From Halorussus pelagicus (lineage in GTDB: Archaea > Halobacteriota > Halobacteria > Halobacteriales > Haladaptataceae), in NCBI RefSeq assembly GCF_004087835.1, contig NZ_CP035121.1:1-64000 (forward strand): DNA of 64,000 bases. Direction: 5' to 3'. A program made the position numbers and the translations under genes. The first letter of the stretch is position 1; every line of letters starts with the position of its first letter. This document shows positions 1-64,000 of the stretch, piece by piece. The notes beneath the pieces are model-generated. The model searched no databases and had not been told where the DNA came from. It saw only the letters and a program-made list of their open reading frames with translations.

Positions 1-1219
1 ACATTACCATCCGGGCGAAGTTGTATAGGTCCTTCCGGACTGGTTTCTTCTCGTAGAGGCGTTCGGCCATGTTCGCCATGCAGGGGATTTCAAACAGGTC
101 CTCGATCGACTCGACAGTGAGGGGCTGGACGCCACGTGCAGACTCCTGAACCCGATAGTGGTTCGTATTCCCTTGTTGTCGAATAGTGAGGCTTCGATGG
201 TCACGCTGGGATGCAAGGAGATTCCCAAGACTCCGAGGACTTGAGATGCGATTACACACGTCCTGCTTCCAGTCCGCTTCCGGGTCGTACGCCTCCACTG
301 CTTCAAACAGTTCCTTCGCCGAGTGGAACTCACCTAGGGTCGCAGTCTCATCAGGAGCGTCTCGAATCGCGTCTCGAAGCACACGGATAGTCCGTTCACC
401 TTGGTCCCAATCTCGCCAGAGTCGCTCGTAGTGGCCCGTCTCAATGAAGCGGTCGATGCGCTCGGTGATTGCCGACTCATTCGTCGTTAGCCACGTGAGC
501 TGGTCTTCGGAAAGATTCTCCTCCTGGACTCGCAGGAGCTTCTTGAACGCACGTCTAGCATACTCACGATACTTCGTGTCGAAATCACCCACCGGCACGT
601 ACAGATGGTTGTTCTTGACGCGGGTGAGTAGCTCGCCGGTCTCTCCTCTATCAGTGTCGGCGCGAACGAGACAGGTCCGCGACGCCGCCGCCATCGGAAT
701 TTCGAGATACAATCCCTCACCGAACTCCGGCATCTCTTTGATTCCGGTACATACGCGGCCGGGGTGCGGTCCGTCTTCTCCGGGGTCTTTCGCGTACAAT
801 ACCTCTGCAATATCCTGTTGGAGGCTTCCGTCACCGAACTCTCGAAGGAGAGAGGCGAGATTGTTGACGTATAGCTCGCGAATATCGTAGAGGACTTGCA
901 CCTTCCGCGGCGGCGCATGTTCGAACTTTGGGTGTGCCTTGACGCAGATCGCGCTCAACGTCGCGAGCACGGCGAGTGTTCCCGGTTCGTCGACAAAGGG
1001 GTCCTCTGTAGCATTGGCCCTGACGTCTTCTTTGAACGCCGCTGTCCCGAACCGCTCAATGTCGTTCAGCAGATCTTCGGGTTGGTCTTCGCCGTCGACG
1101 ATGTAGCGATTGTAGCCCCGCGTGAACAGCTGGTTGATCCGCGTCGTGCCGTATTCGAGTGGTAGTGTTGCAACGCGATAGGCGGTACGCTCGTCCTCGA
1201 CAGGGGTCGACCGGCTCAT
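1..1219 (-). CDS. Primase-associated hypothetical protein (partial, runs off left edge)
   Basis: An open frame starts at ATG 1219 and stays open to base 1, giving about 406 residues with no stop, so the gene is cut by the window edge. The start overlaps the stop of the upstream primase gene in an ATGA arrangement, so the two are translationally coupled. The protein begins MSRSTPVEDERTAYRVATLP and is acidic, apparently soluble and helix-rich, with no membrane segment or P-loop that I can see. I do not recognise a domain. Position immediately after a primase gene at the end of a conjugation-type operon suggests a replication or DNA-processing role; that is inference from context only. Confidence 0.75.
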   Translation of the reverse strand, partial: MSRSTPVEDERTAYRVATLPLEYGTTRINQLFTRGYNRYIVDGEDQPEDLLNDIERFGTAAFKEDVRANATEDPFVDEPGTLAVLATLSAICVKAHPKFEHAPPRKVQVLYDIRELYVNNLASLLREFGDGSLQQDIAEVLYAKDPGEDGPHPGRVCTGIKEMPEFGEGLYLEIPMAAASRTCLVRADTDRGETGELLTRVKNNHLYVPVGDFDTKYREYARRAFKKLLRVQEENLSEDQLTWLTTNESAITERIDRFIETGHYERLWRDWDQGERTIRVLRDAIRDAPDETATLGEFHSAKELFEAVEAYDPEADWKQDVCNRISSPRSLGNLLASQRDHRSLTIRQQGNTNHYRVQESARGVQPLTVESIEDLFEIPCMANMAERLYEKKPVRKDLYNFARMVM

Positions 1220-2100
1220 GACTGGAATACCTCCGGTGTTGCAGACCGAACGTCGAAGTTCGGGCTTTCGATCGGCGTGACGATACGACAGACATCAGTG
1301 TGCAACGAGTAGGGTAGCCGGGCGACCCGACGACGGTCGGCGGTTACCACTGGGTCGATGGGAATCTCATAGGTGTCTTGTAGAAGGTCGTTTAGCACTT
1401 CTCGACTCTTGGCGTCATACAGATGAGCGGGGTCGGTATCGAGGAGATAGACGTGAACGCCTTGACCGCTGTACACCACCATTGTCTCCTCGGCGTTGAA
1501 GTCGTCCTCAAAGATATCTCGCACCTCGAAGCCATACTCGATTGCCCGTTCGATATCCTCGAAGGAATACGGGTAGCCTGCTGGGTCTGCTTCAAGAATC
1601 CCCGCGGCATCAAGCAACTCCTCGCTGCCCCCTGAAACATTCTCGCCCGGTACCGCTTGCGCTGCTCGCTCTCGGGCTATCGTTTTTGCGTCGATATCGA
1701 CGAGGAGTACCCACGGCCGTTCCCAGTGATCGAGGGCGTAGTAGACCGCATCGGGACGTGGATCTGGTTTATCGAGCAAGTCAGGATCTGCGAGCGCGAA
1801 GTCGCTCTGTCCAAGTGGATCGTTCCGTGCTGGATGGCGGATGAGCTTGAGGACATCGTCGAACTTATCGAATGCCGCTGTGGTTCGATCACCAGAGGCG
1901 TTCGTCTGCCATGTATCTCGTCGGATGAAGTCCTTGTCTGGGACTTCGTCTTTCCGCACCGGGTGTGGTTCTCGAAACGCGAGTGCGTACTGTTTCGGTC
2001 CCTTCGCTGTGATGAACGACGGGAGTTCGTCAAGGTATGAGGGGAACTCCTCGGTGTAGTACGTGTAGATATCCTTACGGGTTGCTTGGCGCCACGTCAT
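1216..2100 (-). CDS. Archaeo-eukaryotic-type DNA primase (small-subunit-like)
   Basis: 294 residues. Three motifs of the archaeo-eukaryotic primase fold are visible: the metal-binding pair in LLVDID (Asp135 and Asp137), the nucleotide-binding motif SGQGVHVYLLD with His216, and a basic stretch RRRVARLPYSLH near residues 258-269. The family makes RNA or DNA primers. The protein is shorter than chromosomal PriS and has a different N-terminus, so it is probably an element-encoded primase. It overlaps by 4 bp both the coupling-ATPase gene upstream and the unknown gene downstream. A primase translated with conjugation genes could prime complementary-strand synthesis of transferred single strands; that role is inferred. 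Confidence 0.85.
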   Translation of the reverse strand: MTWRQATRKDIYTYYTEEFPSYLDELPSFITAKGPKQYALAFREPHPVRKDEVPDKDFIRRDTWQTNASGDRTTAAFDKFDDVLKLIRHPARNDPLGQSDFALADPDLLDKPDPRPDAVYYALDHWERPWVLLVDIDAKTIARERAAQAVPGENVSGGSEELLDAAGILEADPAGYPYSFEDIERAIEYGFEVRDIFEDDFNAEETMVVYSGQGVHVYLLDTDPAHLYDAKSREVLNDLLQDTYEIPIDPVVTADRRRVARLPYSLHTDVCRIVTPIESPNFDVRSATPEVFQS

Positions 2101-5100
2101 GAATTGAACTCCTGATCGAGTTTGTTGAAACTCCGAATCGTCGTCAGGCCAGTTGCGTCGAACGATTCAACGGCCTCTCGAATGTCCGAGAACGACCGGG
2201 CTGCACGCCCGCTCACACTACTCTCTATTCGGTCGACCTCTGAGAGGTGGTCTAACACCTCGACGGCTGTCTCGCGTCTGTTGAACGCCCAGACAGCGTT
2301 CGCATCCACTTCACTCTGCTTGTCGTAGTCATCAACCGGCGCGTGTTTGTTATTACTCGAGAGTTCAGCTTCACCGACCCACACGAGTTCCCCGTCGGCA
2401 TCGAAGCCAGCGATGTCGAATACGGTTCCCTCATCGTACTCGTAATAGGGTTCGACCTGCTCAACGTCGTCGCGGGCTTCTAACCACAATTCGAGTAGCT
2501 TCACGCCGACCTTGTGTGGCGTCTTCTCGCCGATATCTCCCTGTCCAGGGCCGACCTTGAGCTTCTGGCCGAGCAGTTCACGCCCTGCCGGGAGGACAGT
2601 GTAGTACTTCCGCCCGCACGCTCGACCTTCTTCCAGTAGCTCCTGATCGACGAGTCGTTGCACGTCTAGGTCGTCAAAGTCGTTCTTGAACGCACTCATT
2701 GAGTCCAAGAGCGTGTGGCTCGGTGCGTCACCATTCATCACGTCGAGAACGCGGGTCAGGAATCGGACGTCGTCATGAGTGAGCCCGCGCCGTCGGAGTT
2801 CGTCATCTGGGACAGTTCCACCACCTGCCTGGACTGGCGACGAAGTGATTTCATCGACGGCTGTCTCGTCTTTTTCACTGACTGATTCTCCCGACTCAGT
2901 TGACCCGGAATCTCCAAACAACGAGTCAACGGTATCCGTGTCTTTCTCCTCTTCTTCGTCGGCTGTTGAACTACTAGTTGCCTGTCCGATAAACGACGAC
3001 TGCGTCGATTCCACAGGGCTAGCCGATTCTGCAGATGCCGACGCTTCATCAGTTGGTCTACTCCCCCATCCCTCGTCGTCAGCTGTCTCTGATTCGCTTG
3101 CGGTCTCAGAAAGTCCGTACTGAGTCTGTGTTCTCTCCGACAGTCGGGGGAGGGCAACGGTCTCGAAGTGATCCTCCTGTTCGACAGAGAGCGGCTCGTC
3201 GCTTTCTGGATGCGCCGGTGCAATCGGGAGCGGCTTCAGTGAAAACGGGGCGGGACCGGTTTCCCCGAACGATGGACTCGGGAGTTGGGCGATCCACTCG
3301 CCGCTCGGGAGCGTGTTAATCCGATTTCGAAGGTCAGTCGGGCTGAGGTCTTCGTGAGCGAGCGACTCTGCAAGGTCGCGCTCAATCGAGATGTTGCCAA
3401 TGAGTTTCGTCTTGATATTGTTGAGGACCTCGTCGTAGGCTCGCTCGCTCCGATTCCGCACCTGTCCGGGGAATTGCATCACGAGCCCCATACTCAAGCC
3501 GAACGACCGCCCCTGTGGAAGCAGTTGCTCAGAGACAAGCTTCGTTGAAGCGACCGGGGCGGCCTCCTCGATGATGAGGTTCGTGAGCTTCTCGTAGTCG
3601 GTTTGGCCGTCACGCCGGCGTACTTGGACGGCATCCCAGAGGTTACTCAACAGAAGCAGCGTGATTGCTCGCTGTGCCTCCGGGCGGAGGTCTCCGAGGT
3701 CGAACAGGATGGTGGCGTCTTCATCGAGGAATTCGCGGAAGTCGAAGTGATTGTCCACGTACTCGCCAGCCTCGTTCTGTTCGGGGGCGTGACTGAAGAT
3801 TTGCCGGAGATGCGTGTCTTCTCTGAGTTGGTCGAGACGGTTCCCGACCGCGTCCATCGACACCTGGAACTGGTGGTCGTCCTTAGCGAAGTGGCGTGTC
3901 AACGATTCCTCGATGCTCTGGTTGTCGGCTGAGACTGGGGGAATCGTCTGGTCGCGTTGCATCTGGAGGGCGGCGTCGAAGAGGTCATCCAACCCGAACA
4001 CGTCGCTTCCATACTCCTCGTCGAAGAGCGCCTTGATGAGGTAGCTGAGAATCTCGTTAGCGACGAACGCCTGCCCGTACTGCTCGCGGCCCATGACCAT
4101 TCGCATGATGTCATGGAAATGGTCGACCTTGTCTTGAATCGCATCCTCGCGGTTCCGCCCTGCTTTGAGCGCGGGACGGATGTCGAAGAAGGAGAACGCA
4201 GGGAGGGTCTCGGGGACGCGGAACTGGTAGACGTCGTCCAACCCGTTGAAGCGTTCGTAGTGGCAGCGAAGATAGTTCTCGCACATCCCGTCGCCTTTCG
4301 GATCGACGATCACGACGGGTCCGCCGGTCGTCTCTCGGAGAGACAGTGCGTCGTTGAGGATCGCCTTTGATTTCCCGCCGCCGGTCGATGCGAATCGGCC
4401 GTAGTGTGTCGTCAAGAGATTCGGCGGAATCCGAATCGGGTCGGGTCGCGGCTCACCGTTCTCGTCAAGCGCGTGCCCGATCGCCATCCCGTCTTGGAAC
4501 TGTTGAACCAGGTCGGGGTTAGGCCACGGAAGCGGGTTCCGGCTTTGCTGTTCAGCGCGAGTGCCGCGTGTTCCCTCTACTGTGAGTTGCTCGGACGATG
4601 GGACCAGCACGAAGTTCGCAAGTTCCGTTCCACTAAGGACGAAATCCGGTCGGGTCTTACCTCGGCCGGTCGTAATCTCTCGATCAAGTAACTGCTGGAG
4701 GGCAGTCTGGGCGTTCTTCTCCTTCGTCTTTTCTCGAAAGCCGTCAGCACGGAGTCGTCCACCCTCGACTTCGTAATAGGGACCGTCGACTGGGTCGAAC
4801 ACGGGACGAAGTGAGTTCATCTGGGCCGAGAGTTCGTCGCGGTCCTCGTCATCGGCCGGGACCCCGACTGCTCTAATGTTGGCAGTGAACGACCGCTTGG
4901 GATTCTTCGCGTCGATGTACTCGATGCGCTTTGCGACTGGTTCGCTGAGCTGTTTTTCGTCGTGATTGCTCCGCTGGTCTTCGACCTCGAGGAGGGGGCC
5001 AACGATCTCTTGGAAGAAGGTGTCCCGCCCGTCGACCAAATCCTCTTTCCGGAGTTCAGCGTCGGACTGCCAGCTCGCCCGTCGCTGGAACACAACCTGA

Positions 5101-5912
5101 AACGCTACGGGTGACGCCGCTTCCATCAGGTGGTCGACGAGTGACGCCAGCGGTGCGCCGGGCTGGTCGACGGCCACCAAGGTATCGTCACCGTCCCCGG
5201 AGTCAAAAGGTGTCAACGATGTCATCCAGTCTTTCTTCCGGGTCGCTGAACCGGACCAGCGCACGCCAACTGGCGAAACTGCGTCGATGGTTAGCCGTGC
5301 TAATATGGTTTCCTCGGTCGTCTCGGTTGGCTTTTCGAGTGTCGTCAGTGGCTTTTCGTCCGGTATTGCGCTCGGTGGTGCAAGCTCAAGGGCAGTATCC
5401 CCGACCTCGACAAAGTGACCATAGGATGAATCGGCTGTGGTACCACCATCTGCGAACGGGGAGGCTTCGGTCGCTGGTGTCTGGTCTTGGTCACGGTCCT
5501 CGCTATTAAGCTCGTGCTGCTCGTTAGGCCCAAATTCGTACTGCAACTTCCCTGCTTCGTAGTGTTTGATGAACTCTTTTCGTGTGAATTCGACTGGCTG
5601 GATGAGCCGAGCGGTGACGTCAACGTCGACGCGTTCGATGTCGAATGTCTTGGGATAGATCGAACGAAGGCGTTTTTCGAGTGTGTCGAGATGCTCGTCG
5701 GCACCGTAGAAGAACTCGACAGGGTTGTCCGCTCCCCCGCTTAGTGCGAGAAACTCGAACCGCGGCGGTGTTTCACTATGGAGTGGGTTCAGCTTCTGCG
5801 CGAGACCCGTCGACCCTGCCGTCGTCAGTTTGTGCAGGCTTTCGAGGACCCGGGGGATTCCCTCGGGAGCAAGTTCTTCGGATGTCGGCGTGACTCGGAG
5901 ATACTCACACAT
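2097..5912 (-). CDS. VirD4/TraG-like coupling ATPase with long C-terminal extension
   Basis: Using ATG 5912 the product is 1271 residues. This start is preceded by GGAGAGG and overlaps the VirB4 stop by 8 bp; an upstream frame extension to 6044 would lie almost wholly inside the VirB4 gene. A Walker A motif STGGGKSK lies near residues 509-516 and a Walker B-like LIIEEAAP near 779-786, in the arrangement of HerA/FtsK/TraG ATPases. These couple DNA substrates to a secretion channel. Then comes a long low-complexity acidic Ser/Thr/Glu linker, and a C-terminal part that looks like a winged-helix segment followed by a beta-rich segment with DIAGF and WVGEAEL, resembling a degraded or variant PD-(D/E)XK fold. 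The C-terminal reading is tentative. Confidence 0.85.
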   Translation of the reverse strand: MCEYLRVTPTSEELAPEGIPRVLESLHKLTTAGSTGLAQKLNPLHSETPPRFEFLALSGGADNPVEFFYGADEHLDTLEKRLRSIYPKTFDIERVDVDVTARLIQPVEFTRKEFIKHYEAGKLQYEFGPNEQHELNSEDRDQDQTPATEASPFADGGTTADSSYGHFVEVGDTALELAPPSAIPDEKPLTTLEKPTETTEETILARLTIDAVSPVGVRWSGSATRKKDWMTSLTPFDSGDGDDTLVAVDQPGAPLASLVDHLMEAASPVAFQVVFQRRASWQSDAELRKEDLVDGRDTFFQEIVGPLLEVEDQRSNHDEKQLSEPVAKRIEYIDAKNPKRSFTANIRAVGVPADDEDRDELSAQMNSLRPVFDPVDGPYYEVEGGRLRADGFREKTKEKNAQTALQQLLDREITTGRGKTRPDFVLSGTELANFVLVPSSEQLTVEGTRGTRAEQQSRNPLPWPNPDLVQQFQDGMAIGHALDENGEPRPDPIRIPPNLLTTHYGRFASTGGGKSKAILNDALSLRETTGGPVVIVDPKGDGMCENYLRCHYERFNGLDDVYQFRVPETLPAFSFFDIRPALKAGRNREDAIQDKVDHFHDIMRMVMGREQYGQAFVANEILSYLIKALFDEEYGSDVFGLDDLFDAALQMQRDQTIPPVSADNQSIEESLTRHFAKDDHQFQVSMDAVGNRLDQLREDTHLRQIFSHAPEQNEAGEYVDNHFDFREFLDEDATILFDLGDLRPEAQRAITLLLLSNLWDAVQVRRRDGQTDYEKLTNLIIEEAAPVASTKLVSEQLLPQGRSFGLSMGLVMQFPGQVRNRSERAYDEVLNNIKTKLIGNISIERDLAESLAHEDLSPTDLRNRINTLPSGEWIAQLPSPSFGETGPAPFSLKPLPIAPAHPESDEPLSVEQEDHFETVALPRLSERTQTQYGLSETASESETADDEGWGSRPTDEASASAESASPVESTQSSFIGQATSSSTADEEEEKDTDTVDSLFGDSGSTESGESVSEKDETAVDEITSSPVQAGGGTVPDDELRRRGLTHDDVRFLTRVLDVMNGDAPSHTLLDSMSAFKNDFDDLDVQRLVDQELLEEGRACGRKYYTVLPAGRELLGQKLKVGPGQGDIGEKTPHKVGVKLLELWLEARDDVEQVEPYYEYDEGTVFDIAGFDADGELVWVGEAELSSNNKHAPVDDYDKQSEVDANAVWAFNRRETAVEVLDHLSEVDRIESSVSGRAARSFSDIREAVESFDATGLTTIRSFNKLDQEFNS

Positions 5913-8112
5913 CGTCCTCTCCCTCCATTGAGCCGCCGTCAGGTTTCGCAGAGACGGGGTCGGCCCCTTTTGACTGGCTGTTGGTCGCCTGCTGTTCCAG
6001 TTCCTCACGGAACTGCTGTACATCTGTATCAACTGCGTCCTCACCAGCGCCGGGGAGGGAGGACCGCCGTTGCTCGGTCGGATCGAAGTCGATAACCTGT
6101 TTTTCTTTGTCCATTGCTTGTACCTTCATCCCCCGCCACTCGCCGTCGACGCCCACGAGCGCCTCAGAGAACCCAGCATCCTCGTTGCCGGGAACCGCAT
6201 CTTGCACATAGCGCATCTGTGCGTAATTCAGGCCGAACTCGTCGGCCCACTCCTCGTCCATCCCGTCCAACCGATGGAACTGCTTGACGGCACACTGATC
6301 GAGGATAGCTTCGGCTTCGGCGTGTTCGAAGAACTCGTCGACAGTCTGGGTGACCAGTCGAATCGAGAGGTCGTGATGGCGGTGGTGACGGAACACCGTC
6401 TCAAGGAACGCCAGACTCGCGGCGTCCTGCATGATGTACCGCGCCTCGTCGATATAGAACACGACTTCCTTGTCGGTCTCTTTCGCCCGTTCGTACACGA
6501 GCGAGATGAGCAACTGCATCGTCAACGCCGTACTGCTATCGACGCTGCCTTCCTGCTGGGCGAGGTCAAGGTAGATGACTTTCTCGTCGCGGATGTCGAA
6601 CTCCGAGGATTTCCCGAGATTGGCGTGGCGACCATCGTCCTCGAAGGGGCGAAGCTGGTCAAGAAGCCACGTCGCGTCCTCGCGGATCTTTCCAGCCTCT
6701 TCGTCGGACCGGACGACGAACTCCTCGGGGTCGTCGACCATGTCCTCAAAGACGTCCATCATCTCCCGGATGGTCGGACTAGGGTTGCTGTGCGTCGAGA
6801 TATCGTCGGTGATATCGTTGCGTTTGTAGGCACGCTTCAGGCCGAGTTCGAGTGTCGTCCGACGGTCACCAAGCGAGATACCGCGCAGTGCGAAGAAATT
6901 CGTCAGGAAGCTCATCGCGTCGTCGAGCTTCTCGTTGAACGGACTCGCGTCCTCACCCATCGCTCGCTGGACGTGCTCGGGTGTCTGGCGAATCTCCAAG
7001 GGATTCAGGCCGAGTGTCCCACCGACGGTGATGCGTTTCGCATCGAGGGCTTCGGAGACGCCTGCCCAGTTGTTGAGCGGTTCGAGGATGATGCCGATGC
7101 GGTCCTTGCTCTGCTCGATGGAGCGGATGAAGTTCTGCTTGGAACTGAACGACTTCCCCGAGCCGGTGTCGCCGACGGTGAACATCGCATACCCGTTGTC
7201 ACGGGCGAACGGGTCGATAACGACGGGGCTCTGGTTGTCCTTGTGAATCCCGAACTCGACCCCGCCCTCTTCGAGGATGGTCGCGTTATGCGGCGACGAG
7301 AGGAGTGCGCCCACCGCGCCACCGAGCGCGATGGACTCGCGGCCGAACACGTTGTCTCCGATGGGCGCAGCCGACTGCAATGCGAGGTCCTGCCGACAAA
7401 TCGCGGTCTTCGGCGTGAGATTCGCCGGGTCGTCGCGGAGAGCACTCTTGACCTTCTGGACCGAATCCCTGAGGTCGTCCTTGTCGTCGGCGCGAACCGT
7501 GACGAACATCCCCTGGTCGAAGACGTTCGCTCCGCTCTCGACGGCCTTGTAGGTCGCAGCGGCTTCATTTGCTCGCTCCTGGAGGTACGCACTGCGAACA
7601 CTCTGCTCAAGGTCAGCGTCGACTTGGAGGTCGTCAGCGATGTCCTGCAGTTCGTTCCGCGCTCGCTGCTGGTTCTTAGGAGTGACATGCGCTGTGAGGT
7701 CGAACTCGACGTCAGTCAACTCGAAGAGGTCGCTCAGATATCCATCGCTCGGGTAATCGGCGTAGTCAGCCATGTATAGCGTCGTCGTCCACTGCTCGCC
7801 AACGCGTGCGGCTCGTGTCCCCCACTCGATGGCTGCTGGCGCAGTCACCGTCTTGTGGGACTCAGAAATATCGTCGAGGAGCTGGCCCTCTGCGTGACCC
7901 TCCTCAAGCACCTCCTCGTCAAGAACATCCGAGAAGTCGACTTCAGGCTCGTCATCGGCGGTGTGTCGGTCCCAGAGGAGTTTACCGACGATCCCGAGGA
8001 CCACAACCATCAGGAGGTAAACCGACGCACCTCCGGGTGACGTTGGGTTCAGAAGCCACTCTATGAGCTGGGCGAAAGGCCCGCCACCCGCCTGCAGGAC
8101 GACGTTATACAT
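5905..8112 (-). CDS. VirB4-like conjugation ATPase
   Basis: 735 residues. One N-terminal membrane segment lies near residues 30-48. A Walker A motif GDTGSGKSFSSK (Lys at about 320) and Walker B VVFYIDEARYI (about 549-558) fit the VirB4/TraC ATPases that energise type IV secretion. The usual VirB4 N-terminal domain seems short here, and the preceding gene carries sequence that may supply it. The start overlaps the stop of that gene by 8 bp, and the coupling-ATPase start lies within the last codons of this gene. Expected at the cytoplasmic face of the membrane. Confidence 0.88.
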   Translation of the reverse strand: MYNVVLQAGGGPFAQLIEWLLNPTSPGGASVYLLMVVVLGIVGKLLWDRHTADDEPEVDFSDVLDEEVLEEGHAEGQLLDDISESHKTVTAPAAIEWGTRAARVGEQWTTTLYMADYADYPSDGYLSDLFELTDVEFDLTAHVTPKNQQRARNELQDIADDLQVDADLEQSVRSAYLQERANEAAATYKAVESGANVFDQGMFVTVRADDKDDLRDSVQKVKSALRDDPANLTPKTAICRQDLALQSAAPIGDNVFGRESIALGGAVGALLSSPHNATILEEGGVEFGIHKDNQSPVVIDPFARDNGYAMFTVGDTGSGKSFSSKQNFIRSIEQSKDRIGIILEPLNNWAGVSEALDAKRITVGGTLGLNPLEIRQTPEHVQRAMGEDASPFNEKLDDAMSFLTNFFALRGISLGDRRTTLELGLKRAYKRNDITDDISTHSNPSPTIREMMDVFEDMVDDPEEFVVRSDEEAGKIREDATWLLDQLRPFEDDGRHANLGKSSEFDIRDEKVIYLDLAQQEGSVDSSTALTMQLLISLVYERAKETDKEVVFYIDEARYIMQDAASLAFLETVFRHHRHHDLSIRLVTQTVDEFFEHAEAEAILDQCAVKQFHRLDGMDEEWADEFGLNYAQMRYVQDAVPGNEDAGFSEALVGVDGEWRGMKVQAMDKEKQVIDFDPTEQRRSSLPGAGEDAVDTDVQQFREELEQQATNSQSKGADPVSAKPDGGSMEGEDDV

Positions 8113-9226
8113 CGGTCTCGTCCTCCCGGCGCGAGTGGCCGATAATCGGTTGCTCGCGAACGACGCGCTCGGCCTCGTCGTAGTCGTGCTCCCGTCCGTT
8201 CCAGAAATCCATGTTCAGGACGAACAGTTCGACTGTACTGAGCCGACGAGCAGACCAGCCGGACGCCTGCTGGACGAATTCGGCGCGAACGTCGCTGACG
8301 CGGCTGTCGAGTTTCTCGAACATCTGAGCGCGACGTTCGACATCGCTGAGATCCTCACGTCGCGTTACGAAAGGATTGAACAGGAATCCGATGACCGGGA
8401 ACTTGGTCAGTTTCTCGGCGGGCGTCCCCTCGTCTCTAAACCGGTCGTAGACTTCGAGCGGAGTGACCTCGACGCCGATGTAGTAGCGAACTTGCTGGAT
8501 ACCTCGGTCACGCATCTCCTTAGGACGCGTCTCACGGTATTCCTCAAGGAGTTCCCGGAAGATCGGGTTCTGCGTGACGTCTTCGTCGCTGAGTCGGTCC
8601 TCGATGGTCTCGGTGATTTGTTCCACCGGAAATGAGCGGGTTGTCGCGTGGAATTTGAGCTTCGAGTCAAGTTCCTTGTTGGCGAACTCTTCGCCCGCCT
8701 CTTGGAGTTGCGCCCAGTCATCGGACATGGCGAAATCCATGTTCCCTGGGTCGATCTCGATGAACGCCTCCATCGTGCCGTCCGACCGCTGAATTGCACC
8801 CGCACCCGGCCACGCTCGCTTGACGTTCGTGAGATCCTGCGTTCGCTCGTCCGGTTTGAACGGCGTGTAGTTCGCGAGTCCGCCTTCGTTTCGCTCTATC
8901 TCGTTTGTACTACGGTCTGCTTCTTCTGGAGCACTGAACGTAACTCGCGGACGCTTGGCGTAGCGGTAGACGTCCTTCGCCCACGTCCACGCGTTCAGGT
9001 GATCGGGAGAGACGTAGATGACGGCAACGCCAAACCCGAATCCGCCCGCTACGAACGGGAGGGCGAGTGATTCGATTCCGGTGAGGCCAGCGATGAACAG
9101 GCCGATAATTGGGAAGGCGATGAGTACACCGACATCCCCTTCCTCGATGTTGAGGTAGGGAATGCGGCTCTCTTCGCCGAACTGGTTCATGATGCGCCGT
9201 GCGGCTGCGTCTGGGTCTGTCGACAT
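8105..9226 (-). CDS. VirB3/PrgI-like membrane protein with VirB4 N-terminal-type domain
   Basis: 373 residues. Two closely spaced hydrophobic segments occupy residues 32-72, followed by an aromatic and basic stretch (DHLNAWTWAKDVYRYAKRPR), typical of small PrgI/VirB3 inner-membrane subunits. The remaining roughly 250 residues are soluble and end at the VirB4 start, so they may correspond to the VirB4 N-terminal domain split onto this subunit. Its ATG shares one base with the upstream stop (TAATG). The assignment rests on topology and gene order, not on a diagnostic motif. Confidence 0.65.
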   Translation of the reverse strand: MSTDPDAAARRIMNQFGEESRIPYLNIEEGDVGVLIAFPIIGLFIAGLTGIESLALPFVAGGFGFGVAVIYVSPDHLNAWTWAKDVYRYAKRPRVTFSAPEEADRSTNEIERNEGGLANYTPFKPDERTQDLTNVKRAWPGAGAIQRSDGTMEAFIEIDPGNMDFAMSDDWAQLQEAGEEFANKELDSKLKFHATTRSFPVEQITETIEDRLSDEDVTQNPIFRELLEEYRETRPKEMRDRGIQQVRYYIGVEVTPLEVYDRFRDEGTPAEKLTKFPVIGFLFNPFVTRREDLSDVERRAQMFEKLDSRVSDVRAEFVQQASGWSARRLSTVELFVLNMDFWNGREHDYDEAERVVREQPIIGHSRREDETDV

Positions 9227-10341
9227 TAGTGAATCCCTCGATCATACTCCATTCCGCGTTTGTCACTCGATGCATCTGCTGTGGGCCCGCTCGGGTCATT
9301 CTCCGTCCGACGGTACGACGGTGTACCCCCATCCTCGCTTCCGTCCCCTCCTCGAGCAGCAGCTTTCTGGGCTATGGCTTGGCCAGCTGCTGCTTTCGGT
9401 CCCCAACGCGCTGCGGTTGTCGCGACACCCGCGCCGCCAACGTAGGCGCCAGCAGCGACACCACCGATGAGAGCAGCACCTTTCGTCGCACCTCCGACAA
9501 CCCTGGCTGTCAGCGGAGTCGCGTACTTGAACGTCTTCCAAGTGAGATAGAGAGCAATCAGTGGGAGCGACGCAGCTACGAGATATTTCAGAAATGCACT
9601 ACCGGGAGCAAGCGCGCCTTCAGAGTAGAGTAGGTCGTATCCTTTGAAGACTACTGCTGCGGGGAGAGGAAGAACTGCGAGTGGAACGAACCGCTTGATG
9701 AATCCCATCGCAATATCAGAGAGGACGGGGATATTACCATAGCCCAAGGCGAACACTATCGGCATTCCATACACGTAGACGTAAAGGAGAATTTCTCGAA
9801 TGTAGTAGAGGGCCTCAAGTGCCCACATCGAGAGCCCACCAACCAAAGCAAAGACGAATGCAAGTGCTGGATTACTCAAAGAGACTTCCAAGAAATTGAG
9901 CATCGCATCTCCTAACGAACTAAGGCTCGGCATCAGAGCAATCGTGAACCCATCAACGATGTATAGGCACAGAATACTGACCCAGTACCACGTGATGATA
10001 AGGAACGCTCCGACCCAGGCGGTTTTCTTCGTCCGCCTCGCTTCGTATGCGCTGCCAATGTTGAAGATCCGGATTGCGTGCCACCCTTGAACACACATCA
10101 GCAACAAGAGTAATGAGATTAGCATAATCTCACCGCCAACCAGGGCGTCTTGTATCGCAGGCCACGGGGCATTGGATGGAGTCCTAAATACAAACGTTCC
10201 ATCCGTCTGTGGCGTCGGGGTTCCGAACATTTCCTCTGTGAGGGTGTCATATCCGGTCTGTAGGCCCTCCATGAAGAGGCCGATTAACCAGTCGACGACT
10301 TCTTTGAACCCCTCAAGGACGACGTCGATTAGATCAACCAT
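9226..10341 (-). CDS. Polytopic VirB6/TrbL-like membrane protein
   Basis: 371 residues with about six or seven hydrophobic segments between residues 65 and 305, for example near 70-92, 108-130, 155-175, 180-200, 213-233 and 250-268, then a Gly/Ala-rich segment and a charged cytoplasmic tail rich in Ser, Asp and Arg. This matches the usual form of VirB6/TrbL channel subunits, which are poorly conserved in sequence. It sits between the lipoprotein and VirB3/B4-like genes, as expected for a channel component. The family call is by topology and context. Confidence 0.65.
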   Translation of the reverse strand: MVDLIDVVLEGFKEVVDWLIGLFMEGLQTGYDTLTEEMFGTPTPQTDGTFVFRTPSNAPWPAIQDALVGGEIMLISLLLLLMCVQGWHAIRIFNIGSAYEARRTKKTAWVGAFLIITWYWVSILCLYIVDGFTIALMPSLSSLGDAMLNFLEVSLSNPALAFVFALVGGLSMWALEALYYIREILLYVYVYGMPIVFALGYGNIPVLSDIAMGFIKRFVPLAVLPLPAAVVFKGYDLLYSEGALAPGSAFLKYLVAASLPLIALYLTWKTFKYATPLTARVVGGATKGAALIGGVAAGAYVGGAGVATTAARWGPKAAAGQAIAQKAAARGGDGSEDGGTPSYRRTENDPSGPTADASSDKRGMEYDRGIH

Positions 10342-10343
10342 GG

Positions 10344-11204
10344 TTACGTCTCATTAATGGTTATTTCGCAGTTGTCCGCCTCTGTCGAGGCCGAATACTG
10401 TATGCTGTAGGTCTTGGTTAGCTGATTCTCTCCTACTTGCGTTTCGAGGATGAGCTCGAACTCGCCACTCTGTTTTTCGTCTTTACACGAAGTGCCTGAT
10501 CCGGGAACGAACGCGAAGGGAGATCGAGAACTGTAAATCGTAACTCGCCCCCCCGCTGCAACGACGACCTCGCTTACTTCGGAATTAGACCGAGGATCGT
10601 AAATTCCGCTAATATCCTCGTTGTTGGCATAGTTTGTTCCTTCCTCGTCAGAGGGATACGGGACGTCTCCGATGAAGAGAAGTTTCGTAATCGCATCTGG
10701 GCCGCTACCCTGGTTCTCAACGGTTACGAATGCCTCTTCAGCAATTTCATCATTCGAACTGTCCCACATCTTCTCGGGCTGATTCCTTCCAATACCCATC
10801 TCTACAATGCTGAGATTCGGTTGTATGGGAAGGGAAGTCTCCACTACCCCCTGCTCACCTTTCAGAGCGACGACCTGGTACTCACCAGGCTCATAAGCGG
10901 TTCCGATTTCAAACGAGACCTGTTGGACCCCTGCGGCTACATCACGCTTTCCGAACAGCTCTCCATTAGGCTGGACAAGATTGACTTGGTCAACGTCAGC
11001 TTCTGCCGAGAGTTCGACAACGAGCGTCGTTCCGTCAACGGCGACTCTCTTGAGCGGTCCCTGACTTCTTGGAGAGGTCGTTTCGACACCGGAGGTTCCG
11101 GAGTTTCCACTGTTGTTCAGACAGCCAGCCACGCTCGCGAGCGTAGCGCCTGTGACTGTTCGGAGGGCGGTTCTTCGACTGATGTGTGGATAATCTCTGG
11201 TCAT
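10344..11204 (-). CDS. Tat-exported lipoprotein of the conjugation operon
   Basis: From ATG 11204 the product is 286 residues. The start overlaps the upstream stop as ATGA; the longer upstream reading is Arg-rich and out of character. The N-terminus holds a twin-arginine motif (SRRTALRT), a hydrophobic stretch and a lipobox ending SVAGC, so it should be exported folded by Tat and lipid-anchored on the outer face of the membrane, as is common in haloarchaea. The mature part begins with a Ser/Gly/Asn-rich linker and then looks like beta-sandwich repeats. I do not recognise a named family. Position suggests an external part of the conjugation machine or mating surface. Confidence 0.75.
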   Translation of the reverse strand: MTRDYPHISRRTALRTVTGATLASVAGCLNNSGNSGTSGVETTSPRSQGPLKRVAVDGTTLVVELSAEADVDQVNLVQPNGELFGKRDVAAGVQQVSFEIGTAYEPGEYQVVALKGEQGVVETSLPIQPNLSIVEMGIGRNQPEKMWDSSNDEIAEEAFVTVENQGSGPDAITKLLFIGDVPYPSDEEGTNYANNEDISGIYDPRSNSEVSEVVVAAGGRVTIYSSRSPFAFVPGSGTSCKDEKQSGEFELILETQVGENQLTKTYSIQYSASTEADNCEITINET

Positions 11205-12937
11205 GGATTGCGTTGGAAGATGTCTTCTGGACCGAGCATTCGGAGGAGGCGGTGTCCTGCGTAGAACATCACGAAGAAGGGGATGAACTGCCAGCCGACC
11301 TCGAAGATGAACGCGAACCAGCCATCGATGGTTCCGAGTGGATGCCACCGGGCGGTCGCCGTATCACTCACGTAGGCCGGGGTGTGTCCAAGCCACGACC
11401 CAGGATGATACCGGGCCGTGTAGATACCGGGCTCAGTAATCGTCAGGATGGCTACTCCAGAGGCGTTGGTTTCGACCTTCTGATTGGCGATGGTGATGTA
11501 GCCATTACGTGGGTTGCCGCCAATGGGAAATCGACGGGCGCTATCGTTGAGAACGATAGGTGCGCCAGTTTGGTTGTCACGCAGTTCGATTCGAAGCGTC
11601 GCCTGCGACTGGTTTTGCTGGAGTACTTCGACGGTGAGGTTACTGCGCCGAAGTTGTCGTTCGGAATCGGCGTCGGGTTCGACAATAGACGCGTTCACGC
11701 CGCGAACGATGCCTGCAACGTGGAGTGCCTCTTTGTCGACGGTATCAGCACGGACGCCCACACCGTACGTCGTCTCGTAGGACTGATTGACGACCTCGAT
11801 GGTGACGTTCTCGCCGATGGTCTCTAACGGGGAGGTGTGTTCTGTTCCCCATGTGTCGATGATCTTCGGGCCGTCCCGGACGGGTTCGGCACGCGGGCCG
11901 ATCCGGGATGGATACGCGTGGACGTACACAGGGATGGCGTCGGACTCAACTTCGGCGCTATCTGTTTGGTTCGATTTGACGAGCGTATCCCAGTTTGTGT
12001 TGCGGGCGGTGTAGAACCGCCAGACACCACGCACGCTCGCGTTCCCCTCGTCGGTGAGCGTGTACCCTTGCCACGGCCGAGACTGGAAGATCGCCACGCC
12101 AGCATCGCCATTGGGGTACTCAGCGTAGTAGGGGTACGCCGAGAGGTCGTAGATCTCAACGTCGGTCGAGTCCGAGACGTTTCGCGTTTCCTCACGGTAG
12201 ACGACGTCGACGTCGGTCCCGTTGACCACGTCGGTCCGTATCGTCTTCTTCAACCGAACGTGAATTTTCGCTTCGAGTGTGAGGGTTGCACTCCAGTCGT
12301 CATCGATCTGGTAGTCGATAGCCGGTGTGTGCGACCCATCGGTCCTCGCAATGGTCTCCTCGTCTTTCTTCAGGCGTACTTCCTCGATGTCGTGTTCCGT
12401 GAGCGACCACTCGACGGTCCGATTCTCGGAGGAACTCCCGTTTGGCACGCGGACGCGGTAATCGACGAATCCGCGCATCGTCCCATTCGGGGCAATGTAG
12501 AGCGGGGTGTCACCGGATTCGAGGTGGCCACGAGTCGACGGCTGAAGGGCAAACATAGTCGCATGGGCATCCTCGATGAACACACCGTCGTCAAGCGACG
12601 CGTGAGGTGGGTGCACAGACGTATCCGAACCTCCGGCTTCGAGGTCCTCGAAGTCGTTTCGAGTCCACGTTGCGGCGGTCGCGGGCGGCCGCTTGAACGT
12701 GATGTCCGTCCCGTTTGCGAGCTGGTGAATCGACGTCCGCTCGTCACCGTAGCGTTGGCGGTACGCCTCTTGACTGATGTAATTGTCCGCGTCGCGCGAC
12801 CAGAGCGTCGCCGACTCGTTCTCGGTGAGTCCATTTCCTTCCGTCCCCGGCCGCGGTGGGCTTGCTGTGACGATACCTGTGACTAAGCTCGTCACGAACA
12901 GGACGGACAGGAGTATGGAGCGTTCTCGTTGTTCCAT
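11201..12937 (-). CDS. Large secreted, C-terminally anchored protein
   Basis: From ATG 12937 about 578 residues; an in-frame TTG at 12949 would add four. An N-terminal signal-like hydrophobic segment (SILLSVLFVTSLVTGIV) is followed by a roughly 500-residue, acidic, beta-rich extracellular region with many N-x-S/T sequons, and a C-terminal membrane helix with a short basic tail. This is a surface protein with its bulk outside the cell. No enzyme motif was seen. Placed between the pilin candidate and the lipoprotein, it may act in cell contact or pilus anchoring; this is inferred. Confidence 0.75.
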   Translation of the reverse strand: MEQRERSILLSVLFVTSLVTGIVTASPPRPGTEGNGLTENESATLWSRDADNYISQEAYRQRYGDERTSIHQLANGTDITFKRPPATAATWTRNDFEDLEAGGSDTSVHPPHASLDDGVFIEDAHATMFALQPSTRGHLESGDTPLYIAPNGTMRGFVDYRVRVPNGSSSENRTVEWSLTEHDIEEVRLKKDEETIARTDGSHTPAIDYQIDDDWSATLTLEAKIHVRLKKTIRTDVVNGTDVDVVYREETRNVSDSTDVEIYDLSAYPYYAEYPNGDAGVAIFQSRPWQGYTLTDEGNASVRGVWRFYTARNTNWDTLVKSNQTDSAEVESDAIPVYVHAYPSRIGPRAEPVRDGPKIIDTWGTEHTSPLETIGENVTIEVVNQSYETTYGVGVRADTVDKEALHVAGIVRGVNASIVEPDADSERQLRRSNLTVEVLQQNQSQATLRIELRDNQTGAPIVLNDSARRFPIGGNPRNGYITIANQKVETNASGVAILTITEPGIYTARYHPGSWLGHTPAYVSDTATARWHPLGTIDGWFAFIFEVGWQFIPFFVMFYAGHRLLRMLGPEDIFQRNP

Positions 12938-12967
12938 GAGGGCTCGCAATGGGGGTCGTGAAGTGGC

Positions 12968-13381
12968 TTACCAGGGGACGAGGTCGACACACTGTGCCAG
13001 CGGGAGGCCCATCATCGATCCGGCGACGGTGTACAGCGGGCCGAGGACGACGAGGACGATGGTGGACTTCATCGCTGAGCGCTTGTGGCGCTTGAGGCCC
13101 TTCTTCTGCTCGGGATTGAGGGTGAACATCTCGATCAGGGAGTCGGCCTGCCAGACGACGGCGAGACCGACGATGCCGAGGCCGGTTGTTAGTTGGAAGA
13201 AGCCCTCGATCATGCCGGGGAGTTTTTTCGCGCTACAGACGGCCCCTTGTTGAGCGAGGGCAGGGTCAACGGTAACGAGCGAGAGTAGAATTGCCACGTA
13301 ACTAAGGTGGCGAATCTTGGAACGGTACGGTTGTGGTTCGTGCTGTTCTGGAGGACGCGTTTTCTTGTCAGTAGATGGCAT
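12968..13381 (-). CDS. VirB2/TrbC-like pilin candidate
   Basis: About 137 residues from ATG 13381. ATG 13408 or GTG 13411 would add nine or ten residues, and a GAGGTG sequence touches those starts. A basic N-terminus, a signal-like segment ending DPALAQ, then two further hydrophobic helices separated by a Lys/Arg-rich loop reproduce the topology of VirB2/TrbC pilin precursors. It is the first gene of the minus-strand operon. A single Cys near the mature N-terminus and one near the C-terminus could pair. The call is by size, topology and operon position. Confidence 0.6.
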   Translation of the reverse strand: MPSTDKKTRPPEQHEPQPYRSKIRHLSYVAILLSLVTVDPALAQQGAVCSAKKLPGMIEGFFQLTTGLGIVGLAVVWQADSLIEMFTLNPEQKKGLKRHKRSAMKSTIVLVVLGPLYTVAGSMMGLPLAQCVDLVPW

Positions 13382-13408
13382 TGTAGTCACTCTTTGCTCC
13401 ACCCACAT

Positions 13409-13706
13409 CACCTCTGGAGAGGGTATAGAGCGGGGTGAGCGTTCGATTCTAGAACTACAACCCCACCATATAAATTTGAATATCTCTATTTGAAACCATA
13501 GTTCTCCTGTATTTTCTAGAGTTCAAGTAGCAATCTGTGAGAAGTTTATTATTCAGCGACTCTCGTGATTTGCATCTAGTCAGCAGTCAATCAACCATCA
13601 GTCCGACGAATCGCTAAGTAACTCAACCTCCTGCCAGCGCCACCCGACCTCTTCCTCAATCCTATAATTAACAAATATTATGTCACTTCATTACAGGATA
13701 GGTTGT
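13409..13706. promoter_or_regulatory. Divergent promoter region between conjugation operon and GHKL unit
   Basis: AT-rich stretch with no gene. On the minus strand a TATA-like TTTATATGG near 13468-13476 would start transcription about 25 bp further on, shortly before the pilin gene. On the plus strand a TATA-like CTATAATTAA near 13660-13670 fits a start just before ATG 13707, which also has GGATAGG ahead of it. The two outward units could be co-regulated from here. Confidence 0.5.
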
Positions 13707-14351
13707 ATGATAACAGAGCAATCGCTTTTCGAGATGCTCGAAGATTACGAGGACCACCTCTCGGCGGCAGAGGCGTCGTACCTCGCTACAAAAGGGTTCA
13801 AACCTGAAGAAATAAATCAGAATCTGCAACTACGATACGGCGTCGGACGAGGATACGCGGATTTCAAACGTGACTTCGAAGAACTCACAGACCACGAGGT
13901 GGATGACGGGTATCGGGTCCGGTTAGTTGTCAATGGCGACAAGACGGATTTCGAGGACGTTACTGTCGAAGATGTAGCAGTACCTTTGGACCAAGTATTG
14001 CAAAATGCGTTCCGTGCAACTGTCGAGGAGCAATTACGTGCCAAGGTGCGAGAGAATATTCAGAATTTGAGCGACGATGCCCGTCTTCTTGCTGGAATCT
14101 CTCGAAAGGGCTATGATTTGAGTTTGTGGGATGATAGCCCACGAAGTAGCGACCTCTGGCAAGCGGTCACGCTCACGACTGATTGTGTATTATCAGACCG
14201 TAAAAAGGAGGAAACCGCTAAAGAGCTCGTCCAAGCTGGCTGTCTGTACGACAGGGATGGGTCTCTCTATCTTACACCCATGCTCCTCGCACTCGAAAAT
14301 CCATTTGAGCATCTATCAGAACCTATTCGCTCAGGGGCGATCTCAGCATGA
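13707..14351 (+). CDS. Hypothetical partner of GHKL-nuclease protein
   Basis: 214 residues from ATG 13707, chosen because GGATAGG precedes it and a TATA-like box lies about 40 bp upstream; an earlier in-frame ATG at 13680 would sit too close to that box. Acidic and soluble, beginning MITEQSLFEMLEDYEDHLSA, with a segment (SAAEASYLATKGFKPEEINQ) that could be a helix-turn-helix, though I cannot confirm it. The last four bases overlap the start of the next gene (ATGA), so the two products are probably made in a fixed ratio and act together. Family not recognised. Confidence 0.75.
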   Translation: MITEQSLFEMLEDYEDHLSAAEASYLATKGFKPEEINQNLQLRYGVGRGYADFKRDFEELTDHEVDDGYRVRLVVNGDKTDFEDVTVEDVAVPLDQVLQNAFRATVEEQLRAKVRENIQNLSDDARLLAGISRKGYDLSLWDDSPRSSDLWQAVTLTTDCVLSDRKKEETAKELVQAGCLYDRDGSLYLTPMLLALENPFEHLSEPIRSGAISA

Positions 14352-17300
14352 CTGACGATCGTCCAGACACGAAGGCCGAAGCACGACAGCACGTTCGAGA
14401 GATTCGAACCAAGAACGAGAGCAAATCGAGGGATTTGGCACACGCGGCGGAAATGCTTCGGAAGGGGATGTTTCCCGAACGGGTGCGATTCCTCCTCGAA
14501 TTCCTTCAGAACGCCGCCGACGCGACGGCGGAAGGCGAACAGTGTAAGGTCGATATCCAAATCACCGACGAATACGTCGTCGTTCAGAACGACGCTCAAC
14601 TGTTCACGAAAAGCGACGTGCGACAACTGTGTGGCGTCGGACGCACGCACAAGCGATTCGACCCAGAGTACATCGGATACTGGGGATTCGGGTTCAAGTC
14701 GGTGTTCCGTATTACCGAAACACCGTACGTCATCTCACCGCCGTATCAGTTTAAGTTCGACCGGAACGCCGACGAGTGGAACGAGAGCGACGAGGTTGCG
14801 TGGGAGATAACGCCGCTCTGGGCAGCGGACGAGGACGTACCTGACGCGCTCGAAGGAATCGAAACAGAAGGAAAGAACACGTTCTTTTTACCACTCAAAC
14901 GACGAGGGCGGGATTCCTATCGAGCGGAGATAGCCGCGGACATCCAGAACCGAGTAGACGACATCCTGAAATCGGAACTGCCGGTGTTCCTCCCGGACCT
15001 TGAGACCGTCCAGATTCGAGATGAACTGGCGGATGACGAACACCGAACACTTTCGGCGACCGTACAGGGAGAGCGGGCAAACGGGGAGGTCGTGGAGACA
15101 GATAAGGGAGAACAGTGGTGGGTGTATCGAGAAACGCATCGCGTCCCAGAGACGATTCGGACCCATCCCGAGACCGAGGAGTGGAACCGTGAAATGGTGG
15201 AGAAGCGTGAACTCGTCGTCGGGATCAGCATCAACGAGGACGGGAATCTCGAACCTCGACGTTCGAGCCCACAAATCGCTATCTACTCGTTCACGCCACT
15301 GGGCGACGAATCTGTTGGGCTCCCTTTCCTCCTCCAAGGTGACTTCCTCGCAGAGGCTGGACGACGACGGGCAGATACCGACATTCGCTGGAATCACTGG
15401 CTGGCCGAAAAAGCTGGCGAGACCGTGGTACAGGCAGTGAAACACTTATTCAACGATGAGGAGTGGCGAACCGACGTATACGATGCTGTGGTGCCGGACA
15501 GCAAAATCAAGCATCGCCTGTTCGGTGGTCACGACCGACAGGAAGCGTGGCCGGGGTTGGACGCCGAACTATCGACGGACCGCACGGAATGGGCAGGGAC
15601 TGATGCTGTCATCGTGGACTGGTTCGCCAACAACCAGACCATTCTCACAGAATCCGGCGAGTACCGCAAGCCCGAGAACATCCGAATCCCGGAAGATAGC
15701 AACGTACGCAACGCCGAAGAACGTATCCAGCGCGTTATTTCGCCTGCTGATTTGGAACGACTGACGGGGGCGGACTACGTTGCGACTGAAGTAGGTGAAG
15801 GATGGAAAAGCAAGGTACAGCGACGGTTGCTCGGGCATAAAGGGCGCATACGGTCGAGTACTATCCGGACGTTTGTCACGGAGAATCCCGAGTGGCTCCG
15901 GTCGAAAGCACGCGACGACGATGCGGTAGAATGGTTCGCAACCCTATACGGCGTCCTCGAGGACGAAATTCGGAGTAAGTCGTCATCGACACAGCGCCGC
16001 CGACGTAAGGAACTCGAAGATGCCCCGCTGGTGCTAACAGAGGAGGGAGTGGTTGCTCCATCAGAGGATAACATCGTGATCCCGACGAACGAGGACGAGG
16101 CGGAAACCATCTTCCGTGAGGTTGCGGAAACGGCCGATGCAGTTCGAGTACACCCCGAGTTGGCCGACGATTCGCGTAGCAAGCGGTTTCTTAAACGATT
16201 CTGCATCGACGAAGTAGATGCTGAATGGGCGGTCGAAGAGGCCATCCTCCCTCGACTCAACGACTTCGCAACGTCGCCCGAGCGTATCGTCCAGCTCACG
16301 TCGCACGTCCGAGAATATCTCGGTGCAGGCTACAAAACGCAAGGAATGATGGTCGCTACGAAGGATGGTGGCACCGCCCCTGCGGATGAGGTTTGGTTTG
16401 CGGACCCGTACGAGTCTGCATACGACGTCGAAACGGTGTTTGGCGCGGAACGCAAGTACCTCTCGGATGCGTATCGACAGCAATACGACTGGGACGATGA
16501 GTGGTGTGAGTTCTTCGAGGATATCGGTGTTACTCGCCCTGCCGAGACGCGGAGTGATGTACTACAGGCACTGGCTACACTCCCGTCAAGGGACGTAGAC
16601 GACGCCGAAGTACACGCTACTCGTTTGTATCGCATACTACTACGCGAGTTCGATTCACTTCCAACGTCAACGAGTGTCGAGCAGATAGGTGGCGAAACGG
16701 GTGTACCAATACTCGCGGACGATGGCGGGTTTCGTCAGGCCGGAACGCTGTTCGTTCCCGACGACGATGCTGTGAGACAGGCATTCGCGGACACCGACGA
16801 CATCACATTCGCGTGGGTACCCTCGCCAGATCGAGTTGACGCCGAACCAGCGCGTATTTTCGACCTTCTAGACCGACTCGGCGCTCAGAGTGGAGCGCAG
16901 GAGTGTACTGAGTCGGGATACGTCGGTGAGGAACTCGAAGAACAGGATTCGACGCCCCGATTGCGACTCGAAGATGCTTGGGAGAAGATTCGGCCGGAAG
17001 TCGGCACCGAAAAGAGGGTACCGGACGTGAAGTGGGTGGACGAAATGGGTGTTCGGTATCAACTCGATGGCGAAGAGCAATTGGTTCCCTGTGATCCTGC
17101 GTGTATCTACGACTCAGACGGACACTGTGTGTATCTCACCCCGAACTTTACAGCGGACTGGGAAGCGCTTGCGAGCGCTCTCGCTGACGAGCTAGGAGCG
17201 GACAAACACCAGATAGCCACTCACCTCGTCGGTGCGACTCCGACGTTAGAGGACCGTGCTGTTGAGGCAATTCAGCGGCATGAGAGAGACCGAGGGTTCG

Positions 17301-17641
17301 ATATCGTAGTTGACGTTCGGCATAAGGACTATCATGACGAGTACGACGTACGTGGATGCGATGTGTTCGTGAAACGAGACGAGGACGACGACCCGCAGTA
17401 TATCGAAATCAAGGCCCGACGCGACCAGAGTTCACCTATTCGACTGATCGGTCACGAACCAGAGAAAGCTGTCGAAGAAGGTGGGAAGTATTACCTGTAC
17501 GTCGTTAGCTGTTCGCGCTCGGGTGAACCGAGGCATTTCAGACGTCTTCGAGACCCGGCTGATAACGAGTATATCGAAGAGAGAGTATGGCGATTCAATA
17601 CTAGTGAATTGAGCAACGGCGAGAAAGTCGAACTGGAGTAG
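14348..17641 (+). CDS. Sacsin-type GHKL ATPase with C-terminal DUF3883-like nuclease domain
   Basis: 1097 residues. The N-terminus holds the GHKL N-box FLLEFLQNAADAT (about 46-58) and the glycine-rich lid GYWGFGFKSVF (about 111-121), the signature of Hsp90/sacsin-like ATPases. The central 800 residues are unassigned. The C-terminus has GFDIVVDV near 985 and YIEIKAR near 1017, the D...ExK pattern of DUF3883/restriction-endonuclease-like domains. Proteins with this pairing are often found in genome-defence neighbourhoods (family knowledge). The target is unknown. Translationally coupled to the 214-residue protein. A second protein of this architecture lies at 49968-56378. Confidence 0.85.
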   Translation: MTDDRPDTKAEARQHVREIRTKNESKSRDLAHAAEMLRKGMFPERVRFLLEFLQNAADATAEGEQCKVDIQITDEYVVVQNDAQLFTKSDVRQLCGVGRTHKRFDPEYIGYWGFGFKSVFRITETPYVISPPYQFKFDRNADEWNESDEVAWEITPLWAADEDVPDALEGIETEGKNTFFLPLKRRGRDSYRAEIAADIQNRVDDILKSELPVFLPDLETVQIRDELADDEHRTLSATVQGERANGEVVETDKGEQWWVYRETHRVPETIRTHPETEEWNREMVEKRELVVGISINEDGNLEPRRSSPQIAIYSFTPLGDESVGLPFLLQGDFLAEAGRRRADTDIRWNHWLAEKAGETVVQAVKHLFNDEEWRTDVYDAVVPDSKIKHRLFGGHDRQEAWPGLDAELSTDRTEWAGTDAVIVDWFANNQTILTESGEYRKPENIRIPEDSNVRNAEERIQRVISPADLERLTGADYVATEVGEGWKSKVQRRLLGHKGRIRSSTIRTFVTENPEWLRSKARDDDAVEWFATLYGVLEDEIRSKSSSTQRRRRKELEDAPLVLTEEGVVAPSEDNIVIPTNEDEAETIFREVAETADAVRVHPELADDSRSKRFLKRFCIDEVDAEWAVEEAILPRLNDFATSPERIVQLTSHVREYLGAGYKTQGMMVATKDGGTAPADEVWFADPYESAYDVETVFGAERKYLSDAYRQQYDWDDEWCEFFEDIGVTRPAETRSDVLQALATLPSRDVDDAEVHATRLYRILLREFDSLPTSTSVEQIGGETGVPILADDGGFRQAGTLFVPDDDAVRQAFADTDDITFAWVPSPDRVDAEPARIFDLLDRLGAQSGAQECTESGYVGEELEEQDSTPRLRLEDAWEKIRPEVGTEKRVPDVKWVDEMGVRYQLDGEEQLVPCDPACIYDSDGHCVYLTPNFTADWEALASALADELGADKHQIATHLVGATPTLEDRAVEAIQRHERDRGFDIVVDVRHKDYHDEYDVRGCDVFVKRDEDDDPQYIEIKARRDQSSPIRLIGHEPEKAVEEGGKYYLYVVSCSRSGEPRHFRRLRDPADNEYIEERVWRFNTSELSNGEKVELE

Positions 17642-17893
17642 CGTTCATCTCCAGTACATATATAAAAGTTTATCTTTTGAGAGGATCGGACATAGCTACC
17701 GTTATAGAACTATCTTTGTCTTGAATTGTGAAGTTTAGTGTGTGAGCCGAGACGTGACTCTGTATATCGTTCTTTGGTTTACGATGTTTTGTCATGGTTT
17801 GGCTCGTTATAGTACTTAGTTCGGTTGTGTAGAAGTGTACAACCCAATCACCAAAAATATAAACTAGCTACTACGAAAACCCAACAACCAGAA
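17642..17893. promoter_or_regulatory. AT-rich intergenic region upstream of integrase
   Basis: No gene. A TATA-like AAAATATAAACTAG lies at about 17852-17866 and would give a transcript beginning just before the short leader ORF at 17894. A small inverted repeat GGTTGT / ACAACC occurs near 17823-17844. This is the natural place to look for an attachment site, but I found no long direct repeat matching elsewhere in the window. Confidence 0.4.
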
Positions 17894-17947
17894 ATGACCC
17901 GCCTTCAAATCACCCACCCCCGCAGAAACCCGGCTACACCCCCATGA
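17894..17947 (+). CDS. 17-codon leader ORF overlapping integrase start
   Basis: ATG 17894 opens a 17-codon frame (MTRLQITHPRRNPATPP) whose TGA at 17945-17947 overlaps the integrase ATG at 17944 in an ATGA arrangement. It lies about 30 bp after a TATA-like box. The peptide is basic and Pro-rich, unlike the acidic proteins around it, so it may be a coupling leader rather than a functional peptide. Not testable from sequence alone. Confidence 0.35.
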   Translation: MTRLQITHPRRNPATPP

Positions 17948-19182
17948 GCGAGACCATCAACTGGAGCCACCACGACCTCAACGGTCTCGAAGAGTTGTAC
18001 TGGGATGAAATCGCGCCCGCATTGCGTCGTGACGGACGCGACCCCCACACTCGGCCATCCTACGAGACGCTCGCCGACCTCGGATACAGTGGTATCGGCT
18101 ATACCCTTCGCGAACACCACGACCTCACCGTCAAAGAGTTCCTCACCGAGGTGGTCGGCCTCGACGACTCCACCGCTTCCAGTGGCACGCCTAACGAATA
18201 CGCTTGGCAAATTTCGTCCACCGAGACTATCGACGAGTTCGAAGCCTACCTCCGCGCACTCGACCGCCGCCGGAAGCTTGCTGACTCTACGCTCGCCTCG
18301 AAACGCACTCATCTAGCGACCTATGCACAGATCTACGAGGACCTCCACGAAACGTCGGACCTCCTCATGCCGCTGTCTGAGCCGTCAGAGCAGGCCACAG
18401 AGACTGAACGCGCCTACCAAGTTGTGGAGGTCCTCGACGACAAGCTTGCGACCGACGGCACGAAGTTCACGTACGTCGGGACGGTCCAGGGCTGGTACGA
18501 TCGACTCGACCGGCACGGCGCGGCCGCCTACAATCCCTTGGACGGCGTGACGACTGACTTCGGCTGGGAGCGCGCAGAACCCGACAATAAGGCACTCGCG
18601 CCTTTGGACGTCCGCGCACTCAACAATGAGGCCAACACACCCGCGGACCGCCTCCTGCTTATTGCACTCGCCGCGTGGGGGTTGCGGTCGGGCGAGGTCG
18701 CGCGACTCCGCGTCAACCAGTTCGTGGGTGTCGACTCCGATGACCCACACCTCGAGTTCGAGGAGCGGAAGAACGGCCCGAGCACGGTCAGCCTCCTCTA
18801 TGGCTTGGACGCCTACCGAGAGCGCCAGCGCGAACTCGTCGATGATTACGACGAGTGGAATGGCTATCTCTTTCCCTCGACGCAGGCCGAGACCGGCCAC
18901 ATTGACTCGGATACGGTCCGGAATCGGTTCCACCGACTCGCCGAACAGGCTGATGTCCGCGTTGACGGCGACCTCCCGAAGCCCCACATGGCCCGGCGGT
19001 TCTGGTATAGCCAGTATCAGGACGCGCTTGCAGACGTACTCGACCGCCTCGATATCATCGCTGACGAGCAGGGGAGCTCATCGGCGGACGTGGTGCATCA
19101 GAACTATCTCTCCGAGGAGAAACGCCGGGAGGCCCGGCGGCCTGCGATGCGAGAGTTGCTCGCGGACGCGTTCGGCAAGTAG
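17944..19182 (+). CDS. Tyrosine recombinase (site-specific integrase)
   Basis: 412 residues, full length. The catalytic set of the tyrosine recombinase family is visible: Arg248 in GLRSGEVARL, His348 and Arg351 in PHMARRFW, and Tyr388 in HQNYLSEEKR. The N-terminal 230 residues include a SAM-like core-binding region (near 75-180). It would catalyse integration or excision of the element by strand exchange through a covalent phosphotyrosine. A 5'-truncated copy of its C-terminal half lies 27 kb away at 46276-46780. Confidence 0.92.
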   Translation: MSETINWSHHDLNGLEELYWDEIAPALRRDGRDPHTRPSYETLADLGYSGIGYTLREHHDLTVKEFLTEVVGLDDSTASSGTPNEYAWQISSTETIDEFEAYLRALDRRRKLADSTLASKRTHLATYAQIYEDLHETSDLLMPLSEPSEQATETERAYQVVEVLDDKLATDGTKFTYVGTVQGWYDRLDRHGAAAYNPLDGVTTDFGWERAEPDNKALAPLDVRALNNEANTPADRLLLIALAAWGLRSGEVARLRVNQFVGVDSDDPHLEFEERKNGPSTVSLLYGLDAYRERQRELVDDYDEWNGYLFPSTQAETGHIDSDTVRNRFHRLAEQADVRVDGDLPKPHMARRFWYSQYQDALADVLDRLDIIADEQGSSSADVVHQNYLSEEKRREARRPAMRELLADAFGK

Positions 19183-19579
19183 TTTAGAGTAGCTTCCAAC
19201 AAACAGACAGTACGAACCGCTCACCGAAGGGTACTACCTCTTCACTTCGCTGAGTGCTGAAGATAAGATGCGGTATCTCCCTGAACTTCCGAGGAAAGTC
19301 GGATTGGACTGTGAGTTTACAGAGAGATGGTAGTAAGCGAATTTCAACGCATCGAGGGTGGTATTTCCTTTTTGGTTTGTTCTGTCCTATTTTGGCTTTC
19401 CTGAAACCGGCTCTATGCGTTCAAACGTCTCTTTCTGGGGGTACTAATGACCTCCCTGAAATGGCATCGTTCGATGTTTCTATGGCAGCCATTGGATTTT
19501 CCCTTCTCCAGTCAATGCAAACTTTGTAACATTGATTGGCCATTGGTAAAGACGCTGGACGGCAGTAGCAACTTTACCG
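19183..19579. other. Intergenic stretch with no supported gene
   Basis: About 400 bp after the integrase. The first 25 bp resemble the sequence after the second integrase copy at 46781, so the duplication extends slightly past the stop codon. Beyond that I see only short frames with non-haloarchaeal amino-acid composition. Confidence 0.5.
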
Positions 19580-19732
19580 TCACCAGGTATGTCTCGGCCT
19601 GTAATTAATTGCCAAAGTATTGTTGGAATCCCATAGACCGAGAGCTCCACCGAAGCCAAAACCGAGACTCATTGCAATCTTGCCATAGAACAACGCGAAA
19701 GTGCGGAATAACGCCTTGATTCGATTTCCCAT
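19580..19732 (-). CDS. Small hydrophobic protein candidate
   Basis: 50 codons from ATG 19732, directly downstream of TATATA. The product (begins MGNRIKALFRTFALFYGKIA) has one Gly/Phe-rich hydrophobic segment that could span the membrane. It follows another small membrane-protein frame at 19757-19994. Both could be relics. Low confidence because of the size and the degraded surroundings. Confidence 0.3.
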   Translation of the reverse strand: MGNRIKALFRTFALFYGKIAMSLGFGFGGALGLWDSNNTLAINYRPRHTW

Positions 19733-19756
19733 ATATAACACTCTGAGTCCTATTAT

Positions 19757-19994
19757 TTAAGCGTCCATAGAGATTGCCTTCGCACCAAGCCAAACCATAC
19801 TGACCGACAATAGAATGAAAACAATGGCCGCAGGTTTGGCGAGTATTGCACCTTTTGGATTTGCTTCATAGAGCAATCCGGGGTGTTGGAGTTGAGACAA
19901 CCTGCCAACCCATGTAGCTACCTCCGAATCCAAGCAGTATCAGGAAGATACTGTTTTTGCATATTTCATAAAACATGTCTATGAATCTTGCCAT
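19757..19994 (-). pseudogene. Small two-helix membrane protein, frameshifted
   Basis: From ATG 19994 the frame reads MARFIDMFYEICKNSIFLIL and a first hydrophobic helix, then stops. A one-base shift near 19905 allows it to continue through LLYEANPKGA and a second helix (AAIVFILLSVSMVWLGA) to a TAA at 19757. The two halves together make a sensible 78-residue, two-helix protein, so this is best read as a gene with one frameshift. Function unknown. Confidence 0.4.
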
Positions 19995-20093
19995 ATTAAT
20001 TTCAATACTGTCCTTCTACGGTGTATTGTACTTATCCAAGATTACAAGAAGTGGTTGTAATGCACGTCTACATTAGAGATTTACCGCTGATAA

Positions 20094-20384
20094 CTACCAC
20101 ATCGAGTCGGCAGCTTTCGTTGCGGCATCGACCATCGTGACCTCGGCGTGCTTCGAGGAACCCTCCTCAGTCACGGTGAGCAACCCTGACCAGTATCCCC
20201 AGTACTTGAGCTGGTAAAGGTCCTCAGCGTCTTCTAGGATTTCGATTACGTCAACACCATCGCTAATCACGTTCGGATCCGTCTGATTGTACCTGATCCG
20301 GGTAACATCCTCACCGACGGTTTTGTCTGGCCATTCCTCCGTTTCCTCTTGAATAATATGTTCTTCTGAGATACCGGACAACAT
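20094..20384 (-). CDS. Small acidic hypothetical protein
   Basis: From ATG 20384 about 96 residues (MLSGISEEHIIQEETEEWPD onward). An upstream in-frame ATG at 20423 falls against the TATA-like sequence, so the internal start is preferred. Very acidic, no membrane segment or recognised motif. Divergent from the unknown/PLD gene pair at 20462 and sharing its promoter region, so it could be a regulator or accessory of that module; this is inference. Confidence 0.6.
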   Translation of the reverse strand: MLSGISEEHIIQEETEEWPDKTVGEDVTRIRYNQTDPNVISDGVDVIEILEDAEDLYQLKYWGYWSGLLTVTEEGSSKHAEVTMVDAATKAADSMW

Positions 20385-20424
20385 GGTTGTTGTGTCTATA
20401 ATGGAGTGATTGGCTACCCGCAAT

Positions 20425-20461
20425 ATATTTATTTAAGTGTATATTACTAATTGTTCTATCA
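20425..20461. promoter_or_regulatory. Divergent promoter for module at 20-29 kb
   Basis: A very AT-rich stretch (AATATATTTATTTAAGTGTA near 20422-20441) offers TATA-like boxes in both directions. The plus-strand box ends about 25 bp before ATG 20462, which predicts a leaderless transcript. The minus-strand box would start transcription near 20400, before ATG 20384. Confidence 0.5.
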
Positions 20462-22351
20462 ATGGATTCGGTTACAGGTCCAGTATGGACGGAGAAACCC
20501 CAGCGCGTTAGTCGGCAAAACCCAGTTGGGGTTACGACAACGCGGAATCGTCCCTTACTCAATGATCTCCTTTATCCATTTTTCAGCGACGCGATCACTT
20601 ATCGACTCAGATATCTTTCCTTTTGGGCATGGTGTCTTGACAATCTCGATGCACCATCAAAGACTACTCGCGCACAATTCGAGAAAATATTCTTCCTCGC
20701 CAACATCGCACACGATTGTCCTGACGACGGACACTCAACCAACGGCATTGTCGGGGCAGAACGGAAGATAGACGACGAGTATCTCGCAGACAAGTATACA
20801 CCTGACACGTCCACATTTGATCTCACAGAAAACGAGTTCGAACTAACAAGCTCTGCCGGCTCTGGATTCGATACGTACTATCACAGCCTCTTGCAACGAC
20901 TGTGGTTGATTGACGGGAAGTTCACCCTCACGCCGCTTGGTCAACAATTAGCCGAAGCGTTCGACGACGCAGTCCAAACTGAATTCGATGAACTTCACAC
21001 CGCTGTCGAGACAGGACAAGTTTCTCAAGAACTCATCCAGCGGTTCGCTACTGATGGTTGCTGTTGTCTCCTCCAAGCTGCCGATAGTGAACGGGAACTT
21101 CTCACGGGAGCCGTCTTGTCGTGTATAACGCGGACAGACACCCCTCATGAACTAGCGTTCAAACCAGTTGACGGTCCTGACGAACTCTCACTTGAGACGT
21201 GGTATCCGCGAGATCTAGCAACCAATGACGGCACTACCATCGATATTGAATCCCTGTTTGACTCTGAAGAAGACGAGACAAATCTCGGCGAGTACGTACA
21301 CAACCGACTCGGCGACCGCGGTCGAGCATCAGTACTCTTGTTCCTCGGTACCGCAGCGCGGGTGCAGAAACCACCAGCGGCAACCGAATGGGATATGCCG
21401 ACCCTGTCGGATATCCGCCGGGCATGGCAACTATTCGTGTACACCCACTATTTTGTCGTTGCCTGCGAAGGCCTCCTGAAAGCGTGGCTTCATGGCCTTC
21501 GAGCTTGGGAGCTTATATCGACATCACGGCTCTTAGACCGAGTGTTCAACGCTGACGACTATATAAGGACAATTCGGAGTGTAGCGGCAGACGACGTGGC
21601 GGTTACGGTCGATGAGTCAAATCCTGACCAGCTTTGGCGCGTTTTAGACGCTGTCTACTACGGTAACTGGTACAAGGGATCTATTGAGTTGGAGCATCAA
21701 CTACCGTCTGACTTTGACCAAGCTGACGGAGACGAACTTACGTGGGGCACACTCCGGACTAGTCTTCCCGCGGAGTGTAGTGATACTGGATTCGGGGTAG
21801 GTTCGGCGTCTGCGCGCGTGCTTCATGATCTGCTTCAGTCGAATCAGAGTGGGTTGACTGACGCTGAGCGGGCACATCGGCTTGCCGGATACGCAACCGT
21901 ACTACTTACACGACTCCACCAGCGCGGACAGACTTACGCCGAAGACGAGGCATTTGACCCGTACCGAACGTGGTTTAACCACATTGAGTCCTCCCCAAGC
22001 CCTTCGTATCTATGGCGACAGGATCCCGGCCTTGATGCGTCCAGTCCCGTTGCGTCGTTCATGAAGACATTCACGAAAAATCGGATCGTCGCAAAACATC
22101 ACCGCATCACCCAGCGAAAAATCAGAGATCACCCATCACAGACTGCCCGGCACATGACACGCCGTCCAGACGGGCAATGGGAGTTCAAATCAATGTACAA
22201 GACAAGCCATCTCGAACAGTCCTGGCTTCGAATTGAACGGCTGACCGATATTCTCTACGAGCTAGACTTAACAACATCGCCGAACAGGGATGAATTCACG
22301 CCGAATGACCGTGGTCAGCGGGTGTTCGAACGATACGGGATCCAGCCATGA
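20462..22351 (+). CDS. Unknown 629-residue protein, first gene of PLD module
   Basis: The product is mostly helical with acidic surface features; a Cys-rich patch (DGCCCLL) lies near residue 197. I see no P-loop, nuclease or membrane motif. Two regions look conserved in character: an aromatic stretch near residues 35-60 (PLLNDLLYPFFSDAITYRLR, then YLSFWAWCLDNL) and a basic C-terminal part near 530-600 (KHHRITQRKIRDH and YKTSHLEQSWLRIERLTDIL), which may bind nucleic acid. Its stop overlaps the start of the PLD gene (ATGA). Codon use is visibly more AT-rich than in the conjugation genes, suggesting separate acquisition. Function not recognised. Confidence 0.75.
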   Translation: MDSVTGPVWTEKPQRVSRQNPVGVTTTRNRPLLNDLLYPFFSDAITYRLRYLSFWAWCLDNLDAPSKTTRAQFEKIFFLANIAHDCPDDGHSTNGIVGAERKIDDEYLADKYTPDTSTFDLTENEFELTSSAGSGFDTYYHSLLQRLWLIDGKFTLTPLGQQLAEAFDDAVQTEFDELHTAVETGQVSQELIQRFATDGCCCLLQAADSERELLTGAVLSCITRTDTPHELAFKPVDGPDELSLETWYPRDLATNDGTTIDIESLFDSEEDETNLGEYVHNRLGDRGRASVLLFLGTAARVQKPPAATEWDMPTLSDIRRAWQLFVYTHYFVVACEGLLKAWLHGLRAWELISTSRLLDRVFNADDYIRTIRSVAADDVAVTVDESNPDQLWRVLDAVYYGNWYKGSIELEHQLPSDFDQADGDELTWGTLRTSLPAECSDTGFGVGSASARVLHDLLQSNQSGLTDAERAHRLAGYATVLLTRLHQRGQTYAEDEAFDPYRTWFNHIESSPSPSYLWRQDPGLDASSPVASFMKTFTKNRIVAKHHRITQRKIRDHPSQTARHMTRRPDGQWEFKSMYKTSHLEQSWLRIERLTDILYELDLTTSPNRDEFTPNDRGQRVFERYGIQP

Positions 22352-24726
22352 AGCTGCAGCAAGCGTTCGATGAGCGGCGACGGACATTCGAAGGCGCGTT
22401 ACTATCTACTTTCGTATTCAATAGTGATTACTTCGAAGGGACGCTACTGCCGATGCTTCGACGGAAATCAACCAAGGGTGACACGGTTGTTTTCCTTGAC
22501 GCTGGCTCCTACCGCGAGACAGTCAGTGACGAGGGACTATCGCCGGAACAAGCTGGCCAAGTATACTATCTCGCACCCGTCCGGGTCCCACAGCGACGGT
22601 TCCATGCAAAAGTCTTCTTCTTCGGCGGTGAAGAGCGTGCAATCGGCTTCGTTGGGAGTGCCAACCTCACTGAGGCAGCGTTCGACCACAATCAAGAAAT
22701 CATTTCAAAATTCGACATCGCAAATGAAAGTGACCTACGCAGCACTCCAGAAGTACAGGCGCTCAATGGGATTCGACGCTTCTATAGCGACCTGATTGAT
22801 CACACTACCGCTGAAGCCATAGGGAAGACAGCACGAGAGCAGGCGACTCGCGTCCTTGAGGCGACAGAGTGGCTTACAGACACAAACACGGACATACCAG
22901 ACCGTGAGCAGGCTGATGAAGTCGTCGATGTTCTGCATAATTTAGAGCAGCCATTACTTGATCAAGTCCAGCGTCGAATTGAAACTCGTGGTGAACGGAT
23001 ACAGCGTGTCGGTATCGTTGCCCCATTCTACGGGACAGGCATGGCCGTCCCAGAAACAGTCACAGAAGATAATATTTCGACGCGGGTGTGGCTTCAACAC
23101 GGCAGCACGCAAATCAATAGCGACACACTTCAGGAGTGGGCCAGCCAACAAGAGGCCGCGGAAATAGTGGTCTTTGACCAAGACCGATACGTCCATGGGA
23201 AACTAATTGTTCTGCAATCAGACACAGCAACGTACTGTCTCGCAGGCAGCGCGAAGGCCTCTCGGTCGGCACTCCTTGACTCCGCAGGTACTGCAACTGA
23301 AGGACACGGAAATGTCGAGGTCGCTGTACTCCGCCGGACACCCAAGCAGGACAACTACGAATACCTCTTTGATAACTTCACCAACCACCAGCTAGCTGGT
23401 GGTCTCGAAGAATTTACGCCCCAGTCCACGCCTGACTATCAGCCTCCAGAACCACCAGAGCAAGAAACAATCGGTCTCCAGAGTATTGATTTCACTCGAA
23501 GCGAGGTCTTCGAAGGCGGCCGACTCCATGGCCACATCCAGATCACTGATTCAGTGACCAATGATGACAACTTAGAGATAGACGTCTGTCCAACAACGAC
23601 AACTGAATCATTTTCGTTCACTTTTACTGGTAGTGAACTATCACCAGTAACAGACTCTGGGACAGATCTATACACGTTCAGCCGGCGCGTGAGCGACAGT
23701 ACTCGACTTGCGGCACTCTCAAAACCGTCACAAGTTGTTCCGAAGTGGAATACGGAACCTGGTTTAGAGCGCTGGCTTGCCATTGAGTCACGCGACGTCG
23801 ATCGTGCCGCCGAAGCTGCTGCCGAGGGTGATGGCGTTGACTCCGTCTGGCGGAGTGTACAAGATATTTTCCTTGGTGGTGACCAGCAGCGTACTGATCA
23901 GCTTGAATTCCTCGGCACACTAGCAACCCAGTTAGACCAGCAGACCGCTCAGCAGGGATCACACGACCAAGATAAATCAACTGACTCTGAAGCGGACGAT
24001 GAAAATGACGGTCTTAGTGAGGGGATTACGCTACCATCCTACGCTGGATCAACCAATTCACGAGATCCCGAATCCCAACTGTCTGCATACTATGAGATGT
24101 GGACTGACCAGCTCCGACAGCTCAACCATGAGCTACACAGCGATGATACCGCTACGGAGCACGTCATTGAGCTGGCCGGTCAACGCTTAGCAGCAGTTAA
24201 CCGGACAAATGCATGGCTCGAAATCACCCGGAACGAACTCCAAGCACAAAACAAATCACTAGACTCGTTCCCGCATGAACTCCCACGCAAATACACGAAA
24301 ACCCTCTACTCGCGTACAGAACCTGGATTCGGAGACGAAAACGGATCGCTCGTCGCCCAGTTTCTCAGACAAGCAACCACATTACCGAATACAGAACAAG
24401 TACATGCATTTCTTCTAGAGAATATTGCAGCAAACGTCCTGTTTGGCGCTCTAATCGCAGACACGCTCATGACAACAGAACATAATGAGTTCGCCACCTA
24501 TTACGGATCGGACTTCGAGAATCTCATCCACAAGTGTCTCCCAAACCAACAACCACTAACTAATGTCTCAGAGCAACGAATCAATACCCTAGCTGAGTCA
24601 ATGTGGAAGCAATTCGGAGACCTACCAGAGACCTTCCAGACCGCATCACTCACCCGGAGACCACCACGCGAATTCCGCAAGCAACGCCACGCACGACGAT
24701 ACATCATGCAATTCCTCCACGAATAA
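22348..24726 (+). CDS. Phospholipase D-like protein with two HxK motifs
   Basis: 792 residues. The N-terminal third carries two PLD half-sites. The first has His86 and Lys88 in FHAKVFFF followed by GSANLTEAAFDHNQE; the second has His283 and Lys285 in VHGKLIVL followed by LAGSAKASRSALL. The usual Asp four residues after the Lys is not evident in either motif, as in many PLD-type nucleases. PLD-fold enzymes of this kind cut nucleic acid through a phosphohistidine. Residues 350-470 look like a beta-sandwich, and the last 330 are helical and unassigned. Translationally coupled to the 629-residue protein. A nuclease effector is the simplest guess. Confidence 0.8.
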   Translation: MKLQQAFDERRRTFEGALLSTFVFNSDYFEGTLLPMLRRKSTKGDTVVFLDAGSYRETVSDEGLSPEQAGQVYYLAPVRVPQRRFHAKVFFFGGEERAIGFVGSANLTEAAFDHNQEIISKFDIANESDLRSTPEVQALNGIRRFYSDLIDHTTAEAIGKTAREQATRVLEATEWLTDTNTDIPDREQADEVVDVLHNLEQPLLDQVQRRIETRGERIQRVGIVAPFYGTGMAVPETVTEDNISTRVWLQHGSTQINSDTLQEWASQQEAAEIVVFDQDRYVHGKLIVLQSDTATYCLAGSAKASRSALLDSAGTATEGHGNVEVAVLRRTPKQDNYEYLFDNFTNHQLAGGLEEFTPQSTPDYQPPEPPEQETIGLQSIDFTRSEVFEGGRLHGHIQITDSVTNDDNLEIDVCPTTTTESFSFTFTGSELSPVTDSGTDLYTFSRRVSDSTRLAALSKPSQVVPKWNTEPGLERWLAIESRDVDRAAEAAAEGDGVDSVWRSVQDIFLGGDQQRTDQLEFLGTLATQLDQQTAQQGSHDQDKSTDSEADDENDGLSEGITLPSYAGSTNSRDPESQLSAYYEMWTDQLRQLNHELHSDDTATEHVIELAGQRLAAVNRTNAWLEITRNELQAQNKSLDSFPHELPRKYTKTLYSRTEPGFGDENGSLVAQFLRQATTLPNTEQVHAFLLENIAANVLFGALIADTLMTTEHNEFATYYGSDFENLIHKCLPNQQPLTNVSEQRINTLAESMWKQFGDLPETFQTASLTRRPPREFRKQRHARRYIMQFLHE

Positions 24727-24841
24727 GAGTATTCCAAGCACCGTCGCTGCAGTCTACAATATCGAACAAGCCGTCAAATAATGAAATCTGTCGCCCCTGC
24801 GGATTCAATGAAGCCGAAAATAGAGACCATCCACTGTCACG

Positions 24842-25042
24842 CTATTTCGCCTGAACTGGGGTTTCGATTCTGTCTGTAAGGAATCTCCATATCTCTGCCC
24901 TCCAAGGGTTTGTCCGATTCGTATCAAAGCCCTGGTCGTTCTCCGGGCTGAATACAAACCGTATATAGATTGAATCAGGGTACCACCTAGTAGAAATACG
25001 AAGTACTCTATGGCATCCTCCGCAACGGAAAGAACTAGCCAT
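24842..25042 (-). CDS. Small basic protein candidate in the 24.7-25.1 kb gap
   Basis: The 350-bp gap between the PLD gene and the large third gene holds one plausible frame: 66 codons on the minus strand from ATG 25042, containing a CGGCH motif. Its basic, aromatic composition is unusual for a haloarchaeon, and there is no other support. The rest of the gap holds the promoter of the next gene (T-rich CTTTTTATCTTTTT at about 25046-25059, predicting a leaderless start at 25077). Confidence 0.25.
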   Translation of the reverse strand: MASSFRCGGCHRVLRISTRWYPDSIYIRFVFSPENDQGFDTNRTNPWRAEIWRFLTDRIETPVQAK

Positions 25043-25076
25043 AAGTCTTTTTATCTTTTTGTGATATGATTAGATA

Positions 25077-28000
25077 ATGACTGAAGAGACAACTAATGAG
25101 CGGCGTGAGTCACACAGTAATCAAGAGAGTACATCGGAGGGACAAGAAAGCACTAGTATACGGGGTACAAGGAGCGGATCTAACGGGATACATAGCGATG
25201 AAAAGCCACCAAACGGTGGTGGAAATGGTAGTGGAGAGCCGAGTGGTGATGACGGGAAGAGTAAGCCGACACCACCGTCTGACGAGGAACTTCATCTCTT
25301 GACGTTTCTGTGGCTGATAGAACGCAACGACACGACTTTTGATATAACTGGCTTTCAAGCTAAGCGGTTGTATGAGCAATCACTAGCTAGGGGAGACAAT
25401 GTCGGTGAAGTCTATGCTGAGCTCAAAGGACCGTTCATTAGTAGTAAACGAGATACAGATCCAGTTCAGTTAACTGATAGAGCCTGCGAGTTCGTGCGAC
25501 AAGCAGATGATATGCAGACAACAGTTTGTGAAGAGCTCAGCGAATCAATTGCTGACGCAATCTCGGAACAAGAGTACTTAAGCCGACTCTTGTGGCTGGC
25601 ACATTCTGATGAAACGGAATTTAAGTGGTATCTTGACGAACATCGCAATCAAATCTCAGAGCCTCAGAAATTTTTACCGGTCTTCTTTACTGACGAACGA
25701 CTCCAAGCTACTCCGGCTATCGGGACGGCAATGGACGAGATCGGTGATTTGACAGAGAAAATACGGGATAATATTGAGAGGAGATTGAACGATGAAGAAT
25801 ACCTGAAAGCTCTCGCCGTATTCTTTGGCGACACAGTAACGGCGTTACTGCAACTTAGTGCTGAAGAGAGAATTCGTTGTTCTAACGTGCAAGAAGTGCT
25901 TTCATATTATCTTCGGGAAGACGATCCAGACCAGATCTCTCAAGAGTTGCGCCAGGCAGGACTCGACGTTGACCATAATGCCTTCCAAATCGATATTGAC
26001 CGATTATTTGAGAAGCATCGTGACGAATTAGAACAATGGTTATCGTTTGACCGGACAGCATGTAAGACTGCGTTTGAAACGTATTGGGAGTTGATTTTGG
26101 AGTGGAATAGTGGATTCCGCGGTAAGACAGAAGAAATGAAGCAACAACTCGTCGCTGCCGGTGCTGTCGTCCCACAAACTAAGTATTTGGCAGTCCGCGA
26201 CGAGGTTTCCGATATTGCTGAACAAGTAGTCAATGAACTGTACTCAGAAATCCAAGACCGACTTAACGGGGTTGAGAACGCCGAATGCCAGGTTTTCTTC
26301 GATTTCGATGAAGCGATAGAACAAGACGAGGAGATACTAATTGTGCTCCACGGGAATAGTTGGAGCTCAAATCAATATCACTATCCTGCATTTATCAAGG
26401 GTAGTAGTAGCAATCGGTCAGATCCTGACAAGAACCCTTTTACTCAGAAGGTAGTACTGGTTCCTTCCCCACGTGAATTCGGATTTGAGGATGCGCATCT
26501 TGAGCGTGATCGATATCATTGTTCTGGGACAGCTATTGAGAAGCCAACAACAAACAGCGAATTCAGTGCACTCGGTGATGTTGACGGCCTCACAGCTGTA
26601 AAGAACGAATTTGATCAGTTTGAGTGGAAACAGCCGAACAGTTCTTCGGTTCAGCGTGCAAAGAAGATTATAGAACAACGCGAGCAGATTTCGCTTGAAG
26701 CAGCATTCGACGAAATCGCGGAGTACAGCCAACCCTATCAAGAAGCATTGTACACAATTGCAGCTAAACGAACAACGAAAACATCAATCGATCGGAGTGG
26801 CTATACTGAGCAAATACTCTGGGCAGACGTTGAAGAAACACTGGAGATCCGTTATCCCTCACTTTCAGACGCCGAGCGATCAGAGATTAAAGAAACGCTC
26901 AGAAAAATTCTCGTAGATCGTGCCGGCATTGATTTAGTTGAATTCCGAGACGAGAAACAAGTGTACGACCGATTCGGTGACCAGTTTGAGAAAAGTCTCA
27001 AAAACCGAATCCAAGACCTGTCGCTCAAAGAGCGTCGTCTCATCCATGTTTTCCTCACTAGTTGGGGAGACAAACGAATGATCCGACCTGACCTCGACTT
27101 GCAACCGAAATTCGACGTGTATCATGAATTCTGGTTTGGTGAACCACCTACAATAGACTCATCACTATTAGACCTCCTGGTTAGCTGTGGAATCTGCTCA
27201 ATTGCGACCTACGTGGATTCCAATAACAATTCGACGGGGCAGAAGTACGCACTTTACCACGGTGTCCAGGAGAACACAAACCTATTCCTGAACGCGACAC
27301 ACGTCTCCCCCGAATCCACAAATATCGACGTCTTCGACGACTATGAAAGTGATATTCCGCAGCTCGCTGGTCTTGAATATGTAGTTGAAAACAACGGGCA
27401 GGTCTCGCGGTCGGAGCTTCGAGACGCCTTACTAAGTATTGATCGGGATGCTTGGATGGCGTTTGAGATGATCGACGGAGTCCTTGCAGAGCGCGATGAT
27501 ACAGTCTTCCTTGACCCTCGTCTCGTGAACGAAGTCTCTCAATGGCTTACCGAGACAAAACGTCGGTGTGTACCGAAGACTGACGAGACCGAACACTACC
27601 TGAGTCAGGCAGATGTGATAGACGTAACACTCTCCTTCGACGAGCAGAAACGAATATATGAAGGACACTTACTAACGCGTGACGAAGAACAAATTCAGGT
27701 AGTAATTGCTCCGTGGCTTACTGAAAACAACGAAGAATGGCTGGATCGAACAGCAGTCGTAATCATCACCAGTGAGTACTACGAGACCGTTCTTAACCGC
27801 CGACAAGACAGCTACGGCAATTTCCTAGCCATTGGTCTCACCGACGATAGCTTTGAATTCTACCGCAGTCTCCCGTACGATGAGATCGCGTCCCCAATAA
27901 TCAACGCGTTCAACAACGACTATCCGCTTCACCGTCAGACCCTCGATATTGATACTAATGACACACCAACCGAGTCTTCTCCAGAACAATCAGAACTCAC

Positions 28001-29288
28001 TGAAAAAGAACAGACAGTCGAAGAACTAACATCCGAGACAACCACGGACGACAACGCTGGGCCGAGTATAAAGGCTGATCAGCAGTACGAGTCACCACCA
28101 GATGGACTTGATTTGGTGGGTGAAATGTTTCAGCAACCAAATGGATCGTTCCCCGCAGACGTATTACGGGATCGACCACTCATTCTCTTGGTCCACAAGC
28201 CCCAGACAGATCGATATGGGACAACCGTTCAGTTCCTCTGTCGAGAACTCTATCACCAGCTCGAAGGCGGCCTTCCCCGCGGACATATTCGAGGTGACTC
28301 CGACAATATCGAACGCCGACTGAAAGCAGGCAGTCGTATTGAATTCATCGATGAAACAGACGGAGACTTCTTTGACCATGCTCGATCGACAGCTAACTCA
28401 ATTACAGGCAATGCCGTGCGCTGGGAGCAAATTCGCCGACGTATTCAAGAGTTGGACACCCAAGGACTCGGATTCCTGGTCTTCCAGCTGCCCAGTAATT
28501 TCGTCCATGAATTTAGACAGGAGCTTCACGAACATGTCCGTCCCCATCGCCCACAAATAATCGAACTAAAACCTCGACTACCGATCGACGAGTACAGCAA
28601 CAACGATAGTTACTATGAGCAAGCAATCTCAACAGCTGAAGCACTCTGGGGCTACCCAGATCTCCAAAGCGAACTCAAACACCGCGATCCTTCAACTGCG
28701 TTCGATACGTTCGACGACATCTTCACCCTCGCAGAACGCCGCGCTTGGACCCAGCTACATGACGGATTAACTACGCCAATTACGACTGACGACGAAGCAC
28801 GCTCACCTGTAATGGAGGTCCGCCCAAATCAATCAGGTGATAGCAGCCGCGGCAACGAAAGCACGCTGCATTTTGCACTCAAAGTGTTCGTCGTCCGCTG
28901 GTTAATCGAATCTGAAGGATACCCGTTCAGTTCAGTAACGACGGAAACGGACACGCCACTCGCTGACAGTAGCAGCAGTAACCTGATTCCTGATATTCAG
29001 TGTAATAATACTGTTTTCGAAATCGAAACCTTGTACGGGACTGGTACACCGACCCTCTCAATCAAAGAAACAATCGAAAAGTACCGTGACCACGCATCTA
29101 TATCTGAAATCCACCTTGTGGTCCCACCGCTCGCCGGCTTCCTCCACTACAACAATCTGGTTCAACTCGTCCATGACATAAACAACAACTGGGCTCTCAC
29201 GGCTAAGCTCTCGATACCTGTCTTAGAATCCCAAGAGCTCGCCTCAATCAACCGACTCAAACACACCCTTCAAGGAAAAACAGAGTAA
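25077..29288 (+). CDS. 1403-residue protein with degenerate NTPase-like region and C-terminal PD-(D/E)XK-like domain
   Basis: Starts with a 60-residue low-complexity Ser/Gly/Asn tail, then about 900 helix-rich residues of unknown family. Near residues 1030-1060 a stretch LILLVHKPQTDRYGTTVQFL sits where a P-loop core strand and helix might be expected, but the GKS/T signature is missing. The C-terminal 120 residues run NESTLHFALKVFVVRWL, then LIPDIQC and FEIETLYGTG (about 1305-1325). This is the alpha-beta-beta layout of restriction-endonuclease-like domains, with ExE in place of the common ExK. It has its own promoter 350 bp after the PLD gene but shares strand, composition and context with it. 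I do not recognise the family. Confidence 0.75.
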   Translation: MTEETTNERRESHSNQESTSEGQESTSIRGTRSGSNGIHSDEKPPNGGGNGSGEPSGDDGKSKPTPPSDEELHLLTFLWLIERNDTTFDITGFQAKRLYEQSLARGDNVGEVYAELKGPFISSKRDTDPVQLTDRACEFVRQADDMQTTVCEELSESIADAISEQEYLSRLLWLAHSDETEFKWYLDEHRNQISEPQKFLPVFFTDERLQATPAIGTAMDEIGDLTEKIRDNIERRLNDEEYLKALAVFFGDTVTALLQLSAEERIRCSNVQEVLSYYLREDDPDQISQELRQAGLDVDHNAFQIDIDRLFEKHRDELEQWLSFDRTACKTAFETYWELILEWNSGFRGKTEEMKQQLVAAGAVVPQTKYLAVRDEVSDIAEQVVNELYSEIQDRLNGVENAECQVFFDFDEAIEQDEEILIVLHGNSWSSNQYHYPAFIKGSSSNRSDPDKNPFTQKVVLVPSPREFGFEDAHLERDRYHCSGTAIEKPTTNSEFSALGDVDGLTAVKNEFDQFEWKQPNSSSVQRAKKIIEQREQISLEAAFDEIAEYSQPYQEALYTIAAKRTTKTSIDRSGYTEQILWADVEETLEIRYPSLSDAERSEIKETLRKILVDRAGIDLVEFRDEKQVYDRFGDQFEKSLKNRIQDLSLKERRLIHVFLTSWGDKRMIRPDLDLQPKFDVYHEFWFGEPPTIDSSLLDLLVSCGICSIATYVDSNNNSTGQKYALYHGVQENTNLFLNATHVSPESTNIDVFDDYESDIPQLAGLEYVVENNGQVSRSELRDALLSIDRDAWMAFEMIDGVLAERDDTVFLDPRLVNEVSQWLTETKRRCVPKTDETEHYLSQADVIDVTLSFDEQKRIYEGHLLTRDEEQIQVVIAPWLTENNEEWLDRTAVVIITSEYYETVLNRRQDSYGNFLAIGLTDDSFEFYRSLPYDEIASPIINAFNNDYPLHRQTLDIDTNDTPTESSPEQSELTEKEQTVEELTSETTTDDNAGPSIKADQQYESPPDGLDLVGEMFQQPNGSFPADVLRDRPLILLVHKPQTDRYGTTVQFLCRELYHQLEGGLPRGHIRGDSDNIERRLKAGSRIEFIDETDGDFFDHARSTANSITGNAVRWEQIRRRIQELDTQGLGFLVFQLPSNFVHEFRQELHEHVRPHRPQIIELKPRLPIDEYSNNDSYYEQAISTAEALWGYPDLQSELKHRDPSTAFDTFDDIFTLAERRAWTQLHDGLTTPITTDDEARSPVMEVRPNQSGDSSRGNESTLHFALKVFVVRWLIESEGYPFSSVTTETDTPLADSSSSNLIPDIQCNNTVFEIETLYGTGTPTLSIKETIEKYRDHASISEIHLVVPPLAGFLHYNNLVQLVHDINNNWALTAKLSIPVLESQELASINRLKHTLQGKTE

Positions 29289-29389
29289 CGTCCTTCACCA
29301 ACTGGACATACTAAATCTAATATAGTCCTTCTATTACTCAGTTGCTCCACTACTACATTTATGACTGATACTGGAGATCTATCTTCCGT

Positions 29390-29631
29390 AACAGAATGGT
29401 CGTGTTAAGTTAGGAGCGTATCCGATCGCAGTCGGGCGGTTATGAGGCGTCGGTGCTGGCTGAGTCAGCGCGTTGATTTCAGCGACTTCATTCCGAAACA
29501 GCGGTGATCGGCCGCAGCAGCAACCTGTCGCCACGACACCAACACAAACCACATATAAAGCCGACAGAGTGAGACCGCGAAAAACGGTCTGCATCTCCCG
29601 ATTCTGTCTAAGTTAACACGACCAACAGAAT
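29390..29631. mobile_element. MITE with GGTCGTGTTAA inverted ends and 8-bp target duplication
   Basis: The element spans 29398-29623 (226 bp). The left end GGTCGTGTTAAGTTAG matches the complement of the right end at 15 of 16 positions. The octamer AACAGAAT is repeated directly on each side (29390-29397 and 29624-29631). It has no coding capacity, so it needs a transposase in trans. The 8-bp duplication is as expected for IS6-type haloarchaeal elements; the family call is tentative. Confidence 0.8.
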
Positions 29632-30075
29632 GGTGATTAGGACTTTACTGGTCGCCCCGCATCCGGCTGGTTCGTCTACGACCGCGTTGACAGTAGTCTC
29701 GGCTTTACTCTCTATCTACGAAAACGTCGAAACACTCGCCGAACGCGCCCGCGACCACCTCCGCGACTGTTACTGCAGCCAACCCAACAGCTACCCTGTC
29801 TGTACTTTCGACGAAAACTGCGGGGACGACAATAACTCACTCCTCCGCGCCCCTCCGCCATTGACGTCCTCAACTAACTCCTCGGCGACGAGGACCGCGA
29901 CGACTTCGCCGACCACCTTCCCGATGATAAACTTAGCGGCGACCGCCGTCCCGTCATCCTCTACTCCTAACCAACCTATAGTACGACGGTGAAGGGCAGA
30001 TATCTCTTCTCGAATCAGTCCAAGTAAGAACTATAGGGTTCTGGTATCTGTTCTGCCTATAGTTGGTACATAGTT
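29632..30075. other. Decayed coding sequence between MITE and epsilon-like gene
   Basis: No intact gene. A plus-strand frame from 29630 reads sensibly for a while (YENVETLAERARDHLRDCY), then becomes Ser/Thr/Pro-rich. A different frame further on reads LGDEDRDDFADHLPDDKLSG and ends VILYS near 29969, which has the acidic character of a haloarchaeal protein. I interpret this as a gene broken by frameshifts and a stop; parent family unknown. Confidence 0.3.
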
Positions 30076-30690
30076 GTGAGTGAGAAAATCACCTCCGTAG
30101 ATCAAACGGAGTCAGAGGAAGCAGATAGTGCTCTTGTCGATGAAACTCCGGAGCTCCGACCCTCCCGCCAACAGGAGCGCGACCATTCCCCGGATGTGTA
30201 TTCCTCGGGGTATGATCCATTTGGTGAGACTCGCGTTGGCATCGGAAGTGCTGGCGGAGATGTAACGAAACTCATCCGGCATAATGAAGGCCGTCATCGT
30301 TCTGACGGCAATCACAGCACCCGTGAAGCAGTCCGCGACAAAGTCCGTGTAACCGAGGCCTTCTGCTCTGCTCTCGATCTCCCCGCTTATCAGCAACAAG
30401 CGGCAGTCACCGCGATGACTACCATGAACCTTGATCGATTCGGTCGGCAGAAACGCCTGTCAAAAGTTGCCCTCGCAACGATCAAAGTCGTCGTTGAGTG
30501 GGACCGGTTCAACCGGATCCCTGAGGAAGCACTCCCGGATATCGATGACGACCAACTCCCGAAGCGGATGCTGGAACAAGACGAGTTTCAAAACCTGCTG
30601 GACGAGCAGGACGTTTCAAAATCCGATCTCTACAGCGTTTCACAACTCGTCAAACGTGAACTCAAAAAACACGATCACTTTCCACTGTGA
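30076..30690 (+). CDS. RNA polymerase subunit epsilon-like protein
   Basis: 204 residues from GTG 30076. The N-terminal 80 residues are acidic and poorly ordered. The C-terminal part, KVRVTEAFCSALDLPAYQQQ followed by AVTAMTTMNLDRFGRQKRLS and KVALATIKVVVEWDR, resembles from memory the conserved region of the haloarchaeal protein annotated as RNA polymerase subunit epsilon, which has a cyclin- or TFB-like helical character. On a mobile region it may be a regulator derived from that family. Monocistronic, no partner visible. Confidence 0.5.
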   Translation: MSEKITSVDQTESEEADSALVDETPELRPSRQQERDHSPDVYSSGYDPFGETRVGIGSAGGDVTKLIRHNEGRHRSDGNHSTREAVRDKVRVTEAFCSALDLPAYQQQAAVTAMTTMNLDRFGRQKRLSKVALATIKVVVEWDRFNRIPEEALPDIDDDQLPKRMLEQDEFQNLLDEQDVSKSDLYSVSQLVKRELKKHDHFPL

Positions 30691-31315
30691 TTACGCCTTG
30701 TACCCGCTGAATATACCACGGCGGAGCCCTCGTTGGATAACGATACCCCCCTTACTCTGCCGATAGATACGTTATAGTAATTGTATTCAGGGCCATTATT
30801 CCTTATAGCAATATATATTTAACTATTCCCTGCGACAATACGCGGGTTGAGGGTCGTCGGTCGTCGGTTCCGCCATAAGGCGGAGCGACGGCCTGGCTGC
30901 CAATTAACACGCGAAGTTCGCCAGCCCTTCGGCAAGCAGGGTACCCAACTCTGGCCCCTTCGTAACCCCTTTTCAGAAAAGGTCAGTTCACGAGGACTCT
31001 GCTTCAGCCACAAAGGAGTATTCCAATACGCACGCGAGCTTCGAAGCTTCGACCCAGCCAACCGCTTCGGTGTACTATTCCATCGTACGCGCGTAGTTCA
31101 CGAATCGCCTCTCGTCGTTAGCCAGCGACGCTCCCTTAGAGACCCTTCGGCACTCCTCCAGAGAGTTCCAACTCTCTCGAAGGCTCAACTCGCCGGGTCT
31201 CCTCACCAGCACGTATCAACGCGCCCAGTGGCAACACTGGCCAGCGTAGATACACCCCTAAGCAGCCACTGGCACACAGACGACGAAGTATCACCACACG
31301 CGGTTCCTTCGACCA
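30691..31315. ncRNA. Structured non-coding stretch upstream of 31316 gene
   Basis: 625 bp without a convincing gene. From 30840 on it contains several hairpin-forming pairs, for example TTCCGCC/GGCGGA around 30867-30884, CTTTTC/GAAAAG around 30970-30982, and GAGCTTCGAAGCTTC near 31038-31052. A 98-codon minus frame overlaps but reads Arg/Trp-rich and unlikely. It could be a structured RNA, a single-strand origin or a transfer origin. No family recognised. Confidence 0.25.
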
Positions 31316-31702
31316 ATGTCCAGCCACACCAACCTCGACCAGACGTATCTCCCGCCGATCAAACAACACGCCCGCGACCGCTGGCACGAACGCTTCCCTA
31401 CGGACCGCGCGCTCGAAGCCGCCTGGCGCGCCGCCAAACCCGTCGAAGCCCCCGCCGCCCGATGCAGCCACGCCCGCCTCTACGAACCCATGGACGCACT
31501 CATGCTCGTCCGCGACGGCTGGCTCCGCACCGTCCTCATCAACGACGGTCGTCTCGACACGACCGGCCTCGTGATGTGCGACGCCTGCGACGACCTCATA
31601 GACCCGATTACCGACACACGCTGTCCAACCTGCGGAGAACCCCAACCCGCTGTCCAAACCTGCGGACAAGTCACCGTCATCCGGGGAGGTGAGCACCGGT
31701 GA
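31316..31702 (+). CDS. Small zinc-ribbon hypothetical protein
   Basis: 128 residues. Begins MSSHTNLDQTYLPPIKQHAR, with an Arg/Trp-containing helix (HARDRWHERFP). The C-terminal half has CDAC and CPTCG spaced for one zinc ribbon, suggesting DNA or RNA binding. Its stop overlaps the GTG start of the next gene. High GC, unlike the block at 20-29 kb. Family not known to me; the style is typical of haloarchaeal plasmids and proviruses. Confidence 0.65.
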   Translation: MSSHTNLDQTYLPPIKQHARDRWHERFPTDRALEAAWRAAKPVEAPAARCSHARLYEPMDALMLVRDGWLRTVLINDGRLDTTGLVMCDACDDLIDPITDTRCPTCGEPQPAVQTCGQVTVIRGGEHR

Positions 31703-32010
31703 GCAGCCCACCGTTCCTCCACATCGACGAGTTCGACGGCACCAACGGATTCATCAAAACGAAAGCGTTCGTCAACTACAGTATCGACCTCAACAACCAC
31801 ACCCCCCACCAGAAAGTCATGCTGGGCAATAGCGACCGCGGCGACGTCCAACGACCCTGCGTCGTCTTTAACGAAGACATCACCCTTGACGAAGGCTGCG
31901 GCTACGTCTTCGGCGGCTTCGACAACCTCTGGGAAAACGGGGAGGAAATACAGCTGAAACTCGCACAAGGCGCGTGGATCCGGAAGATCTACGACCCTAA
32001 CGACGAGTAG
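31699..32010 (+). CDS. Hypothetical protein coupled to zinc-ribbon gene
   Basis: 103 residues from GTG 31699, overlapping the previous gene by 4 bp. The sequence is acidic and beta-rich (for example FVNYSIDLNNHTPHQKVMLG), possibly a small beta-barrel, with no catalytic motif. Likely co-translated with the zinc-ribbon protein and acting with it. Confidence 0.6.
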   Translation: MSSPPFLHIDEFDGTNGFIKTKAFVNYSIDLNNHTPHQKVMLGNSDRGDVQRPCVVFNEDITLDEGCGYVFGGFDNLWENGEEIQLKLAQGAWIRKIYDPNDE

Positions 32011-32113
32011 TGCATATCCCAAGTTCTGTACGCGACTCGGTAACCGTGGTCGGATAAAGAGAGACTCTCGAACCGGCCAGTTTAATGACTACTGGTCGAG
32101 AAGGGTTGTAGCA

Positions 32114-33358
32114 ATGGCAGCTACACTCACCGAACCCACTGTTCTTGCTGCCGCGAAGGATACCCTCTACCCTGATCTCGACACGAGCACAGACCATTAC
32201 GCCGTCACGGAAACTCAGTTCACCAAACGGACATGGGGAGGATGGGAAATCCCCGGGGATCTACGTAGCCGTCTTGCGCCGTACAATACGATCCGCCTAG
32301 CAGACGGTGAGCCTGACCTCCTCGGCGTCGGGATGCCCGCTCTCGAAGTCCTGAACGCCGACGCCACAACAACCCCGGTCACCGTAATCGAAGCGAAAGG
32401 CCACAACAGGGACCCGAGCGCAGCGGACGTCAGGCAAGGCATCAATCAGGCTCACAGCCATCTGTCTGAAGTCAACATCGGGTACGTCGCTGCTCCAATC
32501 CAAAGCATCTCCGACCAGGCACGCGCCCTCGCACGCGACCTCAACATCGGCGTTATCGGCGTCGAAAGCCCGTACGACGCAACGCTCGTCGAACCAGCTC
32601 GCGTCACCGGTGTCGGTGACTTCTCAACCACAATCGATGCAATCCGGTTCCAGGCCACCACGCATCGTCTTACCGAAGGCAGCTTCCCAGTGAACCATCC
32701 GAAGAACTACCTCGGCTACGCACTCGCCCTCGCTGTAGATGGCGATACGCCTGAGATCTACTCCGAGCACGTGATCAATAGCGTATCGGGCGGCCGCCGC
32801 GGGGCAATCCTCCTCGGTCTCGTCGACAATCAACCTGCTGGAGAAACACTCACGCACCTCGGCGCAGAAGTCGTCCGCTTCGCCCGCAACCAACACGGGA
32901 GCATCGATGCAGCACTAGACGAATTCGCCTCTTGGAAAGGCCGATCAACACCGTTTTTCGACCTTGCCCCTCGCTGGGCACAACTCGCCCGGTCAGTCGC
33001 CATCCAGTACGACCCAACCCGACTCATCATCGAAGCACTCGAACGCCTCCACCAACGCGGCATCAAACCCGCAACCATCGACGCCGTCGTCCGAGAAGCC
33101 TCCCGCATCAACCAACCACTCACCGTCGAAGTCTTCTTCACCCAAACCCGACGCGAAGACGTTCTCACCGCAGATGGAGACATCGACGAATCCATGCTCT
33201 CTGATCCGACGGTATACAAATCAGGCATCCACTTCCAATTCAAATACCACCTCTACCACATCGGCCTGCTCACAGACGGCGGAACCGACGACAAAGACGA
33301 AGTTCTCGACAACGACTGGATGTTAGAACATTTAGTCAATCTCCGTCACTTCAGCTGA
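32114..33358 (+). CDS. Restriction-endonuclease-like hypothetical protein
   Basis: 414 residues. A TATA-like GTTTAATGA about 30 bp ahead predicts a leaderless start. Residues 65-110 contain EPDLLGV followed by VTVIEAKGHNRD and then a helix with Gln (DVRQGINQA). This is the D...ExK...Q pattern of PD-(D/E)XK nucleases of the RecB/NERD type. The rest is unassigned, with a C-terminal part reading FQFKYHLYHIGLL. A DNA nuclease or a nuclease-fold DNA binder; role in defence or replication is guesswork. Confidence 0.7.
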   Translation: MAATLTEPTVLAAAKDTLYPDLDTSTDHYAVTETQFTKRTWGGWEIPGDLRSRLAPYNTIRLADGEPDLLGVGMPALEVLNADATTTPVTVIEAKGHNRDPSAADVRQGINQAHSHLSEVNIGYVAAPIQSISDQARALARDLNIGVIGVESPYDATLVEPARVTGVGDFSTTIDAIRFQATTHRLTEGSFPVNHPKNYLGYALALAVDGDTPEIYSEHVINSVSGGRRGAILLGLVDNQPAGETLTHLGAEVVRFARNQHGSIDAALDEFASWKGRSTPFFDLAPRWAQLARSVAIQYDPTRLIIEALERLHQRGIKPATIDAVVREASRINQPLTVEVFFTQTRREDVLTADGDIDESMLSDPTVYKSGIHFQFKYHLYHIGLLTDGGTDDKDEVLDNDWMLEHLVNLRHFS

Positions 33359-33371
33359 TTATCTGTACAGC

Positions 33372-34010
33372 CTACACCCACTCAAGCGCCGCGTTGTGCT
33401 GTACCACGTACTCTGGATTCAGGCTCTCATCCGGGAGCGAGATCCGCTCTCCAGTCCGGTCAAGAACCGTCCGCTGCAATAACTCACTTTCTGTCTCGAA
33501 CGACGGGTTCAGTTGCAGCCGGTACTCTCGGTCAATCGTGAATAACTCCCGATTAAACGCCGCGTGATGCGTCTTGCTCAACGGCAACACGTTCGCCAAA
33601 TTAGCTCTGTACTCCGGGTACTCGCTCCACGAGAGTACGTGCGCGACGTCTAACAGTCCCGGATGATCAACACCGGACACCGGGCACGTCCAGTCATGCC
33701 GTGAGACTGCTGTTGCACGGAACTCTGGATCCACCGCACGGGCATGTGTCGTCGTTTCGTACGTCCCAGCCGATACTGCCGTACCTGACGTTGTCGCCGT
33801 CCGCGCTACATCCGCCCACTTTTCAACTGCACCCTCAACGAACTCCCAGCCCTCATCAGTCAACGCATACCCTGCCCCTGTTTCTCGATAAGCTTCATGC
33901 TCCGCAACCAGTTCGCCCGTTGCCTCGCCATATCCGTCTCCCCACGACTCCACCCCCAACTCAGGGTGCGTATCCAACTGCTGATCACTAATCTCTGCAT
34001 CCGCCCGCAA
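33372..34010 (-). CDS. HNH endonuclease
   Basis: 212 residues from TTG 34010; a stop just upstream excludes a longer frame, and 10 bp separate it from the preceding gene. The core reads HDWTCPVSGV, then LLDVAHVLSW and NVLPLSKTHHAAFNRELF, the HNH fold with the His and Asn of the metal site in place. The N-terminal half is acidic. Such stand-alone HNH nucleases occur in haloarchaeal restriction and defence settings. Probably co-transcribed with the nuclease-like gene upstream. Confidence 0.75.
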   Translation of the reverse strand: MRADAEISDQQLDTHPELGVESWGDGYGEATGELVAEHEAYRETGAGYALTDEGWEFVEGAVEKWADVARTATTSGTAVSAGTYETTTHARAVDPEFRATAVSRHDWTCPVSGVDHPGLLDVAHVLSWSEYPEYRANLANVLPLSKTHHAAFNRELFTIDREYRLQLNPSFETESELLQRTVLDRTGERISLPDESLNPEYVVQHNAALEWV

Positions 34011-34020
34011 ACCATGTCAC

Positions 34021-35235
34021 CTACTTGTCTCTACCGGAACCCTCAACAACTGATTGCTGTTCAGGTACCTCGCCGAATTCCTCTCGCCGCTGGACCCCGT
34101 CGTAGAAGATGGTATGGAGCTGTTCCATCTTGTCCGTCGTTTCCTCAATGATCGCGTCCGGTGATTGGTCTGTATCCACGTCCCACACGAACCGAATTCG
34201 CTTCGCGGTCTTGTACCCGCTTTTTTTGCTGAGGACGTGGCGGATATCCTCAGGGTCGGTGTACCGCGTGGGCGACTCCTCTTTCGAGAGGCTATTCCAC
34301 GAAGTCTCAACGTGCATGTCGTTAGCGATGACAACGTCCGTCAGCGCATCAGCGTTGTCTCGGAGGAGGTCCTTCACGTCCGTGTCCTTACTCAGATAGG
34401 TGTTCATCTGAACGTAGACCTCGTTATGAAGGGCCGGGACGATGATGGCGATATACCAGCTATTCCCGGAGATGTTGTAGTTTGTCTCCGTGTCCCGATA
34501 CCCGAGTGGGTGGACGGAGAAGACGTGGTACGGCGGGCCTAGACTCCGGTGATCCTTCTCCTTCACATCATAAATGTTCTTTTTGATCCGGTTATGGTGA
34601 TCGAGGTGCTTCTCACCCTTGTCGTAGAGCCGGAGGTCTTCGACACGGTCCGTAGCCTCTAGCACGAGATCGACTGTTTCGTTCTGGTGCGTCACCAACC
34701 AGTGCTCGTCGCGTCGGTACTCCGTGAAGCCGCGGAAGCCTTCGTAGCCCTTGTCTCGGAACATGTCTGCCATGATTTCGACCGCCTCTGATTTGTCGCC
34801 CATCTCGATCACTGCTTGCCCGATGTCTTCCCACTGTTTCCACGTTGCATCGGCCGTAAACTCTGGTTCGCAGACGTCTTCCGTGACGGCAAACAGGTGA
34901 ATCTCACGACGATGCGCATTGTGTTCGAGCTTGCGGCGTTCCTCCCGGAGTTGGCTATCGGAAAGGCCGTCCTCACATTTCGACTCGTAGCCGACGAGTT
35001 TCGTTTGATCACGGACCACCCAGTCCAGCGTCCGGCGGTGGTCATTTTCCGGCGCAAATTCGGGAAGGCCGTCTCGCTGTGTGGCAACCACTTCGGCTGA
35101 GTCGTCGAACGAGATGCTGTCGTCTGCATGAATCGTGTTGAGGACGCGAGGGGTCTCCGCCCAGGATAAGAGAGAGGCGAAGAAGTCGTTCTGTGACTCT
35201 TCTCCGTCGACATATCGGAAAATGTTTTTTGTCAC
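34021..35235 (-). CDS. Hypothetical protein with N-terminal PD-(D/E)XK-like motif
   Basis: About 404 residues from GTG 35235, chosen because GGAG lies 10 bp ahead; an upstream in-frame start at 35280 would add 15 residues. Near residues 65-95 the pattern RRTLDWVV, then LVGYESKCEDGLSDSQL, fits a nuclease core (D...ExK) followed by a Gln helix. The rest has beta-rich segments and an aromatic stretch near SWYIAIIVPALHNEVY, with no other motif. It sits directly upstream of an HNH gene, so the two may form a small nuclease pair. Confidence 0.65.
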   Translation of the reverse strand: MTKNIFRYVDGEESQNDFFASLLSWAETPRVLNTIHADDSISFDDSAEVVATQRDGLPEFAPENDHRRTLDWVVRDQTKLVGYESKCEDGLSDSQLREERRKLEHNAHRREIHLFAVTEDVCEPEFTADATWKQWEDIGQAVIEMGDKSEAVEIMADMFRDKGYEGFRGFTEYRRDEHWLVTHQNETVDLVLEATDRVEDLRLYDKGEKHLDHHNRIKKNIYDVKEKDHRSLGPPYHVFSVHPLGYRDTETNYNISGNSWYIAIIVPALHNEVYVQMNTYLSKDTDVKDLLRDNADALTDVVIANDMHVETSWNSLSKEESPTRYTDPEDIRHVLSKKSGYKTAKRIRFVWDVDTDQSPDAIIEETTDKMEQLHTIFYDGVQRREEFGEVPEQQSVVEGSGRDK

Positions 35236-35397
35236 GATGGTGTTACTCCGTATAGTCGCGATGTAAAGCTCGGGCAACAATCAGCGTAGGGATGAATGCC
35301 ATACTGCCGTCGTGCAAAAATCCGGTGGAAATGAAGGGGTAGAAAGGGCGGCCAAAACAAGTGGTCCAAAGGATGGGAACGGCGGCCAAGCGTTCTA

Positions 35398-35664
35398 CTA
35401 CCGATATAGGTTTTCGCGGTGGCGGGCCTCGTGGACCACGATCTCGCCAGCATTCTCGTCGACGTCGACGAAGACACGGTAGGAGCCCCAGTTGAACTTG
35501 CCGGTCGCCTGGCCACTCCACGGCGAGTAGTCCCAGTCAGTAGGCGACCGCCAGTCACAGCTAGCGACACGCTTCAGCTTCTTCTGCAGGCGGGCGGCCG
35601 CCTCACGGTCCAGCGTCTCGAAAGCCGCCTCGGAATCGCGCCGGAAGGAAATGTCGTAGGCCAT
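35398..35664 (-). CDS. RelE/ParE-family toxin
   Basis: 88 residues with the RelE/ParE pattern: N-terminal MAYDISFRRDSEAAFETLD, a central basic helix (LQKKLKRVA), then WGSYRVFVDVD and a C-terminal IVVHEARHRENLY. RelE-type toxins cut mRNA on the ribosome; ParE types block gyrase. No antitoxin gene is visible on either side. A perfect 12-bp inverted repeat sits 10 bp ahead of the ATG. The start is preceded by GGCTGTGATACTGATCACCC rather than a clear ribosome site. Confidence 0.75.
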   Translation of the reverse strand: MAYDISFRRDSEAAFETLDREAAARLQKKLKRVASCDWRSPTDWDYSPWSGQATGKFNWGSYRVFVDVDENAGEIVVHEARHRENLYR

Positions 35665-35673
35665 GGGTGATCA

Positions 35674-35703
35674 GTATCACAGCCGCAGTCACGGCTGTGA
35701 TAC
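35674..35703. promoter_or_regulatory. Perfect 12-bp inverted repeat upstream of RelE toxin
   Basis: GTATCACAGCCG and its exact complement CGGCTGTGATAC flank a 6-bp spacer, 10 bp before the toxin ATG on the minus strand. Either an operator for autoregulation or, in RNA, a hairpin that would hide the translation start. Confidence 0.6.
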
Positions 35704-35846
35704 GGGTAACACCCAGTCGCAGGCCGGTGGGAACCAGACCTGCAATGCGTGTGGCCTATTCTCTATTTCAACAAATACAGCCTCATCACTTCAATTTTGC
35801 GTGAGAATACAGAACAAGGCGAGAACGACCGGACAGTATCCGCTAT

Positions 35847-36779
35847 TCAGAGCTCGAGCGTGTCCCTACCTGATTCGTCGAACTGCCTCATTTGGAACTC
35901 CCAGTCGACAAGCGCCATGAACGTCCCCGTGAGGAACAGCGCGTTCGCAATGTTCGCTGTGATCACCTTATTGAACTCCTCGTAGGAGTAACTCCAGTCT
36001 TCAGTCGGTATACGAACCTCCTGTTGCGTCGTCTCGTTGAGCAGGTCGCCGTGAGCAATACCGTTCCGCAGCCGTGGGTCGAACTTTTTCACGATGAAAT
36101 CAAAATAGACGGCGTTCATATTGTCCGTATCCGTCAGTTCACGACGGACAGATGTGGCGCGCTTCCGTTGGAGCGGTTCGTTCTCCGGACGTTCACCGTC
36201 GAGTACACGCTTCATCGCCAGCAGATTCGGAAACCCGCGTTCACAGATGTTCACGACGGATTCGTAGAGTTTCTTCCCGAACAGAACATTATCGGCAGTC
36301 AGATTCGCGGGATTCCATTTGGGGAAGTGCTCAAGAAAGGGCTGGGTGTCCTGCCGAAGTGTGGTATAGTAATCACTGTCTTTGAACGCGGTGATGTAGC
36401 TGTGAAGGTCGGCTATCTGGTCATCATCAAGCTTAAACACTTTGTCGACACATGGCTCGAACCGGTGGTACTCGTCGTAGACGGTGATAGTTGAAATCCC
36501 CTGCTCAACGGTCATTTTTGTGAACAAGAAGGCAGGGTCGTCAGGACGGGTATTGGGGTCGGCCTCGCAGGCGCGAAAGAACTGGATTTCGCGGGCGAGT
36601 TGTTCTTCTGGTGGAAGACGGTTGTACGCGGTCACTCCGGAGAGGCCATCAAGCAGGTCCGGTGAGGTCTCTTCAAGAAGTTCGCGGACGTGAGCAGTGT
36701 CGATCTCGGTCTGGTATTGGATTGAGGCCCGCTGTATCCGTTCTAATTCGGCGTCCGTCAGTTCAGTGTCGCTGGCCAT
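35847..36779 (-). CDS. Hypothetical protein with HEPN-type RxxxxH motif
   Basis: 310 residues, mostly helical and acidic. Near the C-terminal third the sequence DPRLRNGIAHGDL places Arg238 and His243 in the RxxxxH arrangement that marks HEPN ribonucleases, within predicted helices. The rest matches no family I know. HEPN proteins are common as toxins and abortive-infection effectors. Nearest neighbour is the RelE toxin about 180 bp downstream on the same strand. The HEPN call rests on one short motif. Confidence 0.6.
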   Translation of the reverse strand: MASDTELTDAELERIQRASIQYQTEIDTAHVRELLEETSPDLLDGLSGVTAYNRLPPEEQLAREIQFFRACEADPNTRPDDPAFLFTKMTVEQGISTITVYDEYHRFEPCVDKVFKLDDDQIADLHSYITAFKDSDYYTTLRQDTQPFLEHFPKWNPANLTADNVLFGKKLYESVVNICERGFPNLLAMKRVLDGERPENEPLQRKRATSVRRELTDTDNMNAVYFDFIVKKFDPRLRNGIAHGDLLNETTQQEVRIPTEDWSYSYEEFNKVITANIANALFLTGTFMALVDWEFQMRQFDESGRDTLEL

Positions 36780-36887
36780 GCGTTAGCCGAAAAACGCGGT
36801 CCTATAGTAGTTGGTGTCTTGATCGGCACTGGCTACGTGTCTGTGTGAGGACGCCAGAAATGGGGGGTGGGGGCGAGTTTGCTCGGG

Positions 36888-36970
36888 ATTATCTGGATCG
36901 AACGATACTGTGAACAGACCGCCGACGGTGAATACTATTACCCCGACGAGATCCCGCCTGAGAAGGGAAA
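36888..36970 (+). pseudogene. Gene fragment truncated by ISH3 end
   Basis: A plus-strand frame reads YCEQTADGEYYYPDEIPP and runs straight into the ISH3 terminal repeat at 36972. It has the composition of a real haloarchaeal protein. If the inversion proposed here is undone, the other side of the ISH3 element carries the fragment 44143-44280 in the same orientation, so both may be remains of one regulator gene. Low certainty. Confidence 0.3.
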
Positions 36971-36971
36971 A

Positions 36972-37975
36972 TCAGTACCTCACAAAGCATCCTCGGCTAA
37001 CCGTTTCTGAAGCCTGAGTTCTGTGTCGGAGCGGTTGCACTGACGGTCTCGACGGGAGAATCATGGGTGAATCGACAGAGAGCCGTCGCTGTCGGCGGCA
37101 GCCGCCGCCGACGCGACAGCGTCGCCACTCACACCGCAGGCTGGCCCGGTCGGAGTTACCGGCTAAACCGGTCGTCCGGTGGTCGGTTTGCGGGGACGGC
37201 CCGCCGCACCGCGAGGGCCGTCCACGCTGCCCGTCGGACCATGTTAATGAACTCCCTGAACGGCCACTTCCAGAGGCGACGCCCGCCTCGGCGGGGCGTC
37301 GCCACGTACTCCCAGTGCAGATACCGCCAGACGTTCTGCAACAGCAAACTCACCACGACGTACAACAGCCGTACGACCGGATTCTGTGTTGAGGTCGTCG
37401 CAATACTCTGCTCGGAGAGCCGATAGCTCGCCTCGATACCGAAGCGTTTCGCGTAGTGGTCGAGCGTCTCGTGGAGTGTTGATGAACGGCGCGTCAGCGG
37501 CGTAGCCGTGACGCGCCACGCCATGTTCGTCATACCCCCCATTCTGATAGGTACAGTCGATGTAGACGGGAAACTCGACGGTCCAGCCGTGACCGTCGAG
37601 TTTCCCCGTCAGACTGTGCTGAATCACACGACTCCAGCCTTCCGAGAGTTCTTGCTTGATCGTCTTTCCCCAGCGGACGATCGGCATGACGTAGGCGTGG
37701 TTGTGCACCTGAAGCAGCGTCAAGCACTTGCTGTCGTAGAATTCGCGGTCAAGATACACGGCCTTGACCTCAAAGTCAAAGCCGTCGACGATACCAAGAA
37801 ACTCTGCGAGGACACTGCTAGCGGTGTCGACGTCGGTAAGACGGCGCACCACCAGCGTGTAGCGTTTGTTTCTCACACGCGCGTAGAGTGTCGCGTAGAC
37901 GTGGAACGCGGTGGTCCCACGCTTCGCTTGCGAATGATAGAGGCCGTCCGTGTCGTCTTCGTCACCATAGTAGGT
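36972..37975 (-). mobile_element. ISH3-type element, C-terminal half (inversion-split)
   Basis: The terminal repeat TCAGTACCTCACAAAGC begins at 36972 and is nearly identical to that of the other half at 44283. On the minus strand the transposase frame begins at the fusion point (YYGDEDDTDGLYHSQAKRGT) and includes VYLDREFYDSKCLTLLQ and ending RRAVPANRPPDDRFSR at about 37156. A one-base frameshift near 37465 breaks the frame. The first roughly 120 residues are absent and are found at 44331-44684. Not functional. Confidence 0.85.
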
Positions 37976-38315
37976 GATATGGCTATACGTGGTGTGCTCA
38001 CGGATTTTCCTGTGTTGGGATGTGGCCGAAGTCTTCTGCGAGTTCGACAAGATTCTCGAGTAGCCGTTGTTTTCGTTCGCGTTCGGAGCGTGTGGTCGGG
38101 GCCTCTTGATCTGGTTCGAGGCCGGCTTGTTTGATGGCGTTGTTCTGACTGTCGAAGCGGTTTCGGTAGGTGAGTGTGTGTTTTCCATGCGTGTTCATGT
38201 CCTCGAACATGGATGTGTGGTTGAGATCGTTGAGGAAGTATTTGAGTTCGTCGAGGAGGTCTTGGCGGCTAGTGCGGGAGTGTCCGGCATTGGGGTGAGA
38301 CACCCCGCGTTTCAT
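37976..38315 (-). pseudogene. Homing-endonuclease-repeat (HNH_repeat) gene, 5' part
   Basis: Minus-strand frame from ATG 38315. It contains one full HNH-associated repeat (LLDELKYFLNDLNHTSMFED, ending IKQAGLEPD) and the start of a second (LLENLVELAEDFGHIPTQEN). A one-base frameshift near 38007 is needed to continue to REHTTYSHITYY, where the frame passes into ISH3 sequence at 37969-37975. The missing end, DQYSGIEGPLEASELDLDSI, is found at 44685-44753 fused to the other ISH3 half. DNA binding is the presumed original role. Confidence 0.75.
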
Positions 38316-38470
38316 GAGAGTTTAGTACGAGGCAACGAGTTGGTGTTTCGAAGGGATCTCCCCCCGGTTTTCACGAGAGTTGTGGTGTTCTAAGTAGAGA
38401 GAGCGAGGTCGTGGTGGGTGAGAAGAGTAATTGGTTTGCCCCCTCTCCCCGATTTTCACGAGAGTTGGTG
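38309..38470 (+). repeat. Left origin recognition boxes (ORB-like), three copies
   Basis: Three copies of a TTTCAcGAGAGTT word: near 38309-38322 (with TGA in place of CGA), 38368-38381 and 38453-38466. The latter two are preceded by runs of C (CCCCCCGG and CTCTCCCC), as in haloarchaeal ORBs with their G-string on the opposite strand. All point the same way. Confidence 0.75.
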
Positions 38471-38633
38471 TCGAAGACAGTCTGGACGAAATCATGTCTA
38501 ACTCTTCTTCCTATAAAATCTCACTAAAATAAAGAAGCCGTGTTAGTTTGCAGATACTGTTTATATGGAGCAGTATTAAACCTTTCTCTTATCTAAAGTT
38601 CGTTCTCGACCTCTTCCCCTGGGATCTAATGGA
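38471..38633. other. Replication origin core, AT-rich unwinding region
   Basis: The stretch between the two oppositely oriented ORB sets is AT-rich (for example CCTATAAAATCTCACTAAAA near 38511-38530 and TGTTTATATGG near 38560), as expected for a duplex-unwinding element. It lies immediately upstream of orc1/cdc6. This arrangement is the standard haloarchaeal origin layout. Confidence 0.7.
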
Positions 38634-38758
38634 AACACTCGTGAAATGTGGGGGCGGGGGGGGCGAGGGGTTACGTCCGAACGCGTGGCAAAACTGTCTC
38701 GTGCCTCTCGTAAAGCGATGGGTGTGTCTCGTGAAACGGATGACTCTCGTGAAACGGT
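38634..38758 (-). repeat. Right origin recognition boxes (ORB-like), four copies
   Basis: The same word in reverse orientation: ACTCGTGAAATG with a following G-run (about 38636-38660), CTCTCGTAAAGCG (about 38704-38716), TCTCGTGAAACGG (38727-38739) and CTCTCGTGAAACGG (38744-38757). Some are degenerate. The last copies lie within 40 bp of the Orc1 start, so initiator binding would also cover its promoter. Confidence 0.75.
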
Positions 38759-38794
38759 GGTTTTATGTCACACGCTGTGTCTGTCATCTATACG

Positions 38795-40075
38795 ATGGGC
38801 TTGGAACCGTTCTCTCCTGACTCGACGATTTTTCGCGATGAATCTGTCTTACGAGACGGCTATCAGCCCGACCGCCTCATTGAGCGCGACCAGGAACTCG
38901 ACCAGTACCAGAGTGCGCTCAAACCCGTCATCAATGGGGCACCGCCAAAAAACCTGTTTCTATACGGGCAAACTGGCGTTGGGAAGACACTCTCCTCGCG
39001 AATGATCGTCGAGCGACTCACGGAAGATCAGGAGCGCATCGACGGCGTCGATATTCACGTCGTTGAACTGAACTGCAAATCGTTGAATAGTAGCTACCAG
39101 GTTGCTGCGAACCTTATCAATCAGTTCCGTCCGCCGGATGAACAGATCAAGCCGACCGGCTACCCGAGCGGCATGATTTATAATATGCTGTTCGAGGAAT
39201 TGGAAGCGCTCGACGCAACGCACTGCTTGGTGATACTCGACGAAATTGACGCAATTGGGAACGACGACGATATTCTGTATAAACTCCCGCGAGCGAACGA
39301 CAACGGAAACGTTGAGGAGACGTACGTTGGTGTTATCGGGATCTCGAATGATTTCACGTTCCGCGATAACCTCTCTGCGCGGGTGAAAGATTCGCTAGCT
39401 GATGAGGAGATCCACTTCCCGCCGTACGATGCGAATGAGCTTGGGAACATTTTGAAGCAGCGGGCTGGCGAGGCGTTCCACGACACGACTGCGGAGCAAC
39501 TCGATGATGGAAGTTACGAGTTACAGTCCGACATTTTGGAGGGTGATGTGATTCCATTGTGTGCGGCGTTCGCTGCACAAGATTCGGGGAGTGCTCGGCA
39601 GGCGCTGAAGCGGTTGTATAAAGCAGGAGATCTGGCTCGGGACGAGGAGTCCGAGGTGATTACGGAAGCGCACGTTAGGCAGGCTGATGAAATTGTGGAG
39701 CGCAATAAGATTCGTGAGGAGTTGCGACGATTGCCGACGCAAAGCAAGCTGACGTTGTATGCGTTGTTGTTATTGGAGCGGGACGATAAGACGCCATCGA
39801 AGCGTAACCGGATTTATGAACGGTATGTGATGGCTGCGAAGCGGATTGATGCGGATGTGCGGACGGACAGAACGATTCACGACCGGTTGTCGCAGCTGAC
39901 GTTGAAAGGATTCCTTGATGTGGACGAGCAGAACAAGGGCCCAAAGGGAGGGTCGTATTATGAATACGAGTTCTCGATTCGACCGGATCTTGCGCAGGAG
40001 GCGCTTGAGAAGGAAGAGCGGTTAAATGAGTTGTTCGATACTGGTGGGGCGTCGACGACGCTCGACTCGTTCTAA
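38795..40075 (+). CDS. Orc1/Cdc6-family replication initiator
   Basis: 426 residues from ATG 38795 (MGLEPFSPDSTIFRDE); an upstream in-frame ATG at 38765 overlaps the ORB region. Walker A GQTGVGKTLSSR lies near 58-69 and Walker B LVILDEIDAIG near 144-154. An AAA+ core and C-terminal winged helix (about 330-410, including LSQLTLKGFLDVDEQNKGPK) follow the family plan. It binds the adjacent ORBs and starts replication. The gene and origin together lie inside the segment proposed to have been inverted. Confidence 0.95.
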   Translation: MGLEPFSPDSTIFRDESVLRDGYQPDRLIERDQELDQYQSALKPVINGAPPKNLFLYGQTGVGKTLSSRMIVERLTEDQERIDGVDIHVVELNCKSLNSSYQVAANLINQFRPPDEQIKPTGYPSGMIYNMLFEELEALDATHCLVILDEIDAIGNDDDILYKLPRANDNGNVEETYVGVIGISNDFTFRDNLSARVKDSLADEEIHFPPYDANELGNILKQRAGEAFHDTTAEQLDDGSYELQSDILEGDVIPLCAAFAAQDSGSARQALKRLYKAGDLARDEESEVITEAHVRQADEIVERNKIREELRRLPTQSKLTLYALLLLERDDKTPSKRNRIYERYVMAAKRIDADVRTDRTIHDRLSQLTLKGFLDVDEQNKGPKGGSYYEYEFSIRPDLAQEALEKEERLNELFDTGGASTTLDSF

Positions 40076-40122
40076 CGTTCGAAGGCGTTGAGTGTGTCGA
40101 AGGCGACGCCGACGCGAGAGGG

Positions 40123-40344
40123 GTGTTCCTGAATGCGAGTGCTGGTCGGATGAATCCGGTCGAAGAGGTAGATGTTCGGATGCCGTATACGGGAGAGTAT
40201 TATCCGGGCATGGGAGCTTGTGTTCGACGCTCGGTTTGGAAGGGAGATGTGTCGGTAGATCCGGAGAATTCACGGGTGTCGGTTATGTTTCGAGAGGAAG
40301 AGACGTCTTCAAGTGTGGCGTTTTTTGCATGTGTGAGTGAGTAA
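40123..40344 (+). CDS. Small acidic hypothetical protein after orc1
   Basis: About 73 residues from GTG 40123, or fewer from an internal ATG (MNPVEEVDVRMPYTGEYYPG). The frame is acidic and beta-like with normal haloarchaeal codon use, ending SSVAFFACVSE at 40344. It follows orc1 by about 50 bp on the same strand. No family recognised. Confidence 0.4.
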   Translation: MFLNASAGRMNPVEEVDVRMPYTGEYYPGMGACVRRSVWKGDVSVDPENSRVSVMFREEETSSSVAFFACVSE

Positions 40345-40397
40345 TGTACGGTTCGTTGTGTAATGTCGCGCTCGCCGGCTAGTACTGTGCTCGAGTA

Positions 40398-41328
40398 TTA
40401 TAGTGCTTTGAGGTAGTTTTCCTGCGGCTCATATAATTCACCGCGAGAGATGAGTGAGTCGATGGTCGTAGTAATATCGTCGCGAGGAAGGTCGAGTTCG
40501 TCATGAATTTCGAGCGCTGCTCGTTCCCGTGGTGCTCCTGGGGCGTCTTCGAAGTAGTTGTTCACACTCTTGATGACGCGTTTGATGCCTTCTGGGGGAT
40601 GTTCGTTGCCGGTGGTTGTGGATTCGATAGGTATGTCTTTTCGCGGTTGTTTGTATGGGTTTGATATCAAGGGGATGTCGTCGACGTTCTCGAGGAGATC
40701 CTCGCAGAGCGAGACGACCTTTTGTGCGTTATTGGAATCCTTTGAGGCGTAGTCGGCTTTGAGTTCGGTGACGTATGTTTCCCAGTCGAGGCCGTCGATG
40801 TCGCGCCATTCGTGTGGGTAATAGATATCGACGAATTTGTGGCCGTAGTGTCGGTGATGATTGTTGCAGAGGGGTGCAAGATTTTTCGCGTCGCCTGTGC
40901 CGTAATAGCGAGGTGGGACAATTCTATGAACGGCGTCGACGTCGTTGTCGCAAGCAAGACAGGTGTTTCCGTATCGGTTTTTGGCTTCTGTGCGTGCTTC
41001 GTCGGTTATCGCGTCGTACTCGTCTTTGGGTTGGACTTCGTAGCCGACGGGATGAGCGGCTTGTTGCCGGTTCATGGAGAAGTATTCGTTACACTCAGGG
41101 CAGTGCTTTTTTCCCCCCGTTGCGCCAGGATTTGCAGTTCGGCCAGGAAGTTTTGTCTCGGTCGCCCCAGTCGAGTTCGAGCGGTGTGAGTTCGTTACCG
41201 CAGTCGCAAACATACAGTTCTGGAGTTGTTCGCTGGAGTCCGTGTGCTTCAGCGTCGAGAAGGATGAAGACGAGATAGTTGTGGTGTGAGTGGGCGGAGT
41301 GTGGTTGTTCGTAAGCACCGAGGAGCAT
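40398..41328 (-). pseudogene. HNH endonuclease gene with +1 frameshift in a G6A6 run
   Basis: The N-terminal part reads in one frame from ATG 41328 (MLLGAYEQPHSAHSHHNYLV, then a Cys pair in YVCDCGNELTPLELDWGD) and ends soon after a GGGGGGAAAAAAG run at about 41109-41121. The rest reads in the next frame: CPECNEYF, then NRYGNTCLACDNDVDAVHRI and NLAPLCNNHHRHYGHKF, an HNH nuclease core, and a C-terminal helical domain. The join at a homopolymer run could be a real mutation, a sequencing indel or recoding. A continuous reading without the shift would need an unlikely Ser/Thr-rich N-terminus. Confidence 0.7.
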
Positions 41329-41652
41329 ATGTGCGTGTGGTTGCTGTGGTGTCTTAAACGGTGATCAGCCGGAATGTGTGATATACTGGGAGGTTATTTG
41401 ACGGTATGTCTATATGATCTATGTATGGGTATTCAGGTTCCCGGCTACCGAGTACAGGAAGCACTCGACTGTCTTGAGAGCAACTGACGTCACTAGGCTC
41501 TCAACGATTAATTTGCTTCGTAACAAACGGCGTTCAGGTAGCGGTTTTTCTTCGTGCCAACTATCGCTGTTTAATCGCAGAGTGATTTTGTCCTGGATCT
41601 CATCACTCTATGCCTGGGAAATTCATTATAGTAGGCCGTCTTCGGCGTTGTT

Positions 41653-42355
41653 TTACTTGCTATCTTCTCTCTCATCTCGGAGGTTATCAACCAATGCCTG
41701 TATGTAGTCGTAGGAGTCCTCTTTACCAGGCTCCCGAACTGCTGTAGTTCCCGATGAACCGACTCCCTTGGGGTGGAGGTAAACATCTTTATTCTCTTGT
41801 GCGTGAATGTTCGACCAGTTATCAATGTCTAACCCAGACTCTCCAAGTGCATCTTTTAGATTAGTTGTTTTAGCACGCGAAACACCGTGAGCATCCTCTA
41901 AAGGTAAGCACAACTGCTGCTCCAGTCAAAATACGCTCTGCAACAGAGGTTCCAAGCAGGTCGGTATCTTCGAGAATTTCGGGGAATTCCTTAATCTCAT
42001 CATCCTCAACCCTCCCGGTTTTCAGTACTCGCTGTAGTTCGGTATCTGTTGCATTTACTTCATCAAATAACGAATTGGAACGACCATTGCTGCCGCCAGT
42101 TGTATGCTCGTCGGTGCTTAATTCGTCTGCTGTATCCCCTTCTGTGGGGTCAACAGTAGTTTCCTGTTGTATTCCGATTCCCATGGCATCATAACTTTCA
42201 ACGAAGTCGCCTAGAGCCTCCAATACGTCTGCATCGTCCTCATCTTCGGCAGCGGAAACTTCGGCTTCTAGTGGCCCCTCACGGAATATAATTTGAATAT
42301 CTATTATTTTGGATATAAATTGTTTCCGTATGGATATATTGTTTGAATCATACAA
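41653..42355 (-). pseudogene. Acidic hypothetical gene with one frameshift
   Basis: From ATG 42355 the minus frame gives about 150 acidic residues (SLFDEVNATDTELQRVLKTG and SVAERILTGAAVVL), then shifts. A one-base correction near 41905 continues as LEDAHGVSRAKTTNLKDALG and ends LVDNLRDEREDSK at 41653, for about 230 residues in all. Both halves have matching composition. TATA-like sequence lies just upstream. The MITE at 42368 abuts the 5' end and may have displaced the original promoter or start. Family unknown. The 324 bp between here and 41328 hold no gene I can support. Confidence 0.45.
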
Positions 42356-42359
42356 GATG

Positions 42360-42606
42360 ATCTAGACGGCACTGTCTAGTTACGCGAAACCGGCAGACGG
42401 TGGTACGATGAACTCGCGGAAGGCGCGTGGAACTAGTGTATGATAACTGTAATTTAGGGTCGAGATGCGATGAGCGGCGTGCATTCGCCGGTCTTACTCA
42501 ACACCCCGACAAAGCTGCAGGAATCCGTACCGTTTGCTACCGGCCAAAGAGGCGCTGTATCGCCAATCTATTCGAGAACTGCGTAACTAGACAGTGCCAT
42601 CTAGAC
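42360..42606. mobile_element. IS6-type MITE with perfect 18-bp ends and 8-bp target duplication
   Basis: The element spans 42368-42598 (231 bp). Its ends GGCACTGTCTAGTTACGC are perfect inverted repeats, and ATCTAGAC is duplicated on both sides (42360-42367, 42599-42606). No coding capacity. The end sequence resembles IS6-family haloarchaeal termini as I remember them; a related single end occurs at 48079-48097. Confidence 0.85.
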
Positions 42607-42820
42607 TGTCTCTACGTACTGATGGAACTGGAATATCAGCAAACGGCTTGAGGAGTTGGAATCCGATGTATTTGACGAAGATCCGGACAAACGACTGTTA
42701 CGTAGCAGATTGTACGAATTCATGCTAGTTAAAAATTCTTACTGCAGCATAAATATCAAACCCTATATACCGAGACTTTCAAAACGACTCTGTTATACAT
42801 GAGTTGCATTATCCTACCTT

Positions 42821-43447
42821 ATGAGCGAATCTGAACGCTCTCCTTCCATTTTTACAGACGCAGGGGAAGAGTGGATAACAGAATTGGTCGAAACTCTTCG
42901 TGATGGGGAATACAAGACCGCACGCAAAGAGTATGCGACAGATGATTCGTGGCGATTCGGGAATCCACGAGCAGGGAGAGTACCACAAGAACATCCGGAG
43001 TTCGGCCGGATAGTTAGAGAAGATGCTGGACCCCAGTATGTCATCACCTCGACGCACGGGAAAGACCGAGATTTCACTGCAGTAGAGGGAGAGCATACGT
43101 CTGATCCACGGTTCACCCGGTGTTATTCGATAGAGAATTTCGGAAAAGTCCGCATCTACTGTGAGGCCAAAGCACGAGACGTCGACCACCTGTTTGTCCC
43201 GATCACTGGCTGGGACGGAGAAAACTTTTCGTGGATTACAATGCCTGAAGCGTCGGATGTGACCAGAAGCGACGGTGGAACGCCTCAAGCTGAACCACTC
43301 AAAGAAGCACTCACACAGAGCGACCCAAACTGGATTCCACACGATGAAGAAGTCGGAGTCTACAACGGACGCAAGGTCCTCTTAGACTACGGAATGTTCT
43401 GGTACGATGGTCCCTGGATGATCCCCGAATCCCAAATCATGGACTGA
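42821..43447 (+). CDS. Hypothetical protein
   Basis: 208 residues from ATG 42821 (MSESERSPSIFTDAGEEWIT). Acidic, soluble, rich in aromatic residues toward the C-terminus (VLLDYGMFWYDGPWMIP). A TATA-like AAACCCTATATACC lies about 60 bp ahead. It looks intact, unlike its neighbours. No motif recognised. Confidence 0.65.
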   Translation: MSESERSPSIFTDAGEEWITELVETLRDGEYKTARKEYATDDSWRFGNPRAGRVPQEHPEFGRIVREDAGPQYVITSTHGKDRDFTAVEGEHTSDPRFTRCYSIENFGKVRIYCEAKARDVDHLFVPITGWDGENFSWITMPEASDVTRSDGGTPQAEPLKEALTQSDPNWIPHDEEVGVYNGRKVLLDYGMFWYDGPWMIPESQIMD

Positions 43448-43612
43448 TTGGCAAACAATTTCTGAGTCGGTGATTCCGACGAAGCCGCTGAATTATGAAT
43501 TAGACTCGGTATTGCTTTCCCCGCGTGCTACCTCAGGACGAGACCGTCGTGATCGAATTCTTTCTCACGAAGGATTTCAAGCCCGCTATCTGGTAATTTA
43601 CTAATCTTGTTC

Positions 43613-43732
43613 GTTGACCACGCCAGTAGTGTCCTCGCTGGAAGCCGCGACATCAACCACATCTTCGCATTCGATAGTGACTTTCGGACACTCGGATTCA
43701 CCCTCATCCCCGAGGACGTCAGACGACTCTGA
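43613..43732 (+). pseudogene. PIN-domain (VapC-type) toxin fragment
   Basis: A plus-strand frame reads VDHASSVLAGSRDINHIFAF then DSDFRTLGFTLIPEDV and stops at 43730. This is the C-terminal end of a VapC-like PIN nuclease (the HIFAFDSDFRTLG motif with its late Asp). The upstream three quarters of the gene are missing or unrecognisable. Relic of a toxin-antitoxin pair. Confidence 0.65.
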
Positions 43733-43831
43733 CTGACGAGTTTCTGCTCGCCGAGTAGTGTCTCATTCTCAGGTTGACTAGCGAGGTCGGCACCAGGAAA
43801 CTCATCTTCCGTCAGTATTGGGGGTAGCAGA

Positions 43832-43875
43832 GTTAACCAACATACGGGCTGGATTGGCGGATAGTTGTTGGTTAA
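43832..43875. repeat. Palindromic element, TTAACCAACA ends (copy 1)
   Basis: GTTAACCAACA at 43832-43842 faces TGTTGGTTAA at 43866-43875 across about 23 bp. A GGGGTAGCAGA word also occurs on each side (about 43821 and 43889). The same palindrome occurs at 45839-45892. Confidence 0.55.
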
Positions 43876-44142
43876 GACCACCAGATACGGGGTAGCAGAA
43901 GCGATGACGATGTTGATGACAAGCTAAAACTGCACAGTGGTCTGTGCAAAATCCCCGGAAGGAAGCGTGTTGGGACCACATCAGTTAGATTTACGACCAC
44001 ATTGGTGGTTTCGACGCTGATTCCAAGTGGCGTTTGTCCACATCCGCGAGCAGACTAATCGTGGATTCAGAACGACCTGTCACCTAATTCTATCGACAGA
44101 CTAATCTCCGAATTTTCAGAAAATCAACTTGATGATTGTGAC

Positions 44143-44280
44143 TACGATTCTGTGTCTGTAGCGCCATCAATGAGTGTACTAAAACGCGTGAGGAGGTCTT
44201 CAGCGGACTGTAAAGTGGTGGTCAGTCGGTATCCCTCATCGTTTTTCTCCACGAAATCGAGAGTAGGATACGAAAGTAAG
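44143..44280 (-). pseudogene. Regulator-like gene fragment truncated by ISH3
   Basis: The minus frame reads LDFVEKNDEGYRLTTTLQSA then EDLLTRFSTLIDGATDTES and stops at 44143. It resembles the C-terminal end of small haloarchaeal winged-helix regulators found beside VapC genes (from memory, uncertain). Its 5' end meets the ISH3 terminal repeat at 44283. Confidence 0.4.
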
Positions 44281-44282
44281 GT

Positions 44283-44684
44283 TCAGTACTTCACAAAGCC
44301 AGTTAGTTGAGACGTCTGCTTGCAGAAGGTGTGTCTAAAACCCAGCAAGCAGACGGTGAAATCCACAAGGACCGGCTTCTTAACTTCCTCGTCAACTCCC
44401 TTAACGAGGAAGTTGCACTCACACTCGGAGAGAACGCCAAACTCGACGCTCAAGACATCTACGAGGTCCTCGTCGGCGCTTGCGCCGACGGGACCTCCGT
44501 CTCGACGCTCTGTGAGAGAAATGAAGATGCACCGCACGAAAACTCGGTTCTCTACCATCTCCGGACCAAGTTCGACCTGGAGGCACTCGAAGAAGTTGGG
44601 AACACGCTCCTCCAGAAAGACGTTCTCGACGTCCTCCCCCAGCAGATGGAGGTCGTCGCGGACCTCCACTTGCGACCCTACTAC
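44283..44684 (+). mobile_element. ISH3-type element, N-terminal half (inversion-split)
   Basis: Begins with terminal repeat TCAGTACTTCACAAAGC at 44283. The transposase frame starts at GTG 44331 (VSKTQQADGEIHKDRLLNFL) and includes DIYEVLVGACADGTSVSTLC and MEVVADLHLRPYY, the N-terminal third of ISH3-type transposases. It ends at the crossover word CCTACTA (44678-44684). The remaining two thirds lie at 36972-37975 on the other strand; the two add up to about 1.4 kb, the size of a complete ISH3. Confidence 0.85.
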
Positions 44685-44753
44685 GACCAATATAGCGGTA
44701 TCGAGGGACCTCTCGAAGCCTCTGAGTTAGATCTCGACAGTATCGATACCTAA
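44685..44753 (+). pseudogene. Homing-endonuclease-repeat gene, 3' end fused to ISH3 half
   Basis: In frame with the ISH3 N-terminal half the sequence continues DQYSGIEGPLEASELDLDSI and stops. It aligns with the end of the first repeat of the gene at 37976-38315 (FDSQNNAIKQAGLEPD), so it is the missing end of the second repeat. Confidence 0.7.
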
Positions 44754-44779
44754 CTGGGACGTGACCTCTATCGATTGCC

Positions 44780-45840
44780 CCATCGTTCGCTCTTATGTAG
44801 AACTGTGGAACGCCCCGATAACGAGACACTCAATGGCTGAATCGATGGATTCGCCCACAAGGGTGAGTGAGCGAACGATGCCGAAGGTGTGAGCGGCCTG
44901 TTCCAAGCCCTGCTTGGACAGGCCGCGGAACTTCCGTAGCCACGGCTTGACGAGCGAGAACAGGCACTCAGCCTGATTGATGTGGACGCCGTCGGGCGAT
45001 ACGTACCGTTCCTTGTGCACGACGGGTCGATGGTCATGCTCCATTTCTCGGTAGGCTTGGAGTCCGTCGGTCCAGACCTCTCCCAGTGGCTGGGAGAGGT
45101 CTTCAGCCGCCTGAATCACTGGCTCAAGATCACCGTCGTAGTCGATGCCGAGTTGGCCGCGGATCACGCGAAGCGAGTCGCGGCACGCCGCGACGAGCGT
45201 CAACTGATCGCCGTGACGGCCCCGCCAGCGTGAGCGGCCAGTTTGGGACGAGCCGCCGCGAGAACGGCTGTGCCGCGGCGGCTCTTGGCCTTTGTAGCCC
45301 GAACAGACTGCACCAGATTCGTCGACTTGGATCGGTCCGTCGATGGTTTGGTCGAGGAGGCTCCAGACGACGGGGAAACCGCGATGAATCGCGGTTTCCA
45401 CCTCCCGAATCGCGGTGTGAATGGTTTTGTAGGCTCGCCCGACCAACGGCGCGATCTGGTTGATCTGAGCAACGTATCGGCGTAGAGGGTGAACGCGAAA
45501 AGTACCTCACCACAGGTGAGGTGCTTCTCGTGGAACGGCGTTCCGTAGGTGTAGACCGGCTTGAAGTTGCAGTCACGGCACCACACGCGGTCGTGGTGTG
45601 GCCACGTTTGAACGGAGTTGTGCCCGCACCGTGGACAGGACGTATTCTCTCAGAATTCCTTGAGTCGCCGCTCGATGCGGGCATCGAGCGGTTCGGTGTC
45701 GATCTCGACGACGCCCAGCTCGATCAGCTCTCGAAACATTGCGCCGAACGCCGGCTGAGCAGACGACATACTCCCAGATTATGGCTGGCTCAGTGTAACT
45801 ACAGGGGCTTTCCGCAGCTCTATATAAGAGCGCCATCGTT
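44780..45840. mobile_element. ISH4-type (IS1595 family) insertion sequence with target duplication
   Basis: The element spans 44788-45832 (1045 bp). Its ends match as inverted repeats: CGCTCTTATGTAGAACTGTG on the left, and CGCTCTTATATAGAGCTGCG as the complement of the right end (3 differences). The octamer CCATCGTT is duplicated at 44780-44787 and 45833-45840. Size, 8-bp duplication and transposase type fit ISH4-like elements. Confidence 0.88.
44793..45769 (-). pseudogene. IS1595-family (ISXO2-like) transposase, two lesions
   Basis: From ATG 45769 the frame reads MSSAQPAFGAMFRELIELGV to a TGA at 45650-45652, then resumes in the same frame with a zinc ribbon (CPRCGH ... WCRDC). A frameshift near 45467 then shifts it to the frame AQINQIAPLVGRAYKTIHTA, which continues with VDESGAVCSGYKGQ, VWTDGLQAY and HINQAECLFSLVKPWLRK to the end. 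The DDE-type catalytic residues seem present but the enzyme cannot be made intact. Confidence 0.85.
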
Positions 45841-45892
45841 TAACCAACACAAAGCGCTATCCGACCGGCTAGCGCATAGTCTGTTGGTTAAA
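45839..45892. repeat. Palindromic element, TTAACCAACA ends (copy 2)
   Basis: TTTAACCAACA at 45839-45849 faces TGTTGGTTAAA at 45882-45892 across a GC-rich 32-bp centre. The ISH4 target duplication abuts its left end. The following 380 bp to the integrase fragment hold no intact gene; a short minus frame (DELNWVLEFFETSFGKCEE) near 45910-45965 looks like a coding relic. Confidence 0.5.
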
Positions 45893-46026
45893 TCACCTGC
45901 CTCGCAACTACTCCTCACACTTCCCGAAGGAGGTCTCAAAAAACTCCAGCACCCAATTTAGCTCATCGGACAAGCAGATCATCTTGTGCGTTGTTGAAAT
46001 CCATTAGATTACGAGATGACATGTGC

Positions 46027-46054
46027 GATGCGTGGTTCGAATTCACCACGCATC
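46027..46054. repeat. Perfect 10-bp hairpin
   Basis: GATGCGTGGT and ACCACGCATC flank an 8-bp loop TCGAATTC. In decayed sequence upstream of the truncated integrase. The loop resembles a tRNA T-loop, but no tRNA is present. Confidence 0.5.
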
Positions 46055-46275
46055 TCCTGTCAGATTCGGAGTAACTTGACCGTAGCTATGCTGAGTACAG
46101 AAGATGTAGTCAGCAGGTTGAGAAACCGAATGCGGGATTTGTCCACCCGAAATCAACCGTCTCGCTCAGAGCGTGTCGAGTATCCGGATCATACGGAATA
46201 CGGGGGTTTCACGAGTGGTTAGGAGTGCCTCACTATTACTTGTGTTCTAGGGACACAATCTAATCCCGAAACTTG

Positions 46276-46780
46276 GGGGTTACGGTCAGGCGAGATCGCG
46301 CGACTCCACGTCAACCAGTTTGTCGGTGTCGACTCCGACGACCCACACATTGAGTTCGAGGAACGGAAGAACGGCCCAAGCACAGTCAGCCTTCTCTACG
46401 GCTTGGACGCCTACCGGGAGCGCCAGCACGAACTCGTCGATGACTACGACGAGTGGAGTGGCTACCTCTTCCCCTCAACACAAGCCGAGACGGGCCACAT
46501 TGACTCGGATACTGTCCGGAATCGGTTCCACCGACTCGCCAAACAGGCTGGTGTCCGCGTCGACGGTGGCCTCCCGAAGCCCCACATGGCCCGCCGATTC
46601 TGGTATAGCCAGTACCAAGACGCCCTTGCAGACGTGCTCGACCGCCTCGATATCATCGCTGACGAACAGGGGAGTTCCTCCGCGGACGTGGTGCATCAGA
46701 ATTATCTTTCCGAGGAGAAACGTCGAGAGGCCCGGCGGCCTGCGATGCGAGAGTTGCTCGCAGACGCGTTCGGTAAGTAG
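46276..46780 (+). pseudogene. Truncated second integrase copy (C-terminal half)
   Basis: Starts abruptly at TGGGGGTTACGGTCAGGCGA, equivalent to residue 245 of the integrase at 17944, and runs to the same C-terminus (RELLADAFGK). By eye about 95% of residues are identical. It keeps the first catalytic Arg, PHMARRFW and HQNYLSEEKR but lacks the N-terminal binding domain and any start signal. Similarity extends about 20 bp past the stop. Confidence 0.85.
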
Positions 46781-47207
46781 TTCGAGGTATCTTCCAACAC
46801 GATTAATGATAGGTCTCGAAGGATGAGGGACCTTGTCCTTGTGCGGCCTATTCGAAGATGTCAAGTACGGGACCTCCAACTAGGAGTAATAGCGATGGTC
46901 CCGGAATGCGCTCGCGTTGTGGGCTGTCAGCTGTGACAGGCTCGTTCTTATTTAGAGCTGTGGAAGGGGGATCTGACATGAACTGGTCCTGCTGTCTTCC
47001 GGCGATTTGAACGCCCACTCGCTCAACTTGAAGCCCCAATACGTGGACGACCTCTTTCCACGTTTCTACATATGAGCGAGATAACGATAGCCGAGGGTGT
47101 CCTGTTACCGGCGGACGTTGAAGAGTTAAAGACGCTCGACTTGCCACGAAGGCCCTCCCAGTGCGTCTGCCGCTACTTACGGCATCGTCAGTACCGGATG
47201 TTGCTTT
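46781..47207. other. Intergenic stretch with doubtful small frames
   Basis: No gene I can firmly support. A minus frame ending at 46848 (ending SLLLLVGGPVLDIFE) reads plausibly for about 70 codons but lacks a good start. A plus frame from ATG 47072 (MSEITIAEGVLLPADVEELK) starts well but becomes basic and runs into the next gene. Confidence 0.3.
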
Positions 47208-47921
47208 TTAATTTCGTGCTTGACCGTATGCTGCTAACCCCATTAAAGACATACCTACACTTAATGGATTTATCTCTGCCCCATCATACGTTATAGCTAT
47301 CCCACATCCGGCCAGCCAAATCGCGTCATATACTGCAGACTCAAGCTCAGGTGTTCCGCCACTTGTTCTAAAATCGTTTCCTTCCTTGACCGCGGCACGA
47401 TAACGGTCACTAATTGAGTCACATTTATCGGGTATATTGTCCAATATATCTAATCCATTACGAGCTACAATTTCACTCTTAATTGCTTCCAGACCGCATT
47501 CATAGCGTTTGTAATACTGATGCTCACTGATAGTATTAGATACCCAGTCCAAGTCCTCTGTTAAGATATCTTCTAAGTGATATTGAAGATATGTTCTAAG
47601 GTTCCGTTCATCTATATCTCGGATATATTGAACGAGAGATTTATTTAGTTCTTCTTTTTTGAATATTCTGTGTGATTTTCTATAACAGTCGCTAATTCTA
47701 TCCATTACATATGAAAAGGTTCTGCCTTTCAGTTTTGATTGCTGTATTAAATATCGGTCTATTTCATCAAGGTTCCTATAATTCCTTTCTTTCCATATTT
47801 CTATGAATTGGTTGGCTCTTCCCAAATATTTCAGTTGATTTGATAAGTCTTGGGTGAAAACATCCAGTTCTTCTCTATCCCCTTCACCTAGTTCTGAGAG
47901 ACTAGCTTCGAAGTTAGACAT
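47208..47921 (-). CDS. Hypothetical protein, AT-rich gene with C-terminal hydrophobic segment
   Basis: 237 residues from ATG 47921 (MSNFEASLSELGEGDREELD). Mostly helical and charged, with a possible membrane helix near residues 205-232 (AIWLAGCGIAITYDG and SVGMSLMGLAAYG). Base composition is markedly AT-rich compared with the rest of the window, indicating recent acquisition. No motif recognised. Confidence 0.65.
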   Translation of the reverse strand: MSNFEASLSELGEGDREELDVFTQDLSNQLKYLGRANQFIEIWKERNYRNLDEIDRYLIQQSKLKGRTFSYVMDRISDCYRKSHRIFKKEELNKSLVQYIRDIDERNLRTYLQYHLEDILTEDLDWVSNTISEHQYYKRYECGLEAIKSEIVARNGLDILDNIPDKCDSISDRYRAAVKEGNDFRTSGGTPELESAVYDAIWLAGCGIAITYDGAEINPLSVGMSLMGLAAYGQARN

Positions 47922-48078
47922 CTGTTTATGTGATACGAGGAATCTATTTATTTGAAACTAATGATATCGTCTATAGGGACTTGGTAATCGATTGAAATGA
48001 TTGAGCAAGGCAAGATAGATAAACATTAGGTTCGTCCCAATTAAGTCCCAGTCATCGGCTCCTCCTCGGACGGTTTTG

Positions 48079-48097
48079 GGTAATTAGACAGTACCCT
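48079..48097. repeat. Solo IS6-like terminal repeat
   Basis: GGGTAATTAGACAGTACCC resembles the right end of the MITE at 42581-42598. I found no partner end nearby, so it is probably a remnant. Confidence 0.4.
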
Positions 48098-48177
48098 ATT
48101 CTCAGTTTTTAATACCGCTTGAATAAAGAAGTCGTGCTACCAACGATGCTAGAGCGATTTAACAGTCTCACAGAAAT

Positions 48178-48594
48178 CTATTCATCTCCGATGTCGGAGA
48201 GTCGAGTCTGAATTTCGTCAGCGTCGGCGTCTGAGAGGGCTTCGAGACCGAACTGCACGAGGAGTGGGTAGAAATGCCGGTTCTTCTTGAATTCGTCACG
48301 ACCGGCTTTCCGGAGTTTCAGTTGGGACTCAAGGTACGTATCCTCCAAATCATCGAGGATGTTGTCCGGGATGTAGATCGTCCGGCCGTTCCACTCGTCC
48401 TTGATGTTCGTCTTGCTCGTTTTATTCGTTTCACTCGATGAATTCGTTTCCTTCGTTTCGTTCGGTGAGCTCGTCTTCTGTGTTTCAGTCGATGAACTGG
48501 TTTGGTCGGTTTCAGTCGCCTCGTTCGTTTCTTCTTCCTTGTTGTTCTCGTAGTTGCCTTCGATACCTGAGGCATCACCCCAGCCATCACTCAT
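48178..48594 (-). CDS. Partner of ParA (ParB-like candidate) with tripeptide-repeat linker
   Basis: 138 residues. The N-terminal half is an acidic Ser/Thr/Glu/Asn/Lys linker built of three-residue units (SPNETKETNSSSETNKTSKT). Its codons form a 9-bp tandem repeat of the same kind as that upstream of parA. The C-terminal half (WNGRTIYIPDNILDDLEDTY, then a helical part) resembles a small ribbon-helix-helix or winged partner protein. Overlaps the parA stop by 4 bp. Likely the DNA-binding partner of ParA in plasmid partition; inferred from position. Confidence 0.7.
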   Translation of the reverse strand: MSDGWGDASGIEGNYENNKEEETNEATETDQTSSSTETQKTSSPNETKETNSSSETNKTSKTNIKDEWNGRTIYIPDNILDDLEDTYLESQLKLRKAGRDEFKKNRHFYPLLVQFGLEALSDADADEIQTRLSDIGDE

Positions 48595-49409
48595 GTTTTC
48601 ACCTCCTCCGGAGCAGTCTTCTCAAACGTCTCGTCAAGGAGATCAGCGATTTCAGTGAATAACTGGCGGGCATCCTCAACGCGCTTGTTCTCTTTGTCGA
48701 AGCCGAAAATGGACGTTCCTTGGCCGATTGATTGGGACAGGTCGGTGCGCTTCGGAATCTGGAAAACCGGTAGTGAATATGCTGATTCGATTTCTGCAAT
48801 CGTATTCCGGTGTTCGCCATTCTGCTCGACGCGATTGCACATGATTGCGAGACGGTTGATGTCCCCGTAGGCTGGTTCGAGCGATCTGAGCTGTTTTGCG
48901 AAAATCTGGAGGCTATTGGCGTTTAGCTTCTCCGGAATCACAGGGATAATCACGTTTCCTGTTGCGACGAGTGCGTTATCGGTGAGAACGTTGAGTGACG
49001 GTGGGGTATCGACGATGATGTAATCGTAGTCTTTGTCAAGTTCATCGAGGGTCATCCCCAGTCGCTCTCGACTCTTGGGAGCTTCGAGCAGCGTCTGGAT
49101 GTTCTTATTATTCGCGAGCTTCTCGCTGGCAGGGAGAATATCGAACTCCTCATGTTCGACGATGACATCGTTCACTGCCTCCATTTGGTCGAAGTCGAGT
49201 ACGTCGAAGAGCGTGGTCCGGTCTGTGTCGTAGTAGAGATCGTTGTAGCCGAGTGAGCATGTGAGCCCGCCGTGGTAGTCGATGTCGACGAGGAGGACAT
49301 CGTGTCCTCGTGCGGCGAGAGCGCCGCCAGTATGGATGACATCCGTTGTTTTCCCGGCACCTCCTTTCTGATTCGCTACGGTGATTCGTGAAGTGTTCGT
49401 GTCGCTCAT
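48591..49409 (-). CDS. parA: ParA-family partition ATPase
   Basis: 272 residues from ATG 49409; the frame extends upstream to 49514, but that extension is only translated repeat sequence. Deviant Walker A KGGAGKTT (15-22) with the signature Lys, the switch VDIDYHGGL near 44-52, and VDTPPSLNVL near 135-145 identify a ParA/Soj ATPase. It moves replicon copies apart by ATP-dependent binding to nucleoid DNA. Forms a two-gene operon with the partner and reads away from the repeat array. Confidence 0.92.
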   Translation of the reverse strand: MSDTNTSRITVANQKGGAGKTTDVIHTGGALAARGHDVLLVDIDYHGGLTCSLGYNDLYYDTDRTTLFDVLDFDQMEAVNDVIVEHEEFDILPASEKLANNKNIQTLLEAPKSRERLGMTLDELDKDYDYIIVDTPPSLNVLTDNALVATGNVIIPVIPEKLNANSLQIFAKQLRSLEPAYGDINRLAIMCNRVEQNGEHRNTIAEIESAYSLPVFQIPKRTDLSQSIGQGTSIFGFDKENKRVEDARQLFTEIADLLDETFEKTAPEEVKT

Positions 49410-49424
49410 ATCGGTCGTTATGTG

Positions 49425-49720
49425 TGATGAGTTCGTTGTGCTCGTTTTGTTCGTTTCGCTCGTTACGATGGGTGCGTTCAGTGCGGGTGTTTCGCTCGAT
49501 GAATGGAATACCACCCTGTTAAATCCTACCGTTCGTTATGCTCATTGAATAGAACGTATTCGTTTTTATCAATTAATTCGTTACGCTCGTTTCTTTCGTT
49601 TCGTTCAACGAGTACATAGATAGTCGGTTTCAGCGCCATCTAATTTAATCCGGAGAGGCCGTTCATTACCCTCGCCCCACTCGTTCTATTCGTTACTCTC
49701 GTTTTGCTCGTTTCTGTTTT
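49425..49720. repeat. 9-bp iteron array (centromere candidate) upstream of parA
   Basis: Blocks of a 9-bp unit, roughly NNYTCGTTT, occur at about 49430-49472, 49570-49606 and 49677-49718, with isolated units between (about 49488 and 49527-49556). Examples are GCTCGTTTTGTTCGTTTCG and ATTCGTTACGCTCGTTTC. The array lies between parA and the divergent GHKL gene. The same unit recurs inside the partner gene at about 48405-48535. Such arrays beside parA usually serve as the partition site and operator. Confidence 0.75.
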
Positions 49721-49967
49721 TCCAGTCGCTATGAGATCAGTTACAGTTCTTAGAGACGAGAACAGTAATTAATGGAAGCACCATTCAATGAGAACTATAA
49801 CCGTTACTAGATTAATGAGACTAACAGCGAAGAGTCGTCTGCTCATCAGGGGGACGGTTAGTAACTGGTAATATACTCACGAAGGGACCAGGGAATAAAC
49901 ACAGATCGAGTCAATTGATCTTAGACAAAGTATTTAATTACATTGTCTCTGAATTACGTTTCATTAG
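49721..49967. promoter_or_regulatory. AT-rich promoter region of giant GHKL gene
   Basis: No gene. A TATA-like AGTATTTAATTACA at about 49927-49940 lies 28-40 bp ahead of ATG 49968, which predicts a short-leader or leaderless transcript. Confidence 0.45.
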
Positions 49968-52900
49968 ATGTCACTTAAGGCCAGAGAGTGGACAAACGAA
50001 TTGACCGATAGATACGTCGATCTGCTGGAAAAACTTGAGTCTATAGGTCCAGACGGTCGGTACGACACACCGAAGGATGCGCTCTTCAACGAGACGAGCA
50101 TTGGTGGCGGCGAAGCGGGGACAGCCGGCGCCCATCAAGACCGTGAACTGGTAGAACTCCTGCAGAACGGTCGTGATGCTATCCAGAAGGCAGACGAGAC
50201 GGGGACGCTGTACGTCGCCGTCTCACGTGAAGGCGTCCTAGTAGCCAACACCGGTGCGCCGTTTGAACTTGAAGACGAGGAGGTTCTGGAGGACCTACGC
50301 AAGGTCAGCCGCTCAGGGAAGGAGACAGACGCAATTGGCGAGAAGGGAGTAGGCCTGACATCAGTCTGTACCATCGGAGATGCCTACGAGGTATGGACGA
50401 ACCTTGAAGACGGGAATCTCGGGCGGCTCCAATGTGGGCCTGTGAACCCGACCGCGGCCGTTCTCTCTCGGTCGACAGCGACTGACAAGCCGGCGGTGGC
50501 AGAGTGCCTTGACAACTTCCGGGGGCGGCTAGCAACTGGCGACCTTGCCGAGCTCGTTGCGCCGACAGACCACACGAGCCACATCACGCCAGAAACCCTT
50601 CGCTCCGAAGACGTCACGAGCCTCCCCTTCTTTTCCTATCCGCTACCACTTGAGGTGCCGGACGACCGAGCGGCACTAGATGGCTCGCTACAAAAGGTAG
50701 CAAAACAGCTGTTAACCGATGCGTCGGTGATCGTCGATGGGCCAGATATTCCGGATCAGTTCACGACGGCAGTCATCGTACACTTTGAGGACGAGGATCT
50801 TACGGAATTCCGTTCGGCCCTCGGGGTTGAGACAGAGCGCAATGGCGACCCCAGCCGAATTGCGAACAACCTGTGGGCTCGGCTGAGCTACTCGGCCACG
50901 GCAAACGCGTACGGAGAGTCACGAGGCGAGGTAACGCCAGAGTCACTCATCCACTTCGGGAACATCGACCAGCTCGTACTGGATCATCTTGAGGGGAGCG
51001 AGCGGAAGGCCCACGAACGGTGGGATATTGACCGGTCGGACCCGGTGACCCACACAACCGATACCGAGCGCCCGGTGCAGTCGACATCTGTGACGGTGAC
51101 AGTTGACCAGCGAGAGCAGGATTATAATCAAGGACAGGGCCAAGAGCGGGTCCAGCAGACCTACGACCTGTTCCACTGGGTAGAGGGACACGAACCTATC
51201 GTCCCGAAGAACCTGCTGACCACAGAGCAACGTCGATCGACAGATGATGAACAGGAAGTAGACGTCCAACCACGAATCCTCGTCCCGACGGATAACGAGC
51301 CGCCAGCCTGGCTGGCTGACAAGGATCTGCAGACAGTCCTCGAAGGTAATGTACTCGATGGCGTCGGGCCGGAGTCTCACTCCTACCCGCCGTATCTCTA
51401 CTACCCGATTACGGGTGCCTCGAGACAATTCCCATTCTGCCTGCATGCGAACGTGGAGGTCTCAAAAGATCGGGAGAAACTCTACTCTGACTCAGACCAG
51501 TACAACGCGTTCATCCTAGACCACTGTGCGACACTCATTGGCGACGTCGCGACCGTGCTTGCTCGCCGGGATAGATGCGCAGGTGATTTGGGAACCGTGA
51601 ACAGCCCGTGGAATCTCCTGCCGCCGACGCCTGCAGGTGATGATGACGTGACGCTTACGGACATCATCAACGACGAGGTCCGAATTGACGAGGCCGAGAT
51701 TGGCCTGCTAGACCTATTCTCTCGGGCCGTATACAACCAGCTGGGCGAACGACCGTGCCTGCCCACGGCGAGAATCAACGACTCCGACACACCGGCGACG
51801 GCAGTCACCGAGGCACTTCTGCATCCAAACCCCGAAGTGGTAGGAGCCTACGCAGCACTCTACTTAGTCAGGGAACGACTGGGCGAGTCCGTCCATAAGA
51901 GGGGTCCGACGAAGACGACGCGCCGTCTCCCCACCTTGGAAAGCCTACTTTCGTTCCTTCGGTGGAGTGTGCACGGCGATCTTGACACCGTCGACTGGTC
52001 TAAACGGTATCGCTATCTTCTAGAGGAAGCACCGCCGTCAGCGACAGACGAGACAGAGCGACTCCGCTCGCTCGTACAGGCCTGGACCACCCAGCTCTCA
52101 CAACACCTAACAAGTCCGGACACACATATCGTCGTACCGTCGACGATCGGGCAGCAACTCTTCATCGGGTCAGTTACGCTCGTGGACGCATACGCCGATA
52201 GCAAAGAGAAAGACGTCGCGAAGATCCTAGATGACGAGTTCGACATCGCAGATGCTGGCGTCCACATCCTTCCGTGCTCCTATCGGTCGGAGGACACTGA
52301 CGAGGGATATGTCCAGTTGGTCCCTGTAGAGTCCCACGGCGAGGGTGGCAACGTGACAGAGACATACACACGAACAGTGTTCTGGAGGGGTGATGATGCG
52401 CCTGAGACGGAGTTACGTATCCCTCCGGACAACATCGGCCTCAGCGTGTTCGTCATCGACGAAGCGATTTCCGAAGATTCCCGGTGCAGTAGCATTCTCT
52501 CAGAGGCGGGGAACGATTGGGGGATCGTCCAGCTACGATCGTACCCACAATACGTGCGCGAACTCCTCGGGTCGACCCAACGCCAGCAGGGGCGAACGGA
52601 CGAGTGCGATGCCTCCAATAAAGCGCTCTCGGACGACGCCCTGAGCTTCTTTGCGGCAGCCGTCGCCGGCCAGGAGCGAGAGCGTCTCGTTCCGACGGAG
52701 GGAGCGTACCTTGCTCACGACAACGTCCATAAACACACCCACAACTCCGAGCGCAAGCGGAACCTCCTGAATCGACTTGCGGTAAGACGAAACCAGCTGC
52801 AGTCGGACCTCCTCAACCAGGCCGATGAGACCGATCACCGTATCGCCGACATTCGCCTGCCACCGAGTTGGCAGGCACTCCGGGAGACCGACGAGCAGGT

Positions 52901-55900
52901 CGACACCTGGGGGGGACTGCCGTCAGAGTTGGACGAGCAGCCTACGACCTCGGCCGAACCGGTAAATGCCAGGCCGATCGTCCGCCCGCCAGACGACAAT
53001 CGCTGGCAGTTCCTTGCCGAACGGGATATCTCCCCCACTACGACAGCAAAGCTTCTTAGCATCCTCGGTCTCTCAGCATTCCCGGAAGTGGAGGCCCTTG
53101 CACAGACAGAAACGCCTGGGAAGGGACGCGATCATTGGAACCCACTCAAGTGGGACATGAGCGATGCTCAAGCTGAGGTCGACATGGAAACGGTTTCGAG
53201 TCTCCGGGCAACGTTGCAGCAGGTCATCAGCCGGACAGCCATCGGAACCCGTGGTGAGGATAGTGGGTCATATCTTGACTTAATCACCGCACCGGAGTTC
53301 GGTCCGCAGTCGACCGCCGGCCACAGCGATCAGTGCTCAGTTAAAGAACTCCGTGGTCGGTATACCAGTAGCGAGCTCGGCATCGCACCGTCAACTGTCG
53401 TGGATGGGCTTGACAGCCGCGACGTCGCCTTGGAGTCGTGGACTTGGATATCTACCGAGGGCTCGGACAATCCCTTCGCCCGACTTGGCGTGGAGTACGT
53501 CTGTGACGTCCTCGCCACCTACGGGGACAACCTCAAGCAATCGATTCTGACCACGGGGTGGTCATGTCGTGACAACCACAGCGGGCGCCACGGCTGGACC
53601 GACACGGTCCCAACATTGCTTAACTGGCAACTCCGCGCGGCACAGATGTGGGGCCAGCATAGCGGCTTCCAGGCACCGAGCTGGTGGTCCGATGACTCCA
53701 TCCTCTGGGCGGTCGAGCGTGCAGGCGAGGGGTCACAGACAGGCAATTGGCTCCCGACAGTCGACGTCGGGGCGACAGAGATCGACATCCAAGTCTGGCG
53801 GACGCTCGGCATCAAGCCGCTCGAAGAGTTGTCTGCCACCGAGGCAGCGCTCCGCCTCCAGAAGATCCAGGAGGAACTTGCTGCAACGCCGTTGGTATCC
53901 AATCAGGACGAGCCCATCGCGCTCAAGGAGTTGGCCACCGACGGCATCGCCGATGGTTGGAAGACCGTCTACTCACGCCTCATTACACCGATCGCCGACT
54001 ACCTCGACCGTGACGACTCAACACTCGGTGAACTTCCCTTTCTCACCCACTTCCCAGTCAAAGCCGGCGATCAGTGGGCGTCGGTACCGGTCGAGCTTGT
54101 TCGTAATCAAGAAACTTACTGGTTCAGCGACAGCCAGCAACTCCCTTGGGAAGATCGCGACGGCTCCTGGGAAGGTCCGTGGGTCGTGGAGACGCCGACT
54201 GTCGGCCGAGGGGCAACCCTCGCATCAGCACTCGACTGCGAATTCCGGACACAAGCCAGCGACCGCCCACAGCTATCGGTAGACCAACTCGATTCAGGGG
54301 GTAATCCCGAAACGGACGAGCGTCTCGCCACGAAACTGCGTAGTCGGCGGCCGCTCATCCTCGCCGCGTTGAGTGCGGAGACCAGCGAAACGTTCCAGCC
54401 TGACCACCGCGAAGACCTGGAGGTCGCGATTGACCACATCCGGAGCGTTCCAGAAGAGATGTTCGAGCGCTACCGTGAGCGGTTTTCGCTACAAGATTCC
54501 CGATTCGGTGAACATTCTGCCGTCTACCCACTTGGCGAGAACAAGACTGGGACCGAAAGCACCCAGTACGGACTTGCCTACAACGTGGCATCCGTCGATG
54601 ATGAAGGTCCAGATCCAACGGTCTTCACCGAGGCACTCCAGGTACTGTTCGAGCGCTCGCGTTCGACATACCTCCGGCTCGCCCTCGCCAGCGAGGAGGA
54701 AGTACTCGATGCAGACCTCGATGTTGATGCCGTCCGACGCACAATTGGACAAGGATCGGCTGACGCGCTCCGGTCGGACATCGAGGCAACGGTAGCCCTC
54801 TTGGACACAATTGGCGCGTCGCTCGACATTGACCAGATACTGACCTCCCTCGACGACCGTCTCGCCGAGACGGAGACAGATGCCTACACAATCCGGATGA
54901 ACATCCGGCAGGCTATCGGTAAGCAAACGACCGACTTCGATACCATGGAGTCCCTTATCGACGCGACCCAGTCGGCTCCAGAACCGGTCATCGAGATGAT
55001 CCAAACCTTGCTCTCCGACCGGGCTGCTCTATCGGAGGAATGTCCCTGTACCGCCCTCTCGAAGACTATCGACCTGGAAACGTTCGTCACGTGGGCCAGC
55101 ACCTATCATCCGGCGTTTGAAAACCACCACCCTCTGCCGAAAGAGCAAGCACATCGTCTAGAAACGGTTAGCCGAATTTGGTGGAACGCCGACAAAGAGA
55201 CCCGCTGGACCGAGCTCCAAGACATCCAAGTGTGGCGAAAAGAGACACGCCAGCAACCGGCCGAGTGGTCCTGGACCAGCCCACCGTTTGCACATCGTCT
55301 TATCGAGACTGAGGAGACCGGCGAGGACGACTGCTGGCTCACACTCAGTCCTGCAGCCTTAGACGACCTCTGTGAGGCCGTTCTCACCGCCATCTTTGAC
55401 AACGGAACTCCCGATACTGGACCGGAGGATGGGAACGGAACCAGCAACCAAGTCCTCCGTGGATCACTCAGGCAGTATCTCAAGACAGGGGAGTTCCCGG
55501 ACCGTCACAACTCGCCGTCCGAAGAAGAAACGCACACTCAAAAGGTGCGAGAACAGGCCTTTGAGACGATTCAAGCCACGCCAATACAGTTCGCCGACGA
55601 CGCCAACAGCGACGTGTCCGGCCGCATCCAGTCCCGAGACGCCGAATATGGAAGCGGCGGTAGCAGCGATCTCACCGACCGCCCCGAGTTCGCTGAGGAG
55701 GTCATCTTCGCCTCCATCTGCGGCCAGCTCAAGGCTTGGACCGAGGAAACCGACGACTGGCAGCATCGACTAGGTAGGCATCTTGAGTCGGTCGTCGATG
55801 AGTCGAGCTCCTGTCCCTGGCACAACCCCGGTCGCTGCCGCGATATCGACCGCCTGGAGCGAACACCCGAACAACTCGCCCAGCAACTTCTCGACTCTAT

Positions 55901-56378
55901 CAAGACCGGTCGGACGTCCCGATCCGATGACGTGCCTCGCCTCACCTTCGTCGCCGCTGATGAGCGTGGTCCGGGGTACGACATCCTCGATATTACGGGC
56001 CGAGTCGCCGGGACAGCTAGCGATGAGACCATCCAACCGACCCCGATCGAGGTGAAGGCCGTGACCGGCGACTCACCCTACACCGTCCGCTTCACAGTCA
56101 ACGAGTTCCGACGGGCGCTAACGTTCGTCCGAAACGATGTTCCGTACCGCATCCAGCTAGTCCGCATTGAGGGCAACGACATTGACTTACTCGATGCGAC
56201 GTCGATCACGCCGGCGCCAGGCGTAACATTCCGGACGCCAGCCGACCTCTATGCATACCTTCCGAACTTGGACCTGCCGGTGGCCAAGGATGTGCCGGAC
56301 GATGCCGTCGACAGCATTATCGCCAACACTCTAGAGCGGACAATCCGTGGAGGCTATCTCCGCATCACGTTCGACTGA
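49968..56378 (+). CDS. Giant GHKL ATPase with C-terminal DUF3883-like nuclease domain
   Basis: 2136 residues, one of the largest products here. The N-terminus has the GHKL N-box ELVELLQNGRDAI (about 60-72), a G1-like VLVANTGAPF (about 86-95) and the lid GEKGVGLTSV (about 124-133). A long central region of about 1800 residues has no motif I know. The C-terminus has GYDILDI (about 2003) and TPIEVKAV (about 2025-2032), a D...ExK nuclease-like core of the DUF3883/NERD type. Same overall plan as 14348-17641 but twice the length. Likely a DNA- or stress-sensing ATPase linked to a nuclease fold; no experimental role known to me. Convergent with the helicase gene, 18 bp between stops. Confidence 0.85.
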   Translation: MSLKAREWTNELTDRYVDLLEKLESIGPDGRYDTPKDALFNETSIGGGEAGTAGAHQDRELVELLQNGRDAIQKADETGTLYVAVSREGVLVANTGAPFELEDEEVLEDLRKVSRSGKETDAIGEKGVGLTSVCTIGDAYEVWTNLEDGNLGRLQCGPVNPTAAVLSRSTATDKPAVAECLDNFRGRLATGDLAELVAPTDHTSHITPETLRSEDVTSLPFFSYPLPLEVPDDRAALDGSLQKVAKQLLTDASVIVDGPDIPDQFTTAVIVHFEDEDLTEFRSALGVETERNGDPSRIANNLWARLSYSATANAYGESRGEVTPESLIHFGNIDQLVLDHLEGSERKAHERWDIDRSDPVTHTTDTERPVQSTSVTVTVDQREQDYNQGQGQERVQQTYDLFHWVEGHEPIVPKNLLTTEQRRSTDDEQEVDVQPRILVPTDNEPPAWLADKDLQTVLEGNVLDGVGPESHSYPPYLYYPITGASRQFPFCLHANVEVSKDREKLYSDSDQYNAFILDHCATLIGDVATVLARRDRCAGDLGTVNSPWNLLPPTPAGDDDVTLTDIINDEVRIDEAEIGLLDLFSRAVYNQLGERPCLPTARINDSDTPATAVTEALLHPNPEVVGAYAALYLVRERLGESVHKRGPTKTTRRLPTLESLLSFLRWSVHGDLDTVDWSKRYRYLLEEAPPSATDETERLRSLVQAWTTQLSQHLTSPDTHIVVPSTIGQQLFIGSVTLVDAYADSKEKDVAKILDDEFDIADAGVHILPCSYRSEDTDEGYVQLVPVESHGEGGNVTETYTRTVFWRGDDAPETELRIPPDNIGLSVFVIDEAISEDSRCSSILSEAGNDWGIVQLRSYPQYVRELLGSTQRQQGRTDECDASNKALSDDALSFFAAAVAGQERERLVPTEGAYLAHDNVHKHTHNSERKRNLLNRLAVRRNQLQSDLLNQADETDHRIADIRLPPSWQALRETDEQVDTWGGLPSELDEQPTTSAEPVNARPIVRPPDDNRWQFLAERDISPTTTAKLLSILGLSAFPEVEALAQTETPGKGRDHWNPLKWDMSDAQAEVDMETVSSLRATLQQVISRTAIGTRGEDSGSYLDLITAPEFGPQSTAGHSDQCSVKELRGRYTSSELGIAPSTVVDGLDSRDVALESWTWISTEGSDNPFARLGVEYVCDVLATYGDNLKQSILTTGWSCRDNHSGRHGWTDTVPTLLNWQLRAAQMWGQHSGFQAPSWWSDDSILWAVERAGEGSQTGNWLPTVDVGATEIDIQVWRTLGIKPLEELSATEAALRLQKIQEELAATPLVSNQDEPIALKELATDGIADGWKTVYSRLITPIADYLDRDDSTLGELPFLTHFPVKAGDQWASVPVELVRNQETYWFSDSQQLPWEDRDGSWEGPWVVETPTVGRGATLASALDCEFRTQASDRPQLSVDQLDSGGNPETDERLATKLRSRRPLILAALSAETSETFQPDHREDLEVAIDHIRSVPEEMFERYRERFSLQDSRFGEHSAVYPLGENKTGTESTQYGLAYNVASVDDEGPDPTVFTEALQVLFERSRSTYLRLALASEEEVLDADLDVDAVRRTIGQGSADALRSDIEATVALLDTIGASLDIDQILTSLDDRLAETETDAYTIRMNIRQAIGKQTTDFDTMESLIDATQSAPEPVIEMIQTLLSDRAALSEECPCTALSKTIDLETFVTWASTYHPAFENHHPLPKEQAHRLETVSRIWWNADKETRWTELQDIQVWRKETRQQPAEWSWTSPPFAHRLIETEETGEDDCWLTLSPAALDDLCEAVLTAIFDNGTPDTGPEDGNGTSNQVLRGSLRQYLKTGEFPDRHNSPSEEETHTQKVREQAFETIQATPIQFADDANSDVSGRIQSRDAEYGSGGSSDLTDRPEFAEEVIFASICGQLKAWTEETDDWQHRLGRHLESVVDESSSCPWHNPGRCRDIDRLERTPEQLAQQLLDSIKTGRTSRSDDVPRLTFVAADERGPGYDILDITGRVAGTASDETIQPTPIEVKAVTGDSPYTVRFTVNEFRRALTFVRNDVPYRIQLVRIEGNDIDLLDATSITPAPGVTFRTPADLYAYLPNLDLPVAKDVPDDAVDSIIANTLERTIRGGYLRITFD

Positions 56379-56396
56379 GAGTCAATATTCAGGAAT

Positions 56397-59300
56397 CTAC
56401 TCAACCATAGAACGAAGCTCAGATTCGATCACAGAGTACTCACTTGCGTCCCATTCAAATCGCTCTTCAACGCCAGCATCGGTGAATCGAAGTGACGCAC
56501 GAATACTGCGATCAGGACTATGTTGCAGGAGAGCCAGCGCATACGCGAGCATCTGGGGACGATAGTGATCAGCTAGCTCAGCAGTCGAGGTCGACGAGAG
56601 GTCGTTTGTCTTGTAGTCAATGATGTGGTAAACGTCTGGAGTAACGAGCAGTCGGTCGATATCACCGACAATCTGCGACTCACCAAGTCGGGCGACGACA
56701 GAGAACTCGTCGTAGGTCGCTTGGGGTTGGACATCCGCTTCAACCTGATCCACAAATTCGACTGCATCAGCGGCATGTTCCACGGCATCGCGGAGATCCC
56801 CCTCGGTTGGCTCCTCACCGGCCATCTGACTCAGACGACGAACGAGTGTTGGCCACTCGTCTCTCGGCGGCCGGAGTTCGTTGATTCGATGCACAACAGT
56901 CCCAAACATCGTCGGGCTTAGTCCGGATGACTCACCGCTTTGCGTGTAGCTGTGACCATCCTCAGAGGTGTCTGCAACCTCATTCACGAGGGTCGTCGCA
57001 GCAACCCGTTTCGCCGGCGTCGGAGCTGGTGGTGTAGGAATCGATATTTCCGGTGTCGAATCCGCAGTATCGTCGTCGGTTTTCCAATCTACTGGACGCG
57101 GAGGCTTACGTACCGTGTAGCTGGCCGCCCCGATCTGTCCATGAGCCTGTCCCTCCCGAATCGCTCGGTCGACGAGGTTTCCATTAAGGAGGACCGGCTG
57201 AAGGTAATCTCGCCACCGATCTGCCTCATCGAAGGCTGCCGGCTCACCGAGTTCGATGGCTCCCGATTCGTCAACATCGATTTCGTGTGTTCCACAGAGA
57301 AGGAGGTGATCTCGCGTTCTTGTACACGCAACGTAGAGGAGCCGTTTCGATTCCGCTCGCTCTTGGGGGAGTGACTGTCGATCAGCGTATTCGTGAACAG
57401 CTGTCTTCTCGATCGAGAACGCATCATTCGGATTCGGACCACCAACGGCCGGAATCGGAGGTGCGTCATCAGTTCCCCCCACGAGACGGACGTACCCGTG
57501 GTCGTCGATGGACTGACCGAAGTTGAGACTACTCCCGATGTCGGGAACTGTGACGATCGGGAACTCCAAGCCCTTCGCAGAATGAATCGTCATGATTCGA
57601 ACGCCCTCGGCGTCTCCGGGGATGTCGGCCTCCCCCTCACGGGGATCGATTTCGGCTTGTCGGTCGATACGGTGGAGTAACCCAGCAGCGGTGTGAACGC
57701 CGTTTTCGCTCCAAGTCCGCACCTGATCGCGGAACTTCTCGACGTTCGCGACGGCCTGACGACCACGTTCGTCAGCACTCACGCTGGCCAGATATCCAGT
57801 GTCGTCAATCACCCGTGACAGCAACCGATTCCACGGAAGTACACCGTCCTCGGGCGGCGTCGCACAGCCGCTGAGCGTCCGCCACGTCGACAAGAGGTCG
57901 AACGCATCCGCCAGCTGTAGATCGTCCGTCTCAGCGAGTGCCTCCCAGACCGAGTCGGCGTCCGCAACTACCGGTGCGAGGCGATCATCAGTGAACCCAA
58001 ACAACGGCGACCGGAGGACGCCGTAGAGAGAGACATCGTCCCGTGGATCTCCGAGAACTCGAAGCAGGTTCGTAAGTGCCTGCACCTCCGGCGTATCGTA
58101 GAACCCGACCCCGCCGACGACGGTATAGGGGATGTCGTACTCCTCAAGGGCCCGTTGATACCGGTCGAGGTGGGTTCGTCGGCGGAGGAGTATCGCCACG
58201 TCGTCGGGCGTGGCTTCGCGATGGGCTCCCGTGTCTGGATCCTGTATCATCGGCGGATTGTCGAACAGCTGCGTTAACCGAGCGGCAAGACCTTGTGCTT
58301 CAGCCTCGATGGTGTGGTCGAGTGCCCCCGCTACAACGGGATGGTCCGCACCGAGCAACGCTTCAGCGGTCTCTGCATCGTCCGGCACGGCGAGATACTC
58401 GACATTCCCTGTCAGGCCCTCGATTTCCTCCACGCGAGCACGCTCCGTGGTGAGTTCCTGTGGAGATGCCTCGAAGGGGGCGTGATCATCGCCCTCCGGC
58501 CGGAACAGGTGTCCGAAGAGTTCGTTGAGGAACGAGAGTGGGGTATCCAACGTTCGGAAGTTCCCCGAGAGTTCGAGCTCAGTCGGGCTTTCAGCCTCGC
58601 TATCGAGAACAATATCAACACCTTGGGCCGCATTGACCGCCTGGAGTTCGTCACGGGCCGCACCAAACGTCGTCACATCTGCTCCCCGGAATCCGTAGAT
58701 GCTCTGTTTCTCGTCACCGACGAGGAAGACATTCGACGAAGTCTCCTGGTCGACGCCGGTGAGGAGTTTCACGAGTTCCCACTGGCGGGGATCCGTGTCC
58801 TGGAACTCGTCGACCATCACAGCTGCGAACTGGTCTCGAAGCCGCTCGGTCACGACCTCGTTGGTCCGAAGGAACTGCAGTGTAGTCTCAATCACGTCGG
58901 GGAAATCCAACGTATCTCGACGCTCTTTCTCGGCATCGTATGCTGCCAACACATCGTCAAACACGCGAAGCAGGGCGAGCGCATAGTGGGCACTATTCGC
59001 TTCGAGTTCACCGGGCGTGGTCGCGAGCGCCTCCTCGTGGGGTTCGACCGCAGCGATAACCGTATTGATCACGTCCTTCAGGTCGTCATAGACGTCGCCG
59101 TACTCATTCCACTCGTCTCTGTCGCCGACGACGTAACCGGAACTACTGTACAGACCGCCGTTTTTCTTCTCACACGCTTCATAGAGGGCGAGAATTGCCT
59201 GCTGACAGGTACGGGAGTCACTCTCGGCAGGATCATCGGGGAGTTGCTCGACGACATCCTCAAGTGTTCGGTAGGCTCGAAGGCCGTCGTCGTCGGAGAT

Positions 59301-60023
59301 CGTCGCCTTGCGGTCTACGCGCCCGGTTATCGTTCGCAACTGATTCAGAAGTCCGTCCTCATACAGGGTCTCGCGAGCGTCAGCAGCGTCCAACTCACAG
59401 ATAACCTCCCATAGCACGTCGACGTACCTCTCGGCGTCAGCGTCCTCCCACGCGTCCAATACGGCCTCGCTCTGTGGCCGTTCGTCGAGCAACCCTCCGA
59501 GAATGTCGACTAGTTCATCACGTCCCCAGAGCTGAGCGAGGAGGGCGACATCTTCCTCGTCCTGGTGTCGTTCGAGGAATTCAGTAACAACTTCGCGCTG
59601 GAGTGTCGCGGCGCCGTCCTCATCGAGCACGTCGAACCCAATCGGGACCGGGGCTTCGACGGCCCGCTCTCGGAGGAGGCGGGTACAAAACGCGTGTATC
59701 GTGTGGACATAGCCGTCCTCAAGGTCGTCTAGTACGTCTCGCCAGCGGTGATACGCTGTCGGCGAGTCGACGGCTTCGAGTCGGTCGTATACTTCCTCCC
59801 GAACGCGTTCAGTCAGTTCCGCAGCTGCTTTGCGGGTGAAGGTAATCGTGGCGATATTCTCGGGAGTAAGGTCTGGATTCTCGGCCAATATCGTGACGTA
59901 CCGCTCGGTCAGTGTCGTCGTTTTGCCGGTGCCAGCACCGGCTGTGATTGCGACGTTCCGGTCCTGAACGAGTGCGTCTTCCTGCTCGCCCGTCAGCTGA
60001 ATGTCGTCGGCTTCCTCAGTCAT
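56397..60023 (-). CDS. AddA/RecB-type UvrD-family helicase-nuclease
   Basis: 1208 residues. SF1 helicase motifs are clear: Walker A AGAGTGKTT (about 28-36), VMVDEFQDTDPRQW (about 400), GDEKQSIYGFRGAD (about 435-448) and YVACTRTRDHLLL (about 897-909). The C-terminus carries a RecB-family nuclease core, GDIDRLL then HIIDYKTN (about 1110-1125). This is the architecture of AddA: a helicase that unwinds from double-strand ends, with a nuclease at its end. Its ATG overlaps the end of the AddB-like gene by 8 bp, so the two form an operon and probably a complex for end processing or degradation of foreign linear DNA. Confidence 0.9.
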   Translation of the reverse strand: MTEEADDIQLTGEQEDALVQDRNVAITAGAGTGKTTTLTERYVTILAENPDLTPENIATITFTRKAAAELTERVREEVYDRLEAVDSPTAYHRWRDVLDDLEDGYVHTIHAFCTRLLRERAVEAPVPIGFDVLDEDGAATLQREVVTEFLERHQDEEDVALLAQLWGRDELVDILGGLLDERPQSEAVLDAWEDADAERYVDVLWEVICELDAADARETLYEDGLLNQLRTITGRVDRKATISDDDGLRAYRTLEDVVEQLPDDPAESDSRTCQQAILALYEACEKKNGGLYSSSGYVVGDRDEWNEYGDVYDDLKDVINTVIAAVEPHEEALATTPGELEANSAHYALALLRVFDDVLAAYDAEKERRDTLDFPDVIETTLQFLRTNEVVTERLRDQFAAVMVDEFQDTDPRQWELVKLLTGVDQETSSNVFLVGDEKQSIYGFRGADVTTFGAARDELQAVNAAQGVDIVLDSEAESPTELELSGNFRTLDTPLSFLNELFGHLFRPEGDDHAPFEASPQELTTERARVEEIEGLTGNVEYLAVPDDAETAEALLGADHPVVAGALDHTIEAEAQGLAARLTQLFDNPPMIQDPDTGAHREATPDDVAILLRRRTHLDRYQRALEEYDIPYTVVGGVGFYDTPEVQALTNLLRVLGDPRDDVSLYGVLRSPLFGFTDDRLAPVVADADSVWEALAETDDLQLADAFDLLSTWRTLSGCATPPEDGVLPWNRLLSRVIDDTGYLASVSADERGRQAVANVEKFRDQVRTWSENGVHTAAGLLHRIDRQAEIDPREGEADIPGDAEGVRIMTIHSAKGLEFPIVTVPDIGSSLNFGQSIDDHGYVRLVGGTDDAPPIPAVGGPNPNDAFSIEKTAVHEYADRQSLPQERAESKRLLYVACTRTRDHLLLCGTHEIDVDESGAIELGEPAAFDEADRWRDYLQPVLLNGNLVDRAIREGQAHGQIGAASYTVRKPPRPVDWKTDDDTADSTPEISIPTPPAPTPAKRVAATTLVNEVADTSEDGHSYTQSGESSGLSPTMFGTVVHRINELRPPRDEWPTLVRRLSQMAGEEPTEGDLRDAVEHAADAVEFVDQVEADVQPQATYDEFSVVARLGESQIVGDIDRLLVTPDVYHIIDYKTNDLSSTSTAELADHYRPQMLAYALALLQHSPDRSIRASLRFTDAGVEERFEWDASEYSVIESELRSMVE

Positions 60024-63000
60024 CGCTCATCACCGCCTCGAGATCTGCGTCGTCCTGCACACGGAATGGTACGTAGGTAGTGCCGTCGTCTCGAACCTCG
60101 TCGACGAACTCCCGCTTGCGATGGTGCCGGACGTCACAGGCGCGACGGTAGTCACAGTAGCGGCAGTTCGCCTCTCGTTCGGACAACAACGTCGTGTGGA
60201 ACTGCCCGTTGGCAATCGCTTCGTCGATCTGTCCGAGCCAATCGGGGACGACATCGTTCAGGAACTGGCGGAGTTCCGCCTGTGAGTCGAATTTCGATTC
60301 GACACCACCGGGAATCTTGAGGTCGTTCGGCGGTCGGACCTGATAGTACGTCGCGGATAGCTCACCCTGCTCAAACAGGTCACCGTCCACGACCTCGTTC
60401 GCGGCGAGGAGATAGATGGGGAGCTGGAACTTCGTTCCGCCAGTCGTCTTCGTCATGTAGGGGGCACGGCCGGTCTTGTAGTCGTAGAGTGTGAGCGCCG
60501 GTTGCTCCCCGTCATGGATGTCAACGCGGTCGATGTAGCCACGGATGGAAACTGTCGATCCATCCGGTCGTTCGACTTCGAACGGCCCAGCATCCGAATC
60601 GGGAAGATCCTCGCCAAATGGAGCCTCGAACAGGTGAGGCTTGTCGGAATTCTCTCGCGACAGTTCGTTCTTGAGGAATGTTGCGAACAGTCCCTGTTCC
60701 GGAGCGTCGTGAGGGGGTGCCCCAGACAGGTAGGGAACAGCTTCATGGTCGCCTAGTCCTGCAAAGAGCTCCGCCTTCCACCGTTCGTAGAATAGGCCGT
60801 CGTATTCGAAGTCAGCGCCCCGAAGTTCCTCGTCGGCGATCTCATGGAGATGAGCCGCCAGTACGTCTTGGTCGTACTCGGTGAGGTCAACACTCCCCGC
60901 AGTCTCGTCCTGAAGATCGGCGTAGAAGCGTTCGAGGACGTCGTGGACATACGATCCAGTTTCGAGGGGTGTCGGAACGACCTCAACATCGTCGGGATCC
61001 TCGATCTCGAGTACGTTGTCAGCGTAGAACTTGAAGCCACACTCGGCATATCGCTCAATTCGGCTTGCGCTGTAGGGTTCACGCTCTGACGGCGGATAGA
61101 CCTCTGCAACAGTCTCCGGATTGAGTGCACCGTCGTGCTCGGAGATGTCGGCCGTGCCCCTGTTAGTCGCACAGCTGAGTCCACGGTCGACTCGCTTCGT
61201 TTGCTCGGGGGAGAGGTCACCGCGGTCGCCGGCGTAGCTTACTGCGGCACGCCGGTCATCTGCCACGGCGACATGGCGTTGGAGGTCTTCACGAGAGCCG
61301 ACACGATTATCAACGCCATTTTCAGGTTCGATCCCTGTAACGCGCTGTAGTTCATCGAGCACCGGTGACCGGACGACGGCGGATTCATCGTCGCCCGTCT
61401 CCGGTGTGGTAATTGTGAGCTCGTCGACGTTCGCGAGCAGCGTCGCGAAAAGATAACGGCCTCGGAGCCGCTCATCGCCGGTGTCAAACCGTGGATGTGC
61501 ATCCGTCATTTCCTCGAAGAAAGCAGGCCGTTCCGGTGTCATCGGGAAGTGCTCGCTCGTCATCCCCACGAGATAGACTTTCTCGAACGAACGCATCCGA
61601 GCGTCAAGCAACCCCATCACTTCGACGTGACCGCCAGCAGCGCTCTGCGGGACCCGAATCGGCACGCCATCGAAGGCTCGAGTGAACAGTGACAACGGGG
61701 GGAGGTCGCTATTGACGGCTTCCAGCGACTCGAACGAGGAAAGGACCTCATCCACGAGATCGTAAGCCCGTTGTTCGATAGCTTTCTCAGCGCCGCTGGC
61801 ATAGTCCTCTGACGCTGTCTCCATGTCAAATTGGTTGTCCAACAGCCAGCGTAGCGTCTCGGTCGCGTCTCCGATGTCTTCTGCCCGGAGTACCTCCAGT
61901 GTGGCCAGCAGTTCCTCAACTAGTGCCTCCGCCTCGTCGTCGATATCATCTAGCAAGGGCGAAATCGAAACCGTATCCCGCTGGCGGGCGGCAGCCGTGA
62001 TGGCGTTGACCTGGTCGGCATCGACGACGTTGACCAGCGGATTTGCAAGCAACGACGTGAGGTCCTCGGCACGCGGGTCTGGTTCGGCGAGATTCAGTAG
62101 ATCGTGAACGACACTCCCGGTGAAGGTTCGATTCAGCTGTGAGGCGGCAGTTGTAACGTGCGGGATATTGAACGTATCGAACGTGTCCTCGACATAGCCT
62201 GAATACGCCTCGGTACCTGGGATGACGACGGCAAGATTGTCAGGATCACGCCCGTTGGCTAACTCGGTTCGGAGTTGGCGGGCCACGAAGCGAATCTCAC
62301 GCTCCGGTGTGGGAAGTTCCCGCCATCGGAGGGTGTCAGGGACTGGGATGGCGTCGGGGTTCGGTCGATAAAGAGCATCGGTGATTATTCCGAAGGCTCT
62401 CCCAGCATCATCGACCGGGTCCAGTTCTACTGTCTCGAAGTCCAGCGATTCATAGACATCCAGGGCGTCGGTTGCGACGGCATCGACCCCGCTCCGGCCA
62501 CCCTGATGGAGCGGAAGTAGTGCGACCATCGGGAATTCGTTGACGAAGCGTTCGATGAGGCGGCGTTCAGCGGAGCGGAACTCGTGATATCCTGAGAGAA
62601 TGACGACATCCAGTTCTGGAAAGACTGCTGATAACGACTGGTCTGCCGTCGCGACGGCTTGAAACATTTCTCCTCGGCTACAGACCCACCCGTCGACGTA
62701 GTCGGTGTGGAGATCCCGGTAATGGCGGTAGGCGTCAACAGTGGCTGTCGCAATACGGTCATCAAGAGCTGAACCCTCAAACTCTGCCGCCAGCGCGTCG
62801 GCAGTCCCGACGCCAGCGTCATCGAAGAGTGAAAACCGGCTACTGAACGAGTCTGCGAGAGCAGAGGATGCGGGTTCGCCAGCGAGAGCACCCTCTGTCT
62901 CGGCTGTGGTTCTGTCGAGCGCGTACTCCGTGAGCCGGCGGTTCAGCTGCCCGGAAAGTTGTTGGACCGGACCTTGAAGATTCTCGTAACACTCTCGAAC

Positions 63001-63201
63001 GACCGTATCAAGCGTCTCGGCACGAAGTCGGAGTGGTTCGTGCGACGCCGCCCAGCTATCCTCGACCGAACTTCGACGAGCGTCATTCCGAGTTATGTAG
63101 AGAATACTCCCCAGCGAATCAGTTGCGATGTCATCAGCCCGCTGAAATGCTCGCTGTTCCAGTCGGGCATGCGTCGGACCAGTAAGAAGCGTTGAATCCA
63201 T
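60016..63201 (-). CDS. AddB-like PD-(D/E)XK nuclease with iron-sulfur cluster motif
   Basis: 1061 residues. The N-terminal 600 residues look like an inactivated helicase, lacking a clear P-loop (start MDSTLLTGPTHARLEQRAFQ). The C-terminal nuclease domain has GSYVHDVLERFY (about 750), LYDYKTGRAPYM (about 903-914) and FQLPIYLLA. A Cys near 722 (YAECGFKFY) together with CRYCDYRRAC (about 1012-1021) matches the four-Cys iron-sulfur staple of AddB-type nucleases. First gene of a two-gene operon with the AddA-like helicase. Annotated AddB-like from motifs; true orthology with bacterial AddB not shown. Confidence 0.85.
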   Translation of the reverse strand: MDSTLLTGPTHARLEQRAFQRADDIATDSLGSILYITRNDARRSSVEDSWAASHEPLRLRAETLDTVVRECYENLQGPVQQLSGQLNRRLTEYALDRTTAETEGALAGEPASSALADSFSSRFSLFDDAGVGTADALAAEFEGSALDDRIATATVDAYRHYRDLHTDYVDGWVCSRGEMFQAVATADQSLSAVFPELDVVILSGYHEFRSAERRLIERFVNEFPMVALLPLHQGGRSGVDAVATDALDVYESLDFETVELDPVDDAGRAFGIITDALYRPNPDAIPVPDTLRWRELPTPEREIRFVARQLRTELANGRDPDNLAVVIPGTEAYSGYVEDTFDTFNIPHVTTAASQLNRTFTGSVVHDLLNLAEPDPRAEDLTSLLANPLVNVVDADQVNAITAAARQRDTVSISPLLDDIDDEAEALVEELLATLEVLRAEDIGDATETLRWLLDNQFDMETASEDYASGAEKAIEQRAYDLVDEVLSSFESLEAVNSDLPPLSLFTRAFDGVPIRVPQSAAGGHVEVMGLLDARMRSFEKVYLVGMTSEHFPMTPERPAFFEEMTDAHPRFDTGDERLRGRYLFATLLANVDELTITTPETGDDESAVVRSPVLDELQRVTGIEPENGVDNRVGSREDLQRHVAVADDRRAAVSYAGDRGDLSPEQTKRVDRGLSCATNRGTADISEHDGALNPETVAEVYPPSEREPYSASRIERYAECGFKFYADNVLEIEDPDDVEVVPTPLETGSYVHDVLERFYADLQDETAGSVDLTEYDQDVLAAHLHEIADEELRGADFEYDGLFYERWKAELFAGLGDHEAVPYLSGAPPHDAPEQGLFATFLKNELSRENSDKPHLFEAPFGEDLPDSDAGPFEVERPDGSTVSIRGYIDRVDIHDGEQPALTLYDYKTGRAPYMTKTTGGTKFQLPIYLLAANEVVDGDLFEQGELSATYYQVRPPNDLKIPGGVESKFDSQAELRQFLNDVVPDWLGQIDEAIANGQFHTTLLSEREANCRYCDYRRACDVRHHRKREFVDEVRDDGTTYVPFRVQDDADLEAVMSDD

Positions 63202-63364
63202 CGAATACTTCTGACCAAGATATCGCCCTTACTTTATTCTTACCGACATCGACATCTTAGTATACACCCCCTCTGAGAGCGAGTACAAAAGGAGAAGACG
63301 GGTCAGGCGATAGCCGCTAACACGCGGACAAATATATAGCGAACCAAACCTAGCTCAAAGGGAT
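63202..63364. promoter_or_regulatory. Intergenic region upstream of AddB-like gene
   Basis: No gene. On the minus strand a TATA-like AATAAAGTAAGGG at about 63225-63237 lies 25-35 bp ahead of ATG 63201, a plausible promoter for the AddB-AddA operon. Confidence 0.4.
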
Positions 63365-64000
63365 TTAGAACAACTGTTCGCGTATTTTCGTGCCTTGTTC
63401 GAGTGTAGCAGCATCTATACGTTTATTAATATCCTGAATGGACTCGTCCTTCAACTCTACAAGATCGAGATACTCTCGAATGATATCGGCATAGAGCTCA
63501 CGGGCGTGTTCGAGGAATCTACTGGCTAGAAATTCCGTATCTCCGATTACAATCCGGTCGTCGTCGCTTGGCGCATCCGGGAGTGATCTATCATCATGAA
63601 CAACATCATTTCGATGTTCGTACAGCGTTTTGAAGAACGCTCCAATCCGTTCTGGCGACCAATCGGGTGAATTGTGGTCTGCAAGGAGAACCGCCGTCCG
63701 AACACCAAGCCGGTACCTGTTACCTCCAGGAGAACCGCCTTTCAACACGGTCGTCTCACAGCCGACGACACAGTCGACTAATTGGTCCTCAAGCGACTCC
63801 CGGCTGAACATTCGCTCGAACCGGGCTAGCGGGTTCTGAAACTTAGTATGATCGGGTGCTATGCGGCGTCGGTGAGTACTCCACAACCGGGGAATCTCTA
63901 AGGCTCGATCTTCAGCAAGATGTGTCCCAGTCGGTTCATTTGGACACTCAAATTCAAGTTCGAAGGTAACCGGTGTCGCGATACCACGATACGATTCCCA
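63365..64000 (-). CDS. HEPN-domain protein (ApeA-like), partial at right edge
   Basis: The minus frame is open from 63365 to the window edge, at least 212 residues, so the 5' end is missing. The C-terminal part reads FKTLYEHRNDVVHDD, which places Arg and His in the RxxxxH motif of HEPN domains, followed by helices (FLEHARELYADIIREYLDLV). ApeA-like HEPN proteins act in anti-phage abortive responses (family knowledge), but HEPN also occurs in unrelated settings. Same strand as, and downstream side facing, the AddB-AddA operon, 163 bp away. Confidence 0.7.
   Translation of the reverse strand, partial: WESYRGIATPVTFELEFECPNEPTGTHLAEDRALEIPRLWSTHRRRIAPDHTKFQNPLARFERMFSRESLEDQLVDCVVGCETTVLKGGSPGGNRYRLGVRTAVLLADHNSPDWSPERIGAFFKTLYEHRNDVVHDDRSLPDAPSDDDRIVIGDTEFLASRFLEHARELYADIIREYLDLVELKDESIQDINKRIDAATLEQGTKIREQLF

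Follow-up and report, generated by a model that had tools for sequence, protein, structure and literature searches.

How did two genes on one replicon of Halorussus pelagicus come to exchange their halves across an intervening replication initiator gene? The window analysed here comprises bases 1-64000 of contig C3 (111,878 bp), one of the 4 contigs of the 3.49-Mb genome, and C3 is most likely a plasmid because many relatives of its orc1 are plasmid-borne. As a preliminary description had reported, the window contains two reciprocal chimeric frames. On the minus strand, the HNH repeat sequence EHTTYSHITYY runs into the ISH3 sequence GDEDDTDGLYHS, and on the plus strand the ISH3 sequence ADLHLRPYY runs into the end of an HNH repeat, DQYSGIEGPLEASELDLDSI. 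Reading of the frames together with Pfam placed the 5' part of an HNH_repeat (PF18780) gene at 37975-38315 on the minus strand and its 3' end, terminating in DQYSGIEGPLEASELDLDSIDT and a stop codon, at 44684-44753 on the plus strand. Reconstruction and genome searches placed the 3' part of an ISH3 element, with the C-terminal part of the transposase and the right terminal repeat on the 36973 side, at 36973-37974 on the minus strand; the 5' part, with the left terminal repeat on the 44284 side and the N-terminal part of the transposase, lies at 44284-44683 on the plus strand. The motif CCTACTA stands at both junctions, as had been proposed, at 37968-37974 on the minus strand (TAGTAGG as read on the plus strand) and at 44677-44683 on the plus strand; the positions first given for it (37969-37975 and 44678-44684) were each one base too high.

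This shift of one base mattered for the reconstruction. Inversion in silico of 37976-44677, as initially suggested, broke both frames, whereas inversion of 37968-44683 (6,716 bp counting both motif copies, and equivalent to inversion of 37975-44676) rejoined the halves of both ISH3 and the HNH_repeat gene; the extent of this segment also agrees with alignments of ISH3 homologues. The restored ISH3 measured 1,395 bp, in line with the expectation that the halves add up to about 1.4 kb. It ran from CAGTAC to GTACTG with both terminal repeats, the inverted ends matching each other (CAGTACTTCACAAAGC / CAGTACCTCACAAAGC), and its length fits the ~1.39-1.40 kb of the family. A single frame continued across the join. 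Along its whole length the element aligned with ISH51 from archaeon DL31 (90% over 1,397 bp) without a gap at the join, and the join was likewise gapless in all 26 intact ISH3 homologues that were read. In addition, 44 plasmid records matched 80% or more of the length of the restored element. Against the NCBIfam ISH3 profile, which has a cut-off of 225 bits, the halves scored 80.1 and 203.4 bits, each below the cut-off, while the joined transposase scored 289.5 bits and spanned profile positions 1-248 unbroken. Reconstruction, homologue alignments and family scores thus agree with the claim of a single 6.7-kb inversion at a 7-bp microhomology, and we consider it highly probable that one reciprocal inversion between ISH3 and the HNH_repeat gene at CCTACTA explains both chimeras.

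Haloarchaea often carry truncated ISH3 copies, so unrelated fragments, two of ISH3 and two of HNH_repeat genes, could have become adjacent by chance or by independent deletions. The preliminary description had itself named an origin of the ISH3 halves from different elements as a finding that would speak against the inversion. Results showed the opposite: each half is single-copy in the 3.49-Mb genome, both halves have the same nearest homologues (89.6% identity for the N-terminal half and 91.2% for the C-terminal half with the nearest one), and the identities of the two halves were correlated across the 26 homologues (Spearman 0.80). The ISH3 parts, moreover, adjoin with single-base precision at the 7-mer, and the HNH parts break at the same base. 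Independent truncations are nearly refuted by the single-copy halves and their shared nearest homologues, and this explanation has a negligible probability. A misoriented segment or chimeric reads in the assembly would also produce such frames, but a junction repeat of just 7 bp is much too short to lead an assembler astray, and the two reciprocal junctions would both need to be false in a genome assembled into 4 contigs. We therefore rejected misassembly as exceedingly improbable.

The restored ISH3 is a full-length member of its family, yet it is not autonomous, because its transposase gene lacks 2 nt that ISH51 has (at element position ~911) and is frameshifted there, and because the inversion splits the element. 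In its terminal repeats, length and transposase it resembles ISH51, ISH3B and their relatives; unlike them, it carries the 2-nt deletion and the inversion split. A 5-bp target duplication was not found at its ends, which are flanked by AGGTT and ATTTT. Such a duplication is the usual trace of insertion and no requirement for ISH3 membership, and it was also missing in 7 of the 14 distinct intact homologues. We had taken its absence as a possible mark of further rearrangement and dropped this idea, as half of the intact homologues are without one too. That half of the distinct copies are without a matching duplication suggests frequent recombination between ISH3 copies. The 5-bp flanks of the intact homologues (loci L037, L059 and L087-L109) start with A and nearly all end with T.

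The joined HNH_repeat gene still needs one frameshift correction. The frameshift precedes the join by about 13 codons (...HIPTQENP followed by a stop, then IREHTTYSH...), and both it and the frameshift in ISH3 are separate events from the inversion. The PF18780 score rose from 54.6 bits for the surviving fragment to 69.3 bits for the joined and frame-corrected gene (cut-off 26), and the gene is single-copy in the genome at the threshold used. The second HNH repeat alone gained about 4.5 bits (29.2 bits in the chimera versus 33.7 bits when joined). Because this gain is small and depends on the corrected frame, the HNH side is supporting evidence; the ISH3 side carries the proof of inversion.

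None of the relatives among the plasmids and orc1 loci compared showed the uninverted arrangement, and the polarity of the event therefore rests on the integrity of the parents: an ISH3 that has both of its ends must have existed as one intact element before its division. The nearest plasmid (G014:C8, from the same genus) is 92% identical over orc1 and its upstream region, and in it the HNH gene breaks off after its first codons, where an IS605-like insertion follows. Searching the other orc1 loci checked with the restored HNH gene (tblastn) revealed no counterpart beside orc1, and the exact parental HNH junction and both derived junctions were not found in viral contigs. On a circular plasmid, which part is said to have flipped is a convention.

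The inverted segment carries an orc1/cdc6 initiator gene (38765-40075, plus strand), as had been stated, with an intact frame and all of its Pfam domains. Upstream of it, a non-coding region at 38299-38755 contains inverted TTTCACGAGAGT repeats together with ACTCTCGTGAAA repeats. The interval 38439-38764 is ~77% conserved in Haloarcula plasmids and 92% in the same-genus plasmid. Owing to the inverted repeats and the conservation beyond the genus from 38439 on, the region upstream of orc1 is a plausible, and likely, replication origin as judged from sequence. It had been called the origin; it is one of at least two candidates, since this 112-kb replicon has a second orc1/cdc6 gene at C3:69241-70479, outside the inverted segment. 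The segment also holds a 25-bp inverted repeat (42361-42385 / 42581-42605, 96% complementary, 195 bp apart).

The two parental sites, ATATCA-CCTACTA-CGACC in the HNH gene and TGCGAC-CCTACTA-TGGTG in ISH3, are identical over exactly the 7 bp CCTACTA and nowhere beyond. A short identity at both junctions with none further out is the pattern of a microhomology inversion. When 400,000 random pairs of inverted breakpoints were drawn within the window, 7 bp or more were shared by chance in 0.05% (P ~0.0005, about 1 in 2,000). As random breakpoints rarely share this much, the 7-mer was probably used in the joining. The plasmid would once have borne ISH3 and the HNH_repeat gene, each with a copy of CCTACTA in opposite orientation to the other, and orc1 with its upstream repeats would have lain in the roughly 6.7 kb between them. 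Crosswise rejoining of breaks at or beside both 7-mers would then have flipped the 6.7 kb and produced two reciprocal chimeras, with practically no loss or gain of bases. We infer, with somewhat better than even confidence, that microhomology-mediated joining was the most likely route, either as Ku-independent end joining or as template switching, perhaps between plasmid copies. The inversion was probably a one-time event, and it may have been kept because the orc1 module works either way round and neither of the broken genes is essential.

Bases are usually lost in ordinary end joining, whose classical route tends to drop one motif copy or flanking bases. The reconstruction indicates that both 7-mer copies were retained and that there is no gap at the ISH3 join; this loss-free reciprocal exchange is cleaner than typical end joining and is a point against the microhomology route. 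The retention of both copies fits staggered breaks within the motif, ends from different plasmid copies, or a template switch. Haloferax volcanii, which is without Ku, joins cut plasmids at microhomologies of 3-5 bp (PMC2700283), and microhomology joining is therefore available in haloarchaea. Our literature searches on microhomology inversions in haloarchaea found nothing direct.

A conservative, possibly reversible exchange at the 7-mer by a site-specific recombinase of the tyrosine type or by a topoisomerase would rival the route only, not the inversion itself. Tyrosine-type recombinases require an identical overlap of 6-8 bp, and here the 7-bp core is exact and the exchange was reciprocal, with almost nothing lost; C3 also encodes a tyrosine recombinase (C3:18604-19029) and a truncated one (~46280-46780). 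By inspection, however, neither 7-mer is flanked by inverted arms, and the two sites are dissimilar. Moreover, among the ISH3 matches listed from 243 genomes, none starts or stops at element positions 394-402, so breaks do not recur at this site. An enzyme-made exchange is thus improbable. That a recombinase or topoisomerase with a short core made it and the orc1 module still flips in the living population is very unlikely. Programmed site-specific inversion was likewise judged unlikely, with no recombinase-binding arms, no shared flanks and no recurrence among the matches listed.

Several other features accompany the locus on C3. An IS1595-family element (44788-45832) sits just downstream of the end of the HNH gene; its inverted ends are imperfect and 29 bp long, and its target duplication, CCATCGTT, measures 8 bp. 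The truncated tyrosine recombinase is a remnant at 46280-46780 without the N-terminal part (Pfam PF00589, 29.7 bits). An inverted repeat of the form TTAACCAACA-N(21-32)-TGTTGGTTAA occurs in 8 copies on C3 (43833-43875, 45840-45891, C3:71096, 73628, 80776, 87274, 103875 and 104257) and in none on the other contigs (control 0). Of 28 genomes of the family, 21 have it, with at most 20 copies per genome, mostly outside the largest contig. The spacers in the family are mostly 20-22 bp and differ; some agree in one half only, with 16 such half matches versus about 1 for shuffled spacers, although several are orthologous sites. This pattern is a hint of site-specific recombination or of a binding site borne by plasmids. 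A text search of the literature for the arm returned only unrelated entries among the matches listed.

On the gas vesicle plasmid of Halobacterium, long inverted repeats recombine to give inversion isomers. The present case resembles those isomers (Ng et al. 1991, as cited in PMC10264941) as an inversion on an ISH-rich haloarchaeal megaplasmid; unlike them, the C3 sites share only 7 bp and the insertion sequence is cut internally. With microhomology-mediated end joining in H. volcanii, also a haloarchaeon, it has in common joins at a few shared base pairs in place of long homology; the products documented there are deletions with 3-5 bp (PMC2700283), whereas the inversion on C3 has two junctions that share 7 bp and lost practically no bases. 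Rearrangements of this kind are known, and the present one is a clean example and no new class of system, with nothing indicating a programmed or continuing switch. The locus provides a base-precise fossil of an illegitimate reciprocal inversion in a haloarchaeon, in which both junctions and both parents are legible in one sequence, and adds a natural case of microhomology joining without deletion. The inversion also suggests that the orc1 module tolerates reversal.
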